From: Cylindrospermum stagnale PCC 7417 | GTDB lineage: Bacteria; Cyanobacteriota; Cyanobacteriia; Cyanobacteriales; Nostocaceae | Length of the DNA stretch: 64,000 nucleotides | NCBI RefSeq assembly: GCF_000317535.1 | Contig: NC_019757.1 | Location: 2,992,501 to 3,056,500, forward strand | Reading direction: 5' to 3' | Shown: piece after piece, positions 1 through 64,000 of the stretch | How positions within the stretch are numbered: position 1 is the stretch's first letter | How the letters are laid out: every line of letters begins with the position of its first letter | Program-made: the position numbers and the translations under genes | Notes under the pieces: model-generated | Told to the model about the DNA's origin: nothing | Seen by the model: the letters and a program-made list of their open reading frames with translations, nothing else | Databases searched by the model: none

Positions 1-103
1 GTCTCCAGAAAATGTTTTACTTAAAGATTTATTGAATGCACTGCAAATACTTTGGAAACGTTGGCGAAAAGCACTAATTAAAGAACAGCAAATTACACTT
101 TAA
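1..103 (+). CDS. 3' end of an unidentified protein (partial)
   Basis: An open frame enters from the left edge and ends at TAA 101-103, giving 33 residues rich in Leu, Lys and Trp, with a short basic stretch WKRWRKAL. Only the C-terminal tail is visible, so no function can be assigned. It is followed after 88 nt by the DUF2141 gene on the same strand. Confidence 0.45.
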   Translation, partial: SPENVLLKDLLNALQILWKRWRKALIKEQQITL

Positions 104-191
104 ATTAATTCTTTAAGAAGCAAAAGATTGCTGTTGCAGTTTTTTGGTTGCTAATACCATAGCAAAATCACCTGTAGGGAATTACCAAATT

Positions 192-659
192 ATGTTGAAG
201 TTAACTCACTTGCGTCATGTATTACTCGCTACTGTTTTGGGTATGAGTTGTGCTAACGCTGCGTATGCAGAACCAACTGCAAAACTAACTGTGGTAGTAA
301 ATGGCATAACTCACCAAAAAGGTGAAATTTGTTTGAGGGTTTACGCCTCTGAAAAAGGATTTCCTATGAGTAATACTGGTGAAGTCCAAAGCGGCTGCAC
401 TAAGATTACGGGAACTACTGTCACAAAAGTGTTTTCTGGCTTGAAACCAGGTACTTATGCTGTTGCCGTCGTTGATGATCAAAATGGCGATCGCAAACTC
501 AACAAAGACTTTTTTGGTGTTCCCACAGAAGGTTTCGGTATGTCCAAGAATCCGACTGTATCAATCCAAACAGGTGCGCCTAAGTTCCGCAACGTCAGTT
601 TCCCCATGAAAAAGAATACGACGATCAACATTTTCATGAAATATTCTCTTGATTCATAA
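192..659 (+). CDS. DUF2141 family secreted protein
   Basis: A 155-residue protein with an N-terminal signal peptide (hydrophobic LLATVLGMSCANAA, likely cut after AYA) and a beta-sandwich body of DUF2141 type. The family hallmark DDQNGDRKLNKDFFGVP followed by EGFG is present near residues 90-115. DUF2141 proteins are exported; their function is unknown. I chose ATG 192 rather than the upstream in-frame codon at 144, because the signal peptide begins directly after it and the extra 16 residues are not signal-like. The next gene is a GT2 glycosyltransferase on the same strand about 180 nt downstream; a functional link is possible but not shown. Confidence 0.8.
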   Translation: MLKLTHLRHVLLATVLGMSCANAAYAEPTAKLTVVVNGITHQKGEICLRVYASEKGFPMSNTGEVQSGCTKITGTTVTKVFSGLKPGTYAVAVVDDQNGDRKLNKDFFGVPTEGFGMSKNPTVSIQTGAPKFRNVSFPMKKNTTINIFMKYSLDS

Positions 660-836
660 GATTGGCGATTAGGTAACGGGCATTCAATTTGGGATTTCTA
701 GTGAAATTTTGATAATTAGGCAGAATTTTCTGCCTATATTTACCAAAACCCCATCTAAAATCCCAAATTGGCTCACCCAATCCCCAGTAAAGAGTCCTGT
801 ACACAAGCCGATATTTTGCCGGAGACTAGAGATTTA

Positions 837-2096
837 ATGCAAGATTTAACGATATTTCTGTCTAAGTCTTTGCTAAGTTGGCTGGCAATTCAGGTGGTTT
901 TAACACTGTTCTTTGTCTGGTATTTGCGCCCAAGCCAGAAAGACTTATTACCAGATGACCAGTTACCGAAAACGGCGGTGATTATTTGTCTGCGAGGTGC
1001 TGATCCATTTCTGCCCAACTGTTTGCGATCGCTATTAAAGCAGAATTACCCAGAATATGATTTAAAGATAATCCTCGATAGTCAGGAAGATCCAGCCGGA
1101 AAAATTGCTTCGGAAGCGATCGCCGAATTAGGGGCCACCAATGTCCAAATTAGCCATTTGCGGACAGTACGCCACAATTGCAGTCTCAAATGTAGTTCTC
1201 TCGTCCAAGCTGTCTCAGATTTGGACGATTCTTACAAGGTGGTGGCTTTTGTCGATGCTGATACAATCGTTCATCCCAATTGGCTGCGGGAATTAGTCAG
1301 CCCTCTCGCTGACGAGAAAGTGGGAGCAACAACAGGTAATCGTTGGTATTCACCCACAGGTAATTATTGGGGTACTTTGGTGCGATATGCAGGCAATGTC
1401 TCCACCGTAGTGCAAATGTTCCTGTTTCAGATTCCTTGGGGTGGAACTTTGGCGATCAAAACAGAAGTGCTTCACCAAACCGGACTACTAGAAAAGTGGA
1501 GTCAGGCTTTCAACGATGATCTAATGATGCACAACGTCCTGAAAAAACATAAGTTGCAGGTGAAGTTTGTGCCTTCGTTATTGATGGTGAATCGGGAAGA
1601 AAGCAGTTTACCGGATTTAGTAGACCATCTCAAGCGTTTATTACTTTGTTCTCGACTATATCACCCGCGTTGGTTGGCTTTAGTGAGTGATGCTATTTCC
1701 AGCATTTTGTTTCCTACTTTAGTCATAGTGTTAATTCTACAGTCGTTGTTGGTCGGACAATGGAATGCTGCGGCTCAATTATTTAGTTACTATGGCATCT
1801 ATATTCTAGGACTACTCTTGCTGATGCTTGTCTTAGAACAAGGGGTACAGCGAGTAATGAGCGTTCAAGGTCAGACAATCGCTAAATTGTCACCTACCGC
1901 AGTTATCAAAATGTTGATTGCTATCCCTCTAACACAGTGGGTTTATGGGGTAGCGATCCTATCTTCCCTTTGGATGTCAACAGTTAAATGGCGCGGACTT
2001 TCCTATCGAGTCCAAGGCCCTTGGAATATTCGCCTAGTTGAATACCGCCCTTACCAGTGGTTAGATCAACCTGTTGATCCAAAAACTTCTCTCTAA
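837..2096 (+). CDS. Membrane GT2 family glycosyltransferase
   Basis: A 419-residue processive-type family 2 glycosyltransferase. An N-terminal membrane segment (about residues 8-30) is followed by the cytoplasmic GT-A domain with the nucleotide-sugar/metal motif DAD (about residues 140-142) and the catalytic-base region FNDDLMMH (about 225-232). Several C-terminal membrane helices lie in the last 140 residues. The layout resembles ceramide glucosyltransferase or cellulose-synthase-like enzymes that make a glycolipid or polymer at the membrane. The ATG at 837 has a GGAG 12-16 nt upstream; a TTG at 768 would add 23 residues. The acceptor cannot be told from sequence. A GT4 gene follows, so the two may act on the same glycan (inference). 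Confidence 0.82.
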   Translation: MQDLTIFLSKSLLSWLAIQVVLTLFFVWYLRPSQKDLLPDDQLPKTAVIICLRGADPFLPNCLRSLLKQNYPEYDLKIILDSQEDPAGKIASEAIAELGATNVQISHLRTVRHNCSLKCSSLVQAVSDLDDSYKVVAFVDADTIVHPNWLRELVSPLADEKVGATTGNRWYSPTGNYWGTLVRYAGNVSTVVQMFLFQIPWGGTLAIKTEVLHQTGLLEKWSQAFNDDLMMHNVLKKHKLQVKFVPSLLMVNREESSLPDLVDHLKRLLLCSRLYHPRWLALVSDAISSILFPTLVIVLILQSLLVGQWNAAAQLFSYYGIYILGLLLLMLVLEQGVQRVMSVQGQTIAKLSPTAVIKMLIAIPLTQWVYGVAILSSLWMSTVKWRGLSYRVQGPWNIRLVEYRPYQWLDQPVDPKTSL

Positions 2097-2180
2097 TAGG
2101 TAATAGCTAGTAGGTAATGGGTAATAGGTAATTGTTTTATTTCCATTAGCCATTACCTATTAGCTATTAACCATTAATCA
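2097..2180. repeat. Nostoc-type short tandem repeats (heptamer-like)
   Basis: Imperfect copies of TAATAGGTAATGGGTAATAG-type units are followed by the inverse CATTACCTATTAGC-type units, so the transcript could fold into a loose hairpin between the two glycosyltransferase genes. STRRs of this kind are common in heterocystous cyanobacteria and have no agreed function. Confidence 0.7.
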
Positions 2181-2206
2181 TTTTTCATGCAACATCCGCT
2201 TTAATT

Positions 2207-3469
2207 ATGACAAAGCAACCTCTTCGTATTGCACTTTTTACAGGATTGTATGCTCCCTTCTTAACAGGAGTCTCGGTGGCAGTGCATCAACGGGTTCGCT
2301 GGTTGCTACAGCAGGGACATGAAGTTTTTCTGATCCATCCAGAAATCAACAACCAGTACCCAAAACATGTTGGGAATCGTCCCATGCCAGGGCTAGAAGA
2401 ATTACAGTCTTTTCCCAACTTCTCCTCTTATGCATTCCCCACAAAACCGCTGATTTTTTACAAATCTCTGCCTCAACCATTGCACTATCGATATTGGAGT
2501 GATACCAAGTTACTCTTAAAATTTCAACCCGACATTATTGTAGTTGAAGAAGCACCGCAAATGAGAGGAGTCTACTCACTCTTTTTGCAAGGTTATGGTC
2601 GTCCTGTTGGCACTGAATACGCAAAGCGAACGGGCATTCCAATTATATCAATGTTCCATACCGATATTGTGGCCTATATCCAATATTATTTAGGCAATCT
2701 GGCCTTTAGCTTAATCCGTCCAATTCTGCCAATTTTAGTCAAGCAGACAACAGAGGCTTACGACATTAATTTATTTCCTTCTCAAGAACAACTCAAAAAA
2801 TACCAAAAATTGAAATCTCAACGCAGTGAATACGTCCCTTATCAAGGTATTGATTGCGAAAAATTTCATCCCCGAAATATCTGTTATGACCCGATTCCTG
2901 ATGACCATCGACCAACGATATTGTTTGTCGGCCGGATAACTGCGGAAAAAAATGTCAACCAACTATTAGATGCATATCCGTTGATCGCTGCCAAAATTCC
3001 TGATGTTCATTTGGTGATTATTGGTAGTGGCCCAATGGATGAAGAAATCCGTCAGCGTGCCCAAACTTTTGGATCTGGTGTGACTGTTTGGGGTGAGTCT
3101 CACGGTACAGAACTTTTGGGTTGGTTCGCTAGCGCCGACGTATTTGTCAACCCCTCCGCGACTGAAAATTTCTGCACCACCAATAACGAAGCGCTGGCTT
3201 CTGGAACTCCTTTAGTTGCAGTTGTCGCACCCTCAACAGCCGAGCAAGTATATCCTGGTAAAAACGGCTTCCTCGCAGAACCCAACAACCCGAAAGATTT
3301 TGCCCAAAAGGTAATTGCGATTCTAGAAAATCCTGACCTCAAAGCAGAGATGACTCAGCAAGCTCGCTCTTCTATTCTGGCATTTGATTGGTCGGCTTGT
3401 AGCCAAAAGTTTGAAGATAAACTTTACCAGATAGTTGAAAATTCATCAAAAGTACCAGTGGGAAAATAA
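2207..3469 (+). CDS. GT4 family glycosyltransferase (GT-B fold)
   Basis: A 420-residue retaining glycosyltransferase. The N-terminal acceptor domain carries the glycine-rich start (ALFTGLYAPFLTGVS). The C-terminal nucleotide-sugar domain begins near FVGRITAEKN (about residue 240) and holds the E-x7-E-type motif in SATENFCTTNNEALASG (about 318-330). The family includes sulfoquinovosyl- and mannosyl-transferases acting on lipids and exopolysaccharides; the donor here is not determined. The first ATG is used, 110 nt after the GT2 gene on the same strand. A strong terminator lies about 240 nt downstream. Confidence 0.85.
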   Translation: MTKQPLRIALFTGLYAPFLTGVSVAVHQRVRWLLQQGHEVFLIHPEINNQYPKHVGNRPMPGLEELQSFPNFSSYAFPTKPLIFYKSLPQPLHYRYWSDTKLLLKFQPDIIVVEEAPQMRGVYSLFLQGYGRPVGTEYAKRTGIPIISMFHTDIVAYIQYYLGNLAFSLIRPILPILVKQTTEAYDINLFPSQEQLKKYQKLKSQRSEYVPYQGIDCEKFHPRNICYDPIPDDHRPTILFVGRITAEKNVNQLLDAYPLIAAKIPDVHLVIIGSGPMDEEIRQRAQTFGSGVTVWGESHGTELLGWFASADVFVNPSATENFCTTNNEALASGTPLVAVVAPSTAEQVYPGKNGFLAEPNNPKDFAQKVIAILENPDLKAEMTQQARSSILAFDWSACSQKFEDKLYQIVENSSKVPVGK

Positions 3470-3706
3470 GAAAGTCAGTGATAGGTAGTTTCGTTCAACT
3501 ACCCCTGATCAGTAAAAAACGTGCCAAATTGGCTACAAGTCTTTGATCGTCTCTGATAGAGTATTGAAGTAATTAACTTGTGGGCTTTTAGGCTACAAGT
3601 TTGAGATCCTAATAAATCTGCCAAAGTCCTTGTTGGTTGAGTGATTGTATGCCCTGACTGACACCGTCCTTTTTATTATCCTAGACTGTGCCTAAAAATA
3701 TTCAGA

Positions 3707-3742
3707 CCTCAGAAGTTATCGCTTCTGGGGTTCTTTATTTTT
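3707..3742 (+). terminator. Rho-independent terminator
   Basis: The stem CCTCAGAAG pairs with CTTCTGGGG around the loop TTATCG and is followed by a T-rich run (TTCTTTATTTTT). It lies downstream of the GT4 gene in the right orientation to end its transcript, or that of a small RNA between. Confidence 0.75.
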
Positions 3743-4055
3743 CTATCATTGTTGCCTGGTAAATATAAAAATATTTAAATTGAGGAAAATTTAGACATAA
3801 TTATCTTAGTTATATCCCAAGTTACAGTGACCTAAATTACATTATTTGTCTCCTGAGTGTTAAGTCAACTATCTCAAACAAGAAATATCCAAAAATTTTG
3901 GTGCTAAAACAGATTTTTTTCAGACATAATCCCTGGAATTATGTCTCAAGATTTAATTTATAAGACTTGATTTTTATAGTGAAGTCAGGAAAAATATACA
4001 TAAGTCTAACAACTTGTAGGCTCTCTTGGTGACAACTTAACCTTATCCAATGTCC

Positions 4056-4077
4056 AAAGTCCGCGAAAGCGGACTTT
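4056..4077. terminator. Terminator-like hairpin with GAAA loop
   Basis: A perfect 9-bp stem AAAGTCCGC / GCGGACTTT closes on a GAAA tetraloop and is followed on the plus strand by ATTTATG. The A-rich/T-rich flanks of the stem allow termination in either direction. Confidence 0.6.
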
Positions 4078-4148
4078 ATTTATGGGTATTCTCGGTTTAC
4101 AGATATTTTCAGGTAAATGAACCACTTTCTTGGAAATAAAAAAAGAAA

Positions 4149-4176
4149 GTAGAGACGTTGCATGCAACGTCTCTAC
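4149..4176. repeat. Perfect 28-bp palindrome (dispersed repeat)
   Basis: GTAGAGACGTTGCA is followed directly by its reverse complement. A degenerate relative occurs near 32148-32175 (GTAGAGACGTTCCATGAAAC...). This is a dispersed palindromic element of the kind seen throughout Nostoc genomes. Confidence 0.7.
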
Positions 4177-4295
4177 ACTGTGGTCTAAATAAATGATTTC
4201 TGCCGCTACCTGATTCTCAAGTCGAAAAATTAGGAATTGGCGAACATTGCAGATTTTTATCCGATCCCTAGGAACCCTAGGCGGCGTTTTGGCGA

Positions 4296-5534
4296 TTAAA
4301 AATTGGCTTTTGGCAGTTTTTCGATTTGCTGGGTAAAGTATGCTTCTTCGTGTTTGAGTTCTTGCGCTATTTCTAGCCCTTTTTCAAAGGCTGTAAGCGC
4401 TTGGGGATATTGTTTGCGTTCCAAATACAATTTTCCTATTTGGTCGTAGGCTTGCATCAAACCGTAAAAGTTGGTGGCTAGTTCTTCTGTGGTTAGGAGA
4501 ATCTGGCAAGTTTGCAAGGCTGCTTCTATTTGTCCTTGAGAACGGTACAGCACGATTAACTTTTGCAAAGCTTCAGATGCATTAACAAACTGTTGCAATT
4601 GCCAAGCGGTGGTATAAGCTTCTTGGTAGTTGTTAAAAGCTTCTTGTCGTAAACTGGGATTTTCCTGTCCTAGGGTTTCGTAATTTGTGGCGATCGCAAT
4701 TTTTAATTGGGGAATTTGGCTAAGGTCGTTTTGATTGGTGTAAATATCTACTAACTTACTAAGTACATTGATCGATTTCTGGGGCTGTTTTGCCTGATCG
4801 TAAATGTAAACTAGCTTTTGCAAATATGCGACTTCATTCAGTCCATCGCCCTTGGTGGTAGCAAAACCTAGCAATTCTTCGTAGGTAGCAGCGGCTTGGG
4901 GATAATCAAACCAACTCAGATGCAGTTCCCCAATTGTTTGCAGGGTTTCTAGTTCTGCGGTGGCATCTTGTTGCTGTCGCACTAATGCTAAAACTTGGTT
5001 ATAAACTTCTAGGGCTAGTTTGGGGACGCGGATTTTTTGGTAAGCGTCACCAAGCGATCGCAAAAGTTCTAAATCAGGAGGTTTTGGCGCCTCCTTTTTT
5101 TTAGCTGGTTTCGGCTTTTGAATCACTTGCAATCGTTGCGTAATATAGCGGATTTCTTCACTCTCATTTCGGTTCCAAGCGATCGCACCCACTCGTGATA
5201 ATGCTTGCACCTCTGCTAATGAACCTAAAAGACGCCGCAACCGCAGTTCCCGATTCCAAATCTCAAACGCCTTTACCTTATCCCCCGCTTGTAATGTCGC
5301 TGCTGCTTCTAGATTTAACTGATCTAACGCCGTTTCTAGCTTTTGCATTTCTTCGGTAGTTAACGGCTGTTTGTCCCACAAAGGCGGTAGCAGTGGATCG
5401 GGTATAATAACTTCTAACGGACCTGGCAGAAATTTATCCAATTGTTCCGGATTTTTAGTCTCTGCCAGCGTCACAGAACTGCACAGATGCCAGAAAATAA
5501 CAGTAGTAACTATAAAACTTAAGCGCCGTAGCAT
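4296..5534 (-). CDS. Secreted tetratricopeptide-repeat protein
   Basis: A 412-residue protein with a signal peptide (LRRLSFIVTTVIFWHLCSSVTLA) and a body of helical TPR units from about residue 60 to the end, for example ALEVYNQVLALVRQQ, AAATYEELLGFA and ALTAFEKGLEIAQE. A basic proline-lysine linker (PKPAKKKEAPKPP) sits near residue 140. TPR domains are protein-binding scaffolds; the export signal puts it in the periplasm or outer layers. Start ATG 5534 is preferred over the longer frame (5594) because an AAAGG box precedes it and the signal peptide starts there. No partner gene is adjacent: cpcT is divergent. Function is otherwise unknown. Confidence 0.75.
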   Translation of the reverse strand: MLRRLSFIVTTVIFWHLCSSVTLAETKNPEQLDKFLPGPLEVIIPDPLLPPLWDKQPLTTEEMQKLETALDQLNLEAAATLQAGDKVKAFEIWNRELRLRRLLGSLAEVQALSRVGAIAWNRNESEEIRYITQRLQVIQKPKPAKKKEAPKPPDLELLRSLGDAYQKIRVPKLALEVYNQVLALVRQQQDATAELETLQTIGELHLSWFDYPQAAATYEELLGFATTKGDGLNEVAYLQKLVYIYDQAKQPQKSINVLSKLVDIYTNQNDLSQIPQLKIAIATNYETLGQENPSLRQEAFNNYQEAYTTAWQLQQFVNASEALQKLIVLYRSQGQIEAALQTCQILLTTEELATNFYGLMQAYDQIGKLYLERKQYPQALTAFEKGLEIAQELKHEEAYFTQQIEKLPKANF

Positions 5535-5676
5535 CGTTACTTTACCTTTATTAAGTAAATTATTTGACGAAGACCAATTTGTTTGACGCAGCAAGCATCT
5601 TTAAATATCCCATTGTCCCTGACGAGGCTTTAAAATATTTCCAGATTATTTTTCCCCCAAATCCCCAATCCCCAAA

Positions 5677-6273
5677 ATGACTCATTCTACAGATATTGCC
5701 ACCTTAGCCCGGTGGATGGCAGCAGATTTTAGTAATCAAGCACAAGCATTTGAAAACCCACCTTTTTTTGCTCATATCCGCGTTTGCATGCGTCCCCTTC
5801 CCTTAGAAGTGTTATCAGGGGTAGGTTTGTTTGTCGAACAAGCTTATGACTATATGCTAAATGACCCCTATCGCTTGCGGGTGTTGAAGTTGATCAGCGC
5901 TGGAGATCACATCCAAATCGAAAACTACATAGTCAAAAACGAAGAAAAGTTCTATGGTGCATCTCGTGACTTGCAACGTCTGACAACTTTAAACAGCGAT
6001 GATTTAGAAAAATTATCAGGCTGTAATATGCTTGTCGAGTGGACTGGTAACAGCTTTAAAGGCAAAGTTGAACCAGGCAAAGGCTGCATCGTCGTTCGCA
6101 AAGGACACAAAACCTATTTAGATAGCGAATTTGAGATTAGCGAAGAGAAATTTACCAGCCTTGACCGGGGAAGGAATCTAGAAACGAATGAACATATTTG
6201 GGGTTCCGTAGCCGGGCCATTTCACTTTGTCCGTTGGGGTAGTTTTGCCGATGAAGTGAAAGTGAGTGGTTAG
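5677..6273 (+). CDS. cpcT: CpcT/CpeT phycobiliprotein chromophore lyase
   Basis: A 198-residue T-type lyase that attaches phycocyanobilin (or a related bilin) to the Cys-153-type site of phycobiliprotein beta subunits in phycobilisome assembly. Family features: the conserved N terminus ATLARWMAADFSN, the HIRVCMRPLP strand, FVEQAYDYMLNDPYRLRV and GCNMLVEW. Length matches the family. It stands alone and is divergent from the TPR gene. Whether it is the CpcT (phycocyanin/phycoerythrocyanin) or CpeT (phycoerythrin) paralog cannot be told without alignment. Confidence 0.9.
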   Translation: MTHSTDIATLARWMAADFSNQAQAFENPPFFAHIRVCMRPLPLEVLSGVGLFVEQAYDYMLNDPYRLRVLKLISAGDHIQIENYIVKNEEKFYGASRDLQRLTTLNSDDLEKLSGCNMLVEWTGNSFKGKVEPGKGCIVVRKGHKTYLDSEFEISEEKFTSLDRGRNLETNEHIWGSVAGPFHFVRWGSFADEVKVSG

Positions 6274-6302
6274 TGTTGAGTGCTTCGTGACTCAGCATTT
6301 TT

Positions 6303-7115
6303 CTAAAATTCCTTGACTTCTGACTCTGGGGGACAAAAATAAGGAACCCGTTCTACCCAAGTTTCCCAAGTCCCGTCGGGGTGCAGTTTCAGCAGACGAA
6401 ACCCAGGAAGTTTTTCGTCGAGGGCAAAAGTAGGACTTTCTGACAGGAATTGAATACAAGTCGAGGGACTACCCAAGTAGTCAACATCGTCACGGGTGTG
6501 CTTCCATTCCTGGTGAATGTGACCGAATAACACTAGCTTGACTTGCGGGTGGCGATCAAGAACAGCAAGCAATTCCTCGGAATTTTGCAGGGTGTTTACA
6601 TCCAGCCATTCAGAATTTACCAAAATAGGCGGGTGATGTAGTGACACCACAGTCGGGTTTTCGCCTAGCATTTTTAACTCGGAGTCCAGCCAATCTAGAG
6701 TTTTATCTGAAAGGTGACCGTGCATAGACCCCGGTACTGAAGAGTTAAGTAAGATAAAGTTCCAACTGCCACGGGTAAAAGATTTCCGCCGGGAAACCAT
6801 TCCCAGAGTTAAAATTTCATCCATAGCGATCGCGCAATCATAATTTCCTGGTAGCCAGTAAGTCGGAATTTGTAGCGGATTCAGTAAATATTGTAGATTT
6901 TCATAAGATTCAACCGTACCATCGCCAGACAAATCTCCCGTTAATATTAAAAAATCAAGTTCAGGTTGTAGTTCCTTTAACCGCTTGATAACCGCCTGGA
7001 AAGACTCCATAGTCGGTATTCCTAACAGCCGCTGATTTTCCGCAGCAAACAGATGTATATCCGTTAGTTGGGCAATGAATACAGGAGAAACTTGATTTAT
7101 CTTCGCCGAAAGCAA
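6303..7115 (-). CDS. cpdA: CpdA/Icc-like 3',5'-cyclic nucleotide phosphodiesterase
   Basis: A 270-residue calcineurin-like metallophosphoesterase. The metal-ligand blocks are in family order: D19-x-H21 (TDIH), G60-D61, G90-N91, H160/H161 (SLHHPP) and G198-H199-x-H201. Class III phosphodiesterases of this type hydrolyse cAMP or other phosphodiesters in the cytoplasm. The GNHD block reads GNYD (Tyr92); in the family this His is the catalytic acid, so activity or substrate may differ. It ends 30 nt from cpcT, on the opposite strand. Confidence 0.8.
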   Translation of the reverse strand: MLSAKINQVSPVFIAQLTDIHLFAAENQRLLGIPTMESFQAVIKRLKELQPELDFLILTGDLSGDGTVESYENLQYLLNPLQIPTYWLPGNYDCAIAMDEILTLGMVSRRKSFTRGSWNFILLNSSVPGSMHGHLSDKTLDWLDSELKMLGENPTVVSLHHPPILVNSEWLDVNTLQNSEELLAVLDRHPQVKLVLFGHIHQEWKHTRDDVDYLGSPSTCIQFLSESPTFALDEKLPGFRLLKLHPDGTWETWVERVPYFCPPESEVKEF

Positions 7116-7489
7116 TGTGTGCGTCTTAATATCCGATTCTCCTTCCCGAAAAGTAACTTATTTTAACCCAATTAGCCAAATTAGCCTGATAGCTACAACA
7201 CCCTCACCACCCTCGCCAGTTGCCTCCTCTATCATAGACAATGTATAAATTTAGCTAACGGCAATGTACTTAATTGTTTGATGTATTTTTTATACAATTC
7301 ATGCCAGAAATTAACTAAATTATTTTTTTATCCATCTTACGGTAGATGTCCTAAAATTTGTTTTATCTTCATGCAATAAACATCTTGCCAAAGTACCAAC
7401 CGACCCCTAATTTGCTCAAACCCCAAAAATTTCCTGGCAGGGGATGCATTTTGCAGTCAAATGCTGCTAATATAGAAATCTGTGAGTCC
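7116..7489. other. Intergenic, A+T-rich, nothing recognised
   Basis: 374 bp between the divergent cpdA start and tRNA-Cys. A TTTATACAATT-like AT-rich stretch near 7290 could hold promoter elements for cpdA or the tRNA, but no clear sites or genes are seen. Confidence 0.4.
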
Positions 7490-7561
<72 letters not shown>

Positions 7562-7783
7562 TTAAGAAGCAACAGCTAAAACAAAGCAATTCAAGCCTGA
7601 TGGCAATAAAGGGACGAGTGTAATACTCGTCCCAAATCTTTTGGGGTAATACCATTTCTCTTAAAGCTGGATAGATATGCTTGATCTTAGCCCCCCAATT
7701 CCTGGGGGGTTGGGGGGATCTCATTTGTTTCAACCTTATAGGGAATTGGTATAACTTGGGGTAGTTTAGGACAAATATCGCGT
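7562..7783. repeat. Repeat-rich spacer after tRNA-Cys
   Basis: Holds a hairpin GGGACGAGT-GTAAT-ACTCGTCCC (7611-7633) and a C-run/G-run segment near 7690-7718 that resembles dispersed Nostoc intergenic repeats. No coding frame is supported; a frame on the minus strand here overlaps the tRNA and is spurious. Confidence 0.5.
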
Positions 7784-7904
7784 CATCAGACTGACTTTTT
7801 TGAAGAATATGGAGAGGAAGCGAGGGCAATTTTAGAGATTTTTACATAAGTATGCAGATAAGGAAGTTGAGGAGTTTAATATTCCGACAACTTTTGTTAC
7901 TTAA
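7784..7904 (+). pseudogene. Remnant of a type I restriction R subunit (HsdR C-terminal part)
   Basis: Two abutting frames read like HsdR: first HQTDFFEEYGEEARAILEIF, then after a stop and frame change KYADKEVEEFNIPTTF. HsdR C termini typically read like YG-EEAR-VLE ... KYAD-G--EF-IP. No intact gene is left, so this is a decayed, frameshifted tail. It lies just upstream of the unknown 234-residue gene. The identity rests on remembered family patterns. Confidence 0.45.
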
Positions 7905-7942
7905 ATATTGTCCGCCAACAACTACGTAAAAATGAAAAAAAT

Positions 7943-8647
7943 GTGAAAGCAATCTTAAATAAAGAAATGTGTCGAATGTGGGTTATAGTTATTACAGGTA
8001 ATGATCGCGAAGAGTCTGTAACTTCTCTAACTAGAGGAAGATCCTCAACAGCAGATATTGAAAGATTAATAGTTGCTACAGAGGCAAATATAGTAAAAGA
8101 ACTAAAAGCATATCCTGATAAGATTGGCATTCTCGCAACAGCACTAGATGCGAGAATTATTCATCTTCCTATCTTAACTGTACTCGCAATAGCGAGAGAG
8201 TATGCTGACGAAAAATTGCAAGACAAAATGAAGGACTTAGGCATGAGTCTCAAAAAAGATACAACAGCTAATGAAAGATTAATTAAAAGTGAATTGGCTA
8301 AAGCATTCAAATCAGAACCTATTGGTCTGGGCGTTCCTGGAAACAAACCTGGTGAAACTACTAAAGAATCATTTGAAAAGTTATTAACCATTACGCAGAG
8401 TGACGACCAGTTGGTGAATGAGACGATTGGAAGAGCATTAGTAGCTTGCAATTTAGTATCTTCTTACAAAGCTGAGGTTGATTTCGGTAAAGGATTAACT
8501 CGTCGAACCGATTTATTTTGTGAGACAAAGGTGGGGCAAGTTCGACTAGAACTTATGTGGCGTAAAAATACTGGTCGTGCAGAAATAGCAAATTATGTTT
8601 TAACCAAACTATATAACTATGGAAAAGCAATTGAATTTCTTGAGTAA
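7943..8647 (+). CDS. Unknown 234-residue protein in a decayed restriction locus
   Basis: I do not recognise this protein. The start is GTG at 7943, or ATG at 7976 (Met12, MWVIVITGND). The C-terminal third has an alternating pattern (EVDFGKGLTRRTDLFC followed by VRLELMWRK) that could be the D...E-K core of a PD-(D/E)XK nuclease fold, but the spacing is not canonical. It is charged, with no membrane segment. Fragments resembling HsdR and HsdM flank it, so it may be a surviving accessory or defence gene. It could also be dead. Confidence 0.5.
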   Translation: MKAILNKEMCRMWVIVITGNDREESVTSLTRGRSSTADIERLIVATEANIVKELKAYPDKIGILATALDARIIHLPILTVLAIAREYADEKLQDKMKDLGMSLKKDTTANERLIKSELAKAFKSEPIGLGVPGNKPGETTKESFEKLLTITQSDDQLVNETIGRALVACNLVSSYKAEVDFGKGLTRRTDLFCETKVGQVRLELMWRKNTGRAEIANYVLTKLYNYGKAIEFLE

Positions 8648-8725
8648 TATTGCTCCATAAATTGCTTTACACACTCGTTGTACAACTTTGTTGTCATGTT
8701 GAAAGTAGCAACAGCGAAGTGAAGA

Positions 8726-8863
8726 GCATATCGGGGTTTCTTGGCTGCACTAAGATTATCTCAAAATGACAAGACGGATTTTGAACATTTACTCCCAGAG
8801 CAATTGGTGGCTTTTATCTTAGAAAAAGATAGGCGGGTTGCTGAAATTATGGTGGAAATTTAA
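8726..8863 (+). pseudogene. Remnant resembling a type I methyltransferase subunit C terminus (HsdM)
   Basis: An open stretch without its own start reads FLAALRLSQNDKTDFEHLLP and then EKDRRVAEIMVEI before TAA. The PEQLV--ILEK-RR--EIM pattern is typical of the tail of N6-adenine methyltransferase M subunits. Its 5' part is missing. With the HsdR-like fragment at 7784-7904 it suggests a former type I system. Alternative: the tail of another DNA-modification protein. Confidence 0.4.
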
Positions 8864-9317
8864 GCGATTTTGGGTAGTTAAGTTGGGAGGAGTAAATAGA
8901 CCACGCGATAGGGGCACAGCAATGCTGTGCCCCTACGATAAATGTGGTTCAAATAGATGAAAACTTCTGTAATTCGTGCTGGGCAGCATGCTACAGGCAG
9001 CTTCCCCTAACGAATCGGAACACTATTAAAAAAGCCCAAAATTAGGATGACTATCCACGATGCGTAAATCCTATGATCATGGTTCATGATCCGAAGGTTG
9101 TCATCGTCAAAGCGCTTCTCTTCAATACGCTGCGCTGTCTTCGGAGTTAATGCCCCTGGTAGCCCATCGCACTAGCAACACGCGCGGTACTTGGGGAACT
9201 CACGGCTCTTGATGTCTGTCTAGATATTTGTACTGACTTAGACTGATATAAATCTTTAGATTTTAAAAGTCCGTAGAGCAGATTATTCACCAGAGTAAAC
9301 AAAAATTAAGGATTTTT
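8864..9317. other. Intergenic with a palindromic repeat
   Basis: 454 bp with no supported gene. It contains the dispersed palindrome GGGGCACAGCA-A-TGCTGTGCCCC at 8911-8933. The stretch before 9318 gives AAGG before the DUF6174 start. Confidence 0.5.
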
Positions 9318-9812
9318 ATGCGCTTACCTATCGCTATTGGTGCAGTTTTACTGATTTCTCTGGGTTTGAACGCACCAGTAATGGCTCAAACCCCCACCCA
9401 GATAGTACGAGCAACAAAGAAGGCTGCCAAGTCGGACTTGCAACAATTAAAGAGAAATTCCCAATTGTGGAATCAGCAAAATATCTCCAACTACCGCTAT
9501 ACACTGACTAGGAGTTGCTTCTGTACCGCTGAAGCTAGAGGCCCGGTAGTTGTGGAAGTACGTGAGGGCGTCACGACTGTAACTTCTGTTGCTACCGGTG
9601 AGACAGTTGATTCACAGCTATTCAAACAATATGATACAGTTCCCAATCTTTTTAATGTGGTCAAAGAAGCGATCGCTAGCAAAGCATCCAGCCTGACTGT
9701 ACAATATGACTCTAAACTCGGCTACCCAACCCAAATTAACATTGATTACAACAGTCAGATAGCTGATGAAGAACTATACCTGACAATTGAAAACTTCCAA
9801 GTAATTCCATAA
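9318..9812 (+). CDS. DUF6174 family secreted protein
   Basis: A 164-residue protein with a signal peptide (LPIAIGAVLLISLGLNAPVMAQ, cut after MAQ). The mature part carries the DUF6174 pattern: LWNQQNISNYRYTLTRSCFC (about 50-70), a VVEVREG strand, TVPNLFNVVKEAI and the C-terminal YDSKLGYPTQINIDYN followed by IADEELYLTI. The Cys pair in SCFC is conserved and may form a disulfide or bind a ligand. Function is unknown. The spacing to a good AAGG ribosome site supports this start. It stands alone and is followed by a terminator. Confidence 0.8.
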   Translation: MRLPIAIGAVLLISLGLNAPVMAQTPTQIVRATKKAAKSDLQQLKRNSQLWNQQNISNYRYTLTRSCFCTAEARGPVVVEVREGVTTVTSVATGETVDSQLFKQYDTVPNLFNVVKEAIASKASSLTVQYDSKLGYPTQINIDYNSQIADEELYLTIENFQVIP

Positions 9813-9924
9813 ATACAGCTTCCCCTAAATCTATAGCTAATCATTTGGGAAACTTAACCAAAGTAACAATCCTATAACCTCCAACAAAAGGGTAAAGCCG
9901 CTTTGCGGAAATACCCCAATAAAT

Positions 9925-9969
9925 AGCCGTCAGCTAATGCTGTCTAACATTGCTGGTGGCTTTTATTTT
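9925..9969 (+). terminator. Rho-independent terminator
   Basis: The imperfect stem AGCCgtCAGC...TG / CA...GCTGgtGGCT is followed by TTTTATTTT, placed to end the DUF6174 transcript. Confidence 0.6.
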
Positions 9970-10037
9970 GACAAATTTAAAAAACTGGGTATCTATTGCG
10001 ATTGATTACTTAACCCCTGAAGTGAGGTTCAGTGAGA

Positions 10038-11147
10038 CTACCCCAACACCTCAGAAGAGAACATATGCGACAAAGCCTGAAAATATGGCATTAAAGTGTT
10101 AGCTTGTTGAACAGTCAGGCGATCATTTATTTCATATCTTAACAAATGTAGCATTTGGCGAACTAGTTCCCACTGCACTTTTAATGTGGGATAGAGCATG
10201 ACACACAGAGGAAATAACTCTTGTTGAATGGCAGCGACGCTTCCTTCCAAAGCACATACCCACAAGTAGACTTGGAACATTTCCACATCTCGTATACTAG
10301 AAGTCCTCACCGCTGAATCAAGCAAATATCCAGACATAGTGCGGTAAGTTGGGAAGAGTTCAGCTACCCTTTGGCAGATTTTCTTAGCAATTTGTGTACT
10401 AACTGGTAATAGCTGTTGCACTGCGGACATGACAGTGGAATCATAATTATGCCCAGCCGCTGCCTCATAAGCACGTTGCAGTGGCATATATAGGTGATCA
10501 TCAATGACTTTAAAGTATGCACCAACAAGCGATCGCTCTACAGGCTCAAGCTGTTGTGTGAGCATTTCGCTAGTGTAATGAAACTGCATACTCACAAAGC
10601 CGATAACTCTGGGGTCAAGACTAGTGTACTTCTTTCTGAGCGCTCCTATATCTGCACTAATTACCGTAGCCAACTGGTTGGGAGCCATCTGTTCAGTATA
10701 AACTTCCAACCCCTGTTCATAAAGCGGATTACCTGCCTCAGCCAGTTTCATTACCAGAGAAAGGGGTCGCACCGCTGCTTGTTGGGTGTATACATCCAAA
10801 GCTTTTTGGTAAATCTTAAAAGAATCAGCTGCAATCTCCCACGGATTAATTAAGTTGGGGTCAATGCGATGCTGCTTGAGTTCCTCACATAGCAGCGCTT
10901 CCGTTTTGTTCCAGGCTTTAGCACTGACACTCCGTAAAGATTCCATTATTTTTTGGGCGGTTTTCTCTCGTCCCCCAAGCGACACTATCTCTGACAAATT
11001 TAGCGGGTCGGAGTCTTCTTGAACACTGGTATCAACCTGGAGGTTCTGCAAATACTTTTTAGCCCATTGCTGTGCTAAAGATTCTACAGATTTGTGGTTT
11101 TCTATATCTGACTCTGGTTGTAAATTATTGCCGAGAACCTCTTTCAT
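10038..11147 (-). CDS. Unknown 369-residue, largely helical protein
   Basis: Not recognised. The start ATG 11147 and full frame look real (host-like codon use, even composition). No signal peptide or membrane segment; mostly amphipathic helices, with motifs such as SLDPRVIGFVSMQFHYTSEM, AYFKVIDDHLYMPLQ and LRYEINDRL. This looks like a soluble cyanobacterial conserved protein, perhaps a scaffold. It is the last host gene before the mobile element; the 446-bp gap to the integrase contains the candidate left attachment site. Confidence 0.6.
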   Translation of the reverse strand: MKEVLGNNLQPESDIENHKSVESLAQQWAKKYLQNLQVDTSVQEDSDPLNLSEIVSLGGREKTAQKIMESLRSVSAKAWNKTEALLCEELKQHRIDPNLINPWEIAADSFKIYQKALDVYTQQAAVRPLSLVMKLAEAGNPLYEQGLEVYTEQMAPNQLATVISADIGALRKKYTSLDPRVIGFVSMQFHYTSEMLTQQLEPVERSLVGAYFKVIDDHLYMPLQRAYEAAAGHNYDSTVMSAVQQLLPVSTQIAKKICQRVAELFPTYRTMSGYLLDSAVRTSSIRDVEMFQVYLWVCALEGSVAAIQQELFPLCVMLYPTLKVQWELVRQMLHLLRYEINDRLTVQQANTLMPYFQALSHMFSSEVLG

Positions 11148-11512
11148 AACGGATATTATTTATTACCTTGGTATCATCTAAAAACTCTTAAATACTGATG
11201 CCAATCCTCTGTAAAGCTTGACATCATCCAAAATCCCAAAACTCTTGCTGCACAAGAATTTTAATCACTTTATTCTGTGTAAACTCAAATCCAATTGGTG
11301 TTAATTATTATATAATAAATACATTGTCACAAATATTTATTTGCTTTAAATAATCTTTATTTAAAGCCTAGTGCAATTTTAATATGGCAATTCTCTACTG
11401 AGTGAAAGATAGCAGATGGCGATGTCGCAAAGTGTCAGCGCCGAAGACCTCACTGCGCTGGCTAACAAAATTAATGATACTACGAAAATTCCAGTGCGTT
11501 CTATTGCCGTAG
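11148..11512. other. A+T-rich intergenic region before the element
   Basis: Very A+T-rich around 11300-11360 (ATTATTATATAATAAATA), likely holding the divergent promoter of the 369-residue gene. The right part (11416 onward) contains a short open frame described separately. Confidence 0.4.
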
Positions 11513-11523
11513 CTTCGCTATAG
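11416..11523 (+). other. 35-codon open frame crossing the candidate left attachment core
   Basis: ATG 11416 to TAG 11521 encodes 35 residues (MAMSQSVSAEDLTALANKIN...). It could be a small host gene or the 5' remnant of one. Its last codons coincide with CTTCGCTATA, which recurs at 31419. Joining left to right across that core would change the end from SL-stop to SLY-stop, so integration would leave the frame nearly intact. Speculative. Confidence 0.2.
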
Positions 11524-11534
11524 TCTCGGATAAC
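11513..11534 (+). repeat. Candidate attL core
   Basis: CTTCGCTATAGTCTCGGATAAC (split for reading: CTTCGCTATA, then GTCTCGGATAAC) matches the right-end segment at 31419-31440 at 17 of 22 positions, including the first ten. A 10-bp chance match between two such regions is not rare, so the call rests on the matched distances to the GAGTAG repeats. Confidence 0.35.
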
Positions 11535-11575
11535 ATATTAATACCTAACACCAGAGCGCTTTCTGAAAAAACTCT

Positions 11576-11592
11576 GAGTAGTGTTTGAGTAG
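11576..11592 (+). repeat. GAGTAG-type arm repeat, left end
   Basis: GAGTAGTGTTTGAGTAG overlaps the region just after the integrase stop. Relatives lie at the right end: GAGTAGCATTTGAGTAG (31285) and GAGTAGCGTTTGAGTAG (31351). Such end-specific repeats are expected of integrase arm-binding sites, or they may themselves contain the crossover. Confidence 0.5.
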
Positions 11593-11594
11593 AA

Positions 11595-12746
11595 TCAAAA
11601 ATCAGGACACTCAGAGGCTGCTACTTCTGGGTGGCAATAGTAAGCAAGCACCGTAGCGGTATTGTCACCAAGCCAGTAAGCCACCTTGTCCGGGCTGTTG
11701 CCGCTGCTGATTGCCCATGTAGCAAAGGTGTGGCGAGTCGCATATGGCTTGAGGTAGGGAACAATGCCCTTATCCGCTAGTTCGCGAACTACGCCAGGAT
11801 ATTTATATTTGATTTCGCCGCGCTGCGATCGCCGCGATCGCCAAAAGACGGACATAGAATCTGAGTTTATCTGTTTGCCAATTGTTGAAACAAATACCAG
11901 GTCTGTAGCGATCGCGCCGACCGGACGAATAGACAGCAACAGCGACTGCAACTTTGACCCGGATTGACAAGGGAATACTCGCTTCTTACCATTCTTGGTT
12001 CCCTTGAGTATCCGGTGATAGTTTCGCGATTTATTTATTGAGATACGACAGCAATCATTAGAGATATCTCCCCAGGTCAGAGCGAATGCTTCACCCGGCC
12101 TACAGCCGCTCCAGAATAAAAATTTTATTAGGGGGGCATAGTGGGAATGTTTTGGGTGATTCTCAAATGCCTGGATAATTATGTCTCTCTGCTCTAGGGT
12201 AAAAGCGCGATAGTCATCATCCCTGCTTGACTTTTTGGGCTTTTGAATTTTGAGTTTGGCGAATGGATTTTCTTTGATTAAACCGCACCCAACGGCCCAT
12301 TCACAGCAGCTGCAAAAATCGCCTAGCAACTGCCAAGTCATATAACTGGTGAAATTCACTAACATCCAGTTACGGATGATAGCGGCATCAGCCAATTTTT
12401 GAGATGGCAGGCGGTCGACGTATCGCCTAACAGATTTGTATTTGCCCAGCAGAGTAGTTTGTTCTAGTTGGGCAGACTTGAACTCTGTAAATTTCTCCCA
12501 TAGTTCAGAGAGCGAGTATTCAATAGTCTGTGGAATTTCCTTAACCCCGAATCTGTAGCGAACGAGGGTGGGGTCAAATATACCTAAAGAAATTTCTCGC
12601 TGGATTTCCTCCCAGCGAGAATCTACGATCACTCTATTTTTGGCTGAATCTTTTAGCCCGGAGTTTAAGTAAAATTGTTTGATATGTCCCGTGACTCTAA
12701 AGCGAACTATCAATTTATTTGATTTAGGGTCAACGGTTATAGCCAT
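11595..12746 (-). CDS. int: Tyrosine recombinase/integrase
   Basis: A 383-residue phage-type integrase. The N-terminal SAM-like core-binding domain covers about 80-165 and the catalytic domain about 175-375. Catalytic Arg216 is in WSGCRPGEA, a Lys in the GTKNGKKR turn (about 251-254), Arg338-His339 in PYATRHTF, and the nucleophile is Tyr369 or Tyr370 in LAYYCHP. The usual first His of HxxR is Tyr335 and the LGH His is Asp361; similar PYxTRHTF and LGN/LGD variants are known in cyanobacterial integrases, so this need not mean decay. It inserts and excises the element at att sites; its 3' end abuts the left-end repeat. It is the last gene of the leftward early operon, one base after the acidic 122-residue gene. 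Confidence 0.92.
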   Translation of the reverse strand: MAITVDPKSNKLIVRFRVTGHIKQFYLNSGLKDSAKNRVIVDSRWEEIQREISLGIFDPTLVRYRFGVKEIPQTIEYSLSELWEKFTEFKSAQLEQTTLLGKYKSVRRYVDRLPSQKLADAAIIRNWMLVNFTSYMTWQLLGDFCSCCEWAVGCGLIKENPFAKLKIQKPKKSSRDDDYRAFTLEQRDIIIQAFENHPKHSHYAPLIKFLFWSGCRPGEAFALTWGDISNDCCRISINKSRNYHRILKGTKNGKKRVFPCQSGSKLQSLLLSIRPVGAIATDLVFVSTIGKQINSDSMSVFWRSRRSQRGEIKYKYPGVVRELADKGIVPYLKPYATRHTFATWAISSGNSPDKVAYWLGDNTATVLAYYCHPEVAASECPDF

Positions 12747-12747
12747 A

Positions 12748-13116
12748 TTAAACTCTTTCTATTTCGCGGCGGTTGGCGCTTAGTTCATCGTCCACGTCGT
12801 AAATTTCAATCAGTAGCTCTACATCCTCTTCAAACTGAGGTTCATCTTCATCCTCTGAAGACCAGGACCAGTCAACCGTGACAATCACACCAGCCACGCA
12901 GTTTTCATAGCCGGAAATATGTTCAGGGTCAATAGCTGCGTCCTTGACTTCAAAGGATGTGCAGCTACTAAACACAGTGCAACCTATGTCATCTGAAATA
13001 ATTTCGTCGTCATCGTCATATTCATAATTTGGATGCGCTGATTCATGCGTTAAGTAGAATTTGATTTCGCTTTTCGCGAAGGTTAGTATTTCCTCATCTG
13101 AATATTTTGTCATCAT
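12748..13116 (-). CDS. Acidic 122-residue protein of unknown function
   Basis: Very acidic (stretches YEYDDDDEI and SSEDEDEPQFEEDVELL), with a predicted alpha/beta body. No known family recognised. The start overlaps the end of the upstream gene by 23 nt, suggesting translational coupling, and the stop is one nt from the integrase start. By context it could be a small regulator or DNA mimic, but there is no direct evidence. Confidence 0.6.
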   Translation of the reverse strand: MMTKYSDEEILTFAKSEIKFYLTHESAHPNYEYDDDDEIISDDIGCTVFSSCTSFEVKDAAIDPEHISGYENCVAGVIVTVDWSWSSEDEDEPQFEEDVELLIEIYDVDDELSANRREIERV

Positions 13117-13399
13117 AAAACAGTGACAACTGCCCCTCTACAACGTGGTCGCATTTAATGGCTGGAATGCGGGTCTTTCTGCCTTTTTTATCGGGCTTTT
13201 TTTCAGCCAAGCCTAAATCGTAAAATGTCTTTCGCCGTTCATCCAACCATATTTTGTATGGATGGTTTTCGCGACTACCAAATGGGTAGGATTTGTCTAT
13301 CGCCTGCTTTATTTGTTGTGGAGTTGCATCTTCGGGCAACTCCTTTACTACCTTGGCGATTACCTGTTGAGATTTTTGTCTCCAATGAGTTGTGTCCAT
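13094..13399 (-). CDS. Unknown 101-residue basic protein
   Basis: Helical and basic. The motifs DATPQQIKQAIDKSYPFGSRENHPYKIWLDERRKTF suggest a compact alpha domain, and the C-terminal part (KGRKTRIP) may bind nucleic acid. Short proteins with the SYPFG-R--HPYKIWL pattern occur on phages and plasmids, but no function is known to me. It overlaps the next gene by 23 nt and lies 8 nt after the previous one. Confidence 0.6.
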   Translation of the reverse strand: MDTTHWRQKSQQVIAKVVKELPEDATPQQIKQAIDKSYPFGSRENHPYKIWLDERRKTFYDLGLAEKKPDKKGRKTRIPAIKCDHVVEGQLSLFYDDKIFR

Positions 13400-13407
13400 A
13401 TTAAAAG

Positions 13408-13779
13408 TTAATAGTTTTCTGGCGACATATCAGGACGTATGCCGCCGAGTTCAAAAGGGATGTCATCGGGATCTGGTTCTTCTGCCGATTTGAATTTGAT
13501 TTCGGTCAAATCCTTTAATAGTTCTCCGGCAATCCTTGCTTTTTCTCTGTGGGTGACATCCTGAATGATTGGAATGAGTCGATAGATTGCCCAGACTACA
13601 AAGCTTTTTATGGACTTATTTACCTGTCGGTTTATTTCAGATTCAATGAATGTTTTTTGTCCGGCTGCGATTAACCTGTAGAAATCTTTGTTGCTATCTA
13701 ATGCATCTTCCCAGATATGTTCATCTTCTGGATGTCTGGCTTTGTAAGCTATTTTTGCTAATTGTTCGATGTCAATCAT
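13408..13779 (-). CDS. Unknown 123-residue protein
   Basis: Not recognised. The N-terminal part (IEQLAKIAYKARHPEDEHIWEDAL) looks helical. A central segment (KSFVVWAIYRLIPIIQDV) is amphipathic or weakly hydrophobic, and the tail is acidic and proline-rich. Overlaps the upstream 97-residue gene by 8 nt, so it belongs to the same leftward operon. Confidence 0.55.
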   Translation of the reverse strand: MIDIEQLAKIAYKARHPEDEHIWEDALDSNKDFYRLIAAGQKTFIESEINRQVNKSIKSFVVWAIYRLIPIIQDVTHREKARIAGELLKDLTEIKFKSAEEPDPDDIPFELGGIRPDMSPENY

Positions 13780-14065
13780 TGTTTATTGCTATTAACTGAA
13801 GAAAGTTTTTACTGTCTAATCCTGTCAAGTGTTTGGCTGCTGCGTCGGCTGGTTTGTCGTGAGGGTACTGAGAAAGTATTGTCTTTATAGCTTCATACTC
13901 TCTTATGGCTTCCTGGACGGCGTGCAGTGCATCCATGAGGGAGAATTCAGGGATGTAAAGCTTGCTAGCTATAATGTCTGCATAGTCTTGACACTGAATT
14001 AGTCGCTGTAATTCAGTCTCCATTGATTGCAGAGATGCGGTAAAGTCTGCGGTGTTATTTGTCAT
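13772..14065 (-). CDS. Unknown 97-residue helical protein
   Basis: Predicted all-helical, with no family recognised (DFTASLQSMETELQRLIQCQ, then AVQEAIREYEAIKTILSQ). It starts inside the 3' end of the 37-residue gene and overlaps the next gene by 8 nt, so all are translationally coupled in the early operon. Confidence 0.55.
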   Translation of the reverse strand: MTNNTADFTASLQSMETELQRLIQCQDYADIIASKLYIPEFSLMDALHAVQEAIREYEAIKTILSQYPHDKPADAAAKHLTGLDSKNFLQLIAINND

Positions 14066-14168
14066 AGCGAACTATGCAGCCTCCGTGTGATTGTGTGTAC
14101 CATTTCTTTGGATTAATAATCTTTCTGGCTCGTTGTGCCATTGACAAAATGCGTTTTAGTTCAGCCAT
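14055..14168 (-). CDS. Small basic 37-residue protein
   Basis: ATG 14168 overlaps the stop of the upstream gene (ATGGCTGA, 8 nt) and its TAA at 14055-14057 lies 11 nt inside the next gene. It fills what would otherwise be the only real gap in the operon. The product (MAELKRILSMAQRARKIINP then KKWYTQSH...) is basic with an amphipathic helix. The overlap architecture is the main support; function is unknown. Confidence 0.5.
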   Translation of the reverse strand: MAELKRILSMAQRARKIINPKKWYTQSHGGCIVRYDK

Positions 14169-14406
14169 TATTTGTTGGGTTTAGTGTTGGTGTGATGCTG
14201 CGTTTTGATATTATTGCTTCGGCTATTGCTTCTACATCATGGCGTCCAACGACGACCCCTTCCTTGATTTTGTAAAAGTGTGGGCGTGGCTGCTCGATGT
14301 AGCCGTGTTTCTCCAAATAGGAGATGATTGTCGAGCCTTTGGATCTGCCTCTAGGTATGCGGTTTTTGATGCCGTTGATGAGTTGGAAACAGGTTAGTTT
14401 TTGCAT
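14161..14406 (-). CDS. Small protein with winged-helix-like features
   Basis: 81 residues, basic. LINGIKNRIPRGRSKGSTIISYLEKHGYIEQ followed by a FYKIKEGV strand looks like a small winged-helix DNA-binding fold (helix, recognition helix, beta wing). An excisionase or regulator role would suit its place in the integrase operon, but this is inference. It begins 4 nt after the upstream membrane-protein gene and overlaps the 37-residue gene. Confidence 0.55.
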   Translation of the reverse strand: MQKLTCFQLINGIKNRIPRGRSKGSTIISYLEKHGYIEQPRPHFYKIKEGVVVGRHDVEAIAEAIISKRSITPTLNPTNNG

Positions 14407-14409
14407 TTT

Positions 14410-14613
14410 TCAATCTTTCCAGTTGCCATCTCGGTATTGGAGCATGAGCCAATCTATTGCACCTTTTCGTCCCCATAAAAAGCAGATATGACCAAATAGG
14501 CACACCTCGAATACTTGGGGTATCCACTGTACGAAGGGTGGGGAAGTCAGCCAAAAAAAGCATCCCCAAAGCGCGGCGTAACCAATAGCCATTAGTTGTT
14601 GGTTTATGTTCAT
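14410..14613 (-). CDS. Small two-helix membrane protein
   Basis: 67 residues. ATG 14613 overlaps the upstream stop as ATGA. Two hydrophobic segments (AIGYAALWGCFFWLTSPPF; VFEVCLFGHICFLWG) are followed by a charged tail. A frame starting at 14655 would add 14 residues but lies within the previous gene; coupling favours 14613. Small membrane proteins in early operons of mobile elements often act in superinfection exclusion, but nothing here proves it. Confidence 0.55.
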   Translation of the reverse strand: MNINQQLMAIGYAALWGCFFWLTSPPFVQWIPQVFEVCLFGHICFLWGRKGAIDWLMLQYRDGNWKD

Positions 14614-15089
14614 TGTTCTTTGATTAATGGAACTCGTTTCTGAACTAGGATGCATCCTTCCTCTGGGTCAAGTTTAATGAGAATCAATTCGTCACCATTC
14701 TGTATGATGAATTCCTCCTTATCTGCTGCTTGAAATATTGCTGTGGCAAGTCTGCCGCATTCTTTGCTTAAAAGGCTTAGCTCTTGCTGTTTTTGAACAT
14801 ACAAGTCTAGGACTTGTTGGCGACGAATTACTAACTTAGATAATTCGGTTGGGATTTGCTGGGGTTCCATTTGTTTTACCGATATACTACTTTCTTCGAC
14901 GATTGGTATGCCTTGCATCTCCTGATAAAGCACACAAGAGTAAATCTCTGTGTGCTCAACAGGCTCGTTACTGGTTGGATGAGTGCAAAAAGGAACTCTT
15001 TTAAGTTTGTGCCCATCCAGGAACCTTAGGAATGAGCAGGATACACAGAGAGAGAATTCATCGTCAACGAGAAAAATTGCTTCATTCAT
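14610..15089 (-). CDS. Unknown 159-residue Cys-containing protein
   Basis: First coding gene downstream of the structured RNA. The N-terminal half has scattered Cys (LCVSCSF, PFCTHPT, IYSCVLY) that could form a zinc site. The centre is a coiled coil (SKLVIRRQQVLDLYVQKQQELSLLSKE, about 85-112), and the C terminus is a beta region with FIIQNGDELILIKLD. No family recognised. The ATG at 15089 has only a weak ribosome site, so the RNA leader may affect expression. Confidence 0.55.
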   Translation of the reverse strand: MNEAIFLVDDEFSLCVSCSFLRFLDGHKLKRVPFCTHPTSNEPVEHTEIYSCVLYQEMQGIPIVEESSISVKQMEPQQIPTELSKLVIRRQQVLDLYVQKQQELSLLSKECGRLATAIFQAADKEEFIIQNGDELILIKLDPEEGCILVQKRVPLIKEQ

Positions 15090-15393
15090 TGTTTAACTTG
15101 TGAACTGAATTTTTCACAGCATCGCAGTTCGTTGGTTTACTGGCAGGCTGCTTCTCTGCCTTATTTCGCTGTGGGGTTTAAAGGGTTTCTCTCCACCCTT
15201 AAAGTCAAGTCTCTAGTCGATCACTCCAGCGTTACCTTTCGGTTTTACCCAAGTGTCGATATTGATTCCCAGTCAATGCCGGCTGACTTTCGCCTCTCCT
15301 TTACGGGCTGGGTTCCCGTCCTTGGGTGTCTAGGTTTCCCCTTGGAATTGCTACTAGTCCCTGTTATTTGGCAGGGCATCCCTAGCGCGAAAG

Positions 15394-15535
15394 GGGAGAT
15401 GACAGGATTTGAACCTGCATGGTTATGTCTCGACTGTGTAGTGTTTCTCTCTAGAAAGAATCTGACTACTTTTTCAACAGTTCGTGGTACCTTGCGTGAC
15501 CCTTGCTAGCGTTTGCCAATTTCGCCACATCTCCC
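15394..15535 (-). tRNA. tRNA-Leu-like gene with an extra stem-loop (142 nt)
   Basis: On the minus strand the acceptor stem GGGAGAT (15535-15529) pairs with ATCTCCC (15400-15394). The D arm GTGGCGAAATTGGCAAACGC is of tRNA-Leu type, and the T arm GCAGGTTCAAATCCTGT is canonical. Between them lie 90 nt instead of about 45. They contain a stem CTGTGTAGT (15434-15442) paired with 15465-15469 and 15477-15480 around a 7-nt bulge. I cannot place a normal anticodon arm, so it may be intron-bearing, a tRNA-like domain of the surrounding RNA, or a decayed tRNA. CCA is not encoded. Confidence 0.5.
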
Positions 15536-15541
15536 ATAAAA

Positions 15542-15566
15542 GCCAGCAGCCATCTACACTGCTGGC
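15542..15566 (-). terminator. 8-bp hairpin just upstream of the tRNA-like gene
   Basis: GCCAGCAG / CTGCTGGC with a 9-nt loop, followed on the minus strand by TTTTAT and then directly by the tRNA-like acceptor stem. It could attenuate leftward transcription after the repressor, or be a helix of the larger RNA and a processing signal for the tRNA. Confidence 0.45.
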
Positions 15567-15800
15567 GAACTTACATCATTAAATTAATAGTGAGTAAATG
15601 CCAGTTACTTGTGATTTTCGTCTGTGGACTCCTTTTGGTTGGGTGGCTTGGAGGTGATCATCACTGGGTGATGTCTAAACTTTTCCTCACGGTCCCGTTG
15701 GAATATATGAGGGTGCTTTCTCCTGAATGAACCGCACGGGGCACGGTGGCAGTGTGCGGGGGAGAGTGGAGGCAGGCATTTAGCCTGCCAGGCAACAACA

Positions 15801-16043
15801 TTAACCAGCGCTAACAGGCTGTTCTGCTTCAAAGGCTTCTATCAAGTCATCAAGCGAACATTGGTAGACCTCACACAATTTTTTAATCTTGGATGGGGGA
15901 AGGTGCGGAATACCTCCTTTTTCCCAACCTCCAACAGTTTGAGTCTGTATGTCTAGCGCTTGGGCAACTTGTCTTTGAGTTAGATTGACTTTTTTTCTCA
16001 AGGACATTGGAGTTAATGCTTTTCTTTCAGGCTGCTTTGTCAT
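15801..16043 (-). CDS. XRE-family HTH repressor-like regulator
   Basis: 80 residues; a single helix-turn-helix of Cro/CI type: LRKKVNLTQRQVAQALDIQTQTVGGWEKG, then PSKIKKLCEVYQCSLDDLIEAF. The start is ATG 16043; a longer frame to 16244 exists, but its extra N terminus is unlike the family and runs through the operator. Inverted half-sites lie just upstream (16057-16103), consistent with autoregulation. It probably controls the leftward early operon, including the structured RNA. It has no cleavage or dimerisation domain, so it would not be a LexA-cleaved type. Confidence 0.85.
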   Translation of the reverse strand: MTKQPERKALTPMSLRKKVNLTQRQVAQALDIQTQTVGGWEKGGIPHLPPSKIKKLCEVYQCSLDDLIEAFEAEQPVSAG

Positions 16044-16056
16044 AGTATACGATAAG

Positions 16057-16103
16057 CAGATGTGTTTAGCATATCTGTTTAATAAATATGTTTCACACAT
16101 CTG
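16057..16103. promoter_or_regulatory. Candidate operator half-sites of the repressor
   Basis: CAGATGTG (16057-16064) is followed after 5 nt by the inverted CATATCTG (16070-16077, one mismatch) and later by a second inverted copy CACATCTG (16096-16103). Located immediately upstream of the repressor start; TATACT abuts the start codon and may be the -10 of a leaderless or divergent promoter. Confidence 0.5.
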
Positions 16104-16249
16104 AAGTAAAGGGTTAGTGAGCGGATCTGCTGAACACACTCCGCTCACTCTTAGGATCTCACAGCCGTTGAAAATGCGCGAAAGCTTTGTGACAGACCGA
16201 GTTCTACATAAGCAAGTACCTTTATTTGAAGACGGCACCCACAAGTAAA

Positions 16250-16269
16250 CCCACCTATATATAGGTGGG
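16250..16269. repeat. Perfect 20-bp palindrome
   Basis: CCCACCTATA followed directly by TATAGGTGGG. It lies between the KGK gene and the repressor and could be a factor-binding site or a weak terminator of the leftward KGK transcript (TTTACTT follows on that strand). Confidence 0.55.
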
Positions 16270-16303
16270 CAGCAATAAAAGGAGGCGATCAGTATGTGAT
16301 TAG

Positions 16304-16624
16304 TTAGCTAAGATTTGCTCGAAGGTCATCCAGCGGTGATTGTGGCTGAAGTGAAAGTGAATCGTCTGGTGGTTTTGGCGATGCTTTTGGCTGATTAGGA
16401 ATGAACTCCATCCGAAGTCTAAATCTACCTTTTTGCCAGCCACCACCTTCTGATAGTAGAAGGCTGCCATCAACCCCATCGCCCATCCAGTTACCCAGTC
16501 CTTTTAGCCATTCTGTGATCATCGAGTATTTAACCTCACTCACTTTTGATGTTGTGGTCTTGGTGAAGTTCTGGCTCACATTTATACAGACGACATCATC
16601 ATCTTTCAAAGTAATTACATTCAT
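16304..16624 (-). CDS. KGK-domain-like protein
   Basis: 106 residues. NVITLKDDDVVCINVSQ at the N terminus and GGGWQKGRFRLRMEFIPNQP near residue 60-80 match the pattern of KGK-domain proteins, a family found almost only in cyanobacteria and of unknown function. The C terminus is Pro/Ser-rich and low-complexity. A plus-strand frame over the same bases is a shadow. It is upstream of the repressor on the same strand. Assignment is by remembered pattern. Confidence 0.6.
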   Translation of the reverse strand: MNVITLKDDDVVCINVSQNFTKTTTSKVSEVKYSMITEWLKGLGNWMGDGVDGSLLLSEGGGWQKGRFRLRMEFIPNQPKASPKPPDDSLSLQPQSPLDDLRANLS

Positions 16625-16811
16625 TCTCTTTCTAGTTACACAACAAAGCGGGTCAAGCTGCGAACTTGATCCGCCTTACCTAGAATTCCCAGTACAACGA
16701 GCGAAACCCCAGCGGCGAAAGAAGGGAGCTTGATTTTTGCGAAGGAACAAGCGATCGCCCTCGGTTAGTAGCAAGTGCAACCAACAACCCATGACTAAGG
16801 ACTAATGACCA

Positions 16812-17075
16812 ATGACAGTAAGAGCCAAATTCACCTGCCAAGTCAATCTAAAAGAAGCTGGAACCCAGATAGCCACAGTTGTTTTTTCCCCGGTAACTAC
16901 CAACCCACCAACGCAAGAGAACCTAACTTTCTGGAAAGCTACGCCGTCCGGTCAAATCACGTTGCAGATTGATAACGCATCAGCTGCTAGTCAGTTTGAG
17001 GTGGGGGCTGATTATTACGTTGATTTCACCGCGGCGCAGCCCATAGATGAAGACACCGCGATTTGGAATCAGTAG
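16812..17075 (+). CDS. Small phage-type beta protein of unknown function
   Basis: 87 residues: MTVRAKFTCQVNLKEAG, a LTFWKATPSGQITLQIDN strand pair and EVGADYYVDFTAAQP. Proteins of this size with VRAKF...W--ATPSG-I...F--G--YYVDF recur in tailed-phage genomes with no assigned role. Its presence here supports a phage relation for the element. It is separated from other genes by STRR repeats. Confidence 0.65.
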   Translation: MTVRAKFTCQVNLKEAGTQIATVVFSPVTTNPPTQENLTFWKATPSGQITLQIDNASAASQFEVGADYYVDFTAAQPIDEDTAIWNQ

Positions 17076-17120
17076 AGAAAGTGAGATCGCGCTCTTGGTG
17101 AAGTGTCAGGAGTGCGATCG

Positions 17121-17262
17121 GACTAATTACCGATTACCGATTACCAATTCCCAATGACCGATTACCGATTACCAATTCCCAATGACCGATTACCAATTAC
17201 CAATTCCCAATGACCGATTACCGATTACCAATTCCCAATGACCGATTACCAACGACACTCGA
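17121..17262 (+). repeat. STRR array (GACCGATTACCGATTACCAA type)
   Basis: At least five copies of a unit built from GACCGATTACC, GATTACCAATTCCCAAT in varying order. A further short run (CAATTACC repeated) lies at 17488-17520. Typical Nostoc heptamer-based repeats; slippage-prone. Confidence 0.8.
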
Positions 17263-17455
17263 CAAAATACATCTTTCTATCGTTGAGGGATTTTGTCCAT
17301 ATTGCGGTGTAGGCGACCTTCACATAGGTCAAGGGTGCAGAGGCACAACCAGAGTCACCTGCCATTCGAGCAATGAGTGTTCATGGCAGGAAGATTTTAA
17401 GCCAGAGGATTTAAAGCAAGTGTCTGGAGTGCCTGCTGCTTTAATTTTCCTGTGA
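17210..17455 (+). CDS. Possible zinc-ribbon mini-protein
   Basis: The frame opens within the STRR and continues into a non-repetitive part with FCPYCGVGDLHIGQGC and VTCHSSNECSW, a Cys pattern (CxxC...C) compatible with a zinc ribbon. The first 18 residues are repeat-encoded and probably dispensable or not translated. Zinc-ribbon proteins next to replication genes are common on phages and plasmids. Start is uncertain. Confidence 0.4.
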   Translation: MTDYRLPIPNDRLPTTLDKIHLSIVEGFCPYCGVGDLHIGQGCRGTTRVTCHSSNECSWQEDFKPEDLKQVSGVPAALIFL

Positions 17456-17581
17456 CAGCGCTTCTGAGTGTTGGGAGTGCGATCGCGCAATTACCAATTA
17501 CCAATTACCAATTACCAATGACACCAGGACAAATTGTTTACCAGGCATTCGGGCAATCACTACTCAAATGAAACCGCTGCC

Positions 17582-17660
17582 AATCCTACATATCCTACAT
17601 CTTCCTTATCCTGCAAGGCTTTCGTCCCTACACCGAATCCTACATCTTACCCTACACCAA
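17582..17660. repeat. Inverted copy of a segment inside the replication gene
   Basis: The plus strand here reads AATCCTACATATCCTACATC..., the complement of the TGTAGG-rich segment at about 20247-20321 within the replication gene. The first 22 bases are identical and most of the next 50 match. An RNA from one side could pair with the gene's mRNA; alternatively it is a relic of rearrangement. Confidence 0.65.
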
Positions 17661-17761
17661 CCCTACACCCAACATAATCAGGCTGATGTAATCGACTCAC
17701 AGAGCACAGCATCCCCTTCCAGGCATAGATAGCCGCTTTAAAACGACAGGAATTGTATAAT

Positions 17762-20700
17762 ATGGCAAGAACAAAAAAAAGCGGCGAAGCGTCAACTTCA
17801 ACCGCAGTAAAATTAAAACAATCTGATTCAATTGTATCAGATAAATACGCCGAAACGCCACAGCCGCAAGACATCCAGCCTACGAAAACAGTAAGCCAGG
17901 AACAAAACAAGTTTGCTAGCTTCCAAGAATTCAAAACATTTGTTAAGACCAATTTCATAGAAGGCAGTGGCATTGCCCCCGAACTATTCGCCGAATGTAT
18001 AGAATTCCATACAGATTTAGAAGCCAGTGCTGGCAACGACGCCGAATATCCCATACATGAGTTGCTCAACTGGAAACAACCAACCATATATGGACATCAA
18101 GCCCGCGAAACAATCTACGCGGCTATGTTCAAAAATGAAGATGGCAGTATATGGCAGGGCATAATTAGTCGGTGGGATGAAAAAAGCAAAAAGCCCTATC
18201 AATATCTGGCTCCAACCCAAAACGGCGATCGCGTTTTTCTTCCTCCAGTACCTAACAGTATTCGCAGAAAAATAGGCTCACGCTATGGGGTAGAGGTGCC
18301 CGAAGAGGGTAGTTTCTGGGAGTGGCTGAAGGAAGCTACTCAAGTAGAAATTTCTCGGGCCGGTGGAGATGGTAATTTTACCGCCTACACCGGTAGCCTT
18401 GTTCCGTTAAAGGTTCCACGGATTGTTACTGAGGGCGGTAAAAAGGGATTGGCTCTACTCACTCAAGGCTACATTCCGCTATCGCTCTACGGTTGTACGT
18501 GTGGGGGGAGGGAAGGATTAATTCCCGATTTGAGACAGTTTAATCAGGAAGGTTCAATTTGGTTGCTAGCGTTTGACCGTGACAGCAAAGAGGAAACTAG
18601 GCGAAAAGTTAACGCCGCCAAACGCAAATTAGAAAAAGTCTTAGCCAAGGACGGATTCAAGAACTACATAGAGGATATTGTTTGGTCATCAGAAGATGGC
18701 AAAGGAGTTGATGACCTCATAGTTAACAAAGGATTTGGAGCCTTTGACACAGCTTACAGCCGTGCGTTAAGCAGATTAGAAAAACAATTTTCAGGAGCTG
18801 CTAGTGGAACGGCTGACGAACCAGAGAAACATAAAAATGCACCGCCTGACCAGATGGCGAAAAAGATAGCTGAAGACTATCGCGGCAAGCTGGCTTTTAA
18901 CGATGAAACTAAGCAATGGATGAGATACGGAGACGACCTTAACCGTTCACTTGATGACTTGCCGTTTGGCATATGGTCACCTGAGTCTAACGAGTACATG
19001 GAGGCTATTGTCTACAAAATATTAGTAGGCAAAGAGGTCGAAGCATTTGCATTTGGTGCAGATTACGTTAGCAGTGTCCTGAAGCTGTTACGCCATGAAC
19101 TTATAGAGCGGCGTTGGAACGAAGTATCACCCCGTGAATACCTGCCTTTTACCAATGGCGTGGTGGAGATTGCAACAAGGAAACTACTACCTCACACCCC
19201 TGGTTACAAACTCACCTGGAGTTTACCAAGAGAATATTCAACAGATGGCGGTAGCTGGGACAATATCAGCAACTTCCTAGAACACTTATCAAATGGCAAT
19301 GCTGACATTAAAGAACTGTTGATTTGCTACTGCAACGCCGTAATCAAGGGACGGTATGACCTTCAGAAATTTATTCACCTAATTGGACTTGGTGGAACTG
19401 GTAAAGGTACTTTTACCCGATTGGTAACTGAATTGATTGGCGATCAGAACGTTTTGGTAACCAACCTCCCAGCCTGGTGCATGAACCAGTTTGAAGGAGC
19501 GAACGCATTTGGTAAGCGGCTGGTGATATTCCCAGATGAAGACCCCTACAGAGGAAGCATAGGAAGATTCCTCAGCTTAACTGGCGAAGATAAAGTTAGG
19601 GCTGAGGAAAAAGGTAAACGAGCATTCAACTTTGACTATCAAGGGATGACTCTGGTAGTTTCCAATTTTCCCGTTTTTAGCGGTGGCAGCAGCAGCCGTG
19701 CTAAACGCCGGACAATTACAGTTCCCTGCAACAAGATTGTCTCGGAGGGTCAGCGGAAACAGTTATCTAAAATCTTTGAGCCAGAATTAGCAGCATTCAC
19801 CAACTACCTGCTTTCACTCGCTGACGATCATGTTACCGCTGTACTAAAGGGAGAGAAGGAAATTCCCCAGTGTACCCTTGAGTTCTGGGAAAACCAGATG
19901 AAGGGTGATTCAGTCGCCGCGTGGGTGAATGAACGGGTTGTCTATGATCCGATGGCTTTAACCCCAATTGGTAACGACAGGAATGAAGGTGTTAACGGGG
20001 CGGATGTCTACACTTTGTTTGGCTCCTATATTCGTCACTGCCTCGCTTCTGGTGATTCACCTAAGAGTTGCAAGGTCTTTAGCCCGGATCTTATAGAGCT
20101 ATGCCACACAATCTTAAACTGGCCCGTCGAGAAACAGCGCACAAAAACAGGCGTGTTCATTAAAGGGCTGCGGCTTAGAGTTCCGGTCAAGGATAACGAA
20201 ATTCCACACTATGACTATTGGCTCATGAGCCGGGTGTTGGATGATGTAGGGTCGGGTGTAGGATTGGGTGTAGGGTTGAAAGCCTTGCCCTGCAAAGAAG
20301 ATGTAGGATATGTAGGATTTGCAGGGGGTTCGCTGGGGGAGGGAGTAAATAAAACTGAACTTGTAATTAATTCTGTGCAAAATCAACAGGCAGCAGATGG
20401 GGAGGAAAGCGATCGCGCTTCCCAGACGCTAGGCACTGACAGAGGATACAAACCAGGCGATCGGGTTTTTTCCACCCATCCACTACAAGGCGGAGAGCTT
20501 GTTGTGCAGGATTACCCTTATGAAGGGGACTTTAACTTTATACGCACTGTTGACCACTCGCTCGTTTATGTTGGTTATTTAAAAAAAGTAGTCGAGGTTT
20601 GCGAGGCAACCCAGAATTTTGGTCCTGGGGACAAAGTGAGAATCATCAACCAAAACTGCGACTGCTTTGGGCAAGAGGATGAAATTACCGCTATCTACTC

Positions 20701-21259
20701 AATGGCGAAAGAAGCAAAGCTAAAGGTGAACGGACGATTACCTTTTGATTTTCTGGATCTGGTACAGCGAGCACCAGCACCAGCTCTGGAAAATTCTCTA
20801 AACATCACAGAAGAGAAACCCCTGCCAACACCAATGGAATTTTCTTTCCCTGGAATATTTGGAGAAACTAAGATTTTGGTGGAATTCACTGGACGACCGA
20901 AAAAGGGCGGCGTAACCTTTAATATCAGCTTCACCTTTCCATCTGGGAAAGGGGCGACGCTCAAGAATACCTTTATCCCAACATTGGGGAAAGAAAAATC
21001 CATTGAGGCAATTAAGGCGATCGCTCTAGAGAAGATTGAAGCGTGGCAGTCCAAGGCGATGCTAAAGAAGGGCAGGCTCTACTCTGTTCGGCAGGTAGGT
21101 GACGAAGATTGTCTTGATTATATTTGGGCGTTAGATTGTGCGCTCGTGTCCGTCCCTAATCCACCATTTTCTAATCAATATATATTTAGCCACGATGGCA
21201 AGACGATTGTAGCGAGTGATTTATCCGAATTCCGGTGGCAGGCGCCTGGCGAGTCATGA
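17762..21259 (+). CDS. Primase/SF3-helicase replication protein (CyRepA1- or P4-alpha-like)
   Basis: A 1165-residue initiator. The N-terminal third holds a TOPRIM-like DUF3854 domain (GGKKGLALLTQGY near 225; LLAFDRDSKEET near 267-278; VDDLIV). The centre is a D5-type superfamily 3 helicase: Walker A GLGGTGKGTFT (about 542-552), Walker B RLVIFPDED (about 585-593), sensor VVSNFPVF (about 632-639). Then comes a Gly/Val-rich linker coded by TGTAGG repeats (about 829-855) and a C-terminal region with KOW/SH3-like strands (PGDKVRII). Such proteins open and prime a specific origin. ATG 17762 is preferred over TTG 17753. The 104-bp tandem repeats right after the gene are the likely origin. Confidence 0.85.
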   Translation: MARTKKSGEASTSTAVKLKQSDSIVSDKYAETPQPQDIQPTKTVSQEQNKFASFQEFKTFVKTNFIEGSGIAPELFAECIEFHTDLEASAGNDAEYPIHELLNWKQPTIYGHQARETIYAAMFKNEDGSIWQGIISRWDEKSKKPYQYLAPTQNGDRVFLPPVPNSIRRKIGSRYGVEVPEEGSFWEWLKEATQVEISRAGGDGNFTAYTGSLVPLKVPRIVTEGGKKGLALLTQGYIPLSLYGCTCGGREGLIPDLRQFNQEGSIWLLAFDRDSKEETRRKVNAAKRKLEKVLAKDGFKNYIEDIVWSSEDGKGVDDLIVNKGFGAFDTAYSRALSRLEKQFSGAASGTADEPEKHKNAPPDQMAKKIAEDYRGKLAFNDETKQWMRYGDDLNRSLDDLPFGIWSPESNEYMEAIVYKILVGKEVEAFAFGADYVSSVLKLLRHELIERRWNEVSPREYLPFTNGVVEIATRKLLPHTPGYKLTWSLPREYSTDGGSWDNISNFLEHLSNGNADIKELLICYCNAVIKGRYDLQKFIHLIGLGGTGKGTFTRLVTELIGDQNVLVTNLPAWCMNQFEGANAFGKRLVIFPDEDPYRGSIGRFLSLTGEDKVRAEEKGKRAFNFDYQGMTLVVSNFPVFSGGSSSRAKRRTITVPCNKIVSEGQRKQLSKIFEPELAAFTNYLLSLADDHVTAVLKGEKEIPQCTLEFWENQMKGDSVAAWVNERVVYDPMALTPIGNDRNEGVNGADVYTLFGSYIRHCLASGDSPKSCKVFSPDLIELCHTILNWPVEKQRTKTGVFIKGLRLRVPVKDNEIPHYDYWLMSRVLDDVGSGVGLGVGLKALPCKEDVGYVGFAGGSLGEGVNKTELVINSVQNQQAADGEESDRASQTLGTDRGYKPGDRVFSTHPLQGGELVVQDYPYEGDFNFIRTVDHSLVYVGYLKKVVEVCEATQNFGPGDKVRIINQNCDCFGQEDEITAIYSMAKEAKLKVNGRLPFDFLDLVQRAPAPALENSLNITEEKPLPTPMEFSFPGIFGETKILVEFTGRPKKGGVTFNISFTFPSGKGATLKNTFIPTLGKEKSIEAIKAIALEKIEAWQSKAMLKKGRLYSVRQVGDEDCLDYIWALDCALVSVPNPPFSNQYIFSHDGKTIVASDLSEFRWQAPGES

Positions 21260-21264
21260 AAAAG

Positions 21265-21576
21265 GCGATCGCCCTGGGCGGAGTAATTAGATGGCTGTAA
21301 TCCTTTGTTGACAGAGGTTATAGCGGCTCATCTACCAAGCGCAGCCGTTCGCATTTCTGGGGTGAAGTGCGATCGCCCTGGGCGGAGTAATTAGATGGCT
21401 GTAATCCTTTGTTGACAGAGGTTATAGCGGCTCATCTACCAAGCGCAGCCGTTCGCATTTCTGGGGTGAAGTGCGATCGCCCTGGGCGGAGTAATTAGAT
21501 GGCTGTAATCCTTTGCTGACAGAGGTTATAGCGGCTCATCTACCAAGCGCAGCCGTTCGCATTTCTGGGGTGAAGT
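21265..21576 (+). repeat. Three tandem 104-bp repeats (candidate replication origin)
   Basis: Units start at 21265, 21369 and 21473 with the HIP1-like GCGATCGCCCTGGGCGG; a fourth partial copy begins at 21577. Copies are almost identical (one C/T difference seen, TTTGTTGACAG versus TTTGCTGACAG). They lie directly after the replication gene, as iterons often do. The unit's end, CTGGGGTGAAGTGCGATCGC, recurs at 31257-31276. No spacers, so not a CRISPR. Confidence 0.85.
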
Positions 21577-21606
21577 GCGATCGCTCCTAATCTATAAAAT
21601 TGACTA

Positions 21607-21816
21607 ATGGATATTTTTTTAATGCTCGAAGTTAGTATTTCTAATTTCTTGTCCTCCTTTAAAATTTTCCGAAGAATTAAAGGGGGCAGTTGGTACTTAA
21701 TTTATAACGATGCCGCTTCGTACCAGAATAATAAAGGCAAAAAAATATGGGTTGATCAGGCGGCTTATCAGGTGGCAATTGATTTCTTCCCGGCTTTAGC
21801 CGAAGAAAAATATTAG
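21607..21816 (+). CDS. Unknown 69-residue protein
   Basis: Frame with ATG 21607 or 21622. GGSWYLIYNDAASYQNNKGKKIWVDQAAYQVAIDFF reads like a small real domain with aromatic strands, not a chance frame. No family recognised. It sits between the candidate origin and the end of the late operon, on the strand of the replication gene. Confidence 0.45.
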   Translation: MDIFLMLEVSISNFLSSFKIFRRIKGGSWYLIYNDAASYQNNKGKKIWVDQAAYQVAIDFFPALAEEKY

Positions 21817-21851
21817 CGGACAGCCAAGCTCATTCGCAATAACGCAGATGC

Positions 21852-22166
21852 TTAACGAGAATGAGTTTGGCGATCGCCCTTCGTTTCACCGTCCTGGTGA
21901 TGGGCTTTGATGTTGAGCATAATCTTAATCTCTAGAATGTCCCTAGAGATGGTGCCCAGATCCTCTTTGAATTCGTCCATTAGTTCTGCGATCGCGTCCG
22001 AAATTTGAAGTTGGTTATTTTTTAAATGATTGAAATCCCTTTCCGCCTCCACTCTTTTCCGTTCAGAAGACTTTTCGCGGCTTAGATACCAGGCGGCGAG
22101 CCAAATCATGTTGGTCAAGATTGCAAAAAGTAGGGTGCCAAGTGCGATCGTGTCGGAGTGGTTCAT
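21852..22166 (-). CDS. Single-pass membrane protein with coiled coil (last gene of late operon)
   Basis: 104 residues: N-terminal membrane helix (IALGTLLFAILTNMIWLAAWYL) followed by a charged coiled coil (RKRVEAERDFNHLKNNQLQ; LMDEFKEDLGTISRDILEI). It overlaps the upstream gene as ATGA. The pair of TM-plus-coiled-coil genes at the end of the operon is where tailed phages keep holin or lysis genes, which makes a lysis or membrane-anchor role possible. Confidence 0.6.
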   Translation of the reverse strand: MNHSDTIALGTLLFAILTNMIWLAAWYLSREKSSERKRVEAERDFNHLKNNQLQISDAIAELMDEFKEDLGTISRDILEIKIMLNIKAHHQDGETKGDRQTHSR

Positions 22167-22540
22167 AAATGCCCCTGGTTTTTAATCGCGTCGCTAAGGG
22201 TAATGATCCGTTGCTCCATGCGCTCAAAGACAATTGCGCCTGATATTCGTTTATTTATTCTAGACATTGCTTCCGTAGAATCTTGATGCTGATCGGCAAC
22301 CTTAGCGTTCATTATGTCTCTTTCATAGGTTGCCGATTGAATATGCCTGTCAAGCGCTTTATCAAGAGCGGCGATTTGTTTTTCTAATGAATCCTTGGTT
22401 AATTCTAAGTCTTTATAAAAATTTTTTTCTAGGCTCAATGTTGATGCTTCAAGCTTTGCCTTGACCTCTGCTATCTTCCACACAACAACCAGCAGCGAAA
22501 CCAAAAAACCTACTATTTCCGAAAAATCTTTAATGCTCAA
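22163..22540 (-). CDS. Single-pass membrane protein with long coiled coil
   Basis: 125 residues: N-terminal membrane helix (EIVGFLVSLLVVVWKIAEV) then a continuous coiled coil with LEKNFYKDLELTKDSLEKQI. Same architecture as the next gene, so they may form a hetero-complex. No enzyme motif. A holin-like, spanin-like or anchoring role is inference from position. Confidence 0.6.
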   Translation of the reverse strand: MSIKDFSEIVGFLVSLLVVVWKIAEVKAKLEASTLSLEKNFYKDLELTKDSLEKQIAALDKALDRHIQSATYERDIMNAKVADQHQDSTEAMSRINKRISGAIVFERMEQRIITLSDAIKNQGHL

Positions 22541-22577
22541 CTTGCCCTCACTCTAACTATCTAATTAATTAAATTTG

Positions 22578-22922
22578 CTACATTACATCGCTTTCCCAGT
22601 CTGGATAAAGCAAGTTACCTTCTTCATCTATAACTTGGGATAAGTACTCGTAAATTCTTTTTACAATATTCCCTGAAGCATCCAGCGATGATGGAGTAAA
22701 GTTAGCATCAAATTCGGCTCCAGTAGCACTAAATCTTTTAAATGTAATAGGTTCGCGGCTGGCGTCACGATCAGCCTTTGAGTTGTATGTTAGAAGAATG
22801 AATTCAACTAGCCTATTATCTCGGTCATATGTAATACGCCCTACTTTCAAGTATGCTGCGAGGTAAGAACCTCCAGTAACTGGGTTCACAAAACTTTTTC
22901 CAGCTTTCAGGACTAATGCCAT
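22578..22922 (-). CDS. Unknown 114-residue late-operon protein
   Basis: Beta-rich start (ALVLKAGKSFVNPVTGGSYL), then YDRDNRLVEFILLTYNSKADRDA and TFKRFSATGAEFDANFTPSS. This resembles small phage structural proteins of unknown role placed after a fibre gene. Separated by 9 nt from the fibre-like gene, in the same operon. Confidence 0.55.
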   Translation of the reverse strand: MALVLKAGKSFVNPVTGGSYLAAYLKVGRITYDRDNRLVEFILLTYNSKADRDASREPITFKRFSATGAEFDANFTPSSLDASGNIVKRIYEYLSQVIDEEGNLLYPDWESDVM

Positions 22923-22931
22923 ATATTTATT

Positions 22932-23777
22932 TTATTTATATGCAGGCAGGTAGGCAATTTGATTATTTATTTTTACCTCAACCCAACCTACTGGTGCAGA
23001 TGCATTTGTAGGGGAATTGCTATTCTCTGGGAAATTTATTTTAAAATCATTTGAAATACCCAGTTTAGCCACACCGGAAATGTTTTTAAATTGCAATAAG
23101 TCCACCGCCTGACCAGAAGCAGCATGTATTGTCAGGCAACTAAAGCTTGCATTGTAATTTCTTAAATTAGCTCCGGAATTTTCTGCAATATCGAAAAGAA
23201 TAGCCGCTCCATTAAATCCATAAATTTTTATTCCATTGTAGGGCGATATCGCTATTGAGTGTCCGCTATACCCAGCGGTTCGGAGTCTAAGCCCCTCTAT
23301 GCTGGGAATATAAAAAATCATTTGATTGCCATTTATTATGGAAATACCTCCGATAAACTGATTATTGCGATTCAAGACCAAGTCCGAATTGTTCAGCGCT
23401 AACCGCGCCCCACCTTGCTCATATCCGAAATAAAGTCCGCCTGGAGTCAATGCAGGGTTTAATGAAGTGTCTGGAAACCAGTTCAGATAATACAAATCCG
23501 TCTGCTGATTACTTCTCTGTGCTTGTATTTTGAGAGTAGAAAACCCATTTTTTAATTGAACTATGTCGTTTAGTTGACCGACAGTCCCAACACTCTGAAA
23601 CACACCGTTTTGACTGCCAACACTACTAGATAAAGCTTGGATAGTTGTAGGTGGCGTAGACTTCCAAGTAGCCCCGCCGGAGATGCTTTTTACTTGGTAG
23701 GCTAATGCATTTATAGCCCCAATAATAGTTTGAGGAGTATTGCTGGGAGATACGGAATCATTCACGGTAAATGGCAT
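22932..23777 (-). CDS. Tail-fibre-like or receptor-binding-like protein
   Basis: 281 residues, Ser/Asn/Gly/Ile-rich, mostly beta. N-terminal helical start (PQTIIGAINALAYQVKSI), repetitive beta region (NSDLVLNRNNQFIGGISI, GHSIAISPYNGIKIYGFNG), and an end GWVEVKINNQIAYLPAYK like C termini of phage fibre or minor tail proteins. ATG 23777 has GGAGG upstream; the longer frame to 23795 needs a TTG. Adhesion or host recognition is inferred from composition and late-operon position. Confidence 0.55.
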   Translation of the reverse strand: MPFTVNDSVSPSNTPQTIIGAINALAYQVKSISGGATWKSTPPTTIQALSSSVGSQNGVFQSVGTVGQLNDIVQLKNGFSTLKIQAQRSNQQTDLYYLNWFPDTSLNPALTPGGLYFGYEQGGARLALNNSDLVLNRNNQFIGGISIINGNQMIFYIPSIEGLRLRTAGYSGHSIAISPYNGIKIYGFNGAAILFDIAENSGANLRNYNASFSCLTIHAASGQAVDLLQFKNISGVAKLGISNDFKINFPENSNSPTNASAPVGWVEVKINNQIAYLPAYK

Positions 23778-23784
23778 CTGGCAT

Positions 23785-24243
23785 CTATCCTCCAATCAAT
23801 TCCTTGATGTCCAGAACTGCATCTCTTGTAACAGTAATGGCGTTCTCAACTTCTCCAGTGAATTCATATATAGTTAGCTGTAAATTCCTTAGCCAGTGAG
23901 CTTCTCCATTGCTATTTAGTATCAGAGAATAAGTGCTAGCAAAAGACGGCAACTCAATCAATTCTGCATTATTTAAATCTAAGGACTTTTGCAATATCTC
24001 AGTTTTAATACCCTTTATCGATTGAAACGCCCTTAGATATCCCGCCCATTTCCACCTTTTAAAAGCAGGTATGGTAGACGCTGTTTGTACAATCAGCAAC
24101 CGACTTGAAAGCAAAAGAGGAACCTCAAAGGGAGGTAGTTTAATATATCCTCCCAATGACGTGACATTCGGCGCTTCTTTCAATTCCTGGTAAACCAGAT
24201 GCCATAAAGATGAATTATTTAAGTCAGCGCTAAACTCACTCAA
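23785..24243 (-). CDS. Unknown 152-residue late-operon protein
   Basis: No family recognised. The start is TTG 24243, directly after the upstream stop (TAATTG), so translation probably depends on coupling. Predicted mixed alpha/beta; WLRNLQLTIYEFTGEVENAITV resembles phage assembly proteins only in a general way. Confidence 0.5.
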   Translation of the reverse strand: MSEFSADLNNSSLWHLVYQELKEAPNVTSLGGYIKLPPFEVPLLLSSRLLIVQTASTIPAFKRWKWAGYLRAFQSIKGIKTEILQKSLDLNNAELIELPSFASTYSLILNSNGEAHWLRNLQLTIYEFTGEVENAITVTRDAVLDIKELIGG

Positions 24244-24483
24244 TTACATCACCCCTATAATCACCAAGTCGTTTTCCAGTGCGGTTACATAATTGTCCAT
24301 CTCTACGTCTACAGTCTCAAGAACATCAAGGTATTCTTGAAACGAAATCGCTCCTTTACAGAATGCTTGTCTGGCTAAATAGGCAATTTCCTCTTGATCG
24401 ATGCGTAGCTGAATTTCATCGTCAGACATCTCTCCAAATAGAGGAATCTCTATACGTAGCAAATTATCTATAGTTGGAGGCAT
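24244..24483 (-). CDS. Small acidic 79-residue late-operon protein
   Basis: Acidic and helical: PLFGEMSDDEIQLRIDQEEIAYLARQAFCKGAISFQEYLDVLE. Contiguous with both neighbours. Size, acidity and the helix-turn pattern (GAISFQEYLDVLE) recall phage chaperones or connector-type small proteins, but no family is recognised. Confidence 0.5.
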   Translation of the reverse strand: MPPTIDNLLRIEIPLFGEMSDDEIQLRIDQEEIAYLARQAFCKGAISFQEYLDVLETVDVEMDNYVTALENDLVIIGVM

Positions 24484-24488
24484 GGCAG

Positions 24489-25070
24489 TTATCTATATAT
24501 TTCTGGGCTAAAAGAAGCGGCACGACCTTCGCCCTTGATCGCCGTTGCTATGGCTAGTTTAAGCGCCTTGTAACCTTCGGTTAATGCCGTGCTTTTCATG
24601 CCAAATGGATAAGTGTAACTTGCGGTACTTCTGTCGTTATATCTTCTTCCCGTGCGTTTAGATGTTTTTGGGGTTCCATCACCTGATGCCCGAATTGAAA
24701 TAGTAACTTTTGCAGGCACGAAACCATTCACCTCTACAGCCGCTTCAGTCTCAGCTGCGCCTTTTGAAATATTTAAGAGAGCGGCAGTTACGTTTGCAGT
24801 ACCAACTGCTGTTTCAGCGCGGAGAGACAGAGGTACTTTTGCCTTTGCAGCCGTCGCCACAGGTTCCGCAAATGGCATCAACGCATAAACAACGAGGCTA
24901 CCAGGTTGCGACGCTTGCGGACGGGTCCCGTACTCTACTGCTTTTTTCCCAGATACTACAGCCTGGTAAAATCCCAGTGGCGTGCCGTCCGACAAATCCG
25001 GTGTAGTTCCACCCGTCAGTGGGCGTAATAATTTTAAGGCATAATCTAGCTTGGCGTTTCGTTTTCCCAT
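24489..25070 (-). CDS. Ala-rich 193-residue late protein, candidate major structural subunit
   Basis: Rich in Ala, Thr and Val, low in Cys and Trp; short loops and beta segments (VPLSLRAETAVGTANVTAALL, FVPAKVTISIRASG), basic linker KTSKRTGRRYN. No signal peptide. Composition and G+C differ from its A+T-rich neighbours, consistent with a highly expressed particle subunit; not proven. It lies 92 nt downstream of the 275-residue gene, the largest gap in the operon, so it may have its own signal. Confidence 0.5.
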   Translation of the reverse strand: MGKRNAKLDYALKLLRPLTGGTTPDLSDGTPLGFYQAVVSGKKAVEYGTRPQASQPGSLVVYALMPFAEPVATAAKAKVPLSLRAETAVGTANVTAALLNISKGAAETEAAVEVNGFVPAKVTISIRASGDGTPKTSKRTGRRYNDRSTASYTYPFGMKSTALTEGYKALKLAIATAIKGEGRAASFSPEIYR

Positions 25071-25162
25071 GAGTTAATTTTCCTATTGGTGGTATACCAG
25101 TATTAGCATTAACTTCAGTCCACGCACGTTAGTTGGGACAGTATACTTATCCAGGAAAGATT

Positions 25163-25990
25163 TTAAATAGTGGTCAGTCGTTCTATTACTTGTTTAAGTC
25201 GTGATTGTGGAGTGGCAACCAAATTAATAGCTTTTAACCGTCCATGCAACAAAAGTTGAGCATAGCGAAAGCGGACGTCAACCCTAGGGCGTTCTACAGA
25301 CTTCTTGGTTTGCTGCCCATAAATTAATTGTGTGCCTGGATTCAAAGAATATGTCCTGTCATGGTCTGGGAAATCCACAAAATCCTTGTTGAAGGGATGC
25401 CCTTGAATAGCGAGGACATTTTTAGCAATACGTTCCCCTTCTGATTTATTTTTAACCAATAATCGCAAATCATAGCCTCGCTCAAAATCTTTATAGTAGT
25501 AATAAAACCATCCTTTTTCCCAATTAAATATAGGGGTACCGAATTCTCTTTTTATATCTTTAGCCATTGCTTCTGCCTTGGCTCTAGAATATGTGTTGCT
25601 AGACTCATTCATCAATCTAAACGTAATTTCACCTGACGCAGGATTATTACGGTCAATTACATCAATCCCTAATCTTTCGACAAAATACAATTTCACTTGA
25701 GGCTTAAACTTCACCCCTCGTTGATGCTCCGAAACCGGGATACCATAAACAGGGGCTTGAAGGCTTTGAGCATGACCACAATCAAACTCAAAAAATAACT
25801 TTCGCAGAATCATTGTTTCGGCATTATCGTCATCCCGCATTAAGCAGGCGTATGCTGCTTGTTCCTTGGGAGTTCCTCCAGGTTCATCAAATTTTTGGTT
25901 TTTAAAAAAAGCGCGAACATTTGCGTTGTGCTTTTTTCTTAAAAGGTCGTGAAAGTGTTCGATTGGTGAATGATTTATAGGGATTGCCAT
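25163..25990 (-). CDS. Unknown 275-residue late protein after the tape-measure-like gene
   Basis: Alpha/beta protein with an aromatic centre (WEKGWFYYYYKDFERGYDLRLLVKNKSEGERIA) and a basic C terminus (RPRVDVRFRYAQLLLHGRL). In tailed phages the gene after the tape measure encodes a distal-tail or hub protein; whether this is one needs structure prediction. It lies 15 nt after the 855-residue gene. Confidence 0.5.
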   Translation of the reverse strand: MAIPINHSPIEHFHDLLRKKHNANVRAFFKNQKFDEPGGTPKEQAAYACLMRDDDNAETMILRKLFFEFDCGHAQSLQAPVYGIPVSEHQRGVKFKPQVKLYFVERLGIDVIDRNNPASGEITFRLMNESSNTYSRAKAEAMAKDIKREFGTPIFNWEKGWFYYYYKDFERGYDLRLLVKNKSEGERIAKNVLAIQGHPFNKDFVDFPDHDRTYSLNPGTQLIYGQQTKKSVERPRVDVRFRYAQLLLHGRLKAINLVATPQSRLKQVIERLTTI

Positions 25991-26005
25991 TTAATCTTCG
26001 TCAAG

Positions 26006-28573
26006 TTAATCTTCGTCAGGGTCTAAGTCAATATCGTTAAGAATTGCAGCAATAGATGATTCTTTAACCACAGTCTCTTGAGCTTTGGTCTGTAAAGCAT
26101 CTTCAATTTTTAGTCCTTTCGGAATTTCTGGCTCTTCTTTAAGTGCCTTTGTCACCTCGGCTAGGCTTTCATTGAAATCAGTCCCGGCCTGGATTATATC
26201 AATTGGGACTTGAGATACTTGTAAAATGAAGTCGGCGGACTCTTGTGCTTTTTGAAGCTTAGAAAAAATACCCCATTTTAAATTTGGCTGTGGATTGAAA
26301 GTTTCGTAAGCTTTTTCGCCAATTACACGCCAGTTTCTTAATGCATTACCAACCTTAGCGGTTTGACCAGCGACTACTTCCAATCCATTCAGGATAACAT
26401 CAGACATATTAGTAATAGAGCTAATCATGTTTGCTGCCGATTGATAGATTCGGCTAGCCTTAGTCCATGATGCTGTAAAAACCGCATAGTTTTCACTTCC
26501 TATTAAGCCTTTAACTATGTCTTCTACAGTGCTGTTAATAACGGTATTAATATCTAACTGGTTACCCTCACTGTCTTTGAATCCTATTAATTGTAGTCCG
26601 TTATTTATAACGCCTAACAAGGTTTGAGAAAGATTGTTGCTTAACATTGCTGCATTATGTACTGTAGCTGCAAAAGTAAGGATATTCAGCGCCCTGTCTA
26701 GCTGCAACCACTTAAAGCCATCCACCAATTTCCCTGACAAGCCACCTGGTACTTTATCCCCCAGGCGGGAAAGTATTTCTAGTAGTGCTGCGTCTTGCCC
26801 GGCGTTGTTTGCGGCATTTAGCTTGTCTAGCAATTCACCCTTGTTCGCATTGCTATTGTTGTTAATATCGGATGCGTTTTTATCTAGCGCATTTTTCATG
26901 CATCCGCCATTAGCAGAATTACATATCTGTTTCCCTACCTCATTTCCAATCTGAGGCACGGTTGGTATGTTTGGCTTAATTGCATTGGCTGTGTTGCCAG
27001 GAATAGCAGGAATCAATTGCAAGAGCGGGAACATTTGATCTAATTTCCTATTTCCTTCGATGTTCACTTCCCTTTGTTCCTTTATGTTTTTATCCAACTT
27101 TCCTAAATCAGTTTTAAGTTGGGCGTTTTGTTGGTTCAAGCCGTTAACTCCAGTAGTTAACTGATTCAGTTTTTTGTCATGTTCGGCTACTGATTCTTTA
27201 AAGGTTTTTAAGTCACCCCCTAAACTCGCTACTATTCTCTTTTGTTCCTCCAAGGTGGTTTGTTGCAGCTTTACGGCTTGTGCCAATTCGGTTGGGGGGG
27301 AAACCACAACACCGTTTTTTATTTGACTGATTCTGTCATTTTGTTGGTTAATGGCAGTGGCTAGATTAGTTACGCCCCCAGCAATTGAGTTATCTCTGTC
27401 TCGTAGGGCTGCATCAATATATCCTTGGCTACGCTTAAAGTTTTCTAAATTAATTTTTAAGGTAGAATTAGAGCTTTTTAGCTCAAAAACATTTTTCTCT
27501 ATTGCTGGAATTTTATTGATAGTTGGGTTAAAAAACTCTTTTACCCGAACGATAACATCATTTGTAATTGCCTTGGTGTCTGCCGGAGTGGCAGGCTTCA
27601 AAGCCTTAAAGGCATTTTGTAGTGATGTAATTACTTTTGATTGCAAGCTAATCGCATCATTAGCTTTGGCAATACTTTGATTAGCCTGCCTGTTGGCTGT
27701 TTGAGCATCTGCCAATCCCTTTTTAAGGGTGTTTACTGTGGCTTCTATCTTCTGCTGGAATCCATCTTTGGCTGCATTAATATATTTATTAAAATCAGTC
27801 TGGAGTGCTTTAATAGCATTTGAATTTTTCGTATTAAAACTGCGACCTTCCGCCAGTGAATCATTAGCAGCTTTTTTCGCAGCGGCGATACCAGCGTCTA
27901 GGATTTTGCGCCCTACCTTGACTTCATAAGTAATGTTGTTTAATTTTTCTCTAATAGGAACCAATAATTTCTCTAAACTATAAACCCTATCTCTGGTGCG
28001 CTGATTTTCGAGTTTCACCTCTTTAATGTCAGCTTTGATTTTTCTGGCGGCAAGAATGCCACGGCTAGCTAGGCTATATGCTTTGGATAAGTCGGCTTGA
28101 GCCACATTATTAAACTTATCCTGCTGTTCTTGTGTCAGTTCATCGACTTTAATCTTAATTGCCAAGATTGCGGCTATACCACCAAAGCCTACTATTGTTG
28201 CAACAAGAGACCCTATCCCCCCCGCAGCTTTTCCACCCTGCCCCCCCACCTTTTTAAATGGATCTAAAAGTGCATCCCATAGCTTTTTCATATTGCCCGA
28301 CTCTTTCGCAACTCTATCGGCTGTCTCTTTGACTTTTTTACCGTTTTTTTGTATTTCCTTAATTTGGTCTAGAGTGTAATGCCCTTCTCTAAAAAAATTG
28401 GCTGCGCGTCCTAGTTTTTTAAATGCGCTGTCAGGTAATTTTGTTCCAGGATTTGGTAAATTTTTAATGTTCCAGTTACTGAAACGATAGGGGCTTCTTC
28501 TCCCAAAATTTTTACTTAAGTTAGTAAGCCCCTTAGCTAAATCGGCGCTAGCAGGAGTTGAGGGTATTGTCAT
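26006..28573 (-). CDS. Tape-measure-like 855-residue coiled-coil protein
   Basis: Largest late gene. A membrane-like segment near residues 118-145 (SLVATIVGFGGIAAILAIKI) is followed by about 300 residues of coiled coil (LEKLLVPIREKLNNITYEVK; LQTDFNKYINAAKDGF; LNQQNAQLKTDLGKLDKNI). A Gly/Asn-rich centre has a Cys pair (KQICNSANGGCMK), and the C-terminal part is helical with hydrophobic patches. This architecture, and the small coiled-coil gene just before it, match phage tape-measure proteins that set tail length. No peptidase or lysozyme domain seen. ATGA overlap with the upstream gene. Confidence 0.6.
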   Translation of the reverse strand: MTIPSTPASADLAKGLTNLSKNFGRRSPYRFSNWNIKNLPNPGTKLPDSAFKKLGRAANFFREGHYTLDQIKEIQKNGKKVKETADRVAKESGNMKKLWDALLDPFKKVGGQGGKAAGGIGSLVATIVGFGGIAAILAIKIKVDELTQEQQDKFNNVAQADLSKAYSLASRGILAARKIKADIKEVKLENQRTRDRVYSLEKLLVPIREKLNNITYEVKVGRKILDAGIAAAKKAANDSLAEGRSFNTKNSNAIKALQTDFNKYINAAKDGFQQKIEATVNTLKKGLADAQTANRQANQSIAKANDAISLQSKVITSLQNAFKALKPATPADTKAITNDVIVRVKEFFNPTINKIPAIEKNVFELKSSNSTLKINLENFKRSQGYIDAALRDRDNSIAGGVTNLATAINQQNDRISQIKNGVVVSPPTELAQAVKLQQTTLEEQKRIVASLGGDLKTFKESVAEHDKKLNQLTTGVNGLNQQNAQLKTDLGKLDKNIKEQREVNIEGNRKLDQMFPLLQLIPAIPGNTANAIKPNIPTVPQIGNEVGKQICNSANGGCMKNALDKNASDINNNSNANKGELLDKLNAANNAGQDAALLEILSRLGDKVPGGLSGKLVDGFKWLQLDRALNILTFAATVHNAAMLSNNLSQTLLGVINNGLQLIGFKDSEGNQLDINTVINSTVEDIVKGLIGSENYAVFTASWTKASRIYQSAANMISSITNMSDVILNGLEVVAGQTAKVGNALRNWRVIGEKAYETFNPQPNLKWGIFSKLQKAQESADFILQVSQVPIDIIQAGTDFNESLAEVTKALKEEPEIPKGLKIEDALQTKAQETVVKESSIAAILNDIDLDPDED

Positions 28574-28890
28574 TTTAATATTCCAAAAAAGGTAGCTACG
28601 TTTTGGAAAAGATTATCAAAGATGGCGAGGAAACCTTTAATACCATCTGTAAGGGTGTTGACTATGTCATGTATCACCTTCAAATCTGCATCTAATTTGT
28701 TTATGTATCTCTCTATCTTTTCTATTCTTAGCCTAAGTTCTTTGTCGTCATATCCTTTATTCGGTGCCGCTGAAGGATTTTTGTTTTTATCCTGTTTATT
28801 ATTTTTTAAGTCTGAAATTTGCTTGTTTTGGGCGTCGATTTTTGCTTCCAGGCGAGCTAACGCGGCATCAACATCCGTACATTGACTCAT
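28570..28890 (-). CDS. Small coiled-coil protein before the tape-measure-like gene
   Basis: 106 residues: LARLEAKIDAQNKQISDLKNNKQDKNK, a linker, then RLRIEKIERYINKLDADLKV and a hydrophobic C terminus (GFLAIFDNLFQNVATFFGIL). Overlaps both neighbours by ATGA. In tailed phages this position holds tail-assembly chaperones; no frameshift signal is seen. Confidence 0.55.
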   Translation of the reverse strand: MSQCTDVDAALARLEAKIDAQNKQISDLKNNKQDKNKNPSAAPNKGYDDKELRLRIEKIERYINKLDADLKVIHDIVNTLTDGIKGFLAIFDNLFQNVATFFGILK

Positions 28891-29513
28891 GTATACTTAC
28901 CTGCTAAATTGTTGATTTTCTTGGCAGTTTGGCTGCAATCACTACAACAGTAAAAAGGGTAGCTGGGTGATTGACATTCATGCTGTCCATCCGGACATCT
29001 TCCACACTGAATGCTATAGCTAGCGGGGCATTCTCCCTGTGATTTGTGAATGGTAATACCCTTGTATTTAATTTCAATAGAGCATTTTTTTTCAGCGGTG
29101 TTCGGGCATTTGGGACTAGGGGATACCGTTAGACGCCCATTTAAATGTGTGTCTATCCTGAAAAATTGAGACCTACATCCCATCGCCGCTAACGAAACAG
29201 AATCTCCATAGGCTAGCCCGCCAATTATTCCCGTGCATGGGCTTTGGAGGAGGTAAGAAGTCCTATCGCAAGGGATAAACGTTACGAGGTAGTCGTATCC
29301 GTTGCTGTAGGATATCTCATGATCTCTTACGCTTAATTTGTACGCTCCACCATCTATGTAATAACCTTCTTCTTTGTAACCATTGCTTGCGGAGGCTGGT
29401 ACCTCTCTGGTGGTTATTTCAATCGGCGCATATTTAGCGCTAAAAGTATATTTTCTGTCTTTAAAGGTGATTGTTATTTTTGGTTTATCACCTTCTTTGC
29501 AATGTGTTGCCAT
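28887..29513 (-). CDS. Cys-rich-tail late protein (208 residues)
   Basis: A beta-rich body (KPKITITFKDRKYTFSAKYAP) and a C-terminal Cys cluster (IQCGRCPDGQHECQ, YPFYCCSDC) with ten or so Cys in 60 residues that could bind metal or be disulfide-linked outside the cell. Unusual for a cytoplasmic assembly protein; a surface or spike component is possible. No family recognised. Overlaps the coiled-coil gene as ATGA. Confidence 0.5.
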   Translation of the reverse strand: MATHCKEGDKPKITITFKDRKYTFSAKYAPIEITTREVPASASNGYKEEGYYIDGGAYKLSVRDHEISYSNGYDYLVTFIPCDRTSYLLQSPCTGIIGGLAYGDSVSLAAMGCRSQFFRIDTHLNGRLTVSPSPKCPNTAEKKCSIEIKYKGITIHKSQGECPASYSIQCGRCPDGQHECQSPSYPFYCCSDCSQTAKKINNLAGKYT

Positions 29514-29515
29514 GC

Positions 29516-29995
29516 TCAGTAATCCATAGGGTTAAATGTTTCTGATACTTGGGGTAATTCGTAATCTGTTATCAGTAGGGACTTTTTGAACCTTAATTCA
29601 AATACGTAAGCCAAAATGTTTCCATCAATATATACAGACACGCGTTCGCAATTAATTTTTGATTCAGGCTTGTTTGAGATGGTGGTTGACAGATAGGCGA
29701 TAAATGCTGCGAGGAATGATTCTAGTGTGTTGGTGTATTGGGGGCTAAATCCGACGTAGCCTAACTTAGATAGAGTGAGTAAAGTTGCTGATTGGGTGAT
29801 ATCTCCCGATGGCAGGAATCTTTTTTCTATTACCTGAATTTGTAATCCTGGATTTAATTGCGCTACTGTTCTACAGGTTATTTTCAGATTAGCCAAACCC
29901 ACAAGGACAGCAAGATTGAATTGCCCTTTTAGACTTAGGTTCGCTCTAAAAGGGACAGATAAAATGCTTTGCGTTCCTAGTGGAATGCTAGGCAT
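29516..29995 (-). CDS. Unknown 159-residue late protein
   Basis: ATG 29995 lies inside the end of the preceding gene with GAGGTGG as ribosome site, so I trim the frame that starts at 30007. Beta strands at both ends (FNLAVLVGLANLKITCRTV; VSVYIDGNILAYVFELRFKK) with a helix between (TLESFLAAFIAYLSTTI). A helix of similar form (TLESMIAGLSQILAVKF) occurs in the first gene of the operon, so the two may be paralogous tail-tube-terminator-like subunits (inference). Confidence 0.5.
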   Translation of the reverse strand: MPSIPLGTQSILSVPFRANLSLKGQFNLAVLVGLANLKITCRTVAQLNPGLQIQVIEKRFLPSGDITQSATLLTLSKLGYVGFSPQYTNTLESFLAAFIAYLSTTISNKPESKINCERVSVYIDGNILAYVFELRFKKSLLITDYELPQVSETFNPMDY

Positions 29996-30767
29996 TCGCC
30001 ACCTCAATGGCTAATGCACCGTTGCCAGTTCCCAGCATCATGAAATTCTTTCCTGTGCCTGGTTCTTGAAATATGCTCAACCGGGGAATGCTATTTCCTG
30101 GTACGGCCGCAAAATTGCTGCTAGTCCACAGCCAGCATCCTTGCCCTGTGTTGCTCCTCAGCTTGACCCCCTTTTCGGGGGCATAGGTATTAAATTCTGT
30201 ACAGAATGCAGATAACAGGGAATTTCCAACTGGGTCGGCGGTGAGGTTGGTATTACTGAAGATGTTTATGGCAGTTAACGACCAAGCCGATCCAGTTGAT
30301 GTTTGATTGATGCAAGCTTTAGGAGCACGGTTTAAAGTCCAGACATCGAAGCTGTTCTCCGGAATTAAGACGCCCAACAACTGAAACGTAGACCCCTGGA
30401 GTACTCCAACAAGGCTGTACTCAGTGCCGCCGTTAAACGCGATTATCGCAATGTCACTACCACTGGCGAATATTGTACTGTGTGTATCACCACTGCCATT
30501 GCTGCCAGTATTGGTGGCAATGTTCCATGCTGTAAAAAGCTGGTGTGTAATTGCTAGGGCTGTGGTTACGTAAAATCGGTAGTAAACAGTTGCATAGGTT
30601 CCCGTCCCCGCTGTCTTGCTAAATACGCAATGTTTTGTCCCGCTGGCGGTGTACTCACTGACAAAAATCAAGCCAGAGCTAATTAAAGAAGATTTAATTG
30701 CATCGTATATTAGCGTTTGGGTGATCGATGAGCTAACGCTGGTTCTGTAGATTGTTGCAACTGCCAT
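29988..30767 (-). CDS. Beta-rich 259-residue late protein
   Basis: Thr/Ser/Ala/Gly-rich with regular strands: SVSSSITQTLIYDAIKSSL, ISSGLIFVSEYTASGTKHCV, YRFYVTTALAITHQLFTAWN, IIAFNGGTEYSLVGVLQGS. Proteins with the H-LF-AWN ... F-GG-EY--V--L-GS pattern look like virion or tail components; no enzyme motif. It starts in a TAATG overlap with the first gene. Confidence 0.5.
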   Translation of the reverse strand: MAVATIYRTSVSSSITQTLIYDAIKSSLISSGLIFVSEYTASGTKHCVFSKTAGTGTYATVYYRFYVTTALAITHQLFTAWNIATNTGSNGSGDTHSTIFASGSDIAIIAFNGGTEYSLVGVLQGSTFQLLGVLIPENSFDVWTLNRAPKACINQTSTGSAWSLTAINIFSNTNLTADPVGNSLLSAFCTEFNTYAPEKGVKLRSNTGQGCWLWTSSNFAAVPGNSIPRLSIFQEPGTGKNFMMLGTGNGALAIEVANA

Positions 30768-31120
30768 TACATTCCATCCGGCTTGAGAGCAATGCTTGAT
30801 AATTCATCGGCACTCAATACCCTTTGGAACGTGTAAGTAAAAACAGTTTCGGTATAAGTGACGCCGCCTGACGTCGAAACGGTTGGATCGCCCACTGTAA
30901 CTTGTAAATTTCTTGTGGTGTCGTCCCCATACTCTCTCGTAGGGAATTTTACGGCAAGGATTTGGCTTAGTCCAGCAATCATTGATTCTAGTGTGTTCGT
31001 TGCTGCTGGGGTAAATTTGTTCGTAGCGGTTGCCTCTACCAAAGATGTTTTTGGTATTTCCAGCTTGGTTACGTCTTGAGTAGCACCAGGTAAAATTTCG
31101 GTCAGGGTTCTTTCAGCCAT
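30767..31120 (-). CDS. First gene of the late operon (117 residues, unknown)
   Basis: Compact protein with a helix TLESMIAGLSQILAVKFP flanked by strands (TRNLQVTVGDPTVS, YTETVFTYTFQRVL). No family recognised. It is preceded by about 100 bp with three palindromes and a TATAAT box, taken as the operon's control region. Confidence 0.5.
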   Translation of the reverse strand: MAERTLTEILPGATQDVTKLEIPKTSLVEATATNKFTPAATNTLESMIAGLSQILAVKFPTREYGDDTTRNLQVTVGDPTVSTSGGVTYTETVFTYTFQRVLSADELSSIALKPDGM

Positions 31121-31139
31121 GAGTAAGTTTTATTTAGTA

Positions 31140-31228
31140 TGTATATATAATATATACACGATTACTAAGCCAAAGCTTAGTGGTAAATTTTCATAAAAAT
31201 AGCCGCGAATATTATATTCGTGATTATA
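31140..31228 (-). promoter_or_regulatory. Candidate late-operon promoter with three palindromes
   Basis: On the minus strand TATAAT (31228-31223) is followed by the palindrome CGAATATAATATTCG (31219-31205), then ACTAAGC-CAAA-GCTTAGT (about 31164-31181) and GTATATATAATATATAC (31140-31156) before the first late gene. A palindrome abutting a -10 box is what a repressor or activator site would look like. No good -35 was seen. Confidence 0.5.
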
Positions 31229-31250
31229 AAAGACAAATATAATTGCGATC

Positions 31251-31276
31251 GCGTTTCTGGGGTGAAGTGCGATCGC
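31251..31276 (+). repeat. Single copy of the 104-bp repeat's terminal motif
   Basis: GCGTTTCTGGGG plus TGAAGTGCGATCGC differs by one base from the last 26 bp at each junction of the 104-bp tandem repeats, and has the same orientation. The late operon is therefore bracketed by direct copies of this sequence (21576 and 31276). Confidence 0.75.
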
Positions 31277-31284
31277 TTTTAGAT

Positions 31285-31367
31285 GAGTAGCATTTGAGTA
31301 GCAAAATATTGCGCCGATTAGTACTGGATCGGGTGTTTCTAAGTCATTTCGAGTAGCGTTTGAGTAG
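31285..31367 (+). repeat. Two GAGTAG-type arm repeats, right end
   Basis: GAGTAGCATTTGAGTAG (31285-31301) and GAGTAGCGTTTGAGTAG (31351-31367) match the left-end GAGTAGTGTTTGAGTAG; the second also shares the following (T)AATC. Probable integrase arm sites or crossover region. Confidence 0.5.
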
Positions 31368-31418
31368 TAATCGGTGCAATATATCTTAAAAACCTTACTA
31401 ATACTATGTTTGTAAAAA

Positions 31419-31440
31419 CTTCGCTATATTAGCGATTAAC
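31419..31440 (+). repeat. Candidate attR core
   Basis: CTTCGCTATA followed by TTAGCGATTAAC; counterpart of 11513-11534. It lies 51 bp after the second right-end arm repeat, against 53 bp at the left end, and 27 bp before the next host gene. Confidence 0.35.
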
Positions 31441-31467
31441 AGGCAAAGGCTAAAAGGAGCTAAAGAG

Positions 31468-32091
31468 ATGGAAACAAAGCCAAGCAACCCATCGCTAGCA
31501 CTCACAGAAATTCCCCCTGGCTATCTCAACATCATGGGTTACGTTGATCAGTCAGAAGTCAACGGCCCTGGTTCTCGTGCTGTCGTCTGGGTGCAAGGTT
31601 GTCCCCGCGAGTGTTCTGGGTGCTTTAATCCCGACTCCTGGTCGTTTGAAGTTAACCAGCTAATTGCTGTTGATACCCTCGCTGAAAACATTCTCAGCAA
31701 CCCCAACAACACAGGCGTCACATTCTCTGGCGGCGAACCTTTTTGGCAAGCATCTGCACTGGCCTCTTTAGCTCGTAAGCTGAAAGCTGCTGGGTTAAAC
31801 GTTATGTCTTTTACTGGGTTCACCCTGAAGCAACTGCAATCTGAATCCGCACCGCCCAGTTCTCAAAAATTGTTAGAACAATTAGATATTTTGATTGACG
31901 GGCCTTTTGTGGAATCTCAGGCAATTAATTCTCCCACGTCTCCCGTTTCTTCCAAAAATCAACGAGTGCATGTATTCAATCCCATCTTCCAAGACCAGAT
32001 TAGCTGGGCCAGCGACCAGATAGAAGTTCACATTCTTAAAGATGGTAACCGCATTGTAACCGGCTATCAAGGTTGGCTAGAATTGACTTGA
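31468..32091 (+). CDS. NrdG-like radical SAM activating protein
   Basis: 207 residues. Radical SAM cluster C45-x3-C49-x2-C52 (GCPRECSGCFNPDSW), then TGVTFSGGEPFWQA, the glycine-rich SAM-binding strand. Closest to class III ribonucleotide reductase activases, which generate a glycyl radical on NrdD. No nrdD is nearby, so the partner is unknown; many cyanobacteria carry this short protein alone. AAGGAGC precedes the ATG at 31468. It is the first host gene right of the element. Confidence 0.82.
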   Translation: METKPSNPSLALTEIPPGYLNIMGYVDQSEVNGPGSRAVVWVQGCPRECSGCFNPDSWSFEVNQLIAVDTLAENILSNPNNTGVTFSGGEPFWQASALASLARKLKAAGLNVMSFTGFTLKQLQSESAPPSSQKLLEQLDILIDGPFVESQAINSPTSPVSSKNQRVHVFNPIFQDQISWASDQIEVHILKDGNRIVTGYQGWLELT

Positions 32092-32299
32092 TCAAAGAAT
32101 GAACAGTGAAAAAAAAGGTATAGCGGTTCTGAATTGAATCAAGAAAGTAGAGACGTTCCATGAAACTTCTCTACTTTTCGCCATGTGCGACTTTTATTAA
32201 ATTGTCATTTTGAACGGAAAGTAGTAGTGCAAAAAGTATGAAATACTTTATTTTGCTTCAGTCCATTCATCATGATAGTTTTAAAGTCACGCATCGCGT

Positions 32300-32476
32300 T
32301 TAGAAACGTATTGGATTGTTATTAGGTGGAGAAACAGGAGAATAAACGGCAGCAAAAGCACTCCAATTGGGATTAGTACCTTGACCACCACAAATAAATT
32401 CCTGTTCTTCGATAGATAACTCCAAGACTTTTTCTGTCAATGAATCTTTGATGAATAGTCTAGATTTGGTTTCCAT
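32300..32476 (-). CDS. Double-glycine leader peptide precursor
   Basis: 58 residues from ATG 32476. The leader LTEKVLELSIEEQEFICGGQ fits the LS-EE---I-GG type cut by C39-peptidase ABC exporters; the following core is GTNPNWSAFAAVYSPVSPP and a few more residues. Nostoc genomes carry many such orphan precursors. No exporter or modifying enzyme is adjacent. Core lacks Cys, so a lanthipeptide is unlikely. Confidence 0.6.
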   Translation of the reverse strand: METKSRLFIKDSLTEKVLELSIEEQEFICGGQGTNPNWSAFAAVYSPVSPPNNNPIRF

Positions 32477-32500
32477 GATTTTTGGCTCACTGGTGTACAT

Positions 32501-32768
32501 AAACCTTTTAGGCTATCGGACGTCTAATATTAAGCTTGTAAATCCTGAATTCAAGACTTGATGAAGCAAAAATTAAATGCCGATTAGCTTCCTTATATTT
32601 CTATATGATTTTCATGTTTTTTTACTCTACTAAAGTAGTAAGTTTCCAAAATATATATATTTATTAAGATGGATGTAACGCACTGCAATTATATTTTAAA
32701 TTTTATACCTTTTTCAGCCCACAGATGTTATGTCTAAGGTATATTTCAACCTTTAGCTAACTAGAAAA
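32501..32768. other. A+T-rich promoter region, no gene
   Basis: Between divergent genes. Very A+T-rich, with ATATATATATTTATT near 32650. A Fur-type site or riboswitch for the transporter genes was looked for and not recognised. Confidence 0.35.
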
Positions 32769-33773
32769 TTGCAGACAATTTTTAGCAAACATCGCCTACT
32801 CTGGGCAGTTTTACTCCTCAGTAGCGCCTTAGTAGTAACACTAGCCCTGTCTCTTTCTCAAGGTGCAGTACCTTTGAAAGCTCCTGAACTTTGGCAAGCA
32901 ATTCTCCACCAAGGCGATCCTGTTAAACAGACGATTCTCTGGGATTTGCGACTCCCGCGCATTGTGGCGGCGCTGATTGTCGGTGCAGCTTTAGGAATGT
33001 CTGGCGCACTACTGCAAGGAATGTTACGCAATAGTTTAGCCGATCCATTTATCCTCGGCATTTCCGCAGGTGCTGGACTAATTGTGATTCTGATGATCGT
33101 TTTGCAAATCTTCCCCATGGCGATTCCCTTAGCGGCATGGCTGGGTGCAATTTTGACCTCTGTCCTAGTAATTTTACTTGGACGCACGGGGTCGGGAATT
33201 TCTATTGAACGGTTGATTTTAGGTGGGGTAGCGGTGAGTTCTTTATTGGGTGCCCTCCAAAGTACACTGCTTTTACTAGCCGAAGATGGTCAAATTCAAA
33301 TCGCGCTGAGTTGGCTGGTGGGTAGTCTGAATGGCCGGGGTTGGCAAGAAATTACAACGGCTGGCCCCTACATTATCGCCGCTTTGCTGATGGGGTGTTT
33401 GCTGGCGCGATCGCTCAACGTGTTAGCTTTGGGTGATGATTTAACCGTGGGTTTGGGAGTATCCTTAATGCGATCGCGCCTTTTAATTGGCGGTGTCGCC
33501 ACTTTATTAGCCGCAGGTGCAGTCAGTATCAGCGGTTTAATCGGCTTTGTCGGACTGATTGTTCCTCACGGTGTCCGTCTAATTGTGGGTACAGATCACC
33601 GCTTTGTTTTACCACTCTCAGCGCTGGCAGGTGCGTGGTTACTCATCTTTGCAGATTTACTCTCCAGGCTCGGAGCAGTAGAATTACCAGTAGGTTCTGT
33701 CACTGCCTTATTAGGTTCGCCGTTGTTTATCTGGTTACTTTATCGTCGTTCTGGCAGTTTGAGTAAACTGTAA
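32769..33773 (+). CDS. FecCD-type ABC permease (siderophore/heme/B12 uptake)
   Basis: 334 residues with about nine or ten membrane helices and the family motif LRLPRIVAALIVGAALGMSGALLQ (read as LRLPRIVAAL then GAALGMSGALLQG), plus DPFILGISAGAGL and GLIGFVGLIVPHGVRL. The permease moves an iron-siderophore, heme or cobalamin across the inner membrane. The only in-frame start near the N terminus is TTG 32769. It pairs with the ATPase gene 42 nt downstream; no binding-protein gene is in the window, so substrate is open. Confidence 0.88.
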   Translation: MQTIFSKHRLLWAVLLLSSALVVTLALSLSQGAVPLKAPELWQAILHQGDPVKQTILWDLRLPRIVAALIVGAALGMSGALLQGMLRNSLADPFILGISAGAGLIVILMIVLQIFPMAIPLAAWLGAILTSVLVILLGRTGSGISIERLILGGVAVSSLLGALQSTLLLLAEDGQIQIALSWLVGSLNGRGWQEITTAGPYIIAALLMGCLLARSLNVLALGDDLTVGLGVSLMRSRLLIGGVATLLAAGAVSISGLIGFVGLIVPHGVRLIVGTDHRFVLPLSALAGAWLLIFADLLSRLGAVELPVGSVTALLGSPLFIWLLYRRSGSLSKL

Positions 33774-33814
33774 ACAGTTGCACTCTTGAATTTTCCTATT
33801 TTGAATTTCTAAAA

Positions 33815-34591
33815 ATGCCCCTCGAACTGCAAAATCTCACAGGTGGTTACACCAATACACCAATTATTCAAAACATTAACCTCACCTTACAAACAGGAGA
33901 ATGGTTAAGTTTAGTTGGCGCTAATGGTTCCGGTAAGTCAACATTACTCAAATTGCTCAGTCGCATTCTTTCGCCACAGCAGGGAATAGTGCTACTCGAT
34001 GGTAAAGCAATTCACTCTCAACCCCCAAATTTAGTTGCTCAAAAATTGGCATTGTTACCGCAACAACAAACGGTTCCTGTGGGCTTAACAGTTCGGCAAT
34101 TAGTTGGTTTAGGACGTACGCCCCATCAGCCTTGGTGGCAATGGGAATTAACCGCCGAAGATTGGCATAAAGTAACAGCAGCAATCAAAAAAACACAACT
34201 TGAAAACTTAAGCGATCGCCTAATCGAAGAACTATCCGGCGGTGAAAGACAACGGGCTTTTTTAGCTTTATCTCTGGCACAAGAACCAAAAGTTTTATTA
34301 TTAGATGAACCCACAACCTATCTAGATATTAACTACCAACTACAACTCTTAGAACTACTCAAAGATTTAAATCAGCAGCAAAAACTAACCATCGTCACAG
34401 TTTTACACGAATTGAATTTAGCAGCGCGTTACAGTTCCCGTATTGCCTTATTAAAACAGGGTCATCTTCGGGAAGTTGGCACACCAGAAGCAGTGCTAAC
34501 ACCAAACACCATCGCTCAAGTTTTTGGGGTAGAATCTGTGATTATTCAGACGCCTGTGGGGTTGCAGGTTTGTGCCCTATCTCCAGTGTGA
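33815..34591 (+). CDS. FecE-type ABC transporter ATPase
   Basis: 258 residues: Walker A GANGSGKST (about 37-45), signature LSGGERQRA (about 140), Walker B LLLDEPTTYLD (about 160) and the switch His in VLHELNLAARY. The C terminus GVESVIIQTPVGLQVCAL is typical of FecE/BtuD-like ATPases. It powers the adjacent FecCD permease in ferric chelate, heme or B12 import. Same transcript as the permease. Confidence 0.9.
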   Translation: MPLELQNLTGGYTNTPIIQNINLTLQTGEWLSLVGANGSGKSTLLKLLSRILSPQQGIVLLDGKAIHSQPPNLVAQKLALLPQQQTVPVGLTVRQLVGLGRTPHQPWWQWELTAEDWHKVTAAIKKTQLENLSDRLIEELSGGERQRAFLALSLAQEPKVLLLDEPTTYLDINYQLQLLELLKDLNQQQKLTIVTVLHELNLAARYSSRIALLKQGHLREVGTPEAVLTPNTIAQVFGVESVIIQTPVGLQVCALSPV

Positions 34592-34745
34592 ATTTAGCTC
34601 ATTAAAAGCACTTTGTTATTATCCCCAACTGGTTGCTCCACGTTGAGGTTTTTGTTAGCAACAAATGTTTTGGGGAATTGAATGTAAGCCGCCTAACTGA
34701 TAAAGACAAATATTATTTATCCTTAAAATGATAAATTAAAGTGAT

Positions 34746-34836
34746 GCATAGTGGAAACCTACCCTCAGACAGATGTCCAAGCTAGGGATCTGTAATCAGA
34801 AGGCGCATAGGGTCTACGACACTCTAGTGAATATGC
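34746..34836 (+). promoter_or_regulatory. Candidate structured leader RNA
   Basis: Nested complementary segments: GCATA (34746) / TATGC (34832), ACCC (34761) / GGGT (34810), and ACAGAT (34769) / ATCTGT (34788) around a 13-nt loop. The block ends 65 nt before the next gene's ATG. It looks like a riboswitch or other leader element but matches no class I recall; the rest of the 34592-34901 gap shows nothing else. Confidence 0.35.
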
Positions 34837-34901
34837 AAAGATGTTTTTCAATCATCGAAGTATGGGAAAAGTGACCAAATGTTTGCATTTTATCCAAATG
34901 T

Positions 34902-35258
34902 ATGACTCAGTGGTTAGGATTATTGATTTCCTTGGGAATTGAAGTGCCAGTAGTGTTAATTATGTTACTCACTACACAGCAACTGTCTTCTCGTTTGGAT
35001 ATTTGCAGTGCGTTTATTCTAGCCTGCGCGGCAACTCTCTTAACTCATCCCTTAGCTTGGGAAAGTAACCAAATGCTGATGCCTTACATGGAATTTCCTG
35101 TCAGGGCAACACTTATAGAGGGTTTGGTAGCGATCGCTGAAGGTATTCTCTATTGGCTGATTTTAAAATTGGGTTGGCAAAAAGGCTTGCTTTTGTCCAT
35201 TATTGCCAATGCAACTTCGTTTTTAGGAGGTTTGCTAATTGATGAATTGTTTAGATGA
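34902..35258 (+). CDS. Small four-helix membrane protein
   Basis: 118 residues, mostly hydrophobic: about four membrane helices (LISLGIEVPVVLIMLL, ICSAFILACAATLLTHPL, LIEGLVAIAEGILYWLIL, LLLSIIANATSFLGGLLI). No motif recognised. It may be led by the structured RNA at 34746-34836. Its convergent neighbour is a broken membrane-protein gene that ends 6 nt away. Confidence 0.6.
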   Translation: MTQWLGLLISLGIEVPVVLIMLLTTQQLSSRLDICSAFILACAATLLTHPLAWESNQMLMPYMEFPVRATLIEGLVAIAEGILYWLILKLGWQKGLLLSIIANATSFLGGLLIDELFR

Positions 35259-35264
35259 TCAACA

Positions 35265-35680
35265 TTAATCATTCACTTTGGTTTCTTCTGGGGTTGCCAA
35301 AGCTAAAAGTAGAATCGGAATTTCCACCCAAGCATGAACTGCTGCTGCAATTCCATACACAGCACGGGCATTGATGAATGATCTGGCAAAACCGATAAAT
35401 AACAACGCACTCAGTAGCGTAACCAACCATCGAAACTGCTTTTGTTGGTGCCAGGGGAAGAAACCGTTAGTTGTTCTCCATTGATTGGCGTTATCCCACT
35501 GAGGCAACACACCAATAACTACCGCATAGTGCATGGAATGTAAAAGCGATTATCGACGTAATGTAGTTCTGTTAAAATATGGGTAAGCCCAAATGTTGCC
35601 AAAGTAAAGGTGTAAGTAGCTAGGGGAAAAGCTACAGATAATATTGCGCTTATCAAGACTAAAACAATCGCAGCAGCCAT
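35265..35680 (-). pseudogene. Frameshifted polytopic membrane protein
   Basis: ATG 35680 opens a frame for 53 residues (membrane segments AAAIVLVLISAILSVAFPLA; then THILTELHYVDNRF) that stops at 35519. The other frame continues to 35265 with ATG 35534, WRTTNGFFPWHQQKQFRW and two further membrane helices. The HILTELHYVD motif just before the break and the smooth continuation suggest one gene split by an indel or deletion. A sequencing error cannot be excluded. Confidence 0.6.
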
Positions 35681-35695
35681 TGACGCATCAAATTT

Positions 35696-36373
35696 CTATG
35701 ATGATAAATCATGATTTTTAGAAAATATTGATTTCCTATAGACCAACATAATACCAATTAGCGATAATCCGGGAATTATCAGGTTTAAAAGATTAAGCCC
35801 GTTACTTCCAGAAGGGAATGGTCGGTTATTTTGTGTTTGATAAGCTTTTATTTCTGATTTTCCCGGTTGAGAAGTATAAATAACTTCCTTGTATCTTAAA
35901 TTGAGAGACTTTTGTTTGATAGCTACAATTTCTAAAACATCAGTGACTTGCTCAATGCCATATTTGTCTGGTAGGGTTCTCAGAGGATAAATCTCATCCT
36001 TTGCTGGAATTAATTTAGATTTTTTAGAATCAAACTTAATCAATGATTCTCCCTGCTGATTGGTAATAATATCCTGAAACTTAACGTCAGTCTTTTTTAT
36101 AGCATAGACATTGCTATACTCTCGATACCCATTTAATTCCAAACATTTATCTTGTTTGATAATTTTGTTATATGTGGGGATAGAGGGATTTGCTGACTTG
36201 ATATATGCAATTAAGTAATAGTTGGGATATTGGTTAATATTCGCTATTTTAAAACAGTAATCAACAGGAGATGCTCCGGGAGTTATTACATCTGCCCAAA
36301 CAGCAGGCAATTGGATGCAGGCTAGTAGAGTCCCTAAAACTAATATTTTCTGGTTATTTTTCCGAGATTGCAT
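35696..36373 (-). CDS. Exported membrane-anchored protein, unknown
   Basis: 225 residues: signal peptide (ILVLGTLLACIQLPAVWA), extracytoplasmic domain with YCFKIANINQYPNYYLIAYI, and a C-terminal membrane helix (LNLLNLIIPGLSLIGIMLVY) followed by a short basic tail. This topology places the domain on the periplasmic side. The fold is probably beta-rich; no family recognised. It lies 15 nt upstream of the broken membrane-protein gene on the same strand, perhaps one operon. Confidence 0.6.
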   Translation of the reverse strand: MQSRKNNQKILVLGTLLACIQLPAVWADVITPGASPVDYCFKIANINQYPNYYLIAYIKSANPSIPTYNKIIKQDKCLELNGYREYSNVYAIKKTDVKFQDIITNQQGESLIKFDSKKSKLIPAKDEIYPLRTLPDKYGIEQVTDVLEIVAIKQKSLNLRYKEVIYTSQPGKSEIKAYQTQNNRPFPSGSNGLNLLNLIIPGLSLIGIMLVYRKSIFSKNHDLSS

Positions 36374-36580
36374 GAGGCTTAATAAAAATAGCTAACAGTT
36401 AACAGTAATAGTTTATCTGAATCATAGGTTTTGTAACCATTCACGGGGTAAAAAAGCGATGTCTACGAAGGTCTAAGCCTACGCCAAAAATTGCTATAAA
36501 AATATTCAATGTGTAGAGTGCACCATTCGCAGTGTAACCCACCGCTACGAATGGTGAGTTACTGTTAAATTTTGAATTTT

Positions 36581-37243
36581 TTAAGACTTAGTTTCCTGTG
36601 TTTGTGCGTTGATAACTCCACTCCAGTCATCATTTGTCACCGCCGCTTCTAGTTGACTTCGCCGTTCGGACTCTATTGCATCCACTGTTTCCAACTCTTT
36701 AGAGAGGCTACTGTCAGCCATTGCTTTCCGCAACTTTAGCTTTTTCTCCTCATAGGCAAGGCGTTCTGCTGCTGACATCACCGACGAAGCAACTTCCCCC
36801 ACTGTACTCGCCCACATCTTACTTTCGGCAGCATTACCGGGGGGAGTGTTTTCCAATTCTGCTATCCAGGCATCGCGCAAATCTTCCATTTCTTGACGCT
36901 TGGGGAACTTGAATGGTTGCACACGCACAAAAGCGCACTTTTGCTCGCCATTTTGAGCAAGATGACCATTCAAGGAAAGCAAGACATTTCGAGAATAGCC
37001 TATGTACTGCGTGCGGCGTTCGGTGTTCAATACCGCATAAACACCTGCAATTTTCCCATTAAGAGCAACGCCACGCCAAGCTTCAAGGGGGATAATTTCT
37101 ACCCCATTATTTGCTAACTCAGGAGTGACACTCACCTCAGTAGCGCCGTGTTCATCGTCAGAACTGTATAAAAAATTATGCAGTCCCTGGTGGCTGACTG
37201 GTACAGCTTGATGTTCAATTGGCAGATTGTTCTGAGTTTCCAT
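36581..37243 (-). CDS. GIY-YIG-domain protein
   Basis: 220 residues from ATG 37243, which has AGAGGAAAT upstream (the longer frame to 37462 runs through HIP1-rich spacer). GIY-YIG core: GVYAVLN (67-73), TQYIGYSRN (78-86) with the conserved Arg85, then a helix. The C-terminal half is a charged helical region (AERLAYEEKKLKLRKAMADS). GIY-YIG domains cut DNA in homing, repair or restriction enzymes; proteins of this kind are common, single-copy and uncharacterised in cyanobacteria. No neighbour hints at a pathway. Confidence 0.75.
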   Translation of the reverse strand: METQNNLPIEHQAVPVSHQGLHNFLYSSDDEHGATEVSVTPELANNGVEIIPLEAWRGVALNGKIAGVYAVLNTERRTQYIGYSRNVLLSLNGHLAQNGEQKCAFVRVQPFKFPKRQEMEDLRDAWIAELENTPPGNAAESKMWASTVGEVASSVMSAAERLAYEEKKLKLRKAMADSSLSKELETVDAIESERRSQLEAAVTNDDWSGVINAQTQETKS

Positions 37244-37485
37244 GATATTTCCTCTTTGTGCAATTAATTTGCGATCGCGCGGGGCGCCCTTTATCAGGCG
37301 ATCGCAATCTATAGCCATCCTACTAAATGATTCATCAAACTCTGCTACTCTGGGTGAGCGATGGACACTCGGCCCGCTTTCCAGCGATGGGCTGCGCCCC
37401 ACCGTAGGTGATTGCGCTATTTTCAGAAGCCGAGGAGCGTCTACGCGCCCAGCGATCGCCAATCAACCGCCAATATTCTCAGAGT

Positions 37486-38415
37486 ATGAAGCAATTAACG
37501 CCCAAAAATTGGATTTTTATTCAACAGCGGTTAACACCTTATTTATTTTTACTGCCCGCCTTAATTATTTTAGGTTTAACCGTATTTTGGCCCGCACTGC
37601 AAGCATTTTACCTCAGCTTTACCAGCTACCAAGATATTGGTGAAGCCCCGCACTGGATAGGTTTTGCCAACTTCCTCCGCTTATCAAAAGACGCAGTTTT
37701 TTGGAAAACCTTAGAAAATACTTTTCTCTATCTTGTTGGTGTTGTCCCAATTTTAGTTGGGCTACCCTTAGGGTTGGCGATTTTGGTAAATCAAAAACTA
37801 CGGGGGATGAATTGGTTTAGAGCCGCTTATTACACTCCAGTAGTAATTTCAATGGTAGTTGCCGGCATAGCTTGGAAATGGTTGTATGCAGAAAACGGCT
37901 TACTAAATCAATTGCTCAAAACTGTGGGGATTTTTCCCGAAGGAATTCCCTGGCTAACTAGCCCAGCAAAAATTTTGGGGATTGTGCCAATTTCTCTAGC
38001 CAGCGTCATGGCTGTGACGGTGTGGAAGGGGCTAGGCTACTACATGGTAATTTATCTAGCCGGATTACAATCAATTCCCGCCGATGTTTATGAAGCCGCA
38101 GCAATTGATGGCTCAGATAGTATTCGCAAACATTGGGATATTACCATACCTTTAATGCAACCATATTTAGCCCTAGTGGCGGTAATTTCCGCTATTTCTG
38201 CCACCAAAGTTTTTGAAGAAGTCTATATTATGACCCAAGGAGGCCCACTCAATAGCTCAAAGACAATTGTTTACTATTTGTATGAGCAAGCATTTAGCGA
38301 TTTGGAAATTAGCTATGCCTGCACAATTGGGCTAGTACTATTTTTGATTATTTTGGGTTTATCAATTTTGAGATTAGTCATTAATCAGCCAGATAGCAAT
38401 AATCTCAATATTTGA
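37486..38415 (+). CDS. Sugar ABC transporter permease (MalF/UgpA type)
   Basis: 309 residues, six membrane helices, and the cytoplasmic EAA loop YEAAAIDGSDSIRKHWDITI near residue 200 that docks on the ATPase. ATG 37486 is preferred; a longer frame to 37408 lies in GC-rich spacer. Closest in pattern to permeases for glycerol-3-phosphate, maltose or other oligosaccharides (GGPLNSSKTIVYYLYEQAF). The partner permease, binding protein and ATPase genes are not adjacent, so the complex is encoded elsewhere. Confidence 0.87.
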   Translation: MKQLTPKNWIFIQQRLTPYLFLLPALIILGLTVFWPALQAFYLSFTSYQDIGEAPHWIGFANFLRLSKDAVFWKTLENTFLYLVGVVPILVGLPLGLAILVNQKLRGMNWFRAAYYTPVVISMVVAGIAWKWLYAENGLLNQLLKTVGIFPEGIPWLTSPAKILGIVPISLASVMAVTVWKGLGYYMVIYLAGLQSIPADVYEAAAIDGSDSIRKHWDITIPLMQPYLALVAVISAISATKVFEEVYIMTQGGPLNSSKTIVYYLYEQAFSDLEISYACTIGLVLFLIILGLSILRLVINQPDSNNLNI

Positions 38416-38640
38416 TATGGCACAAAAATATAGATAATTATTTATCTGAACGACACTGCAACAGGATATTTGTCATAACACAACTTTCTACACAATAGTT
38501 GAAAATAGTCCATAACATGACTTTTCTCACATTTATATTCGTGACTTACGACTCATGTTTAAATTCAACTCTGATTCTATAGTTGAGGCAACTGGAACCT
38601 CAGCCAGAATCAACTAATTTCATTGTGAGAAAAACCTACT

Positions 38641-38949
38641 ATGCGTTTGCACAAATCTCTAATCCTGATTGGTACAGCCAGTTTAATTGCTTTGGGTGGT
38701 ATGGCAGCAACTCCTGCCCTAGCTGATAACCGCTACGATTATAGAATTAACCGACAATCAGAAATTCGTCAGGGACAAGAAATTCGTCGGGCACAAGAAA
38801 TTCGCCGCCAACAAGAAATTCGTCGGGCACAAGAAATCCGCCGCCAACAAGAAATTCGCCGGGCACAAGAAGCTCGTCGGTTACAAGAAATCCGTCGGGC
38901 ACAAGGATCTCGTCGGTTACAAGAAATTCGTCGGGGAACCCGATATTAA
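38641..38949 (+). CDS. Secreted Arg/Gln-rich hexapeptide-repeat protein
   Basis: 102 residues: signal peptide (LILIGTASLIALGGMAATPALA, cut before DNRYDY) then about ten tandem copies of a 6-residue unit R-R-x-Q-E-I (RRAQEI, RRQQEI, RRLQEI). At DNA level the unit is 18 bp with synonymous variation. The mature protein is strongly basic and probably a single helix or coil; it may bind an acidic surface, polysaccharide or membrane. No family recognised. A terminator follows at 38990. Confidence 0.7.
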   Translation: MRLHKSLILIGTASLIALGGMAATPALADNRYDYRINRQSEIRQGQEIRRAQEIRRQQEIRRAQEIRRQQEIRRAQEARRLQEIRRAQGSRRLQEIRRGTRY

Positions 38950-38989
38950 GGCAGATTATCCTCTTGACTTTTTAGTTATTTGACAATCC

Positions 38990-39007
38990 CCACGGCTTCG
39001 GCCGTGG
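38990..39007 (+). terminator. Rho-independent terminator with TTCG loop
   Basis: CCACGGC-TTCG-GCCGTGG followed by TATTATTATT; ends the repeat-protein transcript. Confidence 0.75.
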
Positions 39008-39157
39008 TATTATTATTAATCTTGTTGCCTGGGAAATTTTGAAAATCTTCTTTCAAACTCAACTACTCACCATAAGATGGAAACATTCATACTTTTAATC
39101 TTCCACTTATGAGATATCCTTCCCAGATCATTATGCTGTTTTGCTTAACTTAGAATT

Positions 39158-39697
39158 TTAATCAGAAGAGATAGCTTCCCAACCATTTGGCTCTAATAAA
39201 TGCAAATGCCCATCTGGATATGTTGTGAGAAATAATCTGACCTGAGCATCTAGAGGTAAATTAGAATCTTGACTTGTGACGCCAGTTGCTCCTCCTCGCC
39301 GCCTATATTTTACCTCTATGTTTTTTCCTGGTTTGGGAGCATCCGATGGTGGAGCAAAAGAACCGTCAGGACGTTTGCTCCCTGATTCTGGTATCCACCT
39401 TTTAACACTTTTGACTTCTACAATAGCGGTAAATTGATGCTCACTGCCCAACTGTACTTTAACCTCACGACTAGAAAGACTTTTAACCTTTCCTACCACA
39501 ATACAACAAGCCGATTCTTCCAGTTCATCGGTAGATAAAGGTGTCCGGTGAGCCTGTGCAGTTTGTGGCATCGCCAAGATCCCAACTATATTAATTAGAA
39601 ATCCACTCAAAATGAGAGTCCAAATCATATCAGCTTTTCTCTCAAATGCCTTTGTCTGATACAATTTGAATCTATCAAACATATTCATCATTGCCAT
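39158..39697 (-). CDS. Secreted protein of unknown function next to the calpain-like gene
   Basis: 179 residues. Signal peptide (IWTLILSGFLINIVGILAMP, cut after AQA) preceded by a charged N terminus; the true start may be a later Met (39691 or 39628). The mature part begins with a Cys pair (EESACCIVVGKV) and is beta-rich (SLSSREVKVQLG; LRLFLTTYPDGHLHLLEPNGW-like end). Ten nt separate it from the upstream calpain-like gene, so they are co-transcribed. It could be an inhibitor or immunity partner, or just a neighbour. Confidence 0.6.
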   Translation of the reverse strand: MAMMNMFDRFKLYQTKAFERKADMIWTLILSGFLINIVGILAMPQTAQAHRTPLSTDELEESACCIVVGKVKSLSSREVKVQLGSEHQFTAIVEVKSVKRWIPESGSKRPDGSFAPPSDAPKPGKNIEVKYRRRGGATGVTSQDSNLPLDAQVRLFLTTYPDGHLHLLEPNGWEAISSD

Positions 39698-39706
39698 TCC
39701 TCTTTT

Positions 39707-41680
39707 CTATTTATTTGGAAAGCTACCAATATCAATTCTGTAGTAATATTTTGTGAGATCACTCAACTCTAACCAAAATTCCCTTGTATCGTTTGCCTGA
39801 TCTTCTATTACCTCAAGTTTTCCGTTAGGGAAACGAGATTTCCGACCATTTTTCTGCCAAGGATTACAGAGTTTGACCCAATGAAACTTACCTACTTTCT
39901 GATCTTCAGGATTCTGAGAGTTTGTTGTCCGAACGGCAAGAACTGAGTAGGCATGACCTGAACTCACTCCATCGGGAGTTTTCTCTTCTACTCCGGTTCC
40001 TTTTCCTATGGAACTGTAGGAGCTTGCTGCTACAACCTGACCACCATTCAAGGCTACTTTGATTTTTTCAAAGGTATCCAATTGGGTTTGGGAATAGATT
40101 GCTGTCCCCGATTCCCCAGGGAAAATTTGCTGGGCTTGCAGCCATTGCATCATGTCATCTTTAAAGGCTTGATTTTTGAATAATTCGTCAATATCTTTCA
40201 GTGTAATTGCATTGCTGTTGCCCTCTAGTTTGTTATCTCTTATATCGATAGATGCTCTGTCATGAGACTGATCGACAAACTTTTGTTTTAAATTGTTTCC
40301 TTTAACACCTTTAAGAAAGGTGATCCATTGATCAACCTTATTCTGATCATTCTTAAATATTCCCATTAACAGCTTCATAGAAGAATAATCATCAGGCGTT
40401 TTTGAGTATTTTACCTGATCGTATTCCGTAACTGCTCCTGCGTCCCAGGGAAGACTCACTTTATTGGGGGTGATAATCTGTTTTGTATTGTCTTTTGCAA
40501 CAATGTCCTGCCGCTCTTCATACTGCTTTTTATTCTTGTTATAAGTCGGTCCACTTTTTAAATCCAAGGTGGTTGAGGGTTTGCCCAATAACACTTCAAA
40601 GGCATAACTAGACAATCCACCATCCATGTTCTCGTAAGCAGGAGTTTTGCTAATAGGAGCCAGGCCTGTTCCTGTAAAGCAACCTGCTGCATAAGCTTTT
40701 TGGATCATCCGCACCCAGAGAGCGCCATTATTATAGAGTTCTACCCCATTTCTATTTATAGGAACAGACTTTTCTACCTTGATATATTGAGGTGTAAATT
40801 TTGGGTTTTGGTAGTCTGTCTGATCGACTTTATATAATCTTACCGTAACATTACTGTCTTGATCTTCCCGAACTATCTCCTTAATATAATCAGGCTTTTG
40901 GGCAGCAATACTCGCAAGTGCAGCCTCTAAATAGCAATCTCCCAAGCCTGTTTGTCGAACATCATCTGGTGAAGGTTTCCATCTGGGGTCTGCTGGGAAG
41001 ACAGGAGTATCAACTTTCTTGAACCCTGATTTTACTTCCGTTAAGTTTTCTTTGGCTACCCAGAGATCACCAAGCTTAGAGAAAACGATATATCCACCAT
41101 CCTTCTCCAGTTTGATACTGACTAGTAAGTCTTGACTTTCCGGCTTTGCCTTTTTCTTTGAGCCGTCATCAGACAAATGATAAAACTCTTTCCCGGCGAG
41201 AATTTTGGTTGCTATCCCTCTATCGGTCGCAAAGAAATCAGGATTTGGCAGTAGGGCCGCTGCTTCAAAAGGATCAGAATGGACTGATTTAGCTGATTTA
41301 GACGGCGGTGGTGTTATGGCTGTCTCGTTATCAGCCGGAGCAGTTGACGCTATCTCTTCTGGATTGGAGGTTTTTTTGGCTTGTGCGATCTGCTGAAAGC
41401 AGCAGCGCTTCGCTATCGCATGCTGTTTCTGTAATAATTGGATCTGTATTGGCTCTCTTATTAGGGAACGACGAGTTAATAGCGCTCCATTTATACAGTT
41501 ATCATCAAGTGGCTCTGAATTTTCTGACTTAGCCTGTAAATCAGTTGTTTGCTCCGCTTGGGGTGTTGCTGTCTGTATTTTGGGCTGGTGGACGAAGGGA
41601 CGCGGTGCGAACTGATTCGACATCGGTGTATCAGCGTTCTGGGAAGAAGTTTTAACAGTTCTATGTTCCCTGCTATACAT
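39707..41680 (-). CDS. Calpain-like cysteine protease, candidate secreted effector
   Basis: 657 residues. The C2-type papain/calpain triad is complete: Cys249 in TGLGDCYLEAAL, His576 in SSGHAYSVLAVR, Asn606 in KLCNPW. The N terminus (about 1-55: SSQNADTPMSNQFAPRPF, TTDLQAKSEN) resembles leaders of cyanobacterial DUF4157/eCIS-type cargo proteins; an unstructured Pro/Thr-rich linker follows. No signal peptide. Calpain-domain proteins in bacteria act as toxins or processing proteases. I kept ATG 41680, since the preceding residues fit the leader pattern. Confidence 0.75.
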   Translation of the reverse strand: MYSREHRTVKTSSQNADTPMSNQFAPRPFVHQPKIQTATPQAEQTTDLQAKSENSEPLDDNCINGALLTRRSLIREPIQIQLLQKQHAIAKRCCFQQIAQAKKTSNPEEIASTAPADNETAITPPPSKSAKSVHSDPFEAAALLPNPDFFATDRGIATKILAGKEFYHLSDDGSKKKAKPESQDLLVSIKLEKDGGYIVFSKLGDLWVAKENLTEVKSGFKKVDTPVFPADPRWKPSPDDVRQTGLGDCYLEAALASIAAQKPDYIKEIVREDQDSNVTVRLYKVDQTDYQNPKFTPQYIKVEKSVPINRNGVELYNNGALWVRMIQKAYAAGCFTGTGLAPISKTPAYENMDGGLSSYAFEVLLGKPSTTLDLKSGPTYNKNKKQYEERQDIVAKDNTKQIITPNKVSLPWDAGAVTEYDQVKYSKTPDDYSSMKLLMGIFKNDQNKVDQWITFLKGVKGNNLKQKFVDQSHDRASIDIRDNKLEGNSNAITLKDIDELFKNQAFKDDMMQWLQAQQIFPGESGTAIYSQTQLDTFEKIKVALNGGQVVAASSYSSIGKGTGVEEKTPDGVSSGHAYSVLAVRTTNSQNPEDQKVGKFHWVKLCNPWQKNGRKSRFPNGKLEVIEDQANDTREFWLELSDLTKYYYRIDIGSFPNK

Positions 41681-41768
41681 TAACTTAATCCTTTATATAA
41701 ACAATGAAGTAGTTTAGTAAGTGATTCTACTCTTACTAATTGTAACCTCTGCTTCCTGCTTCCTTCAA

Positions 41769-44700
41769 TTAAAACCGTCTTTCAAACTCCACTACAGCGC
41801 GACTGTCATTATTTAAATTTGTGGAAGCACGCAGACGAACTTCGTCGTTTATCCGGTAATTGATACCCCATTGGAAGGGATCGCTGGCTGTTAAAATTTT
41901 GATGCTAGAAACGGAAATCTTGGGAGAAATATCTACCCCAGCCTCTAACGCTAACTCTAAACTGGAATTGTTTTTTCCCGCTTCGGGATTTTCAGAAATG
42001 ATCGTAGGAAATAGACGTAGTTCACTTAAACCCAAAGCACCACCAATCTGGTTAAAAGTTCCCTGAAAGTTGTTGAACACAGCCGTACCAGCGATATTAA
42101 TTAGACCCAAAGTACTGTCCCCACGTCCCTGGGTATCCACAAAACCACCCCCCAATAATGCAACGATTTCTGTTTGACTGCGTGCTGGACTGCTTTTCAG
42201 TTCTAGATTATCGTTGATTTTGCTAGCGGGGCCTTTAACACTAGCTTCGACTCGCACACCTTCTAAAGCTGCTAACCCTGTAGAACCTTGTCTACTGATG
42301 CTGATGTCACTACTCTGAATTACATCTAATACCTTGGCAATTAGCCGCACATCTAAGATGGGGTCGCGGGGTTGATTGGCTCTAAAGGTTGCGGTCTGTT
42401 CATAGCCACGAACTAGGTTAAATTGGGTTGTAAATAAATTAACTCCACCTTGGGTTAATTTGATAGTTCCTTCGGGTATGGGATCGCTCAAGGAGCCATT
42501 AACGATGAGGTTACCGACTGCTTGGAAATTGATAATCGGGGGTCGGGAAATTTTGACTTTTTTGCCTAGGGTTATTTCTAGATTATTCAATTTTGTGATC
42601 CCACTGCCGGCATCTGTTTTGTTTGGGTTATTGGCTGTTGTGGGTGATGAAGCGAGATTGCTATTAGCAGGTTGAGTGGAACTGCTAGATTCTGATAACA
42701 GCACTTGACCATCAAACAAATCGACCTTACCACCAATTATTGGGTTGAGGACGGAACCAGTAATTTGCAAATTACCGCTAGCACCACCTTGGTACAATCC
42801 CTTGAGATTCATGGTTAACTGCTCGAGGTTAACGGTGAGAGGATTGTTTATTTTCCGATCATCGTTGTTGAAGATGGGAATTGCCCCAGCCACCTCTACC
42901 TTACCTCGGCTAAATCTACCCTGAAGACTTTCTACTAAGACGCGGTCAAAATCAAACTGCACCTTGCCTGTAACACGTCTCAATTTGCCTGGCAAAGCCT
43001 GGGCTGAAAATGTGGCATTATTGACAGTAGCAATGCCATTGACTAAGGGTTGTTGTCTAGTCCCCCGCACCTTGATGTCTACTTCGCCTTCACCCTTCTC
43101 AAACACTACTTGGTTAGTTAACAGGTTTAAGACTGCTAATCCCTCATTTTGTACCTTCACATCCAGACTAATTTGATCGTTGTCTGGTTCTACGTCGGCA
43201 AAAGGTAATTTATAGGGGATGCTGCCACTAACGTTCACAGGTTCTGGGCCAGCAGCTAAGAGGGTACTGCCAAAGTTCAAACGTCCATTGGCATAACTGA
43301 AACTGGCTGTAGCTGACTCTACTTTATTCTGATTGATCGTTCCCTCTGTGATTTGCAATTCTCCTTTGGTTTGGGGATTGGCAATACTACCAGCTAAAGC
43401 GGCTGTGGCGTTGAGATTCCCGGAAATTCCTACTGGGAGCTTGACAAAGTTACTTAATGCTTGGATTGGGAAATTATTAACTCGCAACTGACCAGATTGT
43501 TCTTTGCCGCCAATGTTACCTGTGAAAGCAACCAGCCGATTTTCGGCTTCAATTCGTAAAGGTTGCAATCGCAATACACCCTTAGAAAAGCCACCTTCGG
43601 CTATGACTTTGTCAGCACGATAAAAGCGATTTGGTTCTGTTTCTTTACCTAGGCTAAAGTTTTGACCGTTTAAATTAAACAGCACTTCAAGTCCGTTGGC
43701 TGTGGCAGTATCTACAGAAATTTCGCCATTGAAAATTCCCTTGAAATCTGTCAAATCTGGGATTGGCTTGGATGCTAGCCGCTTTTGTTCTTGTTCTGCT
43801 AGCAGGGCATCAATTTCATAAAGACGCTGGATTTGGCTAAGTAAGGGCTGATTGGGCAACCCTTGCGGATTGGTGGTCAGATCCGCTGATGTGCCGTAAT
43901 TTGGTGCTGCTAAACCACGTTGTAGGTCTTGGATTTCAAATATCTGTGCTGCTGAGAGGATATCTTGAATATTTCCTTGGGCGATATTAATTTTTCCTTG
44001 GAGTTGTGGACCTTGGGCGGTTTGGCTGATGTTACCACCGAAGGTATAGCGACTATCGCCTTTGGCAAATTCGCTATTTGTGAGGGTGGCTTTGCCCTTG
44101 TTGTAGCTGAACTGTGTGCTGAAGCGATCGCCTTTGATGCGACCTATTTCTGGTTTGGCGATCGCTACATTTCCCTTGGCTGCTAATGTCTGCTGATTAA
44201 GGAGCAAATCTCCAGTTAACAAGCCTGCCACCGCAGTATTACCCAAGGCAGTTTTCACAGGCAAGGTTAAATTTAAAACCTTTAAGGGGAAATTTGCGAC
44301 TTTAACTGCCAAGTTATCCCCTTGAGTTTGACCTGTGGCTAAGGCTTCCTGCCACTGTACCAAAAAAGATTGGGGGCGATTTTTGGCGTCTAGATTTACG
44401 GCAATTCGGTCTTTCTTTCCTGCCAAATCCAAATTTAAGCCACTGCCCTGCACCAAGGTCACATTACCAGTTAACAGTGGCTCAAATGCAAAGTTTTTCA
44501 CGGCAAAGTCGCGTAAACCAAGTTTACCCGTAACATTTAGCGTCGGTAATTTGCCTGCCACTAGCCCATTAAAATCAACTTTCCCCACCACACCCAAAGC
44601 ACTGGGAAGCTTAACTGGTAACTGTTGCAAATCGTAATTCTGTGCTTGGATGCTGAGATTTAACTGAGTAAATTCCGGTATGCCTGGTTTTTGAGCATTG

Positions 44701-47438
44701 GCTAATATATAACCGCTGGCATTTAAATTGGTGCTAGTAACTTGTTCTAGGGTGAGCTTTTGACCATTCCAAGCTAATGCCGCATTTACTGGTGACTGAA
44801 GACCAAGGATACCTTGGCTTAACTGCAAATTCCCAGCCGCACGCAGATCAGCTAATTTAGCGGACCCCACCAAACCAGCCAGTTGCAGCTTACCGCCCAA
44901 CTGACCTTGCAACTGCTGATTTAACCGATTTAATTGCACACCAGAACTATTAACTAATGCCTGGTAACGACCCTCAGCCAGTTGGATATTAGAAGCTGTA
45001 ACCGTTCCCCCAGCAACCTTCAACTGTGCCTGACCCGTAGCTTGGATAGTTTGCGGATTGAAGGAATCAACAGACCCTGCTACATTAAACTGACCAGCAA
45101 GCCCTCCCCGCAACTGCGGTGGTACTGCCACCAACCGCTGCAAAGGCACGTTATTGGCTTGGATTTGCGCTTGATAGCGACCATCAGCCAGTTGAATATT
45201 AGAGGCGGTAACCACACCACCATCAATAGCTAAACGTCCTTGTCCATTGCCATATAAGGTTTTGAGGCTGAAATTCTCTGTGTTGCCTAAAATTTGAAAT
45301 GTCCCCGCCAAAGGGCCACTTAATGCTGGGGGAGACTGTTTGAATATTCGTCCTAGCCGCACACCATTGGCTACCAATTGGGCGGCAAAGTTTTGATCTT
45401 TTAGCTGGATATTAGAAATGGCAACTGTCCCGCCACCAATTTGAACTCCTGCCCCATCAGTGCGAATTGTCTCCAGTTTAAAGGGTGCTGTAGTTCCCGA
45501 TAGAATCAACCGACCGTTAAATTGTGACCCGGCCAAAGAGACATTTTGCAGTTGTTTTTGATCTACAAAGGGTGTTAGGGGTATACCAGAGGCTTGGGCG
45601 ACGGCTTGCCAGCGTTGATCAACATAACGTCCATAAGCCTGCACTACACCACCAGCAACATTGACAGCCACATTGCGGAAGGAAACGGTACGGTCTGCGG
45701 CGATGATGGTTTCACCACTGGCGGCGTAGGTTGCTCCTGGTGCCTGCCATTTTACTAAAGTTTGGACATTGCTAGTCGGTCCAGTTAGTTGGGCTGTGGC
45801 GGAGACTGTGCCCACTCGAAGAGAGGATGTAATGTCATAAACTTTAGCGATCGCATCCCCTGGCAAATTCTTCGCTGTGAAATTAAAATCTAATCGGGGT
45901 ACTGTACCCAGTCTGATAGTCCCAGCACCCCTGACATCACCGCCTAATGTGGGTGTCCCTTGAATATCATTCAAAGTAATGAGAAAGGCACTAGGCGCAA
46001 ACTCAAACTTACTACTGAATTTCTGAAAATCAACTCTGTCAATCTTGGCAGTTTTCAGCGTAGTCACAGTACCTGAGAGAACTGGCTGTGCAAGTGCCCC
46101 CAAAATCTGCAAGTCTACTTTAACTTCACCACTAGCAGGTACAGGCAGTTTCACCTTGAGCGATTCTGCCGCATTAGCCACACTCACCCCATTTACCCGC
46201 CCTGCCAACTTAAAGCCCGCTTTTCGGTCAATGATGCCCGTAGCTACTACAGGAATTTTGCCATAATTGGTAGCCACCCTGTCCAGCCGCACTTCCAGCC
46301 CCCGAAAGCTGATATTTCCTTGGGTATTGCTCAACGCTTGGGGTACGCTGGGCACTCGCAGCGTCACCCCTTGCAAAGCTGCACTGCCATCTAATAAAGT
46401 CTCCTGATTTGGTATCAGTTGGACTTGTAAGTCACCGTTAACTCGACCTGCCCGCAAAATAAACGGTAACTTAATCAGTCGGGTAATATCTGCCGCTAGC
46501 AAGCCTTGTGCTTGCACCTTTAAGTTGCCATCTAGAACCTTACTAGGGCGCATATCACCCTGAATGGCAACATTGCCGCCGCTGTTGGCGATTCCGACTA
46601 AATCCAACCTAATCAACTTGTTTTGATTCAGCAATTGGGCTGTGCCATTAAGTTGAGAAAATGCTACAGAGGGTCGGATATTGGGGGATTGGGGATTGGG
46701 AGCCAAAGGAAAGAGAGAATTTCCTGCTTGTCCTGCTTGTCCTGCTTGTCCTGCTTGTCCTGCTTGTCCTGCTTGTCCTGCTTGTCCTGCTTGTACTGCT
46801 TGTACTGCTTGTCCTGCTTGTCCTGCTTGTGCTGCTTGTCCTGCTTGTGCTGCTTGTCCTGCTTGTGCTGCTTGTCTTCCTTGTCTTCCAAATCCAGCAC
46901 CTTGCCCCCTTCCGACTCTCCTCTGGGGTAACAGCAGCAATTTGCCATTGCGAAACCGCAGTTTATCCAAATCGGTTTTAATTGGCCCACCTTTCCCAGG
47001 TGGCGCTATGGTAGTGGTAATCCAGCTACCTTGCTTATCCTGTTCGATATAAACATCTGGGTTGACTAAGGTAACATCCAGCTTGAGTTGGCGGTTAAAA
47101 ATTAACTTAACTGGGTCAAACCCCACCTCCGCTGCCTCGATTGTCGCTTTGTCTGGATCTGTGGGTGTTGCTGGAATAGATGAAGCTGCAAACTTTACTC
47201 CCGTCAACGAGAAATCTGTGACTCCGCCTAGTTTTACAGGACGGTTGAGTGTAGTGGTAAGACTTGTTTCTGCTAATGGCGCTAACTCTTTTTGCACAAA
47301 AGTCCACAATCGCCAAATACCGCCGATAATTCCCACTAGCAGTAGTGCTCCCAAGGTAATGCCACCGCGAGTCAATATCATCAACCATAGACGTTGGCGA
47401 GTAGGGGAAGGGGAATGAGGATCTTTAGAGTTAGTCAT
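41769..47438 (-). CDS. tamB: TamB-like inner membrane/periplasmic protein (AsmA/DUF490 type)
   Basis: 1889 residues: one N-terminal membrane helix (GITLGALLLVGIIGGIWRLW), a very long periplasmic beta-helix-like body and the C-terminal TamB domain (about 1500-1889: LKVDGSI-like strands, ARSQTEIVALLGGG, final FERRF). TamB/AsmA-like bridges carry phospholipids between inner and outer membranes or assist outer-membrane assembly with TamA/BamA-type partners. Residues about 175-230 are a QAG/QAA/QAV repeat coded by a 9-bp VNTR, atypical for the family. Starts at ATG 47438. No tamA gene adjoins. Confidence 0.85.
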   Translation of the reverse strand: MTNSKDPHSPSPTRQRLWLMILTRGGITLGALLLVGIIGGIWRLWTFVQKELAPLAETSLTTTLNRPVKLGGVTDFSLTGVKFAASSIPATPTDPDKATIEAAEVGFDPVKLIFNRQLKLDVTLVNPDVYIEQDKQGSWITTTIAPPGKGGPIKTDLDKLRFRNGKLLLLPQRRVGRGQGAGFGRQGRQAAQAGQAAQAGQAAQAGQAGQAVQAVQAGQAGQAGQAGQAGQAGQAGQAGNSLFPLAPNPQSPNIRPSVAFSQLNGTAQLLNQNKLIRLDLVGIANSGGNVAIQGDMRPSKVLDGNLKVQAQGLLAADITRLIKLPFILRAGRVNGDLQVQLIPNQETLLDGSAALQGVTLRVPSVPQALSNTQGNISFRGLEVRLDRVATNYGKIPVVATGIIDRKAGFKLAGRVNGVSVANAAESLKVKLPVPASGEVKVDLQILGALAQPVLSGTVTTLKTAKIDRVDFQKFSSKFEFAPSAFLITLNDIQGTPTLGGDVRGAGTIRLGTVPRLDFNFTAKNLPGDAIAKVYDITSSLRVGTVSATAQLTGPTSNVQTLVKWQAPGATYAASGETIIAADRTVSFRNVAVNVAGGVVQAYGRYVDQRWQAVAQASGIPLTPFVDQKQLQNVSLAGSQFNGRLILSGTTAPFKLETIRTDGAGVQIGGGTVAISNIQLKDQNFAAQLVANGVRLGRIFKQSPPALSGPLAGTFQILGNTENFSLKTLYGNGQGRLAIDGGVVTASNIQLADGRYQAQIQANNVPLQRLVAVPPQLRGGLAGQFNVAGSVDSFNPQTIQATGQAQLKVAGGTVTASNIQLAEGRYQALVNSSGVQLNRLNQQLQGQLGGKLQLAGLVGSAKLADLRAAGNLQLSQGILGLQSPVNAALAWNGQKLTLEQVTSTNLNASGYILANAQKPGIPEFTQLNLSIQAQNYDLQQLPVKLPSALGVVGKVDFNGLVAGKLPTLNVTGKLGLRDFAVKNFAFEPLLTGNVTLVQGSGLNLDLAGKKDRIAVNLDAKNRPQSFLVQWQEALATGQTQGDNLAVKVANFPLKVLNLTLPVKTALGNTAVAGLLTGDLLLNQQTLAAKGNVAIAKPEIGRIKGDRFSTQFSYNKGKATLTNSEFAKGDSRYTFGGNISQTAQGPQLQGKINIAQGNIQDILSAAQIFEIQDLQRGLAAPNYGTSADLTTNPQGLPNQPLLSQIQRLYEIDALLAEQEQKRLASKPIPDLTDFKGIFNGEISVDTATANGLEVLFNLNGQNFSLGKETEPNRFYRADKVIAEGGFSKGVLRLQPLRIEAENRLVAFTGNIGGKEQSGQLRVNNFPIQALSNFVKLPVGISGNLNATAALAGSIANPQTKGELQITEGTINQNKVESATASFSYANGRLNFGSTLLAAGPEPVNVSGSIPYKLPFADVEPDNDQISLDVKVQNEGLAVLNLLTNQVVFEKGEGEVDIKVRGTRQQPLVNGIATVNNATFSAQALPGKLRRVTGKVQFDFDRVLVESLQGRFSRGKVEVAGAIPIFNNDDRKINNPLTVNLEQLTMNLKGLYQGGASGNLQITGSVLNPIIGGKVDLFDGQVLLSESSSSTQPANSNLASSPTTANNPNKTDAGSGITKLNNLEITLGKKVKISRPPIINFQAVGNLIVNGSLSDPIPEGTIKLTQGGVNLFTTQFNLVRGYEQTATFRANQPRDPILDVRLIAKVLDVIQSSDISISRQGSTGLAALEGVRVEASVKGPASKINDNLELKSSPARSQTEIVALLGGGFVDTQGRGDSTLGLINIAGTAVFNNFQGTFNQIGGALGLSELRLFPTIISENPEAGKNNSSLELALEAGVDISPKISVSSIKILTASDPFQWGINYRINDEVRLRASTNLNNDSRAVVEFERRF
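46724..46890. repeat. 9-bp VNTR inside the tamB-like gene
   Basis: About eighteen copies of CCTGCTTGT with point variants (TACTGCTTG, TGCTGCTTG). In frame it gives Q-A-G, Q-A-V or Q-A-A, so copy-number change keeps the gene open. Frames on the other strand (Cys-Pro-Ala or Leu-Val repeats) are shadows. Confidence 0.9.
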
Positions 47439-47774
47439 TGGCTATCACTCTATTAAAGGCCGGATGTAGCTAGCAGATTGCTATTACTGACTGGCACGCT
47501 TTCACTATGCTATTTCCAGGATACAAACCAATTGTATATTTTGGGTTGTGGATTATCACGTAGCTCTTGGCATAATGGCTCTAGATTTGTGTTCCCTCAG
47601 ACCAAAAAACTAGGGGAGGGCGCAGTTTAAAGAAGGAAAACTTTATCAAAAGTGTGCTCGATAATTTTGGTACTGCTAGGCAAATTGGCAGGAGAGGGAA
47701 AATTGTAGTTATGACTTTCTCTGCGGTGCTATGTAGAACTTTAAGATGAAGAAGATCTCAGAAAAACAAGACAA
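47439..47774. other. Intergenic, divergent promoters
   Basis: 336 bp between divergent genes. A+T-rich, GAAGAAG and AAAACAAG before the DUF3110 start; no repeats or RNA structure recognised. Confidence 0.4.
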
Positions 47775-48188
47775 ATGATTACACCCATGCGTGTTTTTGT
47801 GTTAATTTTCAATGCTGGTACTGATAATGAGGGGATTCACACGATTCGAGTAGGCGAGCAAAATAAAATTCTGATGTTCGAGTCAGAAGACGACGCCACA
47901 CGCTATTCCCTGTTGCTGGAAGCTCAGGATTTCGCATCACCGACAGTAGAGGCGATGGATGCTGAGGAAATCAAGGAATTTTGCGAAGATGCCGGCTATG
48001 AATGGGAAATTGTGCCAGAAGGCGGCAATTTAGTCGTTCCCCCAGTAATTAACCTTGAGGAAACCGACTGGCAGCCAGAAGACGAAAATGAGGATACTAG
48101 ACGCCCCAACTCAATAGCCCCAGCCGAGCCAGAATTATCTAATTCTGAGCTAGACAGCATTCGTCGTAAACTTGAAGGGTTATTGTAA
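47775..48188 (+). CDS. DUF3110 family protein
   Basis: 137 residues. MRVFVLIFNAGTDNEGIHTI begins at Met5, so the start could also be ATG 47787. The DUF3110 pattern continues with ILMFESEDDATRYSLLLEAQDF and VEAMDAEEIKEFCEDAGYEW. Found almost only in cyanobacteria and plastids, function unknown. The C-terminal acidic tail (EETDWQPEDENEDTRRP) is extra to the core. The murQ gene follows 57 nt later on the same strand. Confidence 0.85.
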   Translation: MITPMRVFVLIFNAGTDNEGIHTIRVGEQNKILMFESEDDATRYSLLLEAQDFASPTVEAMDAEEIKEFCEDAGYEWEIVPEGGNLVVPPVINLEETDWQPEDENEDTRRPNSIAPAEPELSNSELDSIRRKLEGLL

Positions 48189-48245
48189 TTCGTTAGTCGT
48201 CAGTTTCTAGTAACTGACAAATGACAGAGAATAAATTAAGGAAAA

Positions 48246-49172
48246 ATGACAAACTTGCAGGAACGCGGACATCTCCTCACGGAGCAAGTAAATCCTCATA
48301 GTCTTAACTTAGACCAGATCAGTTCTCTGGAATTGGTAGAACTATTTAATGCCGAAGACCAAAAGGCAGTAGCGGCGGTGGCGGCGGCAAAAATTAAGTT
48401 AGCTGAAGCGATTGATCGCACCGCAGACCAGTTGCACCACGGAGGACGCCTATTTTATATCGGTGCGGGGACGAGTGGTCGATTAGGGGTGTTAGACGCT
48501 GCTGAGTGTCCACCTACTTTTTGTACGCCCCCAGAGTTGGTACAGGGGATTATTGCGGGTGGTGCCGGCGCACTGGTACGCAGTTCTGAGGATTTAGAAG
48601 ACAGCGCCGAAGATGGAGCAGCTGCGATCGCCCAACGACATATTACTCAATTGGATGTAGTAGTGGGTATTACCGCAGGTGGCACAACGCCTTATGTCCA
48701 CGGCGCCCTCAATGCAGCTCGTCAGCGGGGTGCTCTGACTATTTTTATCGCCTGTGTTCCTGCTGAACAAGTTAGCTGTGATGCTGATGTTGACATTCGT
48801 CTGTTGACTGGCCCTGAGATTCTCGCTGGTTCAACTCGCTTAAAAGCTGGTACTGTCACCAAGCTAGCTTTAAATATCCTGTCTACTGGGGTAATGGTCA
48901 AGTTGGGCAAAGTTTATGGCAATCGTATGGTAGATGTCGCGGTAACAAATCAAAAATTACGCGATCGCGCTTTGCGAATTTTACAAGACCTCACTGGTTT
49001 AAGTCGAGAAGCTGCCAGTCTATTGCTAGAACGTAGTGGCAAATGGGTGAAGTTAGCACTCTTAATCCACTGGACTGGTTTGGAAAAAGAAGCAGGCCAA
49101 CAACTGCTATCCGCACACCAAAGCAATCTCCGGGCAGCTGTTGCCAGTTACAACAACGACCAACAATCCTGA
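48246..49172 (+). CDS. murQ: N-acetylmuramic acid 6-phosphate etherase
   Basis: 308 residues. SIS-domain etherase that converts MurNAc-6-phosphate to GlcNAc-6-phosphate and D-lactate in cell-wall recycling. Family signatures: LHHGGRLFYIGAGTSGRLGV (about 64-83), ECPPTFCTP, IIAGGAGALVRSSEDLEDS and GITAGGTTPYV. Length is normal. AAGGAAAA precedes ATG 48246. No PTS or anhMurNAc kinase gene adjoins. Confidence 0.96.
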   Translation: MTNLQERGHLLTEQVNPHSLNLDQISSLELVELFNAEDQKAVAAVAAAKIKLAEAIDRTADQLHHGGRLFYIGAGTSGRLGVLDAAECPPTFCTPPELVQGIIAGGAGALVRSSEDLEDSAEDGAAAIAQRHITQLDVVVGITAGGTTPYVHGALNAARQRGALTIFIACVPAEQVSCDADVDIRLLTGPEILAGSTRLKAGTVTKLALNILSTGVMVKLGKVYGNRMVDVAVTNQKLRDRALRILQDLTGLSREAASLLLERSGKWVKLALLIHWTGLEKEAGQQLLSAHQSNLRAAVASYNNDQQS

Positions 49173-50125
49173 ATCATATTCATGGGTAATAGGTCACCAG
49201 CCCATTACCCATTAAACTTTCCAGCCCTCACCAGACATAATCTGTTGTTAGGTGCGAAAACTTTCTTCAATTTCGCCAACATTGCAGATATACCCTACTT
49301 TCTTTGAAGCCAGGGCATCGATACTGCCAACCCAAAAATTCAAATCTGTCATTGAGGAAGATTATAATTATAAATGTGCTCAAAGTTTTTTTGTAGGCAA
49401 CTAAATTTAGCAAAAATTGATAACTTAGAGAGATATATGAATAATATTTAGCACGATAATTAATGCTTCTATTGCTTTAGTTAGATCCTTGTAAAAAGTC
49501 CCAAAATTTCAATAATTTTCTGGAAATGAAAAAATAAGGTGTGCTGGAAAAACCTTTTATCAAGTGACTTCATGAAGAAAATTAAATATTTGTATCAATG
49601 TCAACACTTCTCCCTAGGCTTAATTTCTCATGACTTTCTTGAAATAGAAAAGTGAAACTGACTGACGGTCACAATCTTCTCTAGCCAAAATTTATTAAGA
49701 TATATAAAGTTATATGTTGATAATTAACATTTTTAACCAAGCTGAATCTCCAGCGTAAAAATTTTGTGAAATCATTATCTTGATTGGCATAAAATCAGGA
49801 TTTACACGGATATATTTAAGTCAAAAAACTGTGTATGATGAAATACAATAAATAAATGCATCTTGATTTGAGAATATAGCAATCCCAATTGATGCGAAGT
49901 AATATTCGCAGGTGTGTAGATTCCGAGATTACTCCTCTACTGAACTATCCCCCCCGCTCTTCTCAGTCAAGATAGAGGATTGCTATATACCAATGAAGAT
50001 AAAGTACATAGCAACTATTCAAAGTAGTTTGCTAGATGTATTTTCATTAATTAAGATGCTTACTAATCACTGTATAGCTAGCGTGGGTATTCTAAGGGCT
50101 GACTTGTTAATTAAAGGTACAAAGT
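49173..50125. other. Long A+T-rich region upstream of the phototaxis operon
   Basis: No large gene. STRR-like GGTAATAGG/CCCATTACCC near 49183-49215, a possible 34-codon minus-strand frame at 49248-49352, and then A+T-rich DNA holding likely promoter and regulatory sites for the operon. A frame at 49912-50154 overlaps the first operon gene and looks spurious. Confidence 0.4.
49248..49352 (-). other. Possible 34-residue small ORF or gene fragment
   Basis: ATG 49352 to TAA 49248-49250: MTDLNFWVGSIDALASKKVG followed by YICNVGEIEESF... reads like protein rather than noise, but there is no homology that I recall. It lies downstream of murQ on the opposite strand. Fragment of a lost gene or a real small protein. 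Confidence 0.25.
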
Positions 50126-51334
50126 ATGACCCACCCGGAACTGACAGAATCTAATAATTTACTAAATGAGTTTAAAACCTGTACTCAACTCCAATACAAT
50201 GGCAATTTAAATATTAAGAGTTCCAAGGGATACGAATGGACTTTTTACTATCGGCTCGGCAGGATAGTTTGGGCTACAGGAGGAACTCATCCCTTCCGGC
50301 GTTGGCGGAGACAGATGTCTCGAAATTGCCCCCAGTTTGATTTAGATAAAATGCGGTTTCGCTCTGAAGATTTAGCAATCGATTACTGGGATTATCACCT
50401 CCTGGGAATTTTATATAAGCGGCAGAAAATTCAGCGCGAACAAATTAACGCTATTGTCGAACAAACCATCGCCGAACTGTTATTTGATCTAGCTCAGAAA
50501 TCGAATTTTGCATCTATCACTTGCCAGCGTAACCCAGTAGCGATACTAGAAACACCAATGAGTTTCACAAGCGCAGACTTGTCTATGAAACTCATGCTGG
50601 ACTCATGGAAAATTTGGTCAGAATCTGGTCTAGCCAGTTTTTCTCCTGACTTAGCACCAGTTTTGCGGAGACCAGAACAACTCCAGCAGTTGGTAAGTCC
50701 AGCTGTATACAAAAACTTTGTGACTCACATCGATGGCAAATACACTCTGCGGGATTTAGCCGTGAGAATGAAGCAGAATGTATTGCCAGTTGCTCGTTCA
50801 TTACTTCCTTATATCCTCAAAGGCATCATTGAACTGGTAGAAGTACCTGACTTGCCCTTAGCCATGACTGAAGTTGATCACAACTCTACCACCGCACAAC
50901 CAATTAAGCCAATCGCTCCCTTGGTAGCCTGTGTAGATGATAGCCCTCTAGTCTGTAAAATGTTAGAGGAGATTCTCACTGCTAATGGACTGAGGTTTAT
51001 GAAGATTCAAGATGCAGTGCAAGCTCTACCAACCCTGATTCAGGATAAACCAGACCTGATTTTCTTGGATTTGGTCATGCCGGTTGCCAGTGGTTACGAA
51101 ATCTGTACTCAGTTGCGACGAATTTCTGCTTTTGCCAATACACCAGTGATTATTTTAACCGGCAGTGATGGTCTTTTAGATAGAGTTCGCGCCAAGGTAG
51201 TCGGTTCTACAGATTTTCTCACTAAACCAGTGGTAGCTGATCGGGTCATGGGTATAGTGCGTAAGTATTTGCCTATGCCTATTCAGGCTCCCTCAAGAGT
51301 TGCCAGCACAGCTAATTTAGAGCCTTGCAAATAG
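50126..51334 (+). CDS. PatA-family response regulator (PixG-like)
   Basis: 402 residues. N-terminal PATAN region (about 10-245; YNGNLNIKSSKGYEWTFYYRLGRIVWA, FRRW) and C-terminal receiver (about 270-390) with acidic pocket VDDS, phospho-acceptor Asp315 in LIFLDLVMP, ILTGSD and Lys in FLTKP. PatA-like proteins couple chemosensory signals to type IV pili or heterocyst patterning. As gene one of a PatA-CheY-CheW-MCP-CheA operon it equals PixG/PtxA/TaxP1. An overlapping small frame upstream is not a gene. Confidence 0.87.
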   Translation: MTHPELTESNNLLNEFKTCTQLQYNGNLNIKSSKGYEWTFYYRLGRIVWATGGTHPFRRWRRQMSRNCPQFDLDKMRFRSEDLAIDYWDYHLLGILYKRQKIQREQINAIVEQTIAELLFDLAQKSNFASITCQRNPVAILETPMSFTSADLSMKLMLDSWKIWSESGLASFSPDLAPVLRRPEQLQQLVSPAVYKNFVTHIDGKYTLRDLAVRMKQNVLPVARSLLPYILKGIIELVEVPDLPLAMTEVDHNSTTAQPIKPIAPLVACVDDSPLVCKMLEEILTANGLRFMKIQDAVQALPTLIQDKPDLIFLDLVMPVASGYEICTQLRRISAFANTPVIILTGSDGLLDRVRAKVVGSTDFLTKPVVADRVMGIVRKYLPMPIQAPSRVASTANLEPCK

Positions 51335-51625
51335 GGTGATTTGTCGTCAGCAAGTTAGATTAACACCTCTTCCCCCCTAAATATTTAGGCTCTGTTCTAA
51401 CAACGAACATTTTTAGTCTCAGTTGAATTTAATTTCAGCGGTTACTAACACTATTTCAATTTAGAATATGTATGTGAAGTTATATTAACTACGTGCTTTT
51501 CCTGATGTAAATAGATAAATAATGTATCACAATTGGATAAAAGCAAAAACTAGCATTTATCTAAATTATGATTGCATATTCAATGTTTAGTTCTGGCTCC
51601 GAGAATAATTTAATAGGTAATTACC
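51335..51625. other. Spacer between PatA-like and CheY-like genes
   Basis: 291 bp, A+T-rich, no gene. It may hold an internal promoter; AATAGGTAATTACC lies before the CheY start. Confidence 0.3.
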
Positions 51626-51988
51626 ATGAATACTGTTTTAGTTGTTGAAGATGGCTTGACTGATATGGAAATTCTCAAACGCTACTTGCAACAGGCAGGT
51701 TATTCTGTGATTGGTGCCACAAGTAGTGAAGAAGCACAAGATAAAATAGATATTGCCAAGCCAGATGTAATATTTCTTGACGTACTTTTACCGGGTAAAA
51801 GCGGCTTTGAAATTTGCCGAGAACTGAAAAATAACCCGAATACTAGCAAAATACCTGTAGTTTTCTGTTCTACAAAAAATAGTGAAGTAGATAAGATATG
51901 GGGAAATATGTTGGGCGCTGAAGCTTATCTATCAAAACCGATTGATCAGGCAGAATTAGAAGTTACTCTCAAGCGGTTGCTCAACTAA
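51626..51988 (+). CDS. CheY-like response regulator (PixH-like)
   Basis: 120 residues, a stand-alone receiver: acidic pocket E8-D9, phosphorylated Asp52 in VIFLDVLLPG, Ser82 (CST), Lys104 in YLSKP. Likely carries phosphate from the operon's CheA to the pilus motor or works as a phosphate sink. Overall order matches pixH/ptxB/taxY. Confidence 0.93.
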   Translation: MNTVLVVEDGLTDMEILKRYLQQAGYSVIGATSSEEAQDKIDIAKPDVIFLDVLLPGKSGFEICRELKNNPNTSKIPVVFCSTKNSEVDKIWGNMLGAEAYLSKPIDQAELEVTLKRLLN

Positions 51989-52091
51989 ATAAATAGCAAA
52001 TAAATTACCCAAAAAAGTCACTATTAAATTTTAGATGATATTTGCAAATAGTGACTAAAAATGAATCAGTTAAGACAAAGGATAAATAACT

Positions 52092-52565
52092 TTGGATACC
52101 AAAGAAAAATTTTTAAGCTTTAATTTAGGAGTCAGAGACACAGCGGTAATCTCGCTACAGCACATCACAGAAATTTTACAAGTATCATTGACAGAAATTT
52201 GTGGCGTTCCTCAAATGCCTAATTGTGTATTAGGTATCTATGGCTGGCGGGGTGAAATGCTTTGGTTGGTTGATTTAGAGGAGATGCTAGGTTATCCACC
52301 ACTTTTACAAGGTTCAAATTTCCTCTCAAGAATGATGGCAATTGTGCTAGAAAGTGAGGGTAAATATTTAGGTCTTTTGGTACGGCAGTTGATGGATATT
52401 GAGTGGCTGGATACCCAACAGATGAAACTACCATCTACGGAATTATTTTACCCAGCAATGACACCTTTTTTGCAAGGGTATTTTATTAATATTTCTGAGG
52501 AGATGATTTTTAGTTTGGATGCCTTAGCAATTATCCAATCACCCCTCTGGGTAACTCATAGTTGA
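52092..52565 (+). CDS. CheW-like adaptor (PixI-like)
   Basis: 157 residues, single CheW domain: KFLSFNLGVRDTAVISLQHITEIL, PNCVLGIYGWRGEMLWLVDL, YLGLLVRQLMDIEW. It links the receptor to CheA. The start used is TTG 52092; no ATG gives a full N terminus, so a non-ATG start is likely. Part of the phototaxis operon. Confidence 0.88.
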   Translation: MDTKEKFLSFNLGVRDTAVISLQHITEILQVSLTEICGVPQMPNCVLGIYGWRGEMLWLVDLEEMLGYPPLLQGSNFLSRMMAIVLESEGKYLGLLVRQLMDIEWLDTQQMKLPSTELFYPAMTPFLQGYFINISEEMIFSLDALAIIQSPLWVTHS

Positions 52566-52666
52566 GCATTTGCTGAATGATTAATCGAGCATGGGTAAAA
52601 AAACCATGCACTTTTTAGCCTGAAAGTATCAAATTATTACTATTAACAATTTCTGAGGTTTAGAAA

Positions 52667-55600
52667 ATGACGATTTTATATAGCAACAGCGCAGAAGGTG
52701 AAAATCTGGTTGCTGAAACAGAAAACTTAGAACGTCAAAATGGCGGCACTAACACAGCAAAAACTGCTAGCGATGAATTATCTACATTAAATGCAATTGC
52801 TCAGAAAATTAAAATATTGCGGCAACAGTCACAAGCCATCGCCACTCAGATGCGCCAAGCTTTGGACAAAGATACATTACTTAAAGTTACTGTAGCACAA
52901 GTTAGGGAGAAAATTTCTGGTGATCGCGCATTGATCTATCACTTCACTTCCTCTGAATCTGGTACTGTGTTAGCAGAATCCAGAACCCTAGGTTGGACAC
53001 CGGCTCTAGGTGAAAGTCTTCCAGGCATTATTTTTGGTTTATATACTAGTCAAGACTATGTAGAACCTGTAGCAATTGACGATATCAATCAGATACAACT
53101 TACCCCCTATCAAAGGCAACTGCTGGAGAAATTTCAAGTCAAATCTAGCTTGAGTTTACCAATTGTGATAGAGGGGAAAGTTTGGGGTTTATTGGTAGTA
53201 AATAACTGTGCCTCAGCCCGGCGGTGGCAAGAGATAGAAATCACCCTATTATCTCAAATTGCGACTGAACTCATCTATAGATTACAGAGCTTTGAATTTA
53301 CCAAAGAACTGGAACAGCGAACGCTGGCGAGAAAATCAGTAGGGAAAGTTATCAGTAAGATTTTACGGCTACCAGACGTCGATAAGATCTTTCAAACAAC
53401 TACCCAAGAAGTGCGGCAATTATTGCGATGCGATCGCGTCGGTGTCTATCGCTTCAAACCTGACTGGAGTGGCGGATTTGTCGCCGAGTCAGTGGGTAAT
53501 GGTTGGGTAAAAATGGTAACTCCAGACTTTAAGATGGTCTGGGAGGATTCTCACTTGCAAGAAACTCAGGGAGGACGTTATGCCAAGGGTGAAAGCTTTA
53601 TCGTCAATGACATCTATCAAGCAGGTCATGCTCAATGTCACATTGATATTTTAGAGCAGTTTGAAATGAAAGCTTATATAATTGTGCCCATATTCTCTGG
53701 GGAACAATTATGGGGCTTGCTGGCAGCTTACCAAAATTCTGGTCCTCGTGACTGGCAATCTTGGGAAGAAAGCTTTTTGGCGCAAATCGGCTTGCAATTT
53801 GGTGTAGCGATTTCACAGGGAGAATATCTGGAACAAGTGCGATCGCAATCTGAGCAACTAACTCAGATCGTCGAACAAGAGAAAGCTGTTACCAAGATAG
53901 TCAATCGCATCCGTCAAGCCGCAGATATGGAAAGCGTCTTCAAAACAACCACTCAAGACGTACGCCAATCTCTAAAATGCGATCGCGTCGCCGTCTATTG
54001 CTTCAATCCTGATTGGGGTGGCGAATTTGTCGCTGAGTCAGTGGGTAATAATTGGACAAAACTAGTAGGCCCCGGCATCAAAACTGTTTTGGATGATACC
54101 CACTTACAAGATACCCAAGGCGGTCGCTATGCCAAAGGCGAAACCTTTGCTGTAAATGATATCTATAAAATAGGCCATGCTCCCTGCCACATTGAAATTT
54201 TAGAGCAGTTCGACGCGAAAGCTTACGTGATTGTCCCCATATTCCTGGGGGATAAATTGTGGGGGTTACTGGCAGCTTATCAAAATTCCGGGCCTCGCGA
54301 ATGGCTTCCTTGGGAAGTCAACTTTTTAGCTCAGATTGGCTTGCAATTTAGCCTAGCTAAGTCACAAGTCGATTATCTAGAACAAGTGCGGTTAAAAACC
54401 GAGAAACTGACTCAGATAGCTGAACAAGAAAAAGCTGTCACCAAAATAGTCAACCGCATCCGTCAAGCTTTAGATGTCGAAGAAATCTTCAAAACAGCCA
54501 CCCAAGAGGTACGCCAGTTACTGCGATGCGATCGCGTCGGTGTCTTTCGCTTCAACCCAGACTGGAGTGGCGAATTTGTCGCCGAATCAGTCTCTCAAGG
54601 TTGGGTAAAACTAGTAGGCCCGGATATCAAAACCGTCTGGGAAGATATCCACTTGCAAGAAACCCAAGGAGGTCGATATGCCAAAGGCGAAACCTTTGCA
54701 GTTAATGACATCTACCAAGCTGGCCATGCTTCTTGCCACCTTGAGATTTTAGAGCAATTTGAAATCAAAGCTTATGTGATAGTTCCCGTATTCTCTGGGG
54801 ATAAATTGTGGGGATTGCTGGCAGCTTATCAAAATTCCGGCACTCGTAATTGGCAAGAAAACCAAGTCACCTTGCTAGCACGCATTGGCGACCAGTTGGG
54901 ACTGGGATTACAACAGACCGAATATTTGCTACAACTACAAGCACAATCAGCCAAACTAGCAGAAGCAGCAGCCAGGGAAAAGGCAGCCAAGGAATTACTC
55001 CAACAACGATCTATTCAACTCCTAACAGCCCTCAGACCTGCCCTCAAAGGTGACTTAACAGTCCGGGCGCCAATAACAGAAGACGAGCTAGGCACGATCG
55101 CCGACGCTTACAATAGTACCGTCCAAGCAATGCGGCAAATTGTACTTCAGGTACAGGGAGCCGCCCAACAAGTTGCCCAAACCTCCAGCACCAGTAATAC
55201 TTCACTGGCAGGACTAACTAATTTGGCAGAACAACAGTCCGCAGAAATTACTACAGCCTTAGGTGATATTCAACAAATGCTAGACTCTACCCAAGCTGTG
55301 GTAGCTAACGCCCAATTAGTGCAAATAGCGGTGCAACAAGCCAATAAAACTGTAGATTCTGGCGACACCGCCATGAACCTGACAGTCAAGGCCATCCAAG
55401 CGATTCGTGAAACCGTCGCCCAAACCAGTAAAAAGATTAAACGCCTCAGTGAATCCTCACAAAAAATCTCCAAAGTGGTAAATTTGATCAGCAATTTTGC
55501 CACACAGACAAACGTCCTAGCTTTAAATGCAGCCATTGAAGCCACCCGTGCCGGTGAATATGGTAAAGGCTTTGCCGTCGTCGCTGACGAAGTTCGTTCT

Positions 55601-55984
55601 TTGTCACGTCAGTCAGCAGCAGCAACCATCGAAATAGAAAAATTAGTCCAAGAAATTCAAGCAGAAACCGGGGAAGTTGCAGTGGCAATGGAAATAGGCA
55701 TTCAGCAGGTGGTAGAAGGTACTAATCTTGTCAGTGAAACCCGTCAAAACTTAAACGCTATTGTTTCTGCAACTGCCGAAATTAGTCAGCTGATCGAGCG
55801 AATTACTGAAGCAACCCAAAATCAAATGGTGCAATCTGTTACAGTCACTACCTCAATGAAAGATGTAGCGGAAATTGCTAACAAAACATTTGCCGAATCT
55901 CACGAAATTTCTGTTGTCTTCCAAGATTTATCAGGGATGGCACAAGACCTATTAGCCACAGCCAGCAAATTCAAAGTCAACTAA
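52667..55984 (+). CDS. Phototaxis receptor: GAF plus three bilin-type GAF domains and MCP signalling domain
   Basis: 1105 residues, soluble. Domains: GAF1 about 55-215 without a bilin Cys; three cyanobacteriochrome-type GAFs about 235-755, each with a Cys-His bilin motif (C324-H325, C507, C690; GHxxCHxEIL or similar); a HAMP-like linker about 800-840; and the MCP hairpin about 840-1105 with the conserved tip NVLALNAAIEATRAGEYGKGF. PixJ/PtxD-type receptors sense light colour and direct type IV pilus movement. The three CBCR units repeat every 183 codons. The canonical DXCF second cysteine is not evident. Confidence 0.9.
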   Translation: MTILYSNSAEGENLVAETENLERQNGGTNTAKTASDELSTLNAIAQKIKILRQQSQAIATQMRQALDKDTLLKVTVAQVREKISGDRALIYHFTSSESGTVLAESRTLGWTPALGESLPGIIFGLYTSQDYVEPVAIDDINQIQLTPYQRQLLEKFQVKSSLSLPIVIEGKVWGLLVVNNCASARRWQEIEITLLSQIATELIYRLQSFEFTKELEQRTLARKSVGKVISKILRLPDVDKIFQTTTQEVRQLLRCDRVGVYRFKPDWSGGFVAESVGNGWVKMVTPDFKMVWEDSHLQETQGGRYAKGESFIVNDIYQAGHAQCHIDILEQFEMKAYIIVPIFSGEQLWGLLAAYQNSGPRDWQSWEESFLAQIGLQFGVAISQGEYLEQVRSQSEQLTQIVEQEKAVTKIVNRIRQAADMESVFKTTTQDVRQSLKCDRVAVYCFNPDWGGEFVAESVGNNWTKLVGPGIKTVLDDTHLQDTQGGRYAKGETFAVNDIYKIGHAPCHIEILEQFDAKAYVIVPIFLGDKLWGLLAAYQNSGPREWLPWEVNFLAQIGLQFSLAKSQVDYLEQVRLKTEKLTQIAEQEKAVTKIVNRIRQALDVEEIFKTATQEVRQLLRCDRVGVFRFNPDWSGEFVAESVSQGWVKLVGPDIKTVWEDIHLQETQGGRYAKGETFAVNDIYQAGHASCHLEILEQFEIKAYVIVPVFSGDKLWGLLAAYQNSGTRNWQENQVTLLARIGDQLGLGLQQTEYLLQLQAQSAKLAEAAAREKAAKELLQQRSIQLLTALRPALKGDLTVRAPITEDELGTIADAYNSTVQAMRQIVLQVQGAAQQVAQTSSTSNTSLAGLTNLAEQQSAEITTALGDIQQMLDSTQAVVANAQLVQIAVQQANKTVDSGDTAMNLTVKAIQAIRETVAQTSKKIKRLSESSQKISKVVNLISNFATQTNVLALNAAIEATRAGEYGKGFAVVADEVRSLSRQSAAATIEIEKLVQEIQAETGEVAVAMEIGIQQVVEGTNLVSETRQNLNAIVSATAEISQLIERITEATQNQMVQSVTVTTSMKDVAEIANKTFAESHEISVVFQDLSGMAQDLLATASKFKVN

Positions 55985-56184
55985 ATTATCAAATTTTGGA
56001 TTAAACTTCAATAATTTGGAACTTTTGTAGGGTGCGTTACGCTCTCACTAAGACACCCTACAAAACTCCTCCTCTTAAACTTACTCTGCGTCTGGAGCGT
56101 GTCTGCGTGAACTAAATAAAAATATTTTTGTCAAAAAAAATCTAAATTTCTAATTTTAAAATCACCTAATCCAAAATCAAAAAT

Positions 56185-59100
56185 ATGATTACAGATATTT
56201 CAATTCGCGAGCAAGGCTACAGCTATTTCTTAGCTGAAGCACCAGAATTATTACAAATAATTGAACAAGAACTGTTTGGATTATCAGAAGGTTATAGCAC
56301 CGCCAAAGTGCATAACCTCATGCGGGCAACTCATACAATTAAAGGTGGAGCCGCTAATGTTGGGCTAGATATCATCAAAATGATCTCCCATTCTCTAGAA
56401 GATGTGTTTAAGGCTCTATATAGCCCAGATGTGGTAATAGATGCCGAATTGCAAACACTCCTACTGCAAGCTTATGAGTGTCTTAGCCTGGCACTAACCG
56501 CAGAACTAACAGCAAATACTATTAATAGTGAAGAACTACTTCAGAGATCAACAACAGTATTTGCACAGTTGCAAGAAAAATTAGGTGATGCTTTTGGTGC
56601 AGATGCACATATTCCCACATCCGAAGAATTGGGGTTTGATATTGTCCAGTCTATCTTTGAAGTCGGAGTACAGCAACGCCTAGAAACTATCGCTGAGACT
56701 CTTAAAAATCCACCAGATAACGCCGAGTTCGTTAATTTTTTACGTTCTCAGGCTGAAGTGTTTCTCGGCTTGGCACAATCTTTAAATCTACCTGGATTGG
56801 GTGAAATTTCCCAAACCGTTATGGCAGCATTGGCAGCAAATCCCAGCCAGGTATTACAGATTGCAGAAATCACCCTTGCTGATTTACAACAGGCACACAA
56901 AGCAGTGCTGGCAGGCGATCGCACGAGTGGAGGCGCACCTTCTCCAAGTTGGCAAAAACTGACAACAGTGGTAACAGATGAGTTATCTATTACACCTACC
57001 ACAAAATCTTTTGCTAACATCTTTCTGAATAACACAGTAGATTTTTACAGATTTTTAACTCAACCTGGAACTCTGAAAAATGAGCCGATAAAACCAGCAA
57101 ATGCCAAGTTTTATTTAAAAGTTATTCGCTACATTTTTGGCTGGTTTAATCACTATATGGAAATACCAGAGTCAGAATTGCGTTTAACTTTATTGATTCC
57201 TCGGACAGAGCGAGAAGAGCCGGTAATTTATGTGGAAAATTGGCTAAACCAATTTTTGACTTTTGTCCAAGATGAAGAGGATAGCCAGAGCCTTTGTATT
57301 TATCGCCAAGGTGTGGTTTTAATCATCCTCCTTGCCGTTGCTAAATTTCAGTATTCGGTTGAGAAAACTCACGGCGCTATCCCAGTAATCAAAACACTAC
57401 GAAAGCACATTCGTCAATCGGCAAAAGAATATAAAAATTCTCCTCCTGTTACTGCTCAAGAAAAAAATTGGCTGAACAGTCCCAAGTTACAAAAATTATT
57501 AGTTATCAAAGAAATATCTACCTCTACCTATGCAGCAAGTACCGATAGTTTGGTAGAAGCAATATGGGGAGATGAATCTGGTCTAAATTTGACTGATGAA
57601 GTCACTGTAAATCACACTGTAGAAGATGTGAGAAATGATGAGTATTTAGAAAGTGTTACATCATCAGCTATCAGTGAGCAGATAGTTACAACTATTCCCG
57701 AAACAGGGATTGAACTTATTCCTGATAATGCGACAGAAATCAACCAGCAAATAGAAGAGAAATCTTTAGCTACTCCAAATAAGAATTCTCGGCAACCTTC
57801 ATTTGTACGAGTCGATGTAGAGGGACTACAACGCCTCAACTACTTGACAGGAGAATTGCTGATTTATCAAAAACGACGGTCTTTACAGAATGAACAGATC
57901 CAAGAATTAATTGAGCGCTTAAGTCAGCAACTTACCCGACATCAAACAATTTTAAATCAATTGCGGGATTTGCCATTACAGATGCAAAATGTGGCAGTGC
58001 AAAATAGCCAAAATGTTGCTGCTGTCAACTTTGACTCGCTGGAAATGGATGCATATACAGAATTTCAACTAACATTGCATGAAGCAATTGAGGAGACGCT
58101 ACAACTACAAGAGACTACAGAGTCTCTGGACTTACTCGTAACACAAGCTTCTCAAATTAGTGACAAAACACATAGTTTAACTCTTGGTATTATAGATAAT
58201 TTAGTAGAGGCGCGGATGTTGCCTTTGGGAAATATCCTTAATCGCTTCTCTCAGATGGTAACTAAGCTGGGAAACGTTTATGGGAAACTTGTAGAGTTGA
58301 AGCTGACTGGTACACAAGTACTTGTGGATAAAGCGATCGCCGAAAAGCTCTATGATCCCTTATTACACTTGGTGCGGAATGCTTTTGATCACGGTATTGA
58401 ACCGCTACAAATTCGCCGTGAGCTTGGCAAACCAGAACAAGGGTTAATTCAAATCTCTGCCTATAATCAGGGGAGTCAAACGGTTATCGAAGTCCGGGAT
58501 GATGGACAGGGGTTGAATTTAGAGACTGTTCGCAAGAGAGCTATTGAACTTCGTCTCATACCATCTGATGATGAAGCTGGAGGCTATGTTCATCACCCGA
58601 CTGAAGCTGAACTTTTAGAACTGATGTTTTCACCGGGGTTTTCCACTGCTGGGAAGGTCAGTGAAATTTCTGGACGCGGTATGGGGTTAGATATTGTGCG
58701 TACTCAGTTGCAAGCACTTAACGGCTCGATCTCAGTTCAATCATTACCTAACCAAGGAACAACATTTTTACTCAAAATTCCTTTTTCTATGACCACAGAT
58801 AAATTAATGCTAGTCCAAGCTGGGGGTGTTGTTTATGCTTTGCTGTTAGACAGCATCGAAAAAATCTTGATTCCCTCTGCTCAACAAATCAGGGAATTTG
58901 AAGGCAAAAGAGTTTTGCATTGGAATACAGACCAAGATGAACAGATGGTCAGCATCCGGAAGTTTTCGGATTTAATATATTACAATGGCTCAATTGTCAA
59001 CAGTACTACCCTAGATACTCTATCAAGTACTGTTGAAGCCGGAATCATGAAAAATCCCGTGCTTTTACTGCGGCGAAATCAAGGCATCATGGGTTTAGAA

Positions 59101-59808
59101 GTTGACCAAATCATCGGTGAACAAGAATTGGTAATCAGACCTTTAGGAAATGCGATCGCACCGCCAAAATATATTTATGGTTGTAGTAGCTTGGCCAATG
59201 GCAACCTGATCTTAATCATTGATGGCACTTTACTTGTAGAGTCTAAGGAGATGCAAGCAACCCTTGAGCCTCATTCATCAAAGAAACAAGCCTTACCAAT
59301 ATCGGGTTATCCCACTTCATCCACACCCTTACTTGCTGCATCTACTGCCACAGAGACTAGAGAACCCCAGCTAAGTCATGATGTAGAAGCAATCAACAAA
59401 TCACCAAAAGTGGTTTTGGTGGTAGATGATGCCATTAGTCTGCGGCAAACCCTGTCTCTCACTTTACAAAAATCTGGCTATCAAGTAATACAAGCACAAA
59501 ATGGTGTGGAAGCTTTAGAACAGTTGCAGTTGCATCCTGAGATTGAAGTTGTTGTCTCAGATTTGGAAATGCCGCGCATGAATGGTTTTGAGTTATTAAG
59601 CCATATCCGCCAAAGCCAAAATTTAGCCAATATGCCTGTAATAATTCTCACTTCTCGCAGTGCTGAAAAACATCGTCAATTGGCGCAAGAATTGGGTGCA
59701 ACCGCTTACCTAACCAAACCTTATTTAGAGCATGAATTTATCTCTATGGTCAATGCTTTAAGTAACAGATATATAGATCAATTAAATAGTACAATTATTA
59801 ATGCTTAA
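56185..59808 (+). CDS. CheA-type hybrid histidine kinase with receiver (PixL-like)
   Basis: 1207 residues. Hpt with phospho-acceptor His50 (MRATHTIKGGAANVG), a long linker, dimerisation coiled coil near 550-640, ATPase (LVRNAFDHGIEPLQIRR N-box; RDDGQGLN; FSTAGKVSEISGRGMGLDIV), a CheW-like regulatory domain (about 870-1010), and a C-terminal receiver with Asp near 1125 (VVVSDLEMPRMNG) and Lys in YLTKPY. It phosphorylates the CheY- and PatA-like proteins of the operon. Order and domains match pixL/ptxE. It converges with potB. Confidence 0.93.
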   Translation: MITDISIREQGYSYFLAEAPELLQIIEQELFGLSEGYSTAKVHNLMRATHTIKGGAANVGLDIIKMISHSLEDVFKALYSPDVVIDAELQTLLLQAYECLSLALTAELTANTINSEELLQRSTTVFAQLQEKLGDAFGADAHIPTSEELGFDIVQSIFEVGVQQRLETIAETLKNPPDNAEFVNFLRSQAEVFLGLAQSLNLPGLGEISQTVMAALAANPSQVLQIAEITLADLQQAHKAVLAGDRTSGGAPSPSWQKLTTVVTDELSITPTTKSFANIFLNNTVDFYRFLTQPGTLKNEPIKPANAKFYLKVIRYIFGWFNHYMEIPESELRLTLLIPRTEREEPVIYVENWLNQFLTFVQDEEDSQSLCIYRQGVVLIILLAVAKFQYSVEKTHGAIPVIKTLRKHIRQSAKEYKNSPPVTAQEKNWLNSPKLQKLLVIKEISTSTYAASTDSLVEAIWGDESGLNLTDEVTVNHTVEDVRNDEYLESVTSSAISEQIVTTIPETGIELIPDNATEINQQIEEKSLATPNKNSRQPSFVRVDVEGLQRLNYLTGELLIYQKRRSLQNEQIQELIERLSQQLTRHQTILNQLRDLPLQMQNVAVQNSQNVAAVNFDSLEMDAYTEFQLTLHEAIEETLQLQETTESLDLLVTQASQISDKTHSLTLGIIDNLVEARMLPLGNILNRFSQMVTKLGNVYGKLVELKLTGTQVLVDKAIAEKLYDPLLHLVRNAFDHGIEPLQIRRELGKPEQGLIQISAYNQGSQTVIEVRDDGQGLNLETVRKRAIELRLIPSDDEAGGYVHHPTEAELLELMFSPGFSTAGKVSEISGRGMGLDIVRTQLQALNGSISVQSLPNQGTTFLLKIPFSMTTDKLMLVQAGGVVYALLLDSIEKILIPSAQQIREFEGKRVLHWNTDQDEQMVSIRKFSDLIYYNGSIVNSTTLDTLSSTVEAGIMKNPVLLLRRNQGIMGLEVDQIIGEQELVIRPLGNAIAPPKYIYGCSSLANGNLILIIDGTLLVESKEMQATLEPHSSKKQALPISGYPTSSTPLLAASTATETREPQLSHDVEAINKSPKVVLVVDDAISLRQTLSLTLQKSGYQVIQAQNGVEALEQLQLHPEIEVVVSDLEMPRMNGFELLSHIRQSQNLANMPVIILTSRSAEKHRQLAQELGATAYLTKPYLEHEFISMVNALSNRYIDQLNSTIINA

Positions 59809-59863
59809 TTGTTATAAAAGCGAAATAAGCAGGAAAATTAAATTAAAATAAATTTCGTAGTCA

Positions 59864-59877
59864 GGACTTCAGTCCTT
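59864..59877. terminator. Short inverted repeat between convergent genes
   Basis: AGGACT-TC-AGTCCT in the 80-bp gap, followed by TTAAAAT; may act as a weak bidirectional terminator, though the loop is very short. Confidence 0.3.
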
Positions 59878-59888
59878 AAAATGCTTTG

Positions 59889-60803
59889 CTATCGCTTCGG
59901 TAGTTCTTCGCCAAACTTAATTAAAAGTGCGATCGCCATACTTACAAGCATAATTAATGTCATACTCAAAGCTGAACCAAATCCCCAGTTTTGAGTAGCT
60001 CCGAGAAACTGGTTATAAACTAACCGCGCTGCTGTCATACTCGAAGCACCACCAAGTAATTCGGGGTCAACAAAATCCCCTAAACCGGTGATGAATACAA
60101 GCATAGAACCAGCAGTAATTCCTGGTAAAATTTGGGGTACGGTCACTTGCCAAAAAGTTTCCACTGGATTTGCACCTAAATCAGCGGCTGCTTCTAGCAA
60201 TTGCTTATCTAGCTTTTCTAAAGAGGCATATAAAACTAATACCATGTAGGGCAATAAGCTGTAACTCATACCAATTAATACAGCTGAATTTCGGTTAAGT
60301 AATTCTAAAGCAGGTAAGCCTAAATTAGTTAATATACTGTTCAATAAGCCAGTCGGACGCAAAATTGTAATCCAAGCATAGGAGCGCAATAAAGAAGAAG
60401 TCCATAAAGGCAAGACAAAGCCTAATAGGAGCAAATTTCGCCAGCGTCTTGGTGCCATTTGAGCAATCCAATAAGCCACAGGCAGACCCAATATTAAACA
60501 AATTATTGTAGTACTGACTGCTAAAAAAAGTGATTGTATTATTACTTGTAAATAAAGGGGGTCAAGTATCCGAATGTAGTTACCTAATCCACTGGGATTG
60601 ACTAGATCTCCTGGACGAATGTCTGGTACTAAACTCAACTGAAAAATAATCAATGTTGGCAGCACTAGCAAAAGTAATAACCAAATGCCGGATGGTGCAA
60701 GTAACGTCAAGGGTGAGAGCCAGTCTAGTTTTGGGCGGATTTTTTGGAGTTTGGCAATTTTGCCAGGAGAATCTAGGGGAGAGTTATTAATTTGTGTAGA
60801 CAC
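59889..60803 (-). CDS. potB: Spermidine/putrescine ABC permease PotB
   Basis: 304 residues, six membrane helices; family EAA loop LEAAADLGANPVETFWQVTVPQ (about 205-226, read as LEAAADLGANPVETF). A permease half of the polyamine importer. A 29-nt gap separates it from potD. The usual partner potC is not next to it: the cheA gene follows instead. Confidence 0.9.
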   Translation of the reverse strand: MSTQINNSPLDSPGKIAKLQKIRPKLDWLSPLTLLAPSGIWLLLLLVLPTLIIFQLSLVPDIRPGDLVNPSGLGNYIRILDPLYLQVIIQSLFLAVSTTIICLILGLPVAYWIAQMAPRRWRNLLLLGFVLPLWTSSLLRSYAWITILRPTGLLNSILTNLGLPALELLNRNSAVLIGMSYSLLPYMVLVLYASLEKLDKQLLEAAADLGANPVETFWQVTVPQILPGITAGSMLVFITGLGDFVDPELLGGASSMTAARLVYNQFLGATQNWGFGSALSMTLIMLVSMAIALLIKFGEELPKR

Positions 60804-60832
60804 GAGCCTGATTAATAGATTTGTAATTTAAG

Positions 60833-61918
60833 TTAGCTGCTGGTTAATTGAGTCCAATAACGCTGGTAAAGTTCTTCATATTTTCCTAAAGGAGTCACGC
60901 GTTCGCATTTTTCTAAACTTGACTCTGGAGGGAATAAATTTTCATCTTCTTGGAGTCTTTTTGGTAATAAATCAAATGCGGCGCTATTCGGTGTAGCAAT
61001 GTTCAAACGTTCAGTGAACTGGGCTGATACTTCTGGTTGTAAAATCCAGTTAATCCAAGCATAAGCACCAGCCAAATTAGGCGCATCTTTGGGAATTACC
61101 AGATTATCAGTCCATAATGTTGAACCACTGCGAGGAATCACAAATTTTAGTTTGGGGTTTTCTCTGGACATTTTCACCGCATCTCCTGAGTAACACATTG
61201 CCAGTAGTAAATCTCCTGCCAAAAGTTGGTTTTGCCAAGCATCGGTGTCGAAGGCAGAAACTGCTGGTTTCAGGACTTTCAACTTTTCATAAGCTTGTTT
61301 TATTTCTGTTTCATTTTGCGAATTATAAGAGTAACCCAGCATCCGCAATGTTGCGCCTATTACCTCCCGGACATCATTGAGCAAAGTCATCCGCTTATTC
61401 AGTTTTTCTTTGTTTTGCCAAAGATAATCCCAGTCTTCTGGTGCGGTTTCGAGTTTTTCAGAATTATAAATTAACCCTGTTGTCCCCCAATTAAAGGGAA
61501 TGCAGTATTTGTTGTTAGGGTCATAACTAGGATTTTGAAATCGGGAGTATAAATTATCTATACCGACTAAGCGATCGCGATTTATTTCTGTTAATAAATC
61601 TTGATCCAACATCTTCTGCACTGCACTATCAGATGGATAGATGATGCTGTAAGTACCACCTCCCCCGACTTGCAGCTTCGCCAGCATGACATCGTTGGAA
61701 TCATACACATCTGCCAAAACTTTCATGCCAGTTTGGGCGCTAAATGCTGCGAGTAATTCTTGATCAGTATATTGCGACCAGGTAAAGATATACAGTTGGT
61801 CACGTTGACCAGCACTAGGAGAATTAGCTCGGATATTAGCAAGCCTCCAGCCACAACCAGCTAGCGACAAGCTCCCAAGTGCTGTTATCCCTTGTAAAAA
61901 TTGCCGTCTGTTAGTCAT
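60833..61918 (-). CDS. potD: Polyamine-binding protein PotD
   Basis: 361 residues. N terminus TNRRQFLQGITALGSLSLAGC combines a twin-arginine-like motif (NRRQFLQ) with a lipobox (LAGC, Cys about 22), so it is an exported lipoprotein. Core motifs YIFTWSQYTDQELLAAF, PFNWGTTGLIYN and DNLVIPKDAPN are typical of spermidine/putrescine-binding proteins. It delivers polyamine to PotB and an unlinked PotC. Confidence 0.9.
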   Translation of the reverse strand: MTNRRQFLQGITALGSLSLAGCGWRLANIRANSPSAGQRDQLYIFTWSQYTDQELLAAFSAQTGMKVLADVYDSNDVMLAKLQVGGGGTYSIIYPSDSAVQKMLDQDLLTEINRDRLVGIDNLYSRFQNPSYDPNNKYCIPFNWGTTGLIYNSEKLETAPEDWDYLWQNKEKLNKRMTLLNDVREVIGATLRMLGYSYNSQNETEIKQAYEKLKVLKPAVSAFDTDAWQNQLLAGDLLLAMCYSGDAVKMSRENPKLKFVIPRSGSTLWTDNLVIPKDAPNLAGAYAWINWILQPEVSAQFTERLNIATPNSAAFDLLPKRLQEDENLFPPESSLEKCERVTPLGKYEELYQRYWTQLTSS

Positions 61919-61970
61919 TAGTCATTGGTCATGAGTTTTTTAGTAATTCTGGAAAATATTGACTAAACAT

Positions 61971-63119
61971 CTATAGACTATGAGCTTTTGACTCTTGACT
62001 AATTGCTAAACAGTCAGTTTCTGTCCACCAAGCGTAGATGGTTGTGTCACGATTTGGCAAACTACCAAAGGTATTGGGTTGCAAAACACTGATGCTGATG
62101 CCGTTAGTCAACTCGACAACATAATTAACGTGAGTACCCAAATACATGACGTTGACAAGCCGTCCTTCAAAGCAGTTTGTTGGTATATTGGGTTGATAAA
62201 GCGAGAGCTGAATTTTTTCTGGGCGGACGCTGACTACAACTACTTGCGATAATTCAGTTGGTGTATCTTCAGAGCGACTGACGACAATTGTGAGTCCAGT
62301 TTTTGTGACAATTTTCACGTAATTGGAGTCTACCGCCGCGATTTCACCGCTGAATAAGTTTGTATCACCAATAAAATCAGCAACAAAGGATGTCTGAGGA
62401 TGTTCGTATATTTGGCTAGGAGTACCGATTTGCTCTATTTTGCCTTGATTCATGACGGCGATGCGATCGCTCAAGGACAGTGCTTCCTCCTGGTCGTGTG
62501 TCACCATAATAAAGGTCAAGCCCAAATCTTTGTGTAAATTCGATAATTCGACCTGCATCTCCTTACGTAGTTTTAAGTCTAACGCCCCCAATGGTTCATC
62601 CAGCAGCAAAACTGCGGGACGGTTGACGAGGGCCCTGGCTAAGGCAACTCGTTGCTGTTGACCACCAGAAAGTTGATTGGGAAAGCGCGATCGCAAACTT
62701 TCCATTTTCACCAGCTTTAAAGCTTCTGTAACTCGGTTGTCAATTTCTGATTTGGGTAATTTTTTTAACCGTAGTCCAAAAGCAATGTTATCCCACACAT
62801 TTAGGTGATTGAACAGAGCATAGCTTTGAAATACAGTATTGACAGGTCGGCGGTAAGGGGGCACATTAGTCATGGACTGACCCCGAATCAATAACTTGCC
62901 AGCGTCAGCCGTTTCAAATCCAGCAATTAAGCGCAGTGTGGTAGTCTTGCCACAACCGGAGGGACCCAGGATACTAAAAAATTCTCCTTGTCTCACATCC
63001 AAATCTACTCCATGTACTGCCGGTTCTTGGTTGAAAAACTTGAACACGTTCCGCAGTTCAACATCAAGTGGCTGAAAATTTGTTATCCCCCTCTGATTTT
63101 GCATCACAGTTTGAGCCAT
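61971..63119 (-). CDS. potA: Polyamine transporter ATPase PotA
   Basis: 382 residues: Walker [10 protein letters not shown] (about 53-61), Q-loop, signature LSGGQQQR, Walker [12 protein letters not shown], switch His THDQEEA, then the TOBE domain about 285-375 ([14 protein letters not shown]). It powers the PotB/PotC channel. First gene of the leftward potA-potD-potB operon; 52 nt to potD. Confidence 0.95.
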
Positions 63120-63326
63120 AATCCTCAGTAGAATGCCGTGATCTTACGAGACTTAGTCTATTAATGTAGTCTATTAAGCAGACTACAGATGACTCTTTGG
63201 TTTATTGTATCCGCCAAAAACAATAGATTAGGAATATACACCCCCATTGTTTTATTTTCAATACCGGGTAGCATCTACGAAAAATTTTATACAGATATTG
63301 CTGATCACAGAATCTTTCTTGGTCTT

Positions 63327-64000
63327 ATGGATATATTACCAACATCGCTACTTAGCATCAAAAAAGATACACGTACCGTCGGACGTGGATTCCAGTCAAT
63401 ATTTTTAATTGTATTTACCCTATTGATGATGTCGGGAATAGGGACTCGTTTGGCATATTTGCAAATTTCTGAAGGGACAAAACTCCGGCAGCGTGCCGAG
63501 GCCAATCGGATTCGGATGATTCTCAAACAGCCGGAACGGGGCAATATCTTTGACCGTAAAGGCAAACTTTTAGCTAGTACTCGCTATCCCCGGTCTGTAT
63601 ATTTATGGCCGATGGCACATACTAAGCCCTCATGGTCAGTTGTGGGGCCACGGCTAGCAAAAATTCTCGATATTCCCCAATCCGAGATGGAACAGAAACT
63701 AGAAAAAGCTGGTGCTAACTCTTCTTCTCTCATCCGCATTGCTCGCGACCTGAATGAAGCCCAAATTACAGTATTAAAGGAGTATACAAATGAACTCTCA
63801 GGCGTAGAAATCAATACAGAAGCCGTTCGCTACTACCCCCACGGCGATAAATTGGCTCATATACTCGGCTATACCCGTGAACTGACTGCCGAACAGTTAG
63901 AAAAAAGAAAGCAGGAAGGCTACCGTCTGGGAGATGTGATTGGTCAGATGGGGGTGGAAAAAGCTTATGAGCAAACCCTACGGGGAGAATGGGGTGGTCA
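63327..64000 (+). CDS. mrdA: Penicillin-binding protein 2 (partial, runs off the right edge)
   Basis: 224 codons seen from ATG 63327. Membrane anchor (SIFLIVFTLLMMSGIGTRLA) then the PBP dimerisation/pedestal domain: RAEANRIRMILKQPERGNIFDRKGKLLAS (read as RAEANRIR, PERGNIFDRKG), ILGYTRELTAEQL and GQMGVEKAYEQTLRG. This order is that of class B PBP2, the elongation transpeptidase. The catalytic domain lies beyond the window. Divergent from potA; 207-bp gap holds both promoters. Confidence 0.9.
   Translation, partial: MDILPTSLLSIKKDTRTVGRGFQSIFLIVFTLLMMSGIGTRLAYLQISEGTKLRQRAEANRIRMILKQPERGNIFDRKGKLLASTRYPRSVYLWPMAHTKPSWSVVGPRLAKILDIPQSEMEQKLEKAGANSSSLIRIARDLNEAQITVLKEYTNELSGVEINTEAVRYYPHGDKLAHILGYTRELTAEQLEKRKQEGYRLGDVIGQMGVEKAYEQTLRGEWGG

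Follow-up and report, generated by a model that had tools for sequence, protein, structure and literature searches.

Two conserved RNA families and a tRNA-like structure in a candidate leader of a prophage-like element of Cylindrospermum stagnale

On the minus strand, positions 15765 to 15115 of the window (the whole 64,000-nucleotide stretch of Cylindrospermum stagnale PCC 7417 DNA analysed here) form a non-coding chain of structured modules before an early operon, and not one closed RNA of 660 nt. In transcript order these are module Y, a terminator-like hairpin, a tRNA-like structure (TLS), domain X, and a pseudoknot element, PK (Table 1). Neither of the two well-conserved RNA families among them, Y and PK, matches an Rfam entry. 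With less than even confidence, we read the locus as an untranslated leader that opens the early operon, on the integrase side, of a prophage-like element; its RNA modules probably help to decide whether the viral-type genes are transcribed. The first-pass annotation had proposed a new class of RNA in cyanobacterial mobile elements; this idea survives as two RNA families accompanied by two rare modules, and not as a single RNA of about 660 nt.

Table 1. Features of the candidate leader and its surroundings, in window positions
Feature	Position	Strand	Basis
KGK-domain gene upstream of the leader	16304..16624	-	PF08872, E 3.4e-10
Terminator-like hairpin 3' of the KGK gene	16249..16270	-	terminator scan
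Cro/C1-type HTH gene, co-directional with the leader	15801..16043	-	HTH_3, E 1.2e-12; phrog_8 transcriptional regulator
Perfect local hairpin GGCAGGC-TAAAT-GCCTGCC	15771..15789	-	sequence
Module Y	15682..15765	-	R3 match; 32-locus alignment A11 with covariation
Intrinsic-terminator-like hairpin, tail TTTTAT	15542..15566	-	-17.5 kcal/mol
tRNA-like structure (TLS), anticodon arm replaced	15394..15535	-	similar TLS in G054 leader
Domain X, structured	15174..15391	-	202/219 columns identical to congener G001
PK element	15115..15173	-	R2 match 40.2 bits, E 2e-9; covariation
First ORF of the early operon, 159 aa	14610..15089	-	ORF list
Integrase, end of the operon	11595..12746	-	phrog_1, E 2e-37

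About 710 nt without a plausible gene separate the stop codon of the HTH gene from the small ORF that opens the early operon, whose product has no family match in PHROGs, Pfam, PADLOC, or NCBIfam. The earlier view that no plausible protein is encoded here is borne out: the longest ORFs inside the stretch all start with TTG (125 aa and 75 aa on the plus strand, 75 aa on the minus strand), no conserved ORF was found in the interval, and the homologous stretch of a congener (G001) carries two one-base indels across 279 columns, which argues against coding. The proposed position between a phage-type repressor and an early operon likewise holds, given the Cro/C1-type HTH gene on one side and the integrase-ending operon on the other. 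We call the element prophage-like because of the KGK gene, a DUF3854/DUF5906/D5-type primase gene, and a weak tape-measure match further along it. The large primase gene (17753-21259, plus strand) has at most 30% identity to known phage records among the best 10 of 532 matches. An intact tRNA-Cys gene (7490-7561, plus strand) lies towards the left side of the element; no run of 14 or more of its bases is repeated elsewhere in the window, so there is no sign of an attachment-site role.

The stretch is structured, as had been claimed: its minimum free energy (MFE) is -204.5 kcal/mol, whereas 20 shuffles average -178.5 (z -4.26). Rfam reports nothing in it at gathering scores and, at E up to 10, four sub-threshold matches only, none of them GOLLD, ROOL, an intron, or a tRNA; group I and II introns and HEARO are absent among the matches, and tmRNA has no ARAGORN or Rfam match in the stretch. 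On these grounds we rejected GOLLD, ROOL, introns, tRNA, and tmRNA as identities for the stretch, and with them the suggestion of a distant GOLLD or ROOL relative. A hairpin-ribozyme match at 15174-15141 was also rejected; it scores 22.6 bits against a gathering score of 65 and overlaps part of PK. The limits first given for the RNA, 15131..15796, have shifted, since PK extends to 15115 and Y begins at 15765. The helix proposed to join the two ends did not stand up. The 10-nt match is exact and was equalled in 1 of 300 shuffles, the ends having been picked for the match; both arms lie in local structures, the 5' arm inside the perfect hairpin at 15789-15771 and the 3' arm containing the 3' strand of PK P2. 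The congener reads AGCCTTCCAG at this site, and no exact upstream partner was found there.

Among 100 related genomes, blastn with the stretch gave a match in four, own genome included. G001 carries the 3' part (15125-15391) at 91% identity in the same position, upstream of an integrase-ending operon, and the matches in G054 and G072 are tRNA-like pieces only, that of G072 lying inside a tRNA-Pro gene. The whole stretch had no blastn match in plasmids; it matched 167 phage records, the best 20 of which align with the tRNA-like part only. The window and G001 are hybrids that carry KGK, Y, and PK. The G001 element encodes a collagen-like GDKGDKG protein (L035:2409-3215) and is adjoined by two genes that we take to be PsbA-like. 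These genes, the relatedness of the genomes, and the first-pass annotation are the grounds for taking the hosts to be cyanobacteria. The genome searches below scored a subset of first-look candidates (in the R2 class search, 16 per genome of often 1000-3000), so the tallies of true elements may be too low; in one similarity search, most of the 71 matches at E <=0.1 were noise-like.

PK consists of helices P1 (CACAGC/GCUGUG) and P2 (GGCAG/CUGCC) and a pseudoknot helix (GCAG/CUGC, four pairs in the window), with strongly conserved loops (AGAGAU..GCAGCC, AAAGA or AACGA). The 3' 59 bases of the window copy recur between early genes of G001 and several times in a second G001 element. With one PK repeat as query, G001 has eight matches (E <=0.02) in two elements and none elsewhere (L037, L035:9521-9927), and G000 and G002 have none; this looks like local amplification. 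R1, a covariance model of the 59-nt unit with P1 and P2 that included the window (the pseudoknot helix is in no model), matched 63 of 217 family genomes at E <=0.1, chance matches included. Of the 28 R1 loci fetched outside the own genome and G001, 22 carry PK on reading, 5 are coding-like, and 1 is partial (L073). On reading, four of those set aside (L058, L059, L063, L070) seem to be the same conserved coding sequence, which contains a GCGATCGC site, and L061 was placed with them on a score equal to that of L059.

Covariation in homologs, which the first-pass annotation had named among the checks to make, is present in both PK and Y beyond shuffles on the main measures. Alignment A9 was made with MAFFT from R1 matches; A11 (P1, P2, and P3) and A12 (P1 and P2) were fitted to the model structures. 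In 26 PK elements, without the window and G001, the 16 pairs are 91.9% paired, 9 pairs have changed on both sides, and none of 500 shuffles reaches any of five covariation measures. The model built from these 26 (R2), from which the window and G001 were left out, finds the window PK in a 119-kb search at the score in Table 1. In 319 genomes of the class, R2 matched two, namely the own genome and G060, which belongs to a second family; an own-genome match of R2, L197, was set aside, as it lies inside an ORF resembling a glutathione transferase. In 61 genomes of that second family, four have matches, at five loci, of which four have on reading an HTH-like ORF within 1.3 kb and four have by eye a promoter-like -10 (L196 scores no better than shuffles). 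In a third family, PK lies 3' of what appears by eye to be a TTGACT-type promoter (L023). Aligned together, the 53 PK matches make up 50 distinct rows from three families, counting the partial row L071:1706-1767 of A12. Pairing across their 16 pairs stands at 91.5%, and both sides have changed in 11 pairs and 121 cells; none of 500 shuffles reaches the cells, score, or percentage, two reach the pair count, and one the pair types. P2 pairs locally in 95.9% of cells, with four of its five pairs doubly changed. Taken alone, the pseudoknot helix is 95.5% paired, and its 18 cells with changes on both sides are equalled by 0 of 500 shuffles; the pair count and pair types are weaker evidence (reached by 53 and 15 of 500 shuffles). 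Ten PK loci had no Rfam family match at E up to 1, a PK leader had no blastn match in plasmids, and a strict PK pattern had no match in viral contigs. A further motif, CCCRTAAGTCGTAGCG, sits in a likely hairpin at 11 of 231 loci, 10 of them PK loci (L053-L076 and L212, for example L054:1595-1610 and 1674-1689), and is possibly a third leader element.

The match in G054 led to a second leader, which is divergent from an HTH-like ORF and has its own tRNA-like piece. As a DNA query in 208 family genomes, this leader matched 10, G054 included, and eight further loci carry its 5' module, Y. The parts of Y are P1 (UCUCC/GGAGA), P2 (CCGCAC/GUGCGG), a conserved AAGCACC, and P3 (CCUCAU/GUGAGG), and most matches are 65-86 nt long with two stem-loops. 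A model from five Y loci, with that of G054 and without the window (R3), finds the window Y at 22.2 bits (E 1.2e-5 in 1.8 kb, 0.0012 in 174 kb) and the G001 Y at 18.2 bits (E 0.014). Across the 208 genomes, 28 have an R3 match at E <=0.05; all 21 newly fetched loci (L205-L225) show the Y motif on reading, and several share the P2 loop style of the window (UGCC..GUGCC). Neither the Y of the window nor that of G001 was reported in this whole-genome search, both being found in direct searches only, so the whole-genome significance of the window Y is modest. It is a modest match whose identity is supported by its position, its order among the modules, and its likeness to L206 and L211.

In the 32 aligned Y loci, the 15 pairs are 98.3% paired, and 6 pairs and 26 cells have changed on both sides (0 of 500 shuffles); the pair-type count was reached by 12 of 500 shuffles. 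Rfam has no family match for 10 loci, nine of them with Y, at E up to 1. In the second family, R3 matched 1 of 61 genomes, and this match (L231) was set aside because it lies inside an ORF resembling a GTPase; Y is thus known from one family, the R3 search having covered two. The Y leader had no blastn match in plasmids or phages, and a strict Y pattern had none in viral contigs. A single leader carries Y and PK one after the other in the window and at L035, L214, and L225 (the last two being the only such cases among the 21 loci L205-L225), and each also occurs without the other. Comparison shows Y and PK to be two RNA families, each folding on its own, that recur at operon heads across many relatives, frequently close to repressor-like genes. 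A promoter-proximal hairpin of the AACCAGCC..GGCTGGTT type stands before Y, or occurs without it, in L182, L186, L187, L189, L190, and L192, and is possibly another leader element.

Promoter-like and terminator-like sites are over-represented around these families, in tallies that count the loci of related genomes one by one. Within 100 nt upstream of Y, 16 of 32 loci have a promoter-like site of at least 9/12 (7.1 expected) and 7 of 32 one of at least 10/12 (1.4 expected); upstream of PK, the counts are 11 of 24 (6.5 expected) and 7 of 24 (1.2 expected), respectively. The median distance of the sites of at least 9/12 is 35 nt for Y and 38 nt for PK. In the window, the best such site in the 100 nt before Y scores 7/12, no better than shuffles, and when 14900-16400 was scanned with a promoter consensus, neither the leader nor the sequence upstream of the HTH gene yielded a minus-strand promoter. 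Hairpins of <=-13 kcal/mol with a T-rich tail occur within 260 nt 3' of Y at 17 of 32 loci against 1.6 expected, and 10 of these 17 sit 52-59 nt downstream of Y. The other 15 loci have none at this threshold, the nearest relative (L035) has none at any threshold, and the hairpin after Y in G054 fails the terminator test. Duplexes of Y with its own terminator are no better than those with mismatched terminators (4367 of 5000 permutations as good; 16 loci), and a role of Y as a classic attenuator was therefore rejected for these 16 loci, pairing at a single locus being possible. The terminator of the window lies upstream of X and PK, so X and PK cannot govern it. A KGK-like ORF is present at 18 of 25 PK loci, 1 of 30 Y loci, and 0 of 29 other loci, counts made with an HMM that took four of its six seeds from PK loci and with one true PK locus, L023, among the 29, fetched on weak query similarity.

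The tRNA-Leu-like gene that had been seen in the centre of the stretch stands as a tRNA-like structure and not as a tRNA. The TLS (15535-15394) has an 8-bp acceptor stem, a 3-bp D stem, T8, A14, G18G19, and a TTC T loop, that is, the acceptor, D, and T arms with the invariant bases by which we recognized a tRNA-like piece. Between its D stem and T arm lie 90 nt without an anticodon arm; ARAGORN and Rfam call no tRNA at this position, a full cloverleaf with an anticodon loop is absent, and the TLS cannot read codons. Folded without constraints, it does not adopt a cloverleaf at the MFE (z -1.65). The TLS of the G054 leader, which is 98 nt long and has a 46-nt insert, does adopt a cloverleaf (z -3.16), and between the two an A-U pair of the 8-bp acceptor has changed to G-C in a compensatory manner. 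In both leaders, the TLS comes after Y and a hairpin that has a short run of T, and the gap between hairpin and TLS is 6 nt in the window and 28 nt in G054. Of 388 genomes of the order, these two alone contain the D-arm string. A strict TLS scan of L035-L076, L182-L227, and the window returned, duplicate copies of loci aside, the two TLSs, the ordinary tRNA-Cys at 7490, and nothing else; a pattern with fixed spacing had no match in viral contigs. Genome and viral collections hold the D-arm string at 38 and 63 loci, respectively, and many carriers are tRNAs by ARAGORN. By eye, at least five carriers have a T arm and an acceptor without a normal anticodon arm: L162, L181, L161, and L134 on viral contigs and L117 in a Thalassospira MAG are tRNA-Leu-like with longer insertions replacing that arm, and ARAGORN calls no tRNA in any of them.

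Domain X may be an accessory domain. Among all loci fetched, the X pattern matched only copies of the window and G001 loci, and two X patterns, one of them of 30 exact bases, gave 0 and 0 matches in viral contigs. Across X and PK, 3 of 73 predicted pairs are doubly changed with pairing kept, two of them in X, a result that is suggestive only.

Our best guess at a mechanism, tentatively held, is antitermination by the nascent RNA, resembling HK022 put, with the TLS as a processing site. Y, and probably PK, would act in cis on the nascent transcript: they would take up their folds while RNA polymerase is moving away from the early promoter, and would alter the elongation complex in such a way that neither the leader terminator nor later ones stop it. 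The TLS, by its shape, could be a substrate for RNase P (at its 5' end) and tRNase Z (at its 3' end), whose cuts would part the regulatory leader from the X-PK-mRNA portion. This reading is suggested by the frequent place of Y and PK after promoter-like sites, the terminator-like hairpins 3' of Y, the put-like anatomy of Y, the lack of any sign of Y-terminator pairing, the succession of Y and PK in four leaders, the preserved TLS acceptor, and the cloverleaf fold of the G054 TLS. Against it count the window's lack of a detected promoter, the 15 of 32 Y loci without a terminator at the threshold, the results for L035 and G054 in the terminator test, the placement of the window's terminator-like hairpin before X and PK, the restriction of the TLS to two leaders, the MFE fold of the window TLS, the modest match of the window Y, and the PK copies between early genes of G001, which fit binding sites equally well. 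A broader form is more doubtful: an RNA-only early-gene switch of cyanobacterial temperate elements, in which two unrelated put-like families would serve as cassettes and some leaders would add a TLS to which RNase P, or a different enzyme that handles tRNAs, is brought so that the leader is cut or regulated.

A serious rival, possible if on the improbable side, is that Y and PK are operators or sensors through which a phage or host protein or a small ligand controls the translation or termination of early genes. PK repeats before several early genes of G001 are what one would expect for a protein with many mRNA targets, and the strong conservation of the PK loops and the terminators 3' of Y fit as well; however, KGK, the one gene family tested, is not a constant neighbour of both elements, and no alternative Y-terminator pairing was seen. 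We consider it unlikely that promoter, Y, and terminator make up an independent trans-acting sRNA that serves to take over the host, to confer immunity, or to evade defences, while leaky read-through accounts for expression of the operon. Part of the loci do form a short unit like an sRNA gene, but in L187-type loci the first gene begins about 45 nt after the terminator, which leaves little room for another promoter, nearly half of the Y loci have no clear terminator, and PK copies stand in tandem and between genes. Degeneration of a tRNA plus chance structure in a decaying prophage is very improbable, and for Y and PK is already refuted: the missing anticodon and the confinement of X to one genus would suit decay, but PK (in three families) and Y (in one) show compensatory changes, TLS pairs are kept through a double change, and X is nearly identical in the congener. 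A single giant ornate RNA of the GOLLD or ROOL kind, folded end to end and assembling into particles, draws on the length, inner tRNA-like piece, low folding energy, and complementary ends of the stretch, but it is already weakened and hardly credible given that Rfam has no match, Y and PK occur apart, and the end helix clashes with PK, which covaries, and has no counterpart in the congener.

Several known systems resemble parts of this leader. GOLLD and ROOL share with it the phage or prophage setting, a large structured stretch, and a tRNA nearby or inside; they differ in that no covariance model matches here and the modules are separable and not one fold, and the separate occurrence of Y and PK speaks against one large RNA-only multimer of that kind. 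GOLLD linkers sometimes hold tRNAs (PMC12286853). The D arm, T arm, and acceptor of the TLS are tRNA-like, and phage tRNA-Leu genes share its D arm; in contrast to these, the TLS has, in place of an anticodon arm, 90 nt in the window or 46 nt in G054, and it sits in a leader. If numbered as a tRNA, its outermost acceptor pair is G-1:C73, which is typical of tRNA-His and not of tRNA-Leu. Type III toxin-antitoxin RNAs consist of pseudoknot repeats with the toxin gene just downstream; the early genes of the window have no toxin match in PHROGs (6), Pfam (4), PADLOC, or NCBIfam (7 each), a divergent toxin being possible. The epsC (EAR) and JUMPstart RNAs act in processive antitermination and, like the leader described here, are cis-acting leader RNAs of long operons; they differ in that neither the stretch, nor Y, nor PK has an Rfam match to either of them and that the operon here is of phage type. 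Both are listed in PMC2864571.

In the excerpts consulted of the open-licence literature on phage, prophage, and cyanobacterial structured RNAs and on antitermination, we found no description of Y, PK, or the TLS. Together, Y and PK offer a compact system for asking how prophage-type elements of cyanobacteria switch on their early genes, and their covariance models can be used to find more such elements, while an anticodon-less TLS in a DNA-phage-type leader offers a case in which tRNA mimicry beyond the RNA viruses can be tested. The closest comparison is with the put RNAs of the lambdoid phage HK022, which, as described in PMC9378689, are about 70 nt long with two stem-loops and bring about protein-free antitermination through the β' zinc-binding domain, putL lying just after PL and putR about 270 nt after the start of PR. 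The two systems differ in that PK is a pseudoknot, the hosts are not the same, and a put-like function here is predicted. Compared by description, Y is likewise short, has two stem-loops, and stands at the head of a predicted phage-type early transcript with terminator-like hairpins downstream, and the window Y is putR-like in place, beginning 278 nt after the start codon of the Cro-like HTH gene, where no promoter was found.
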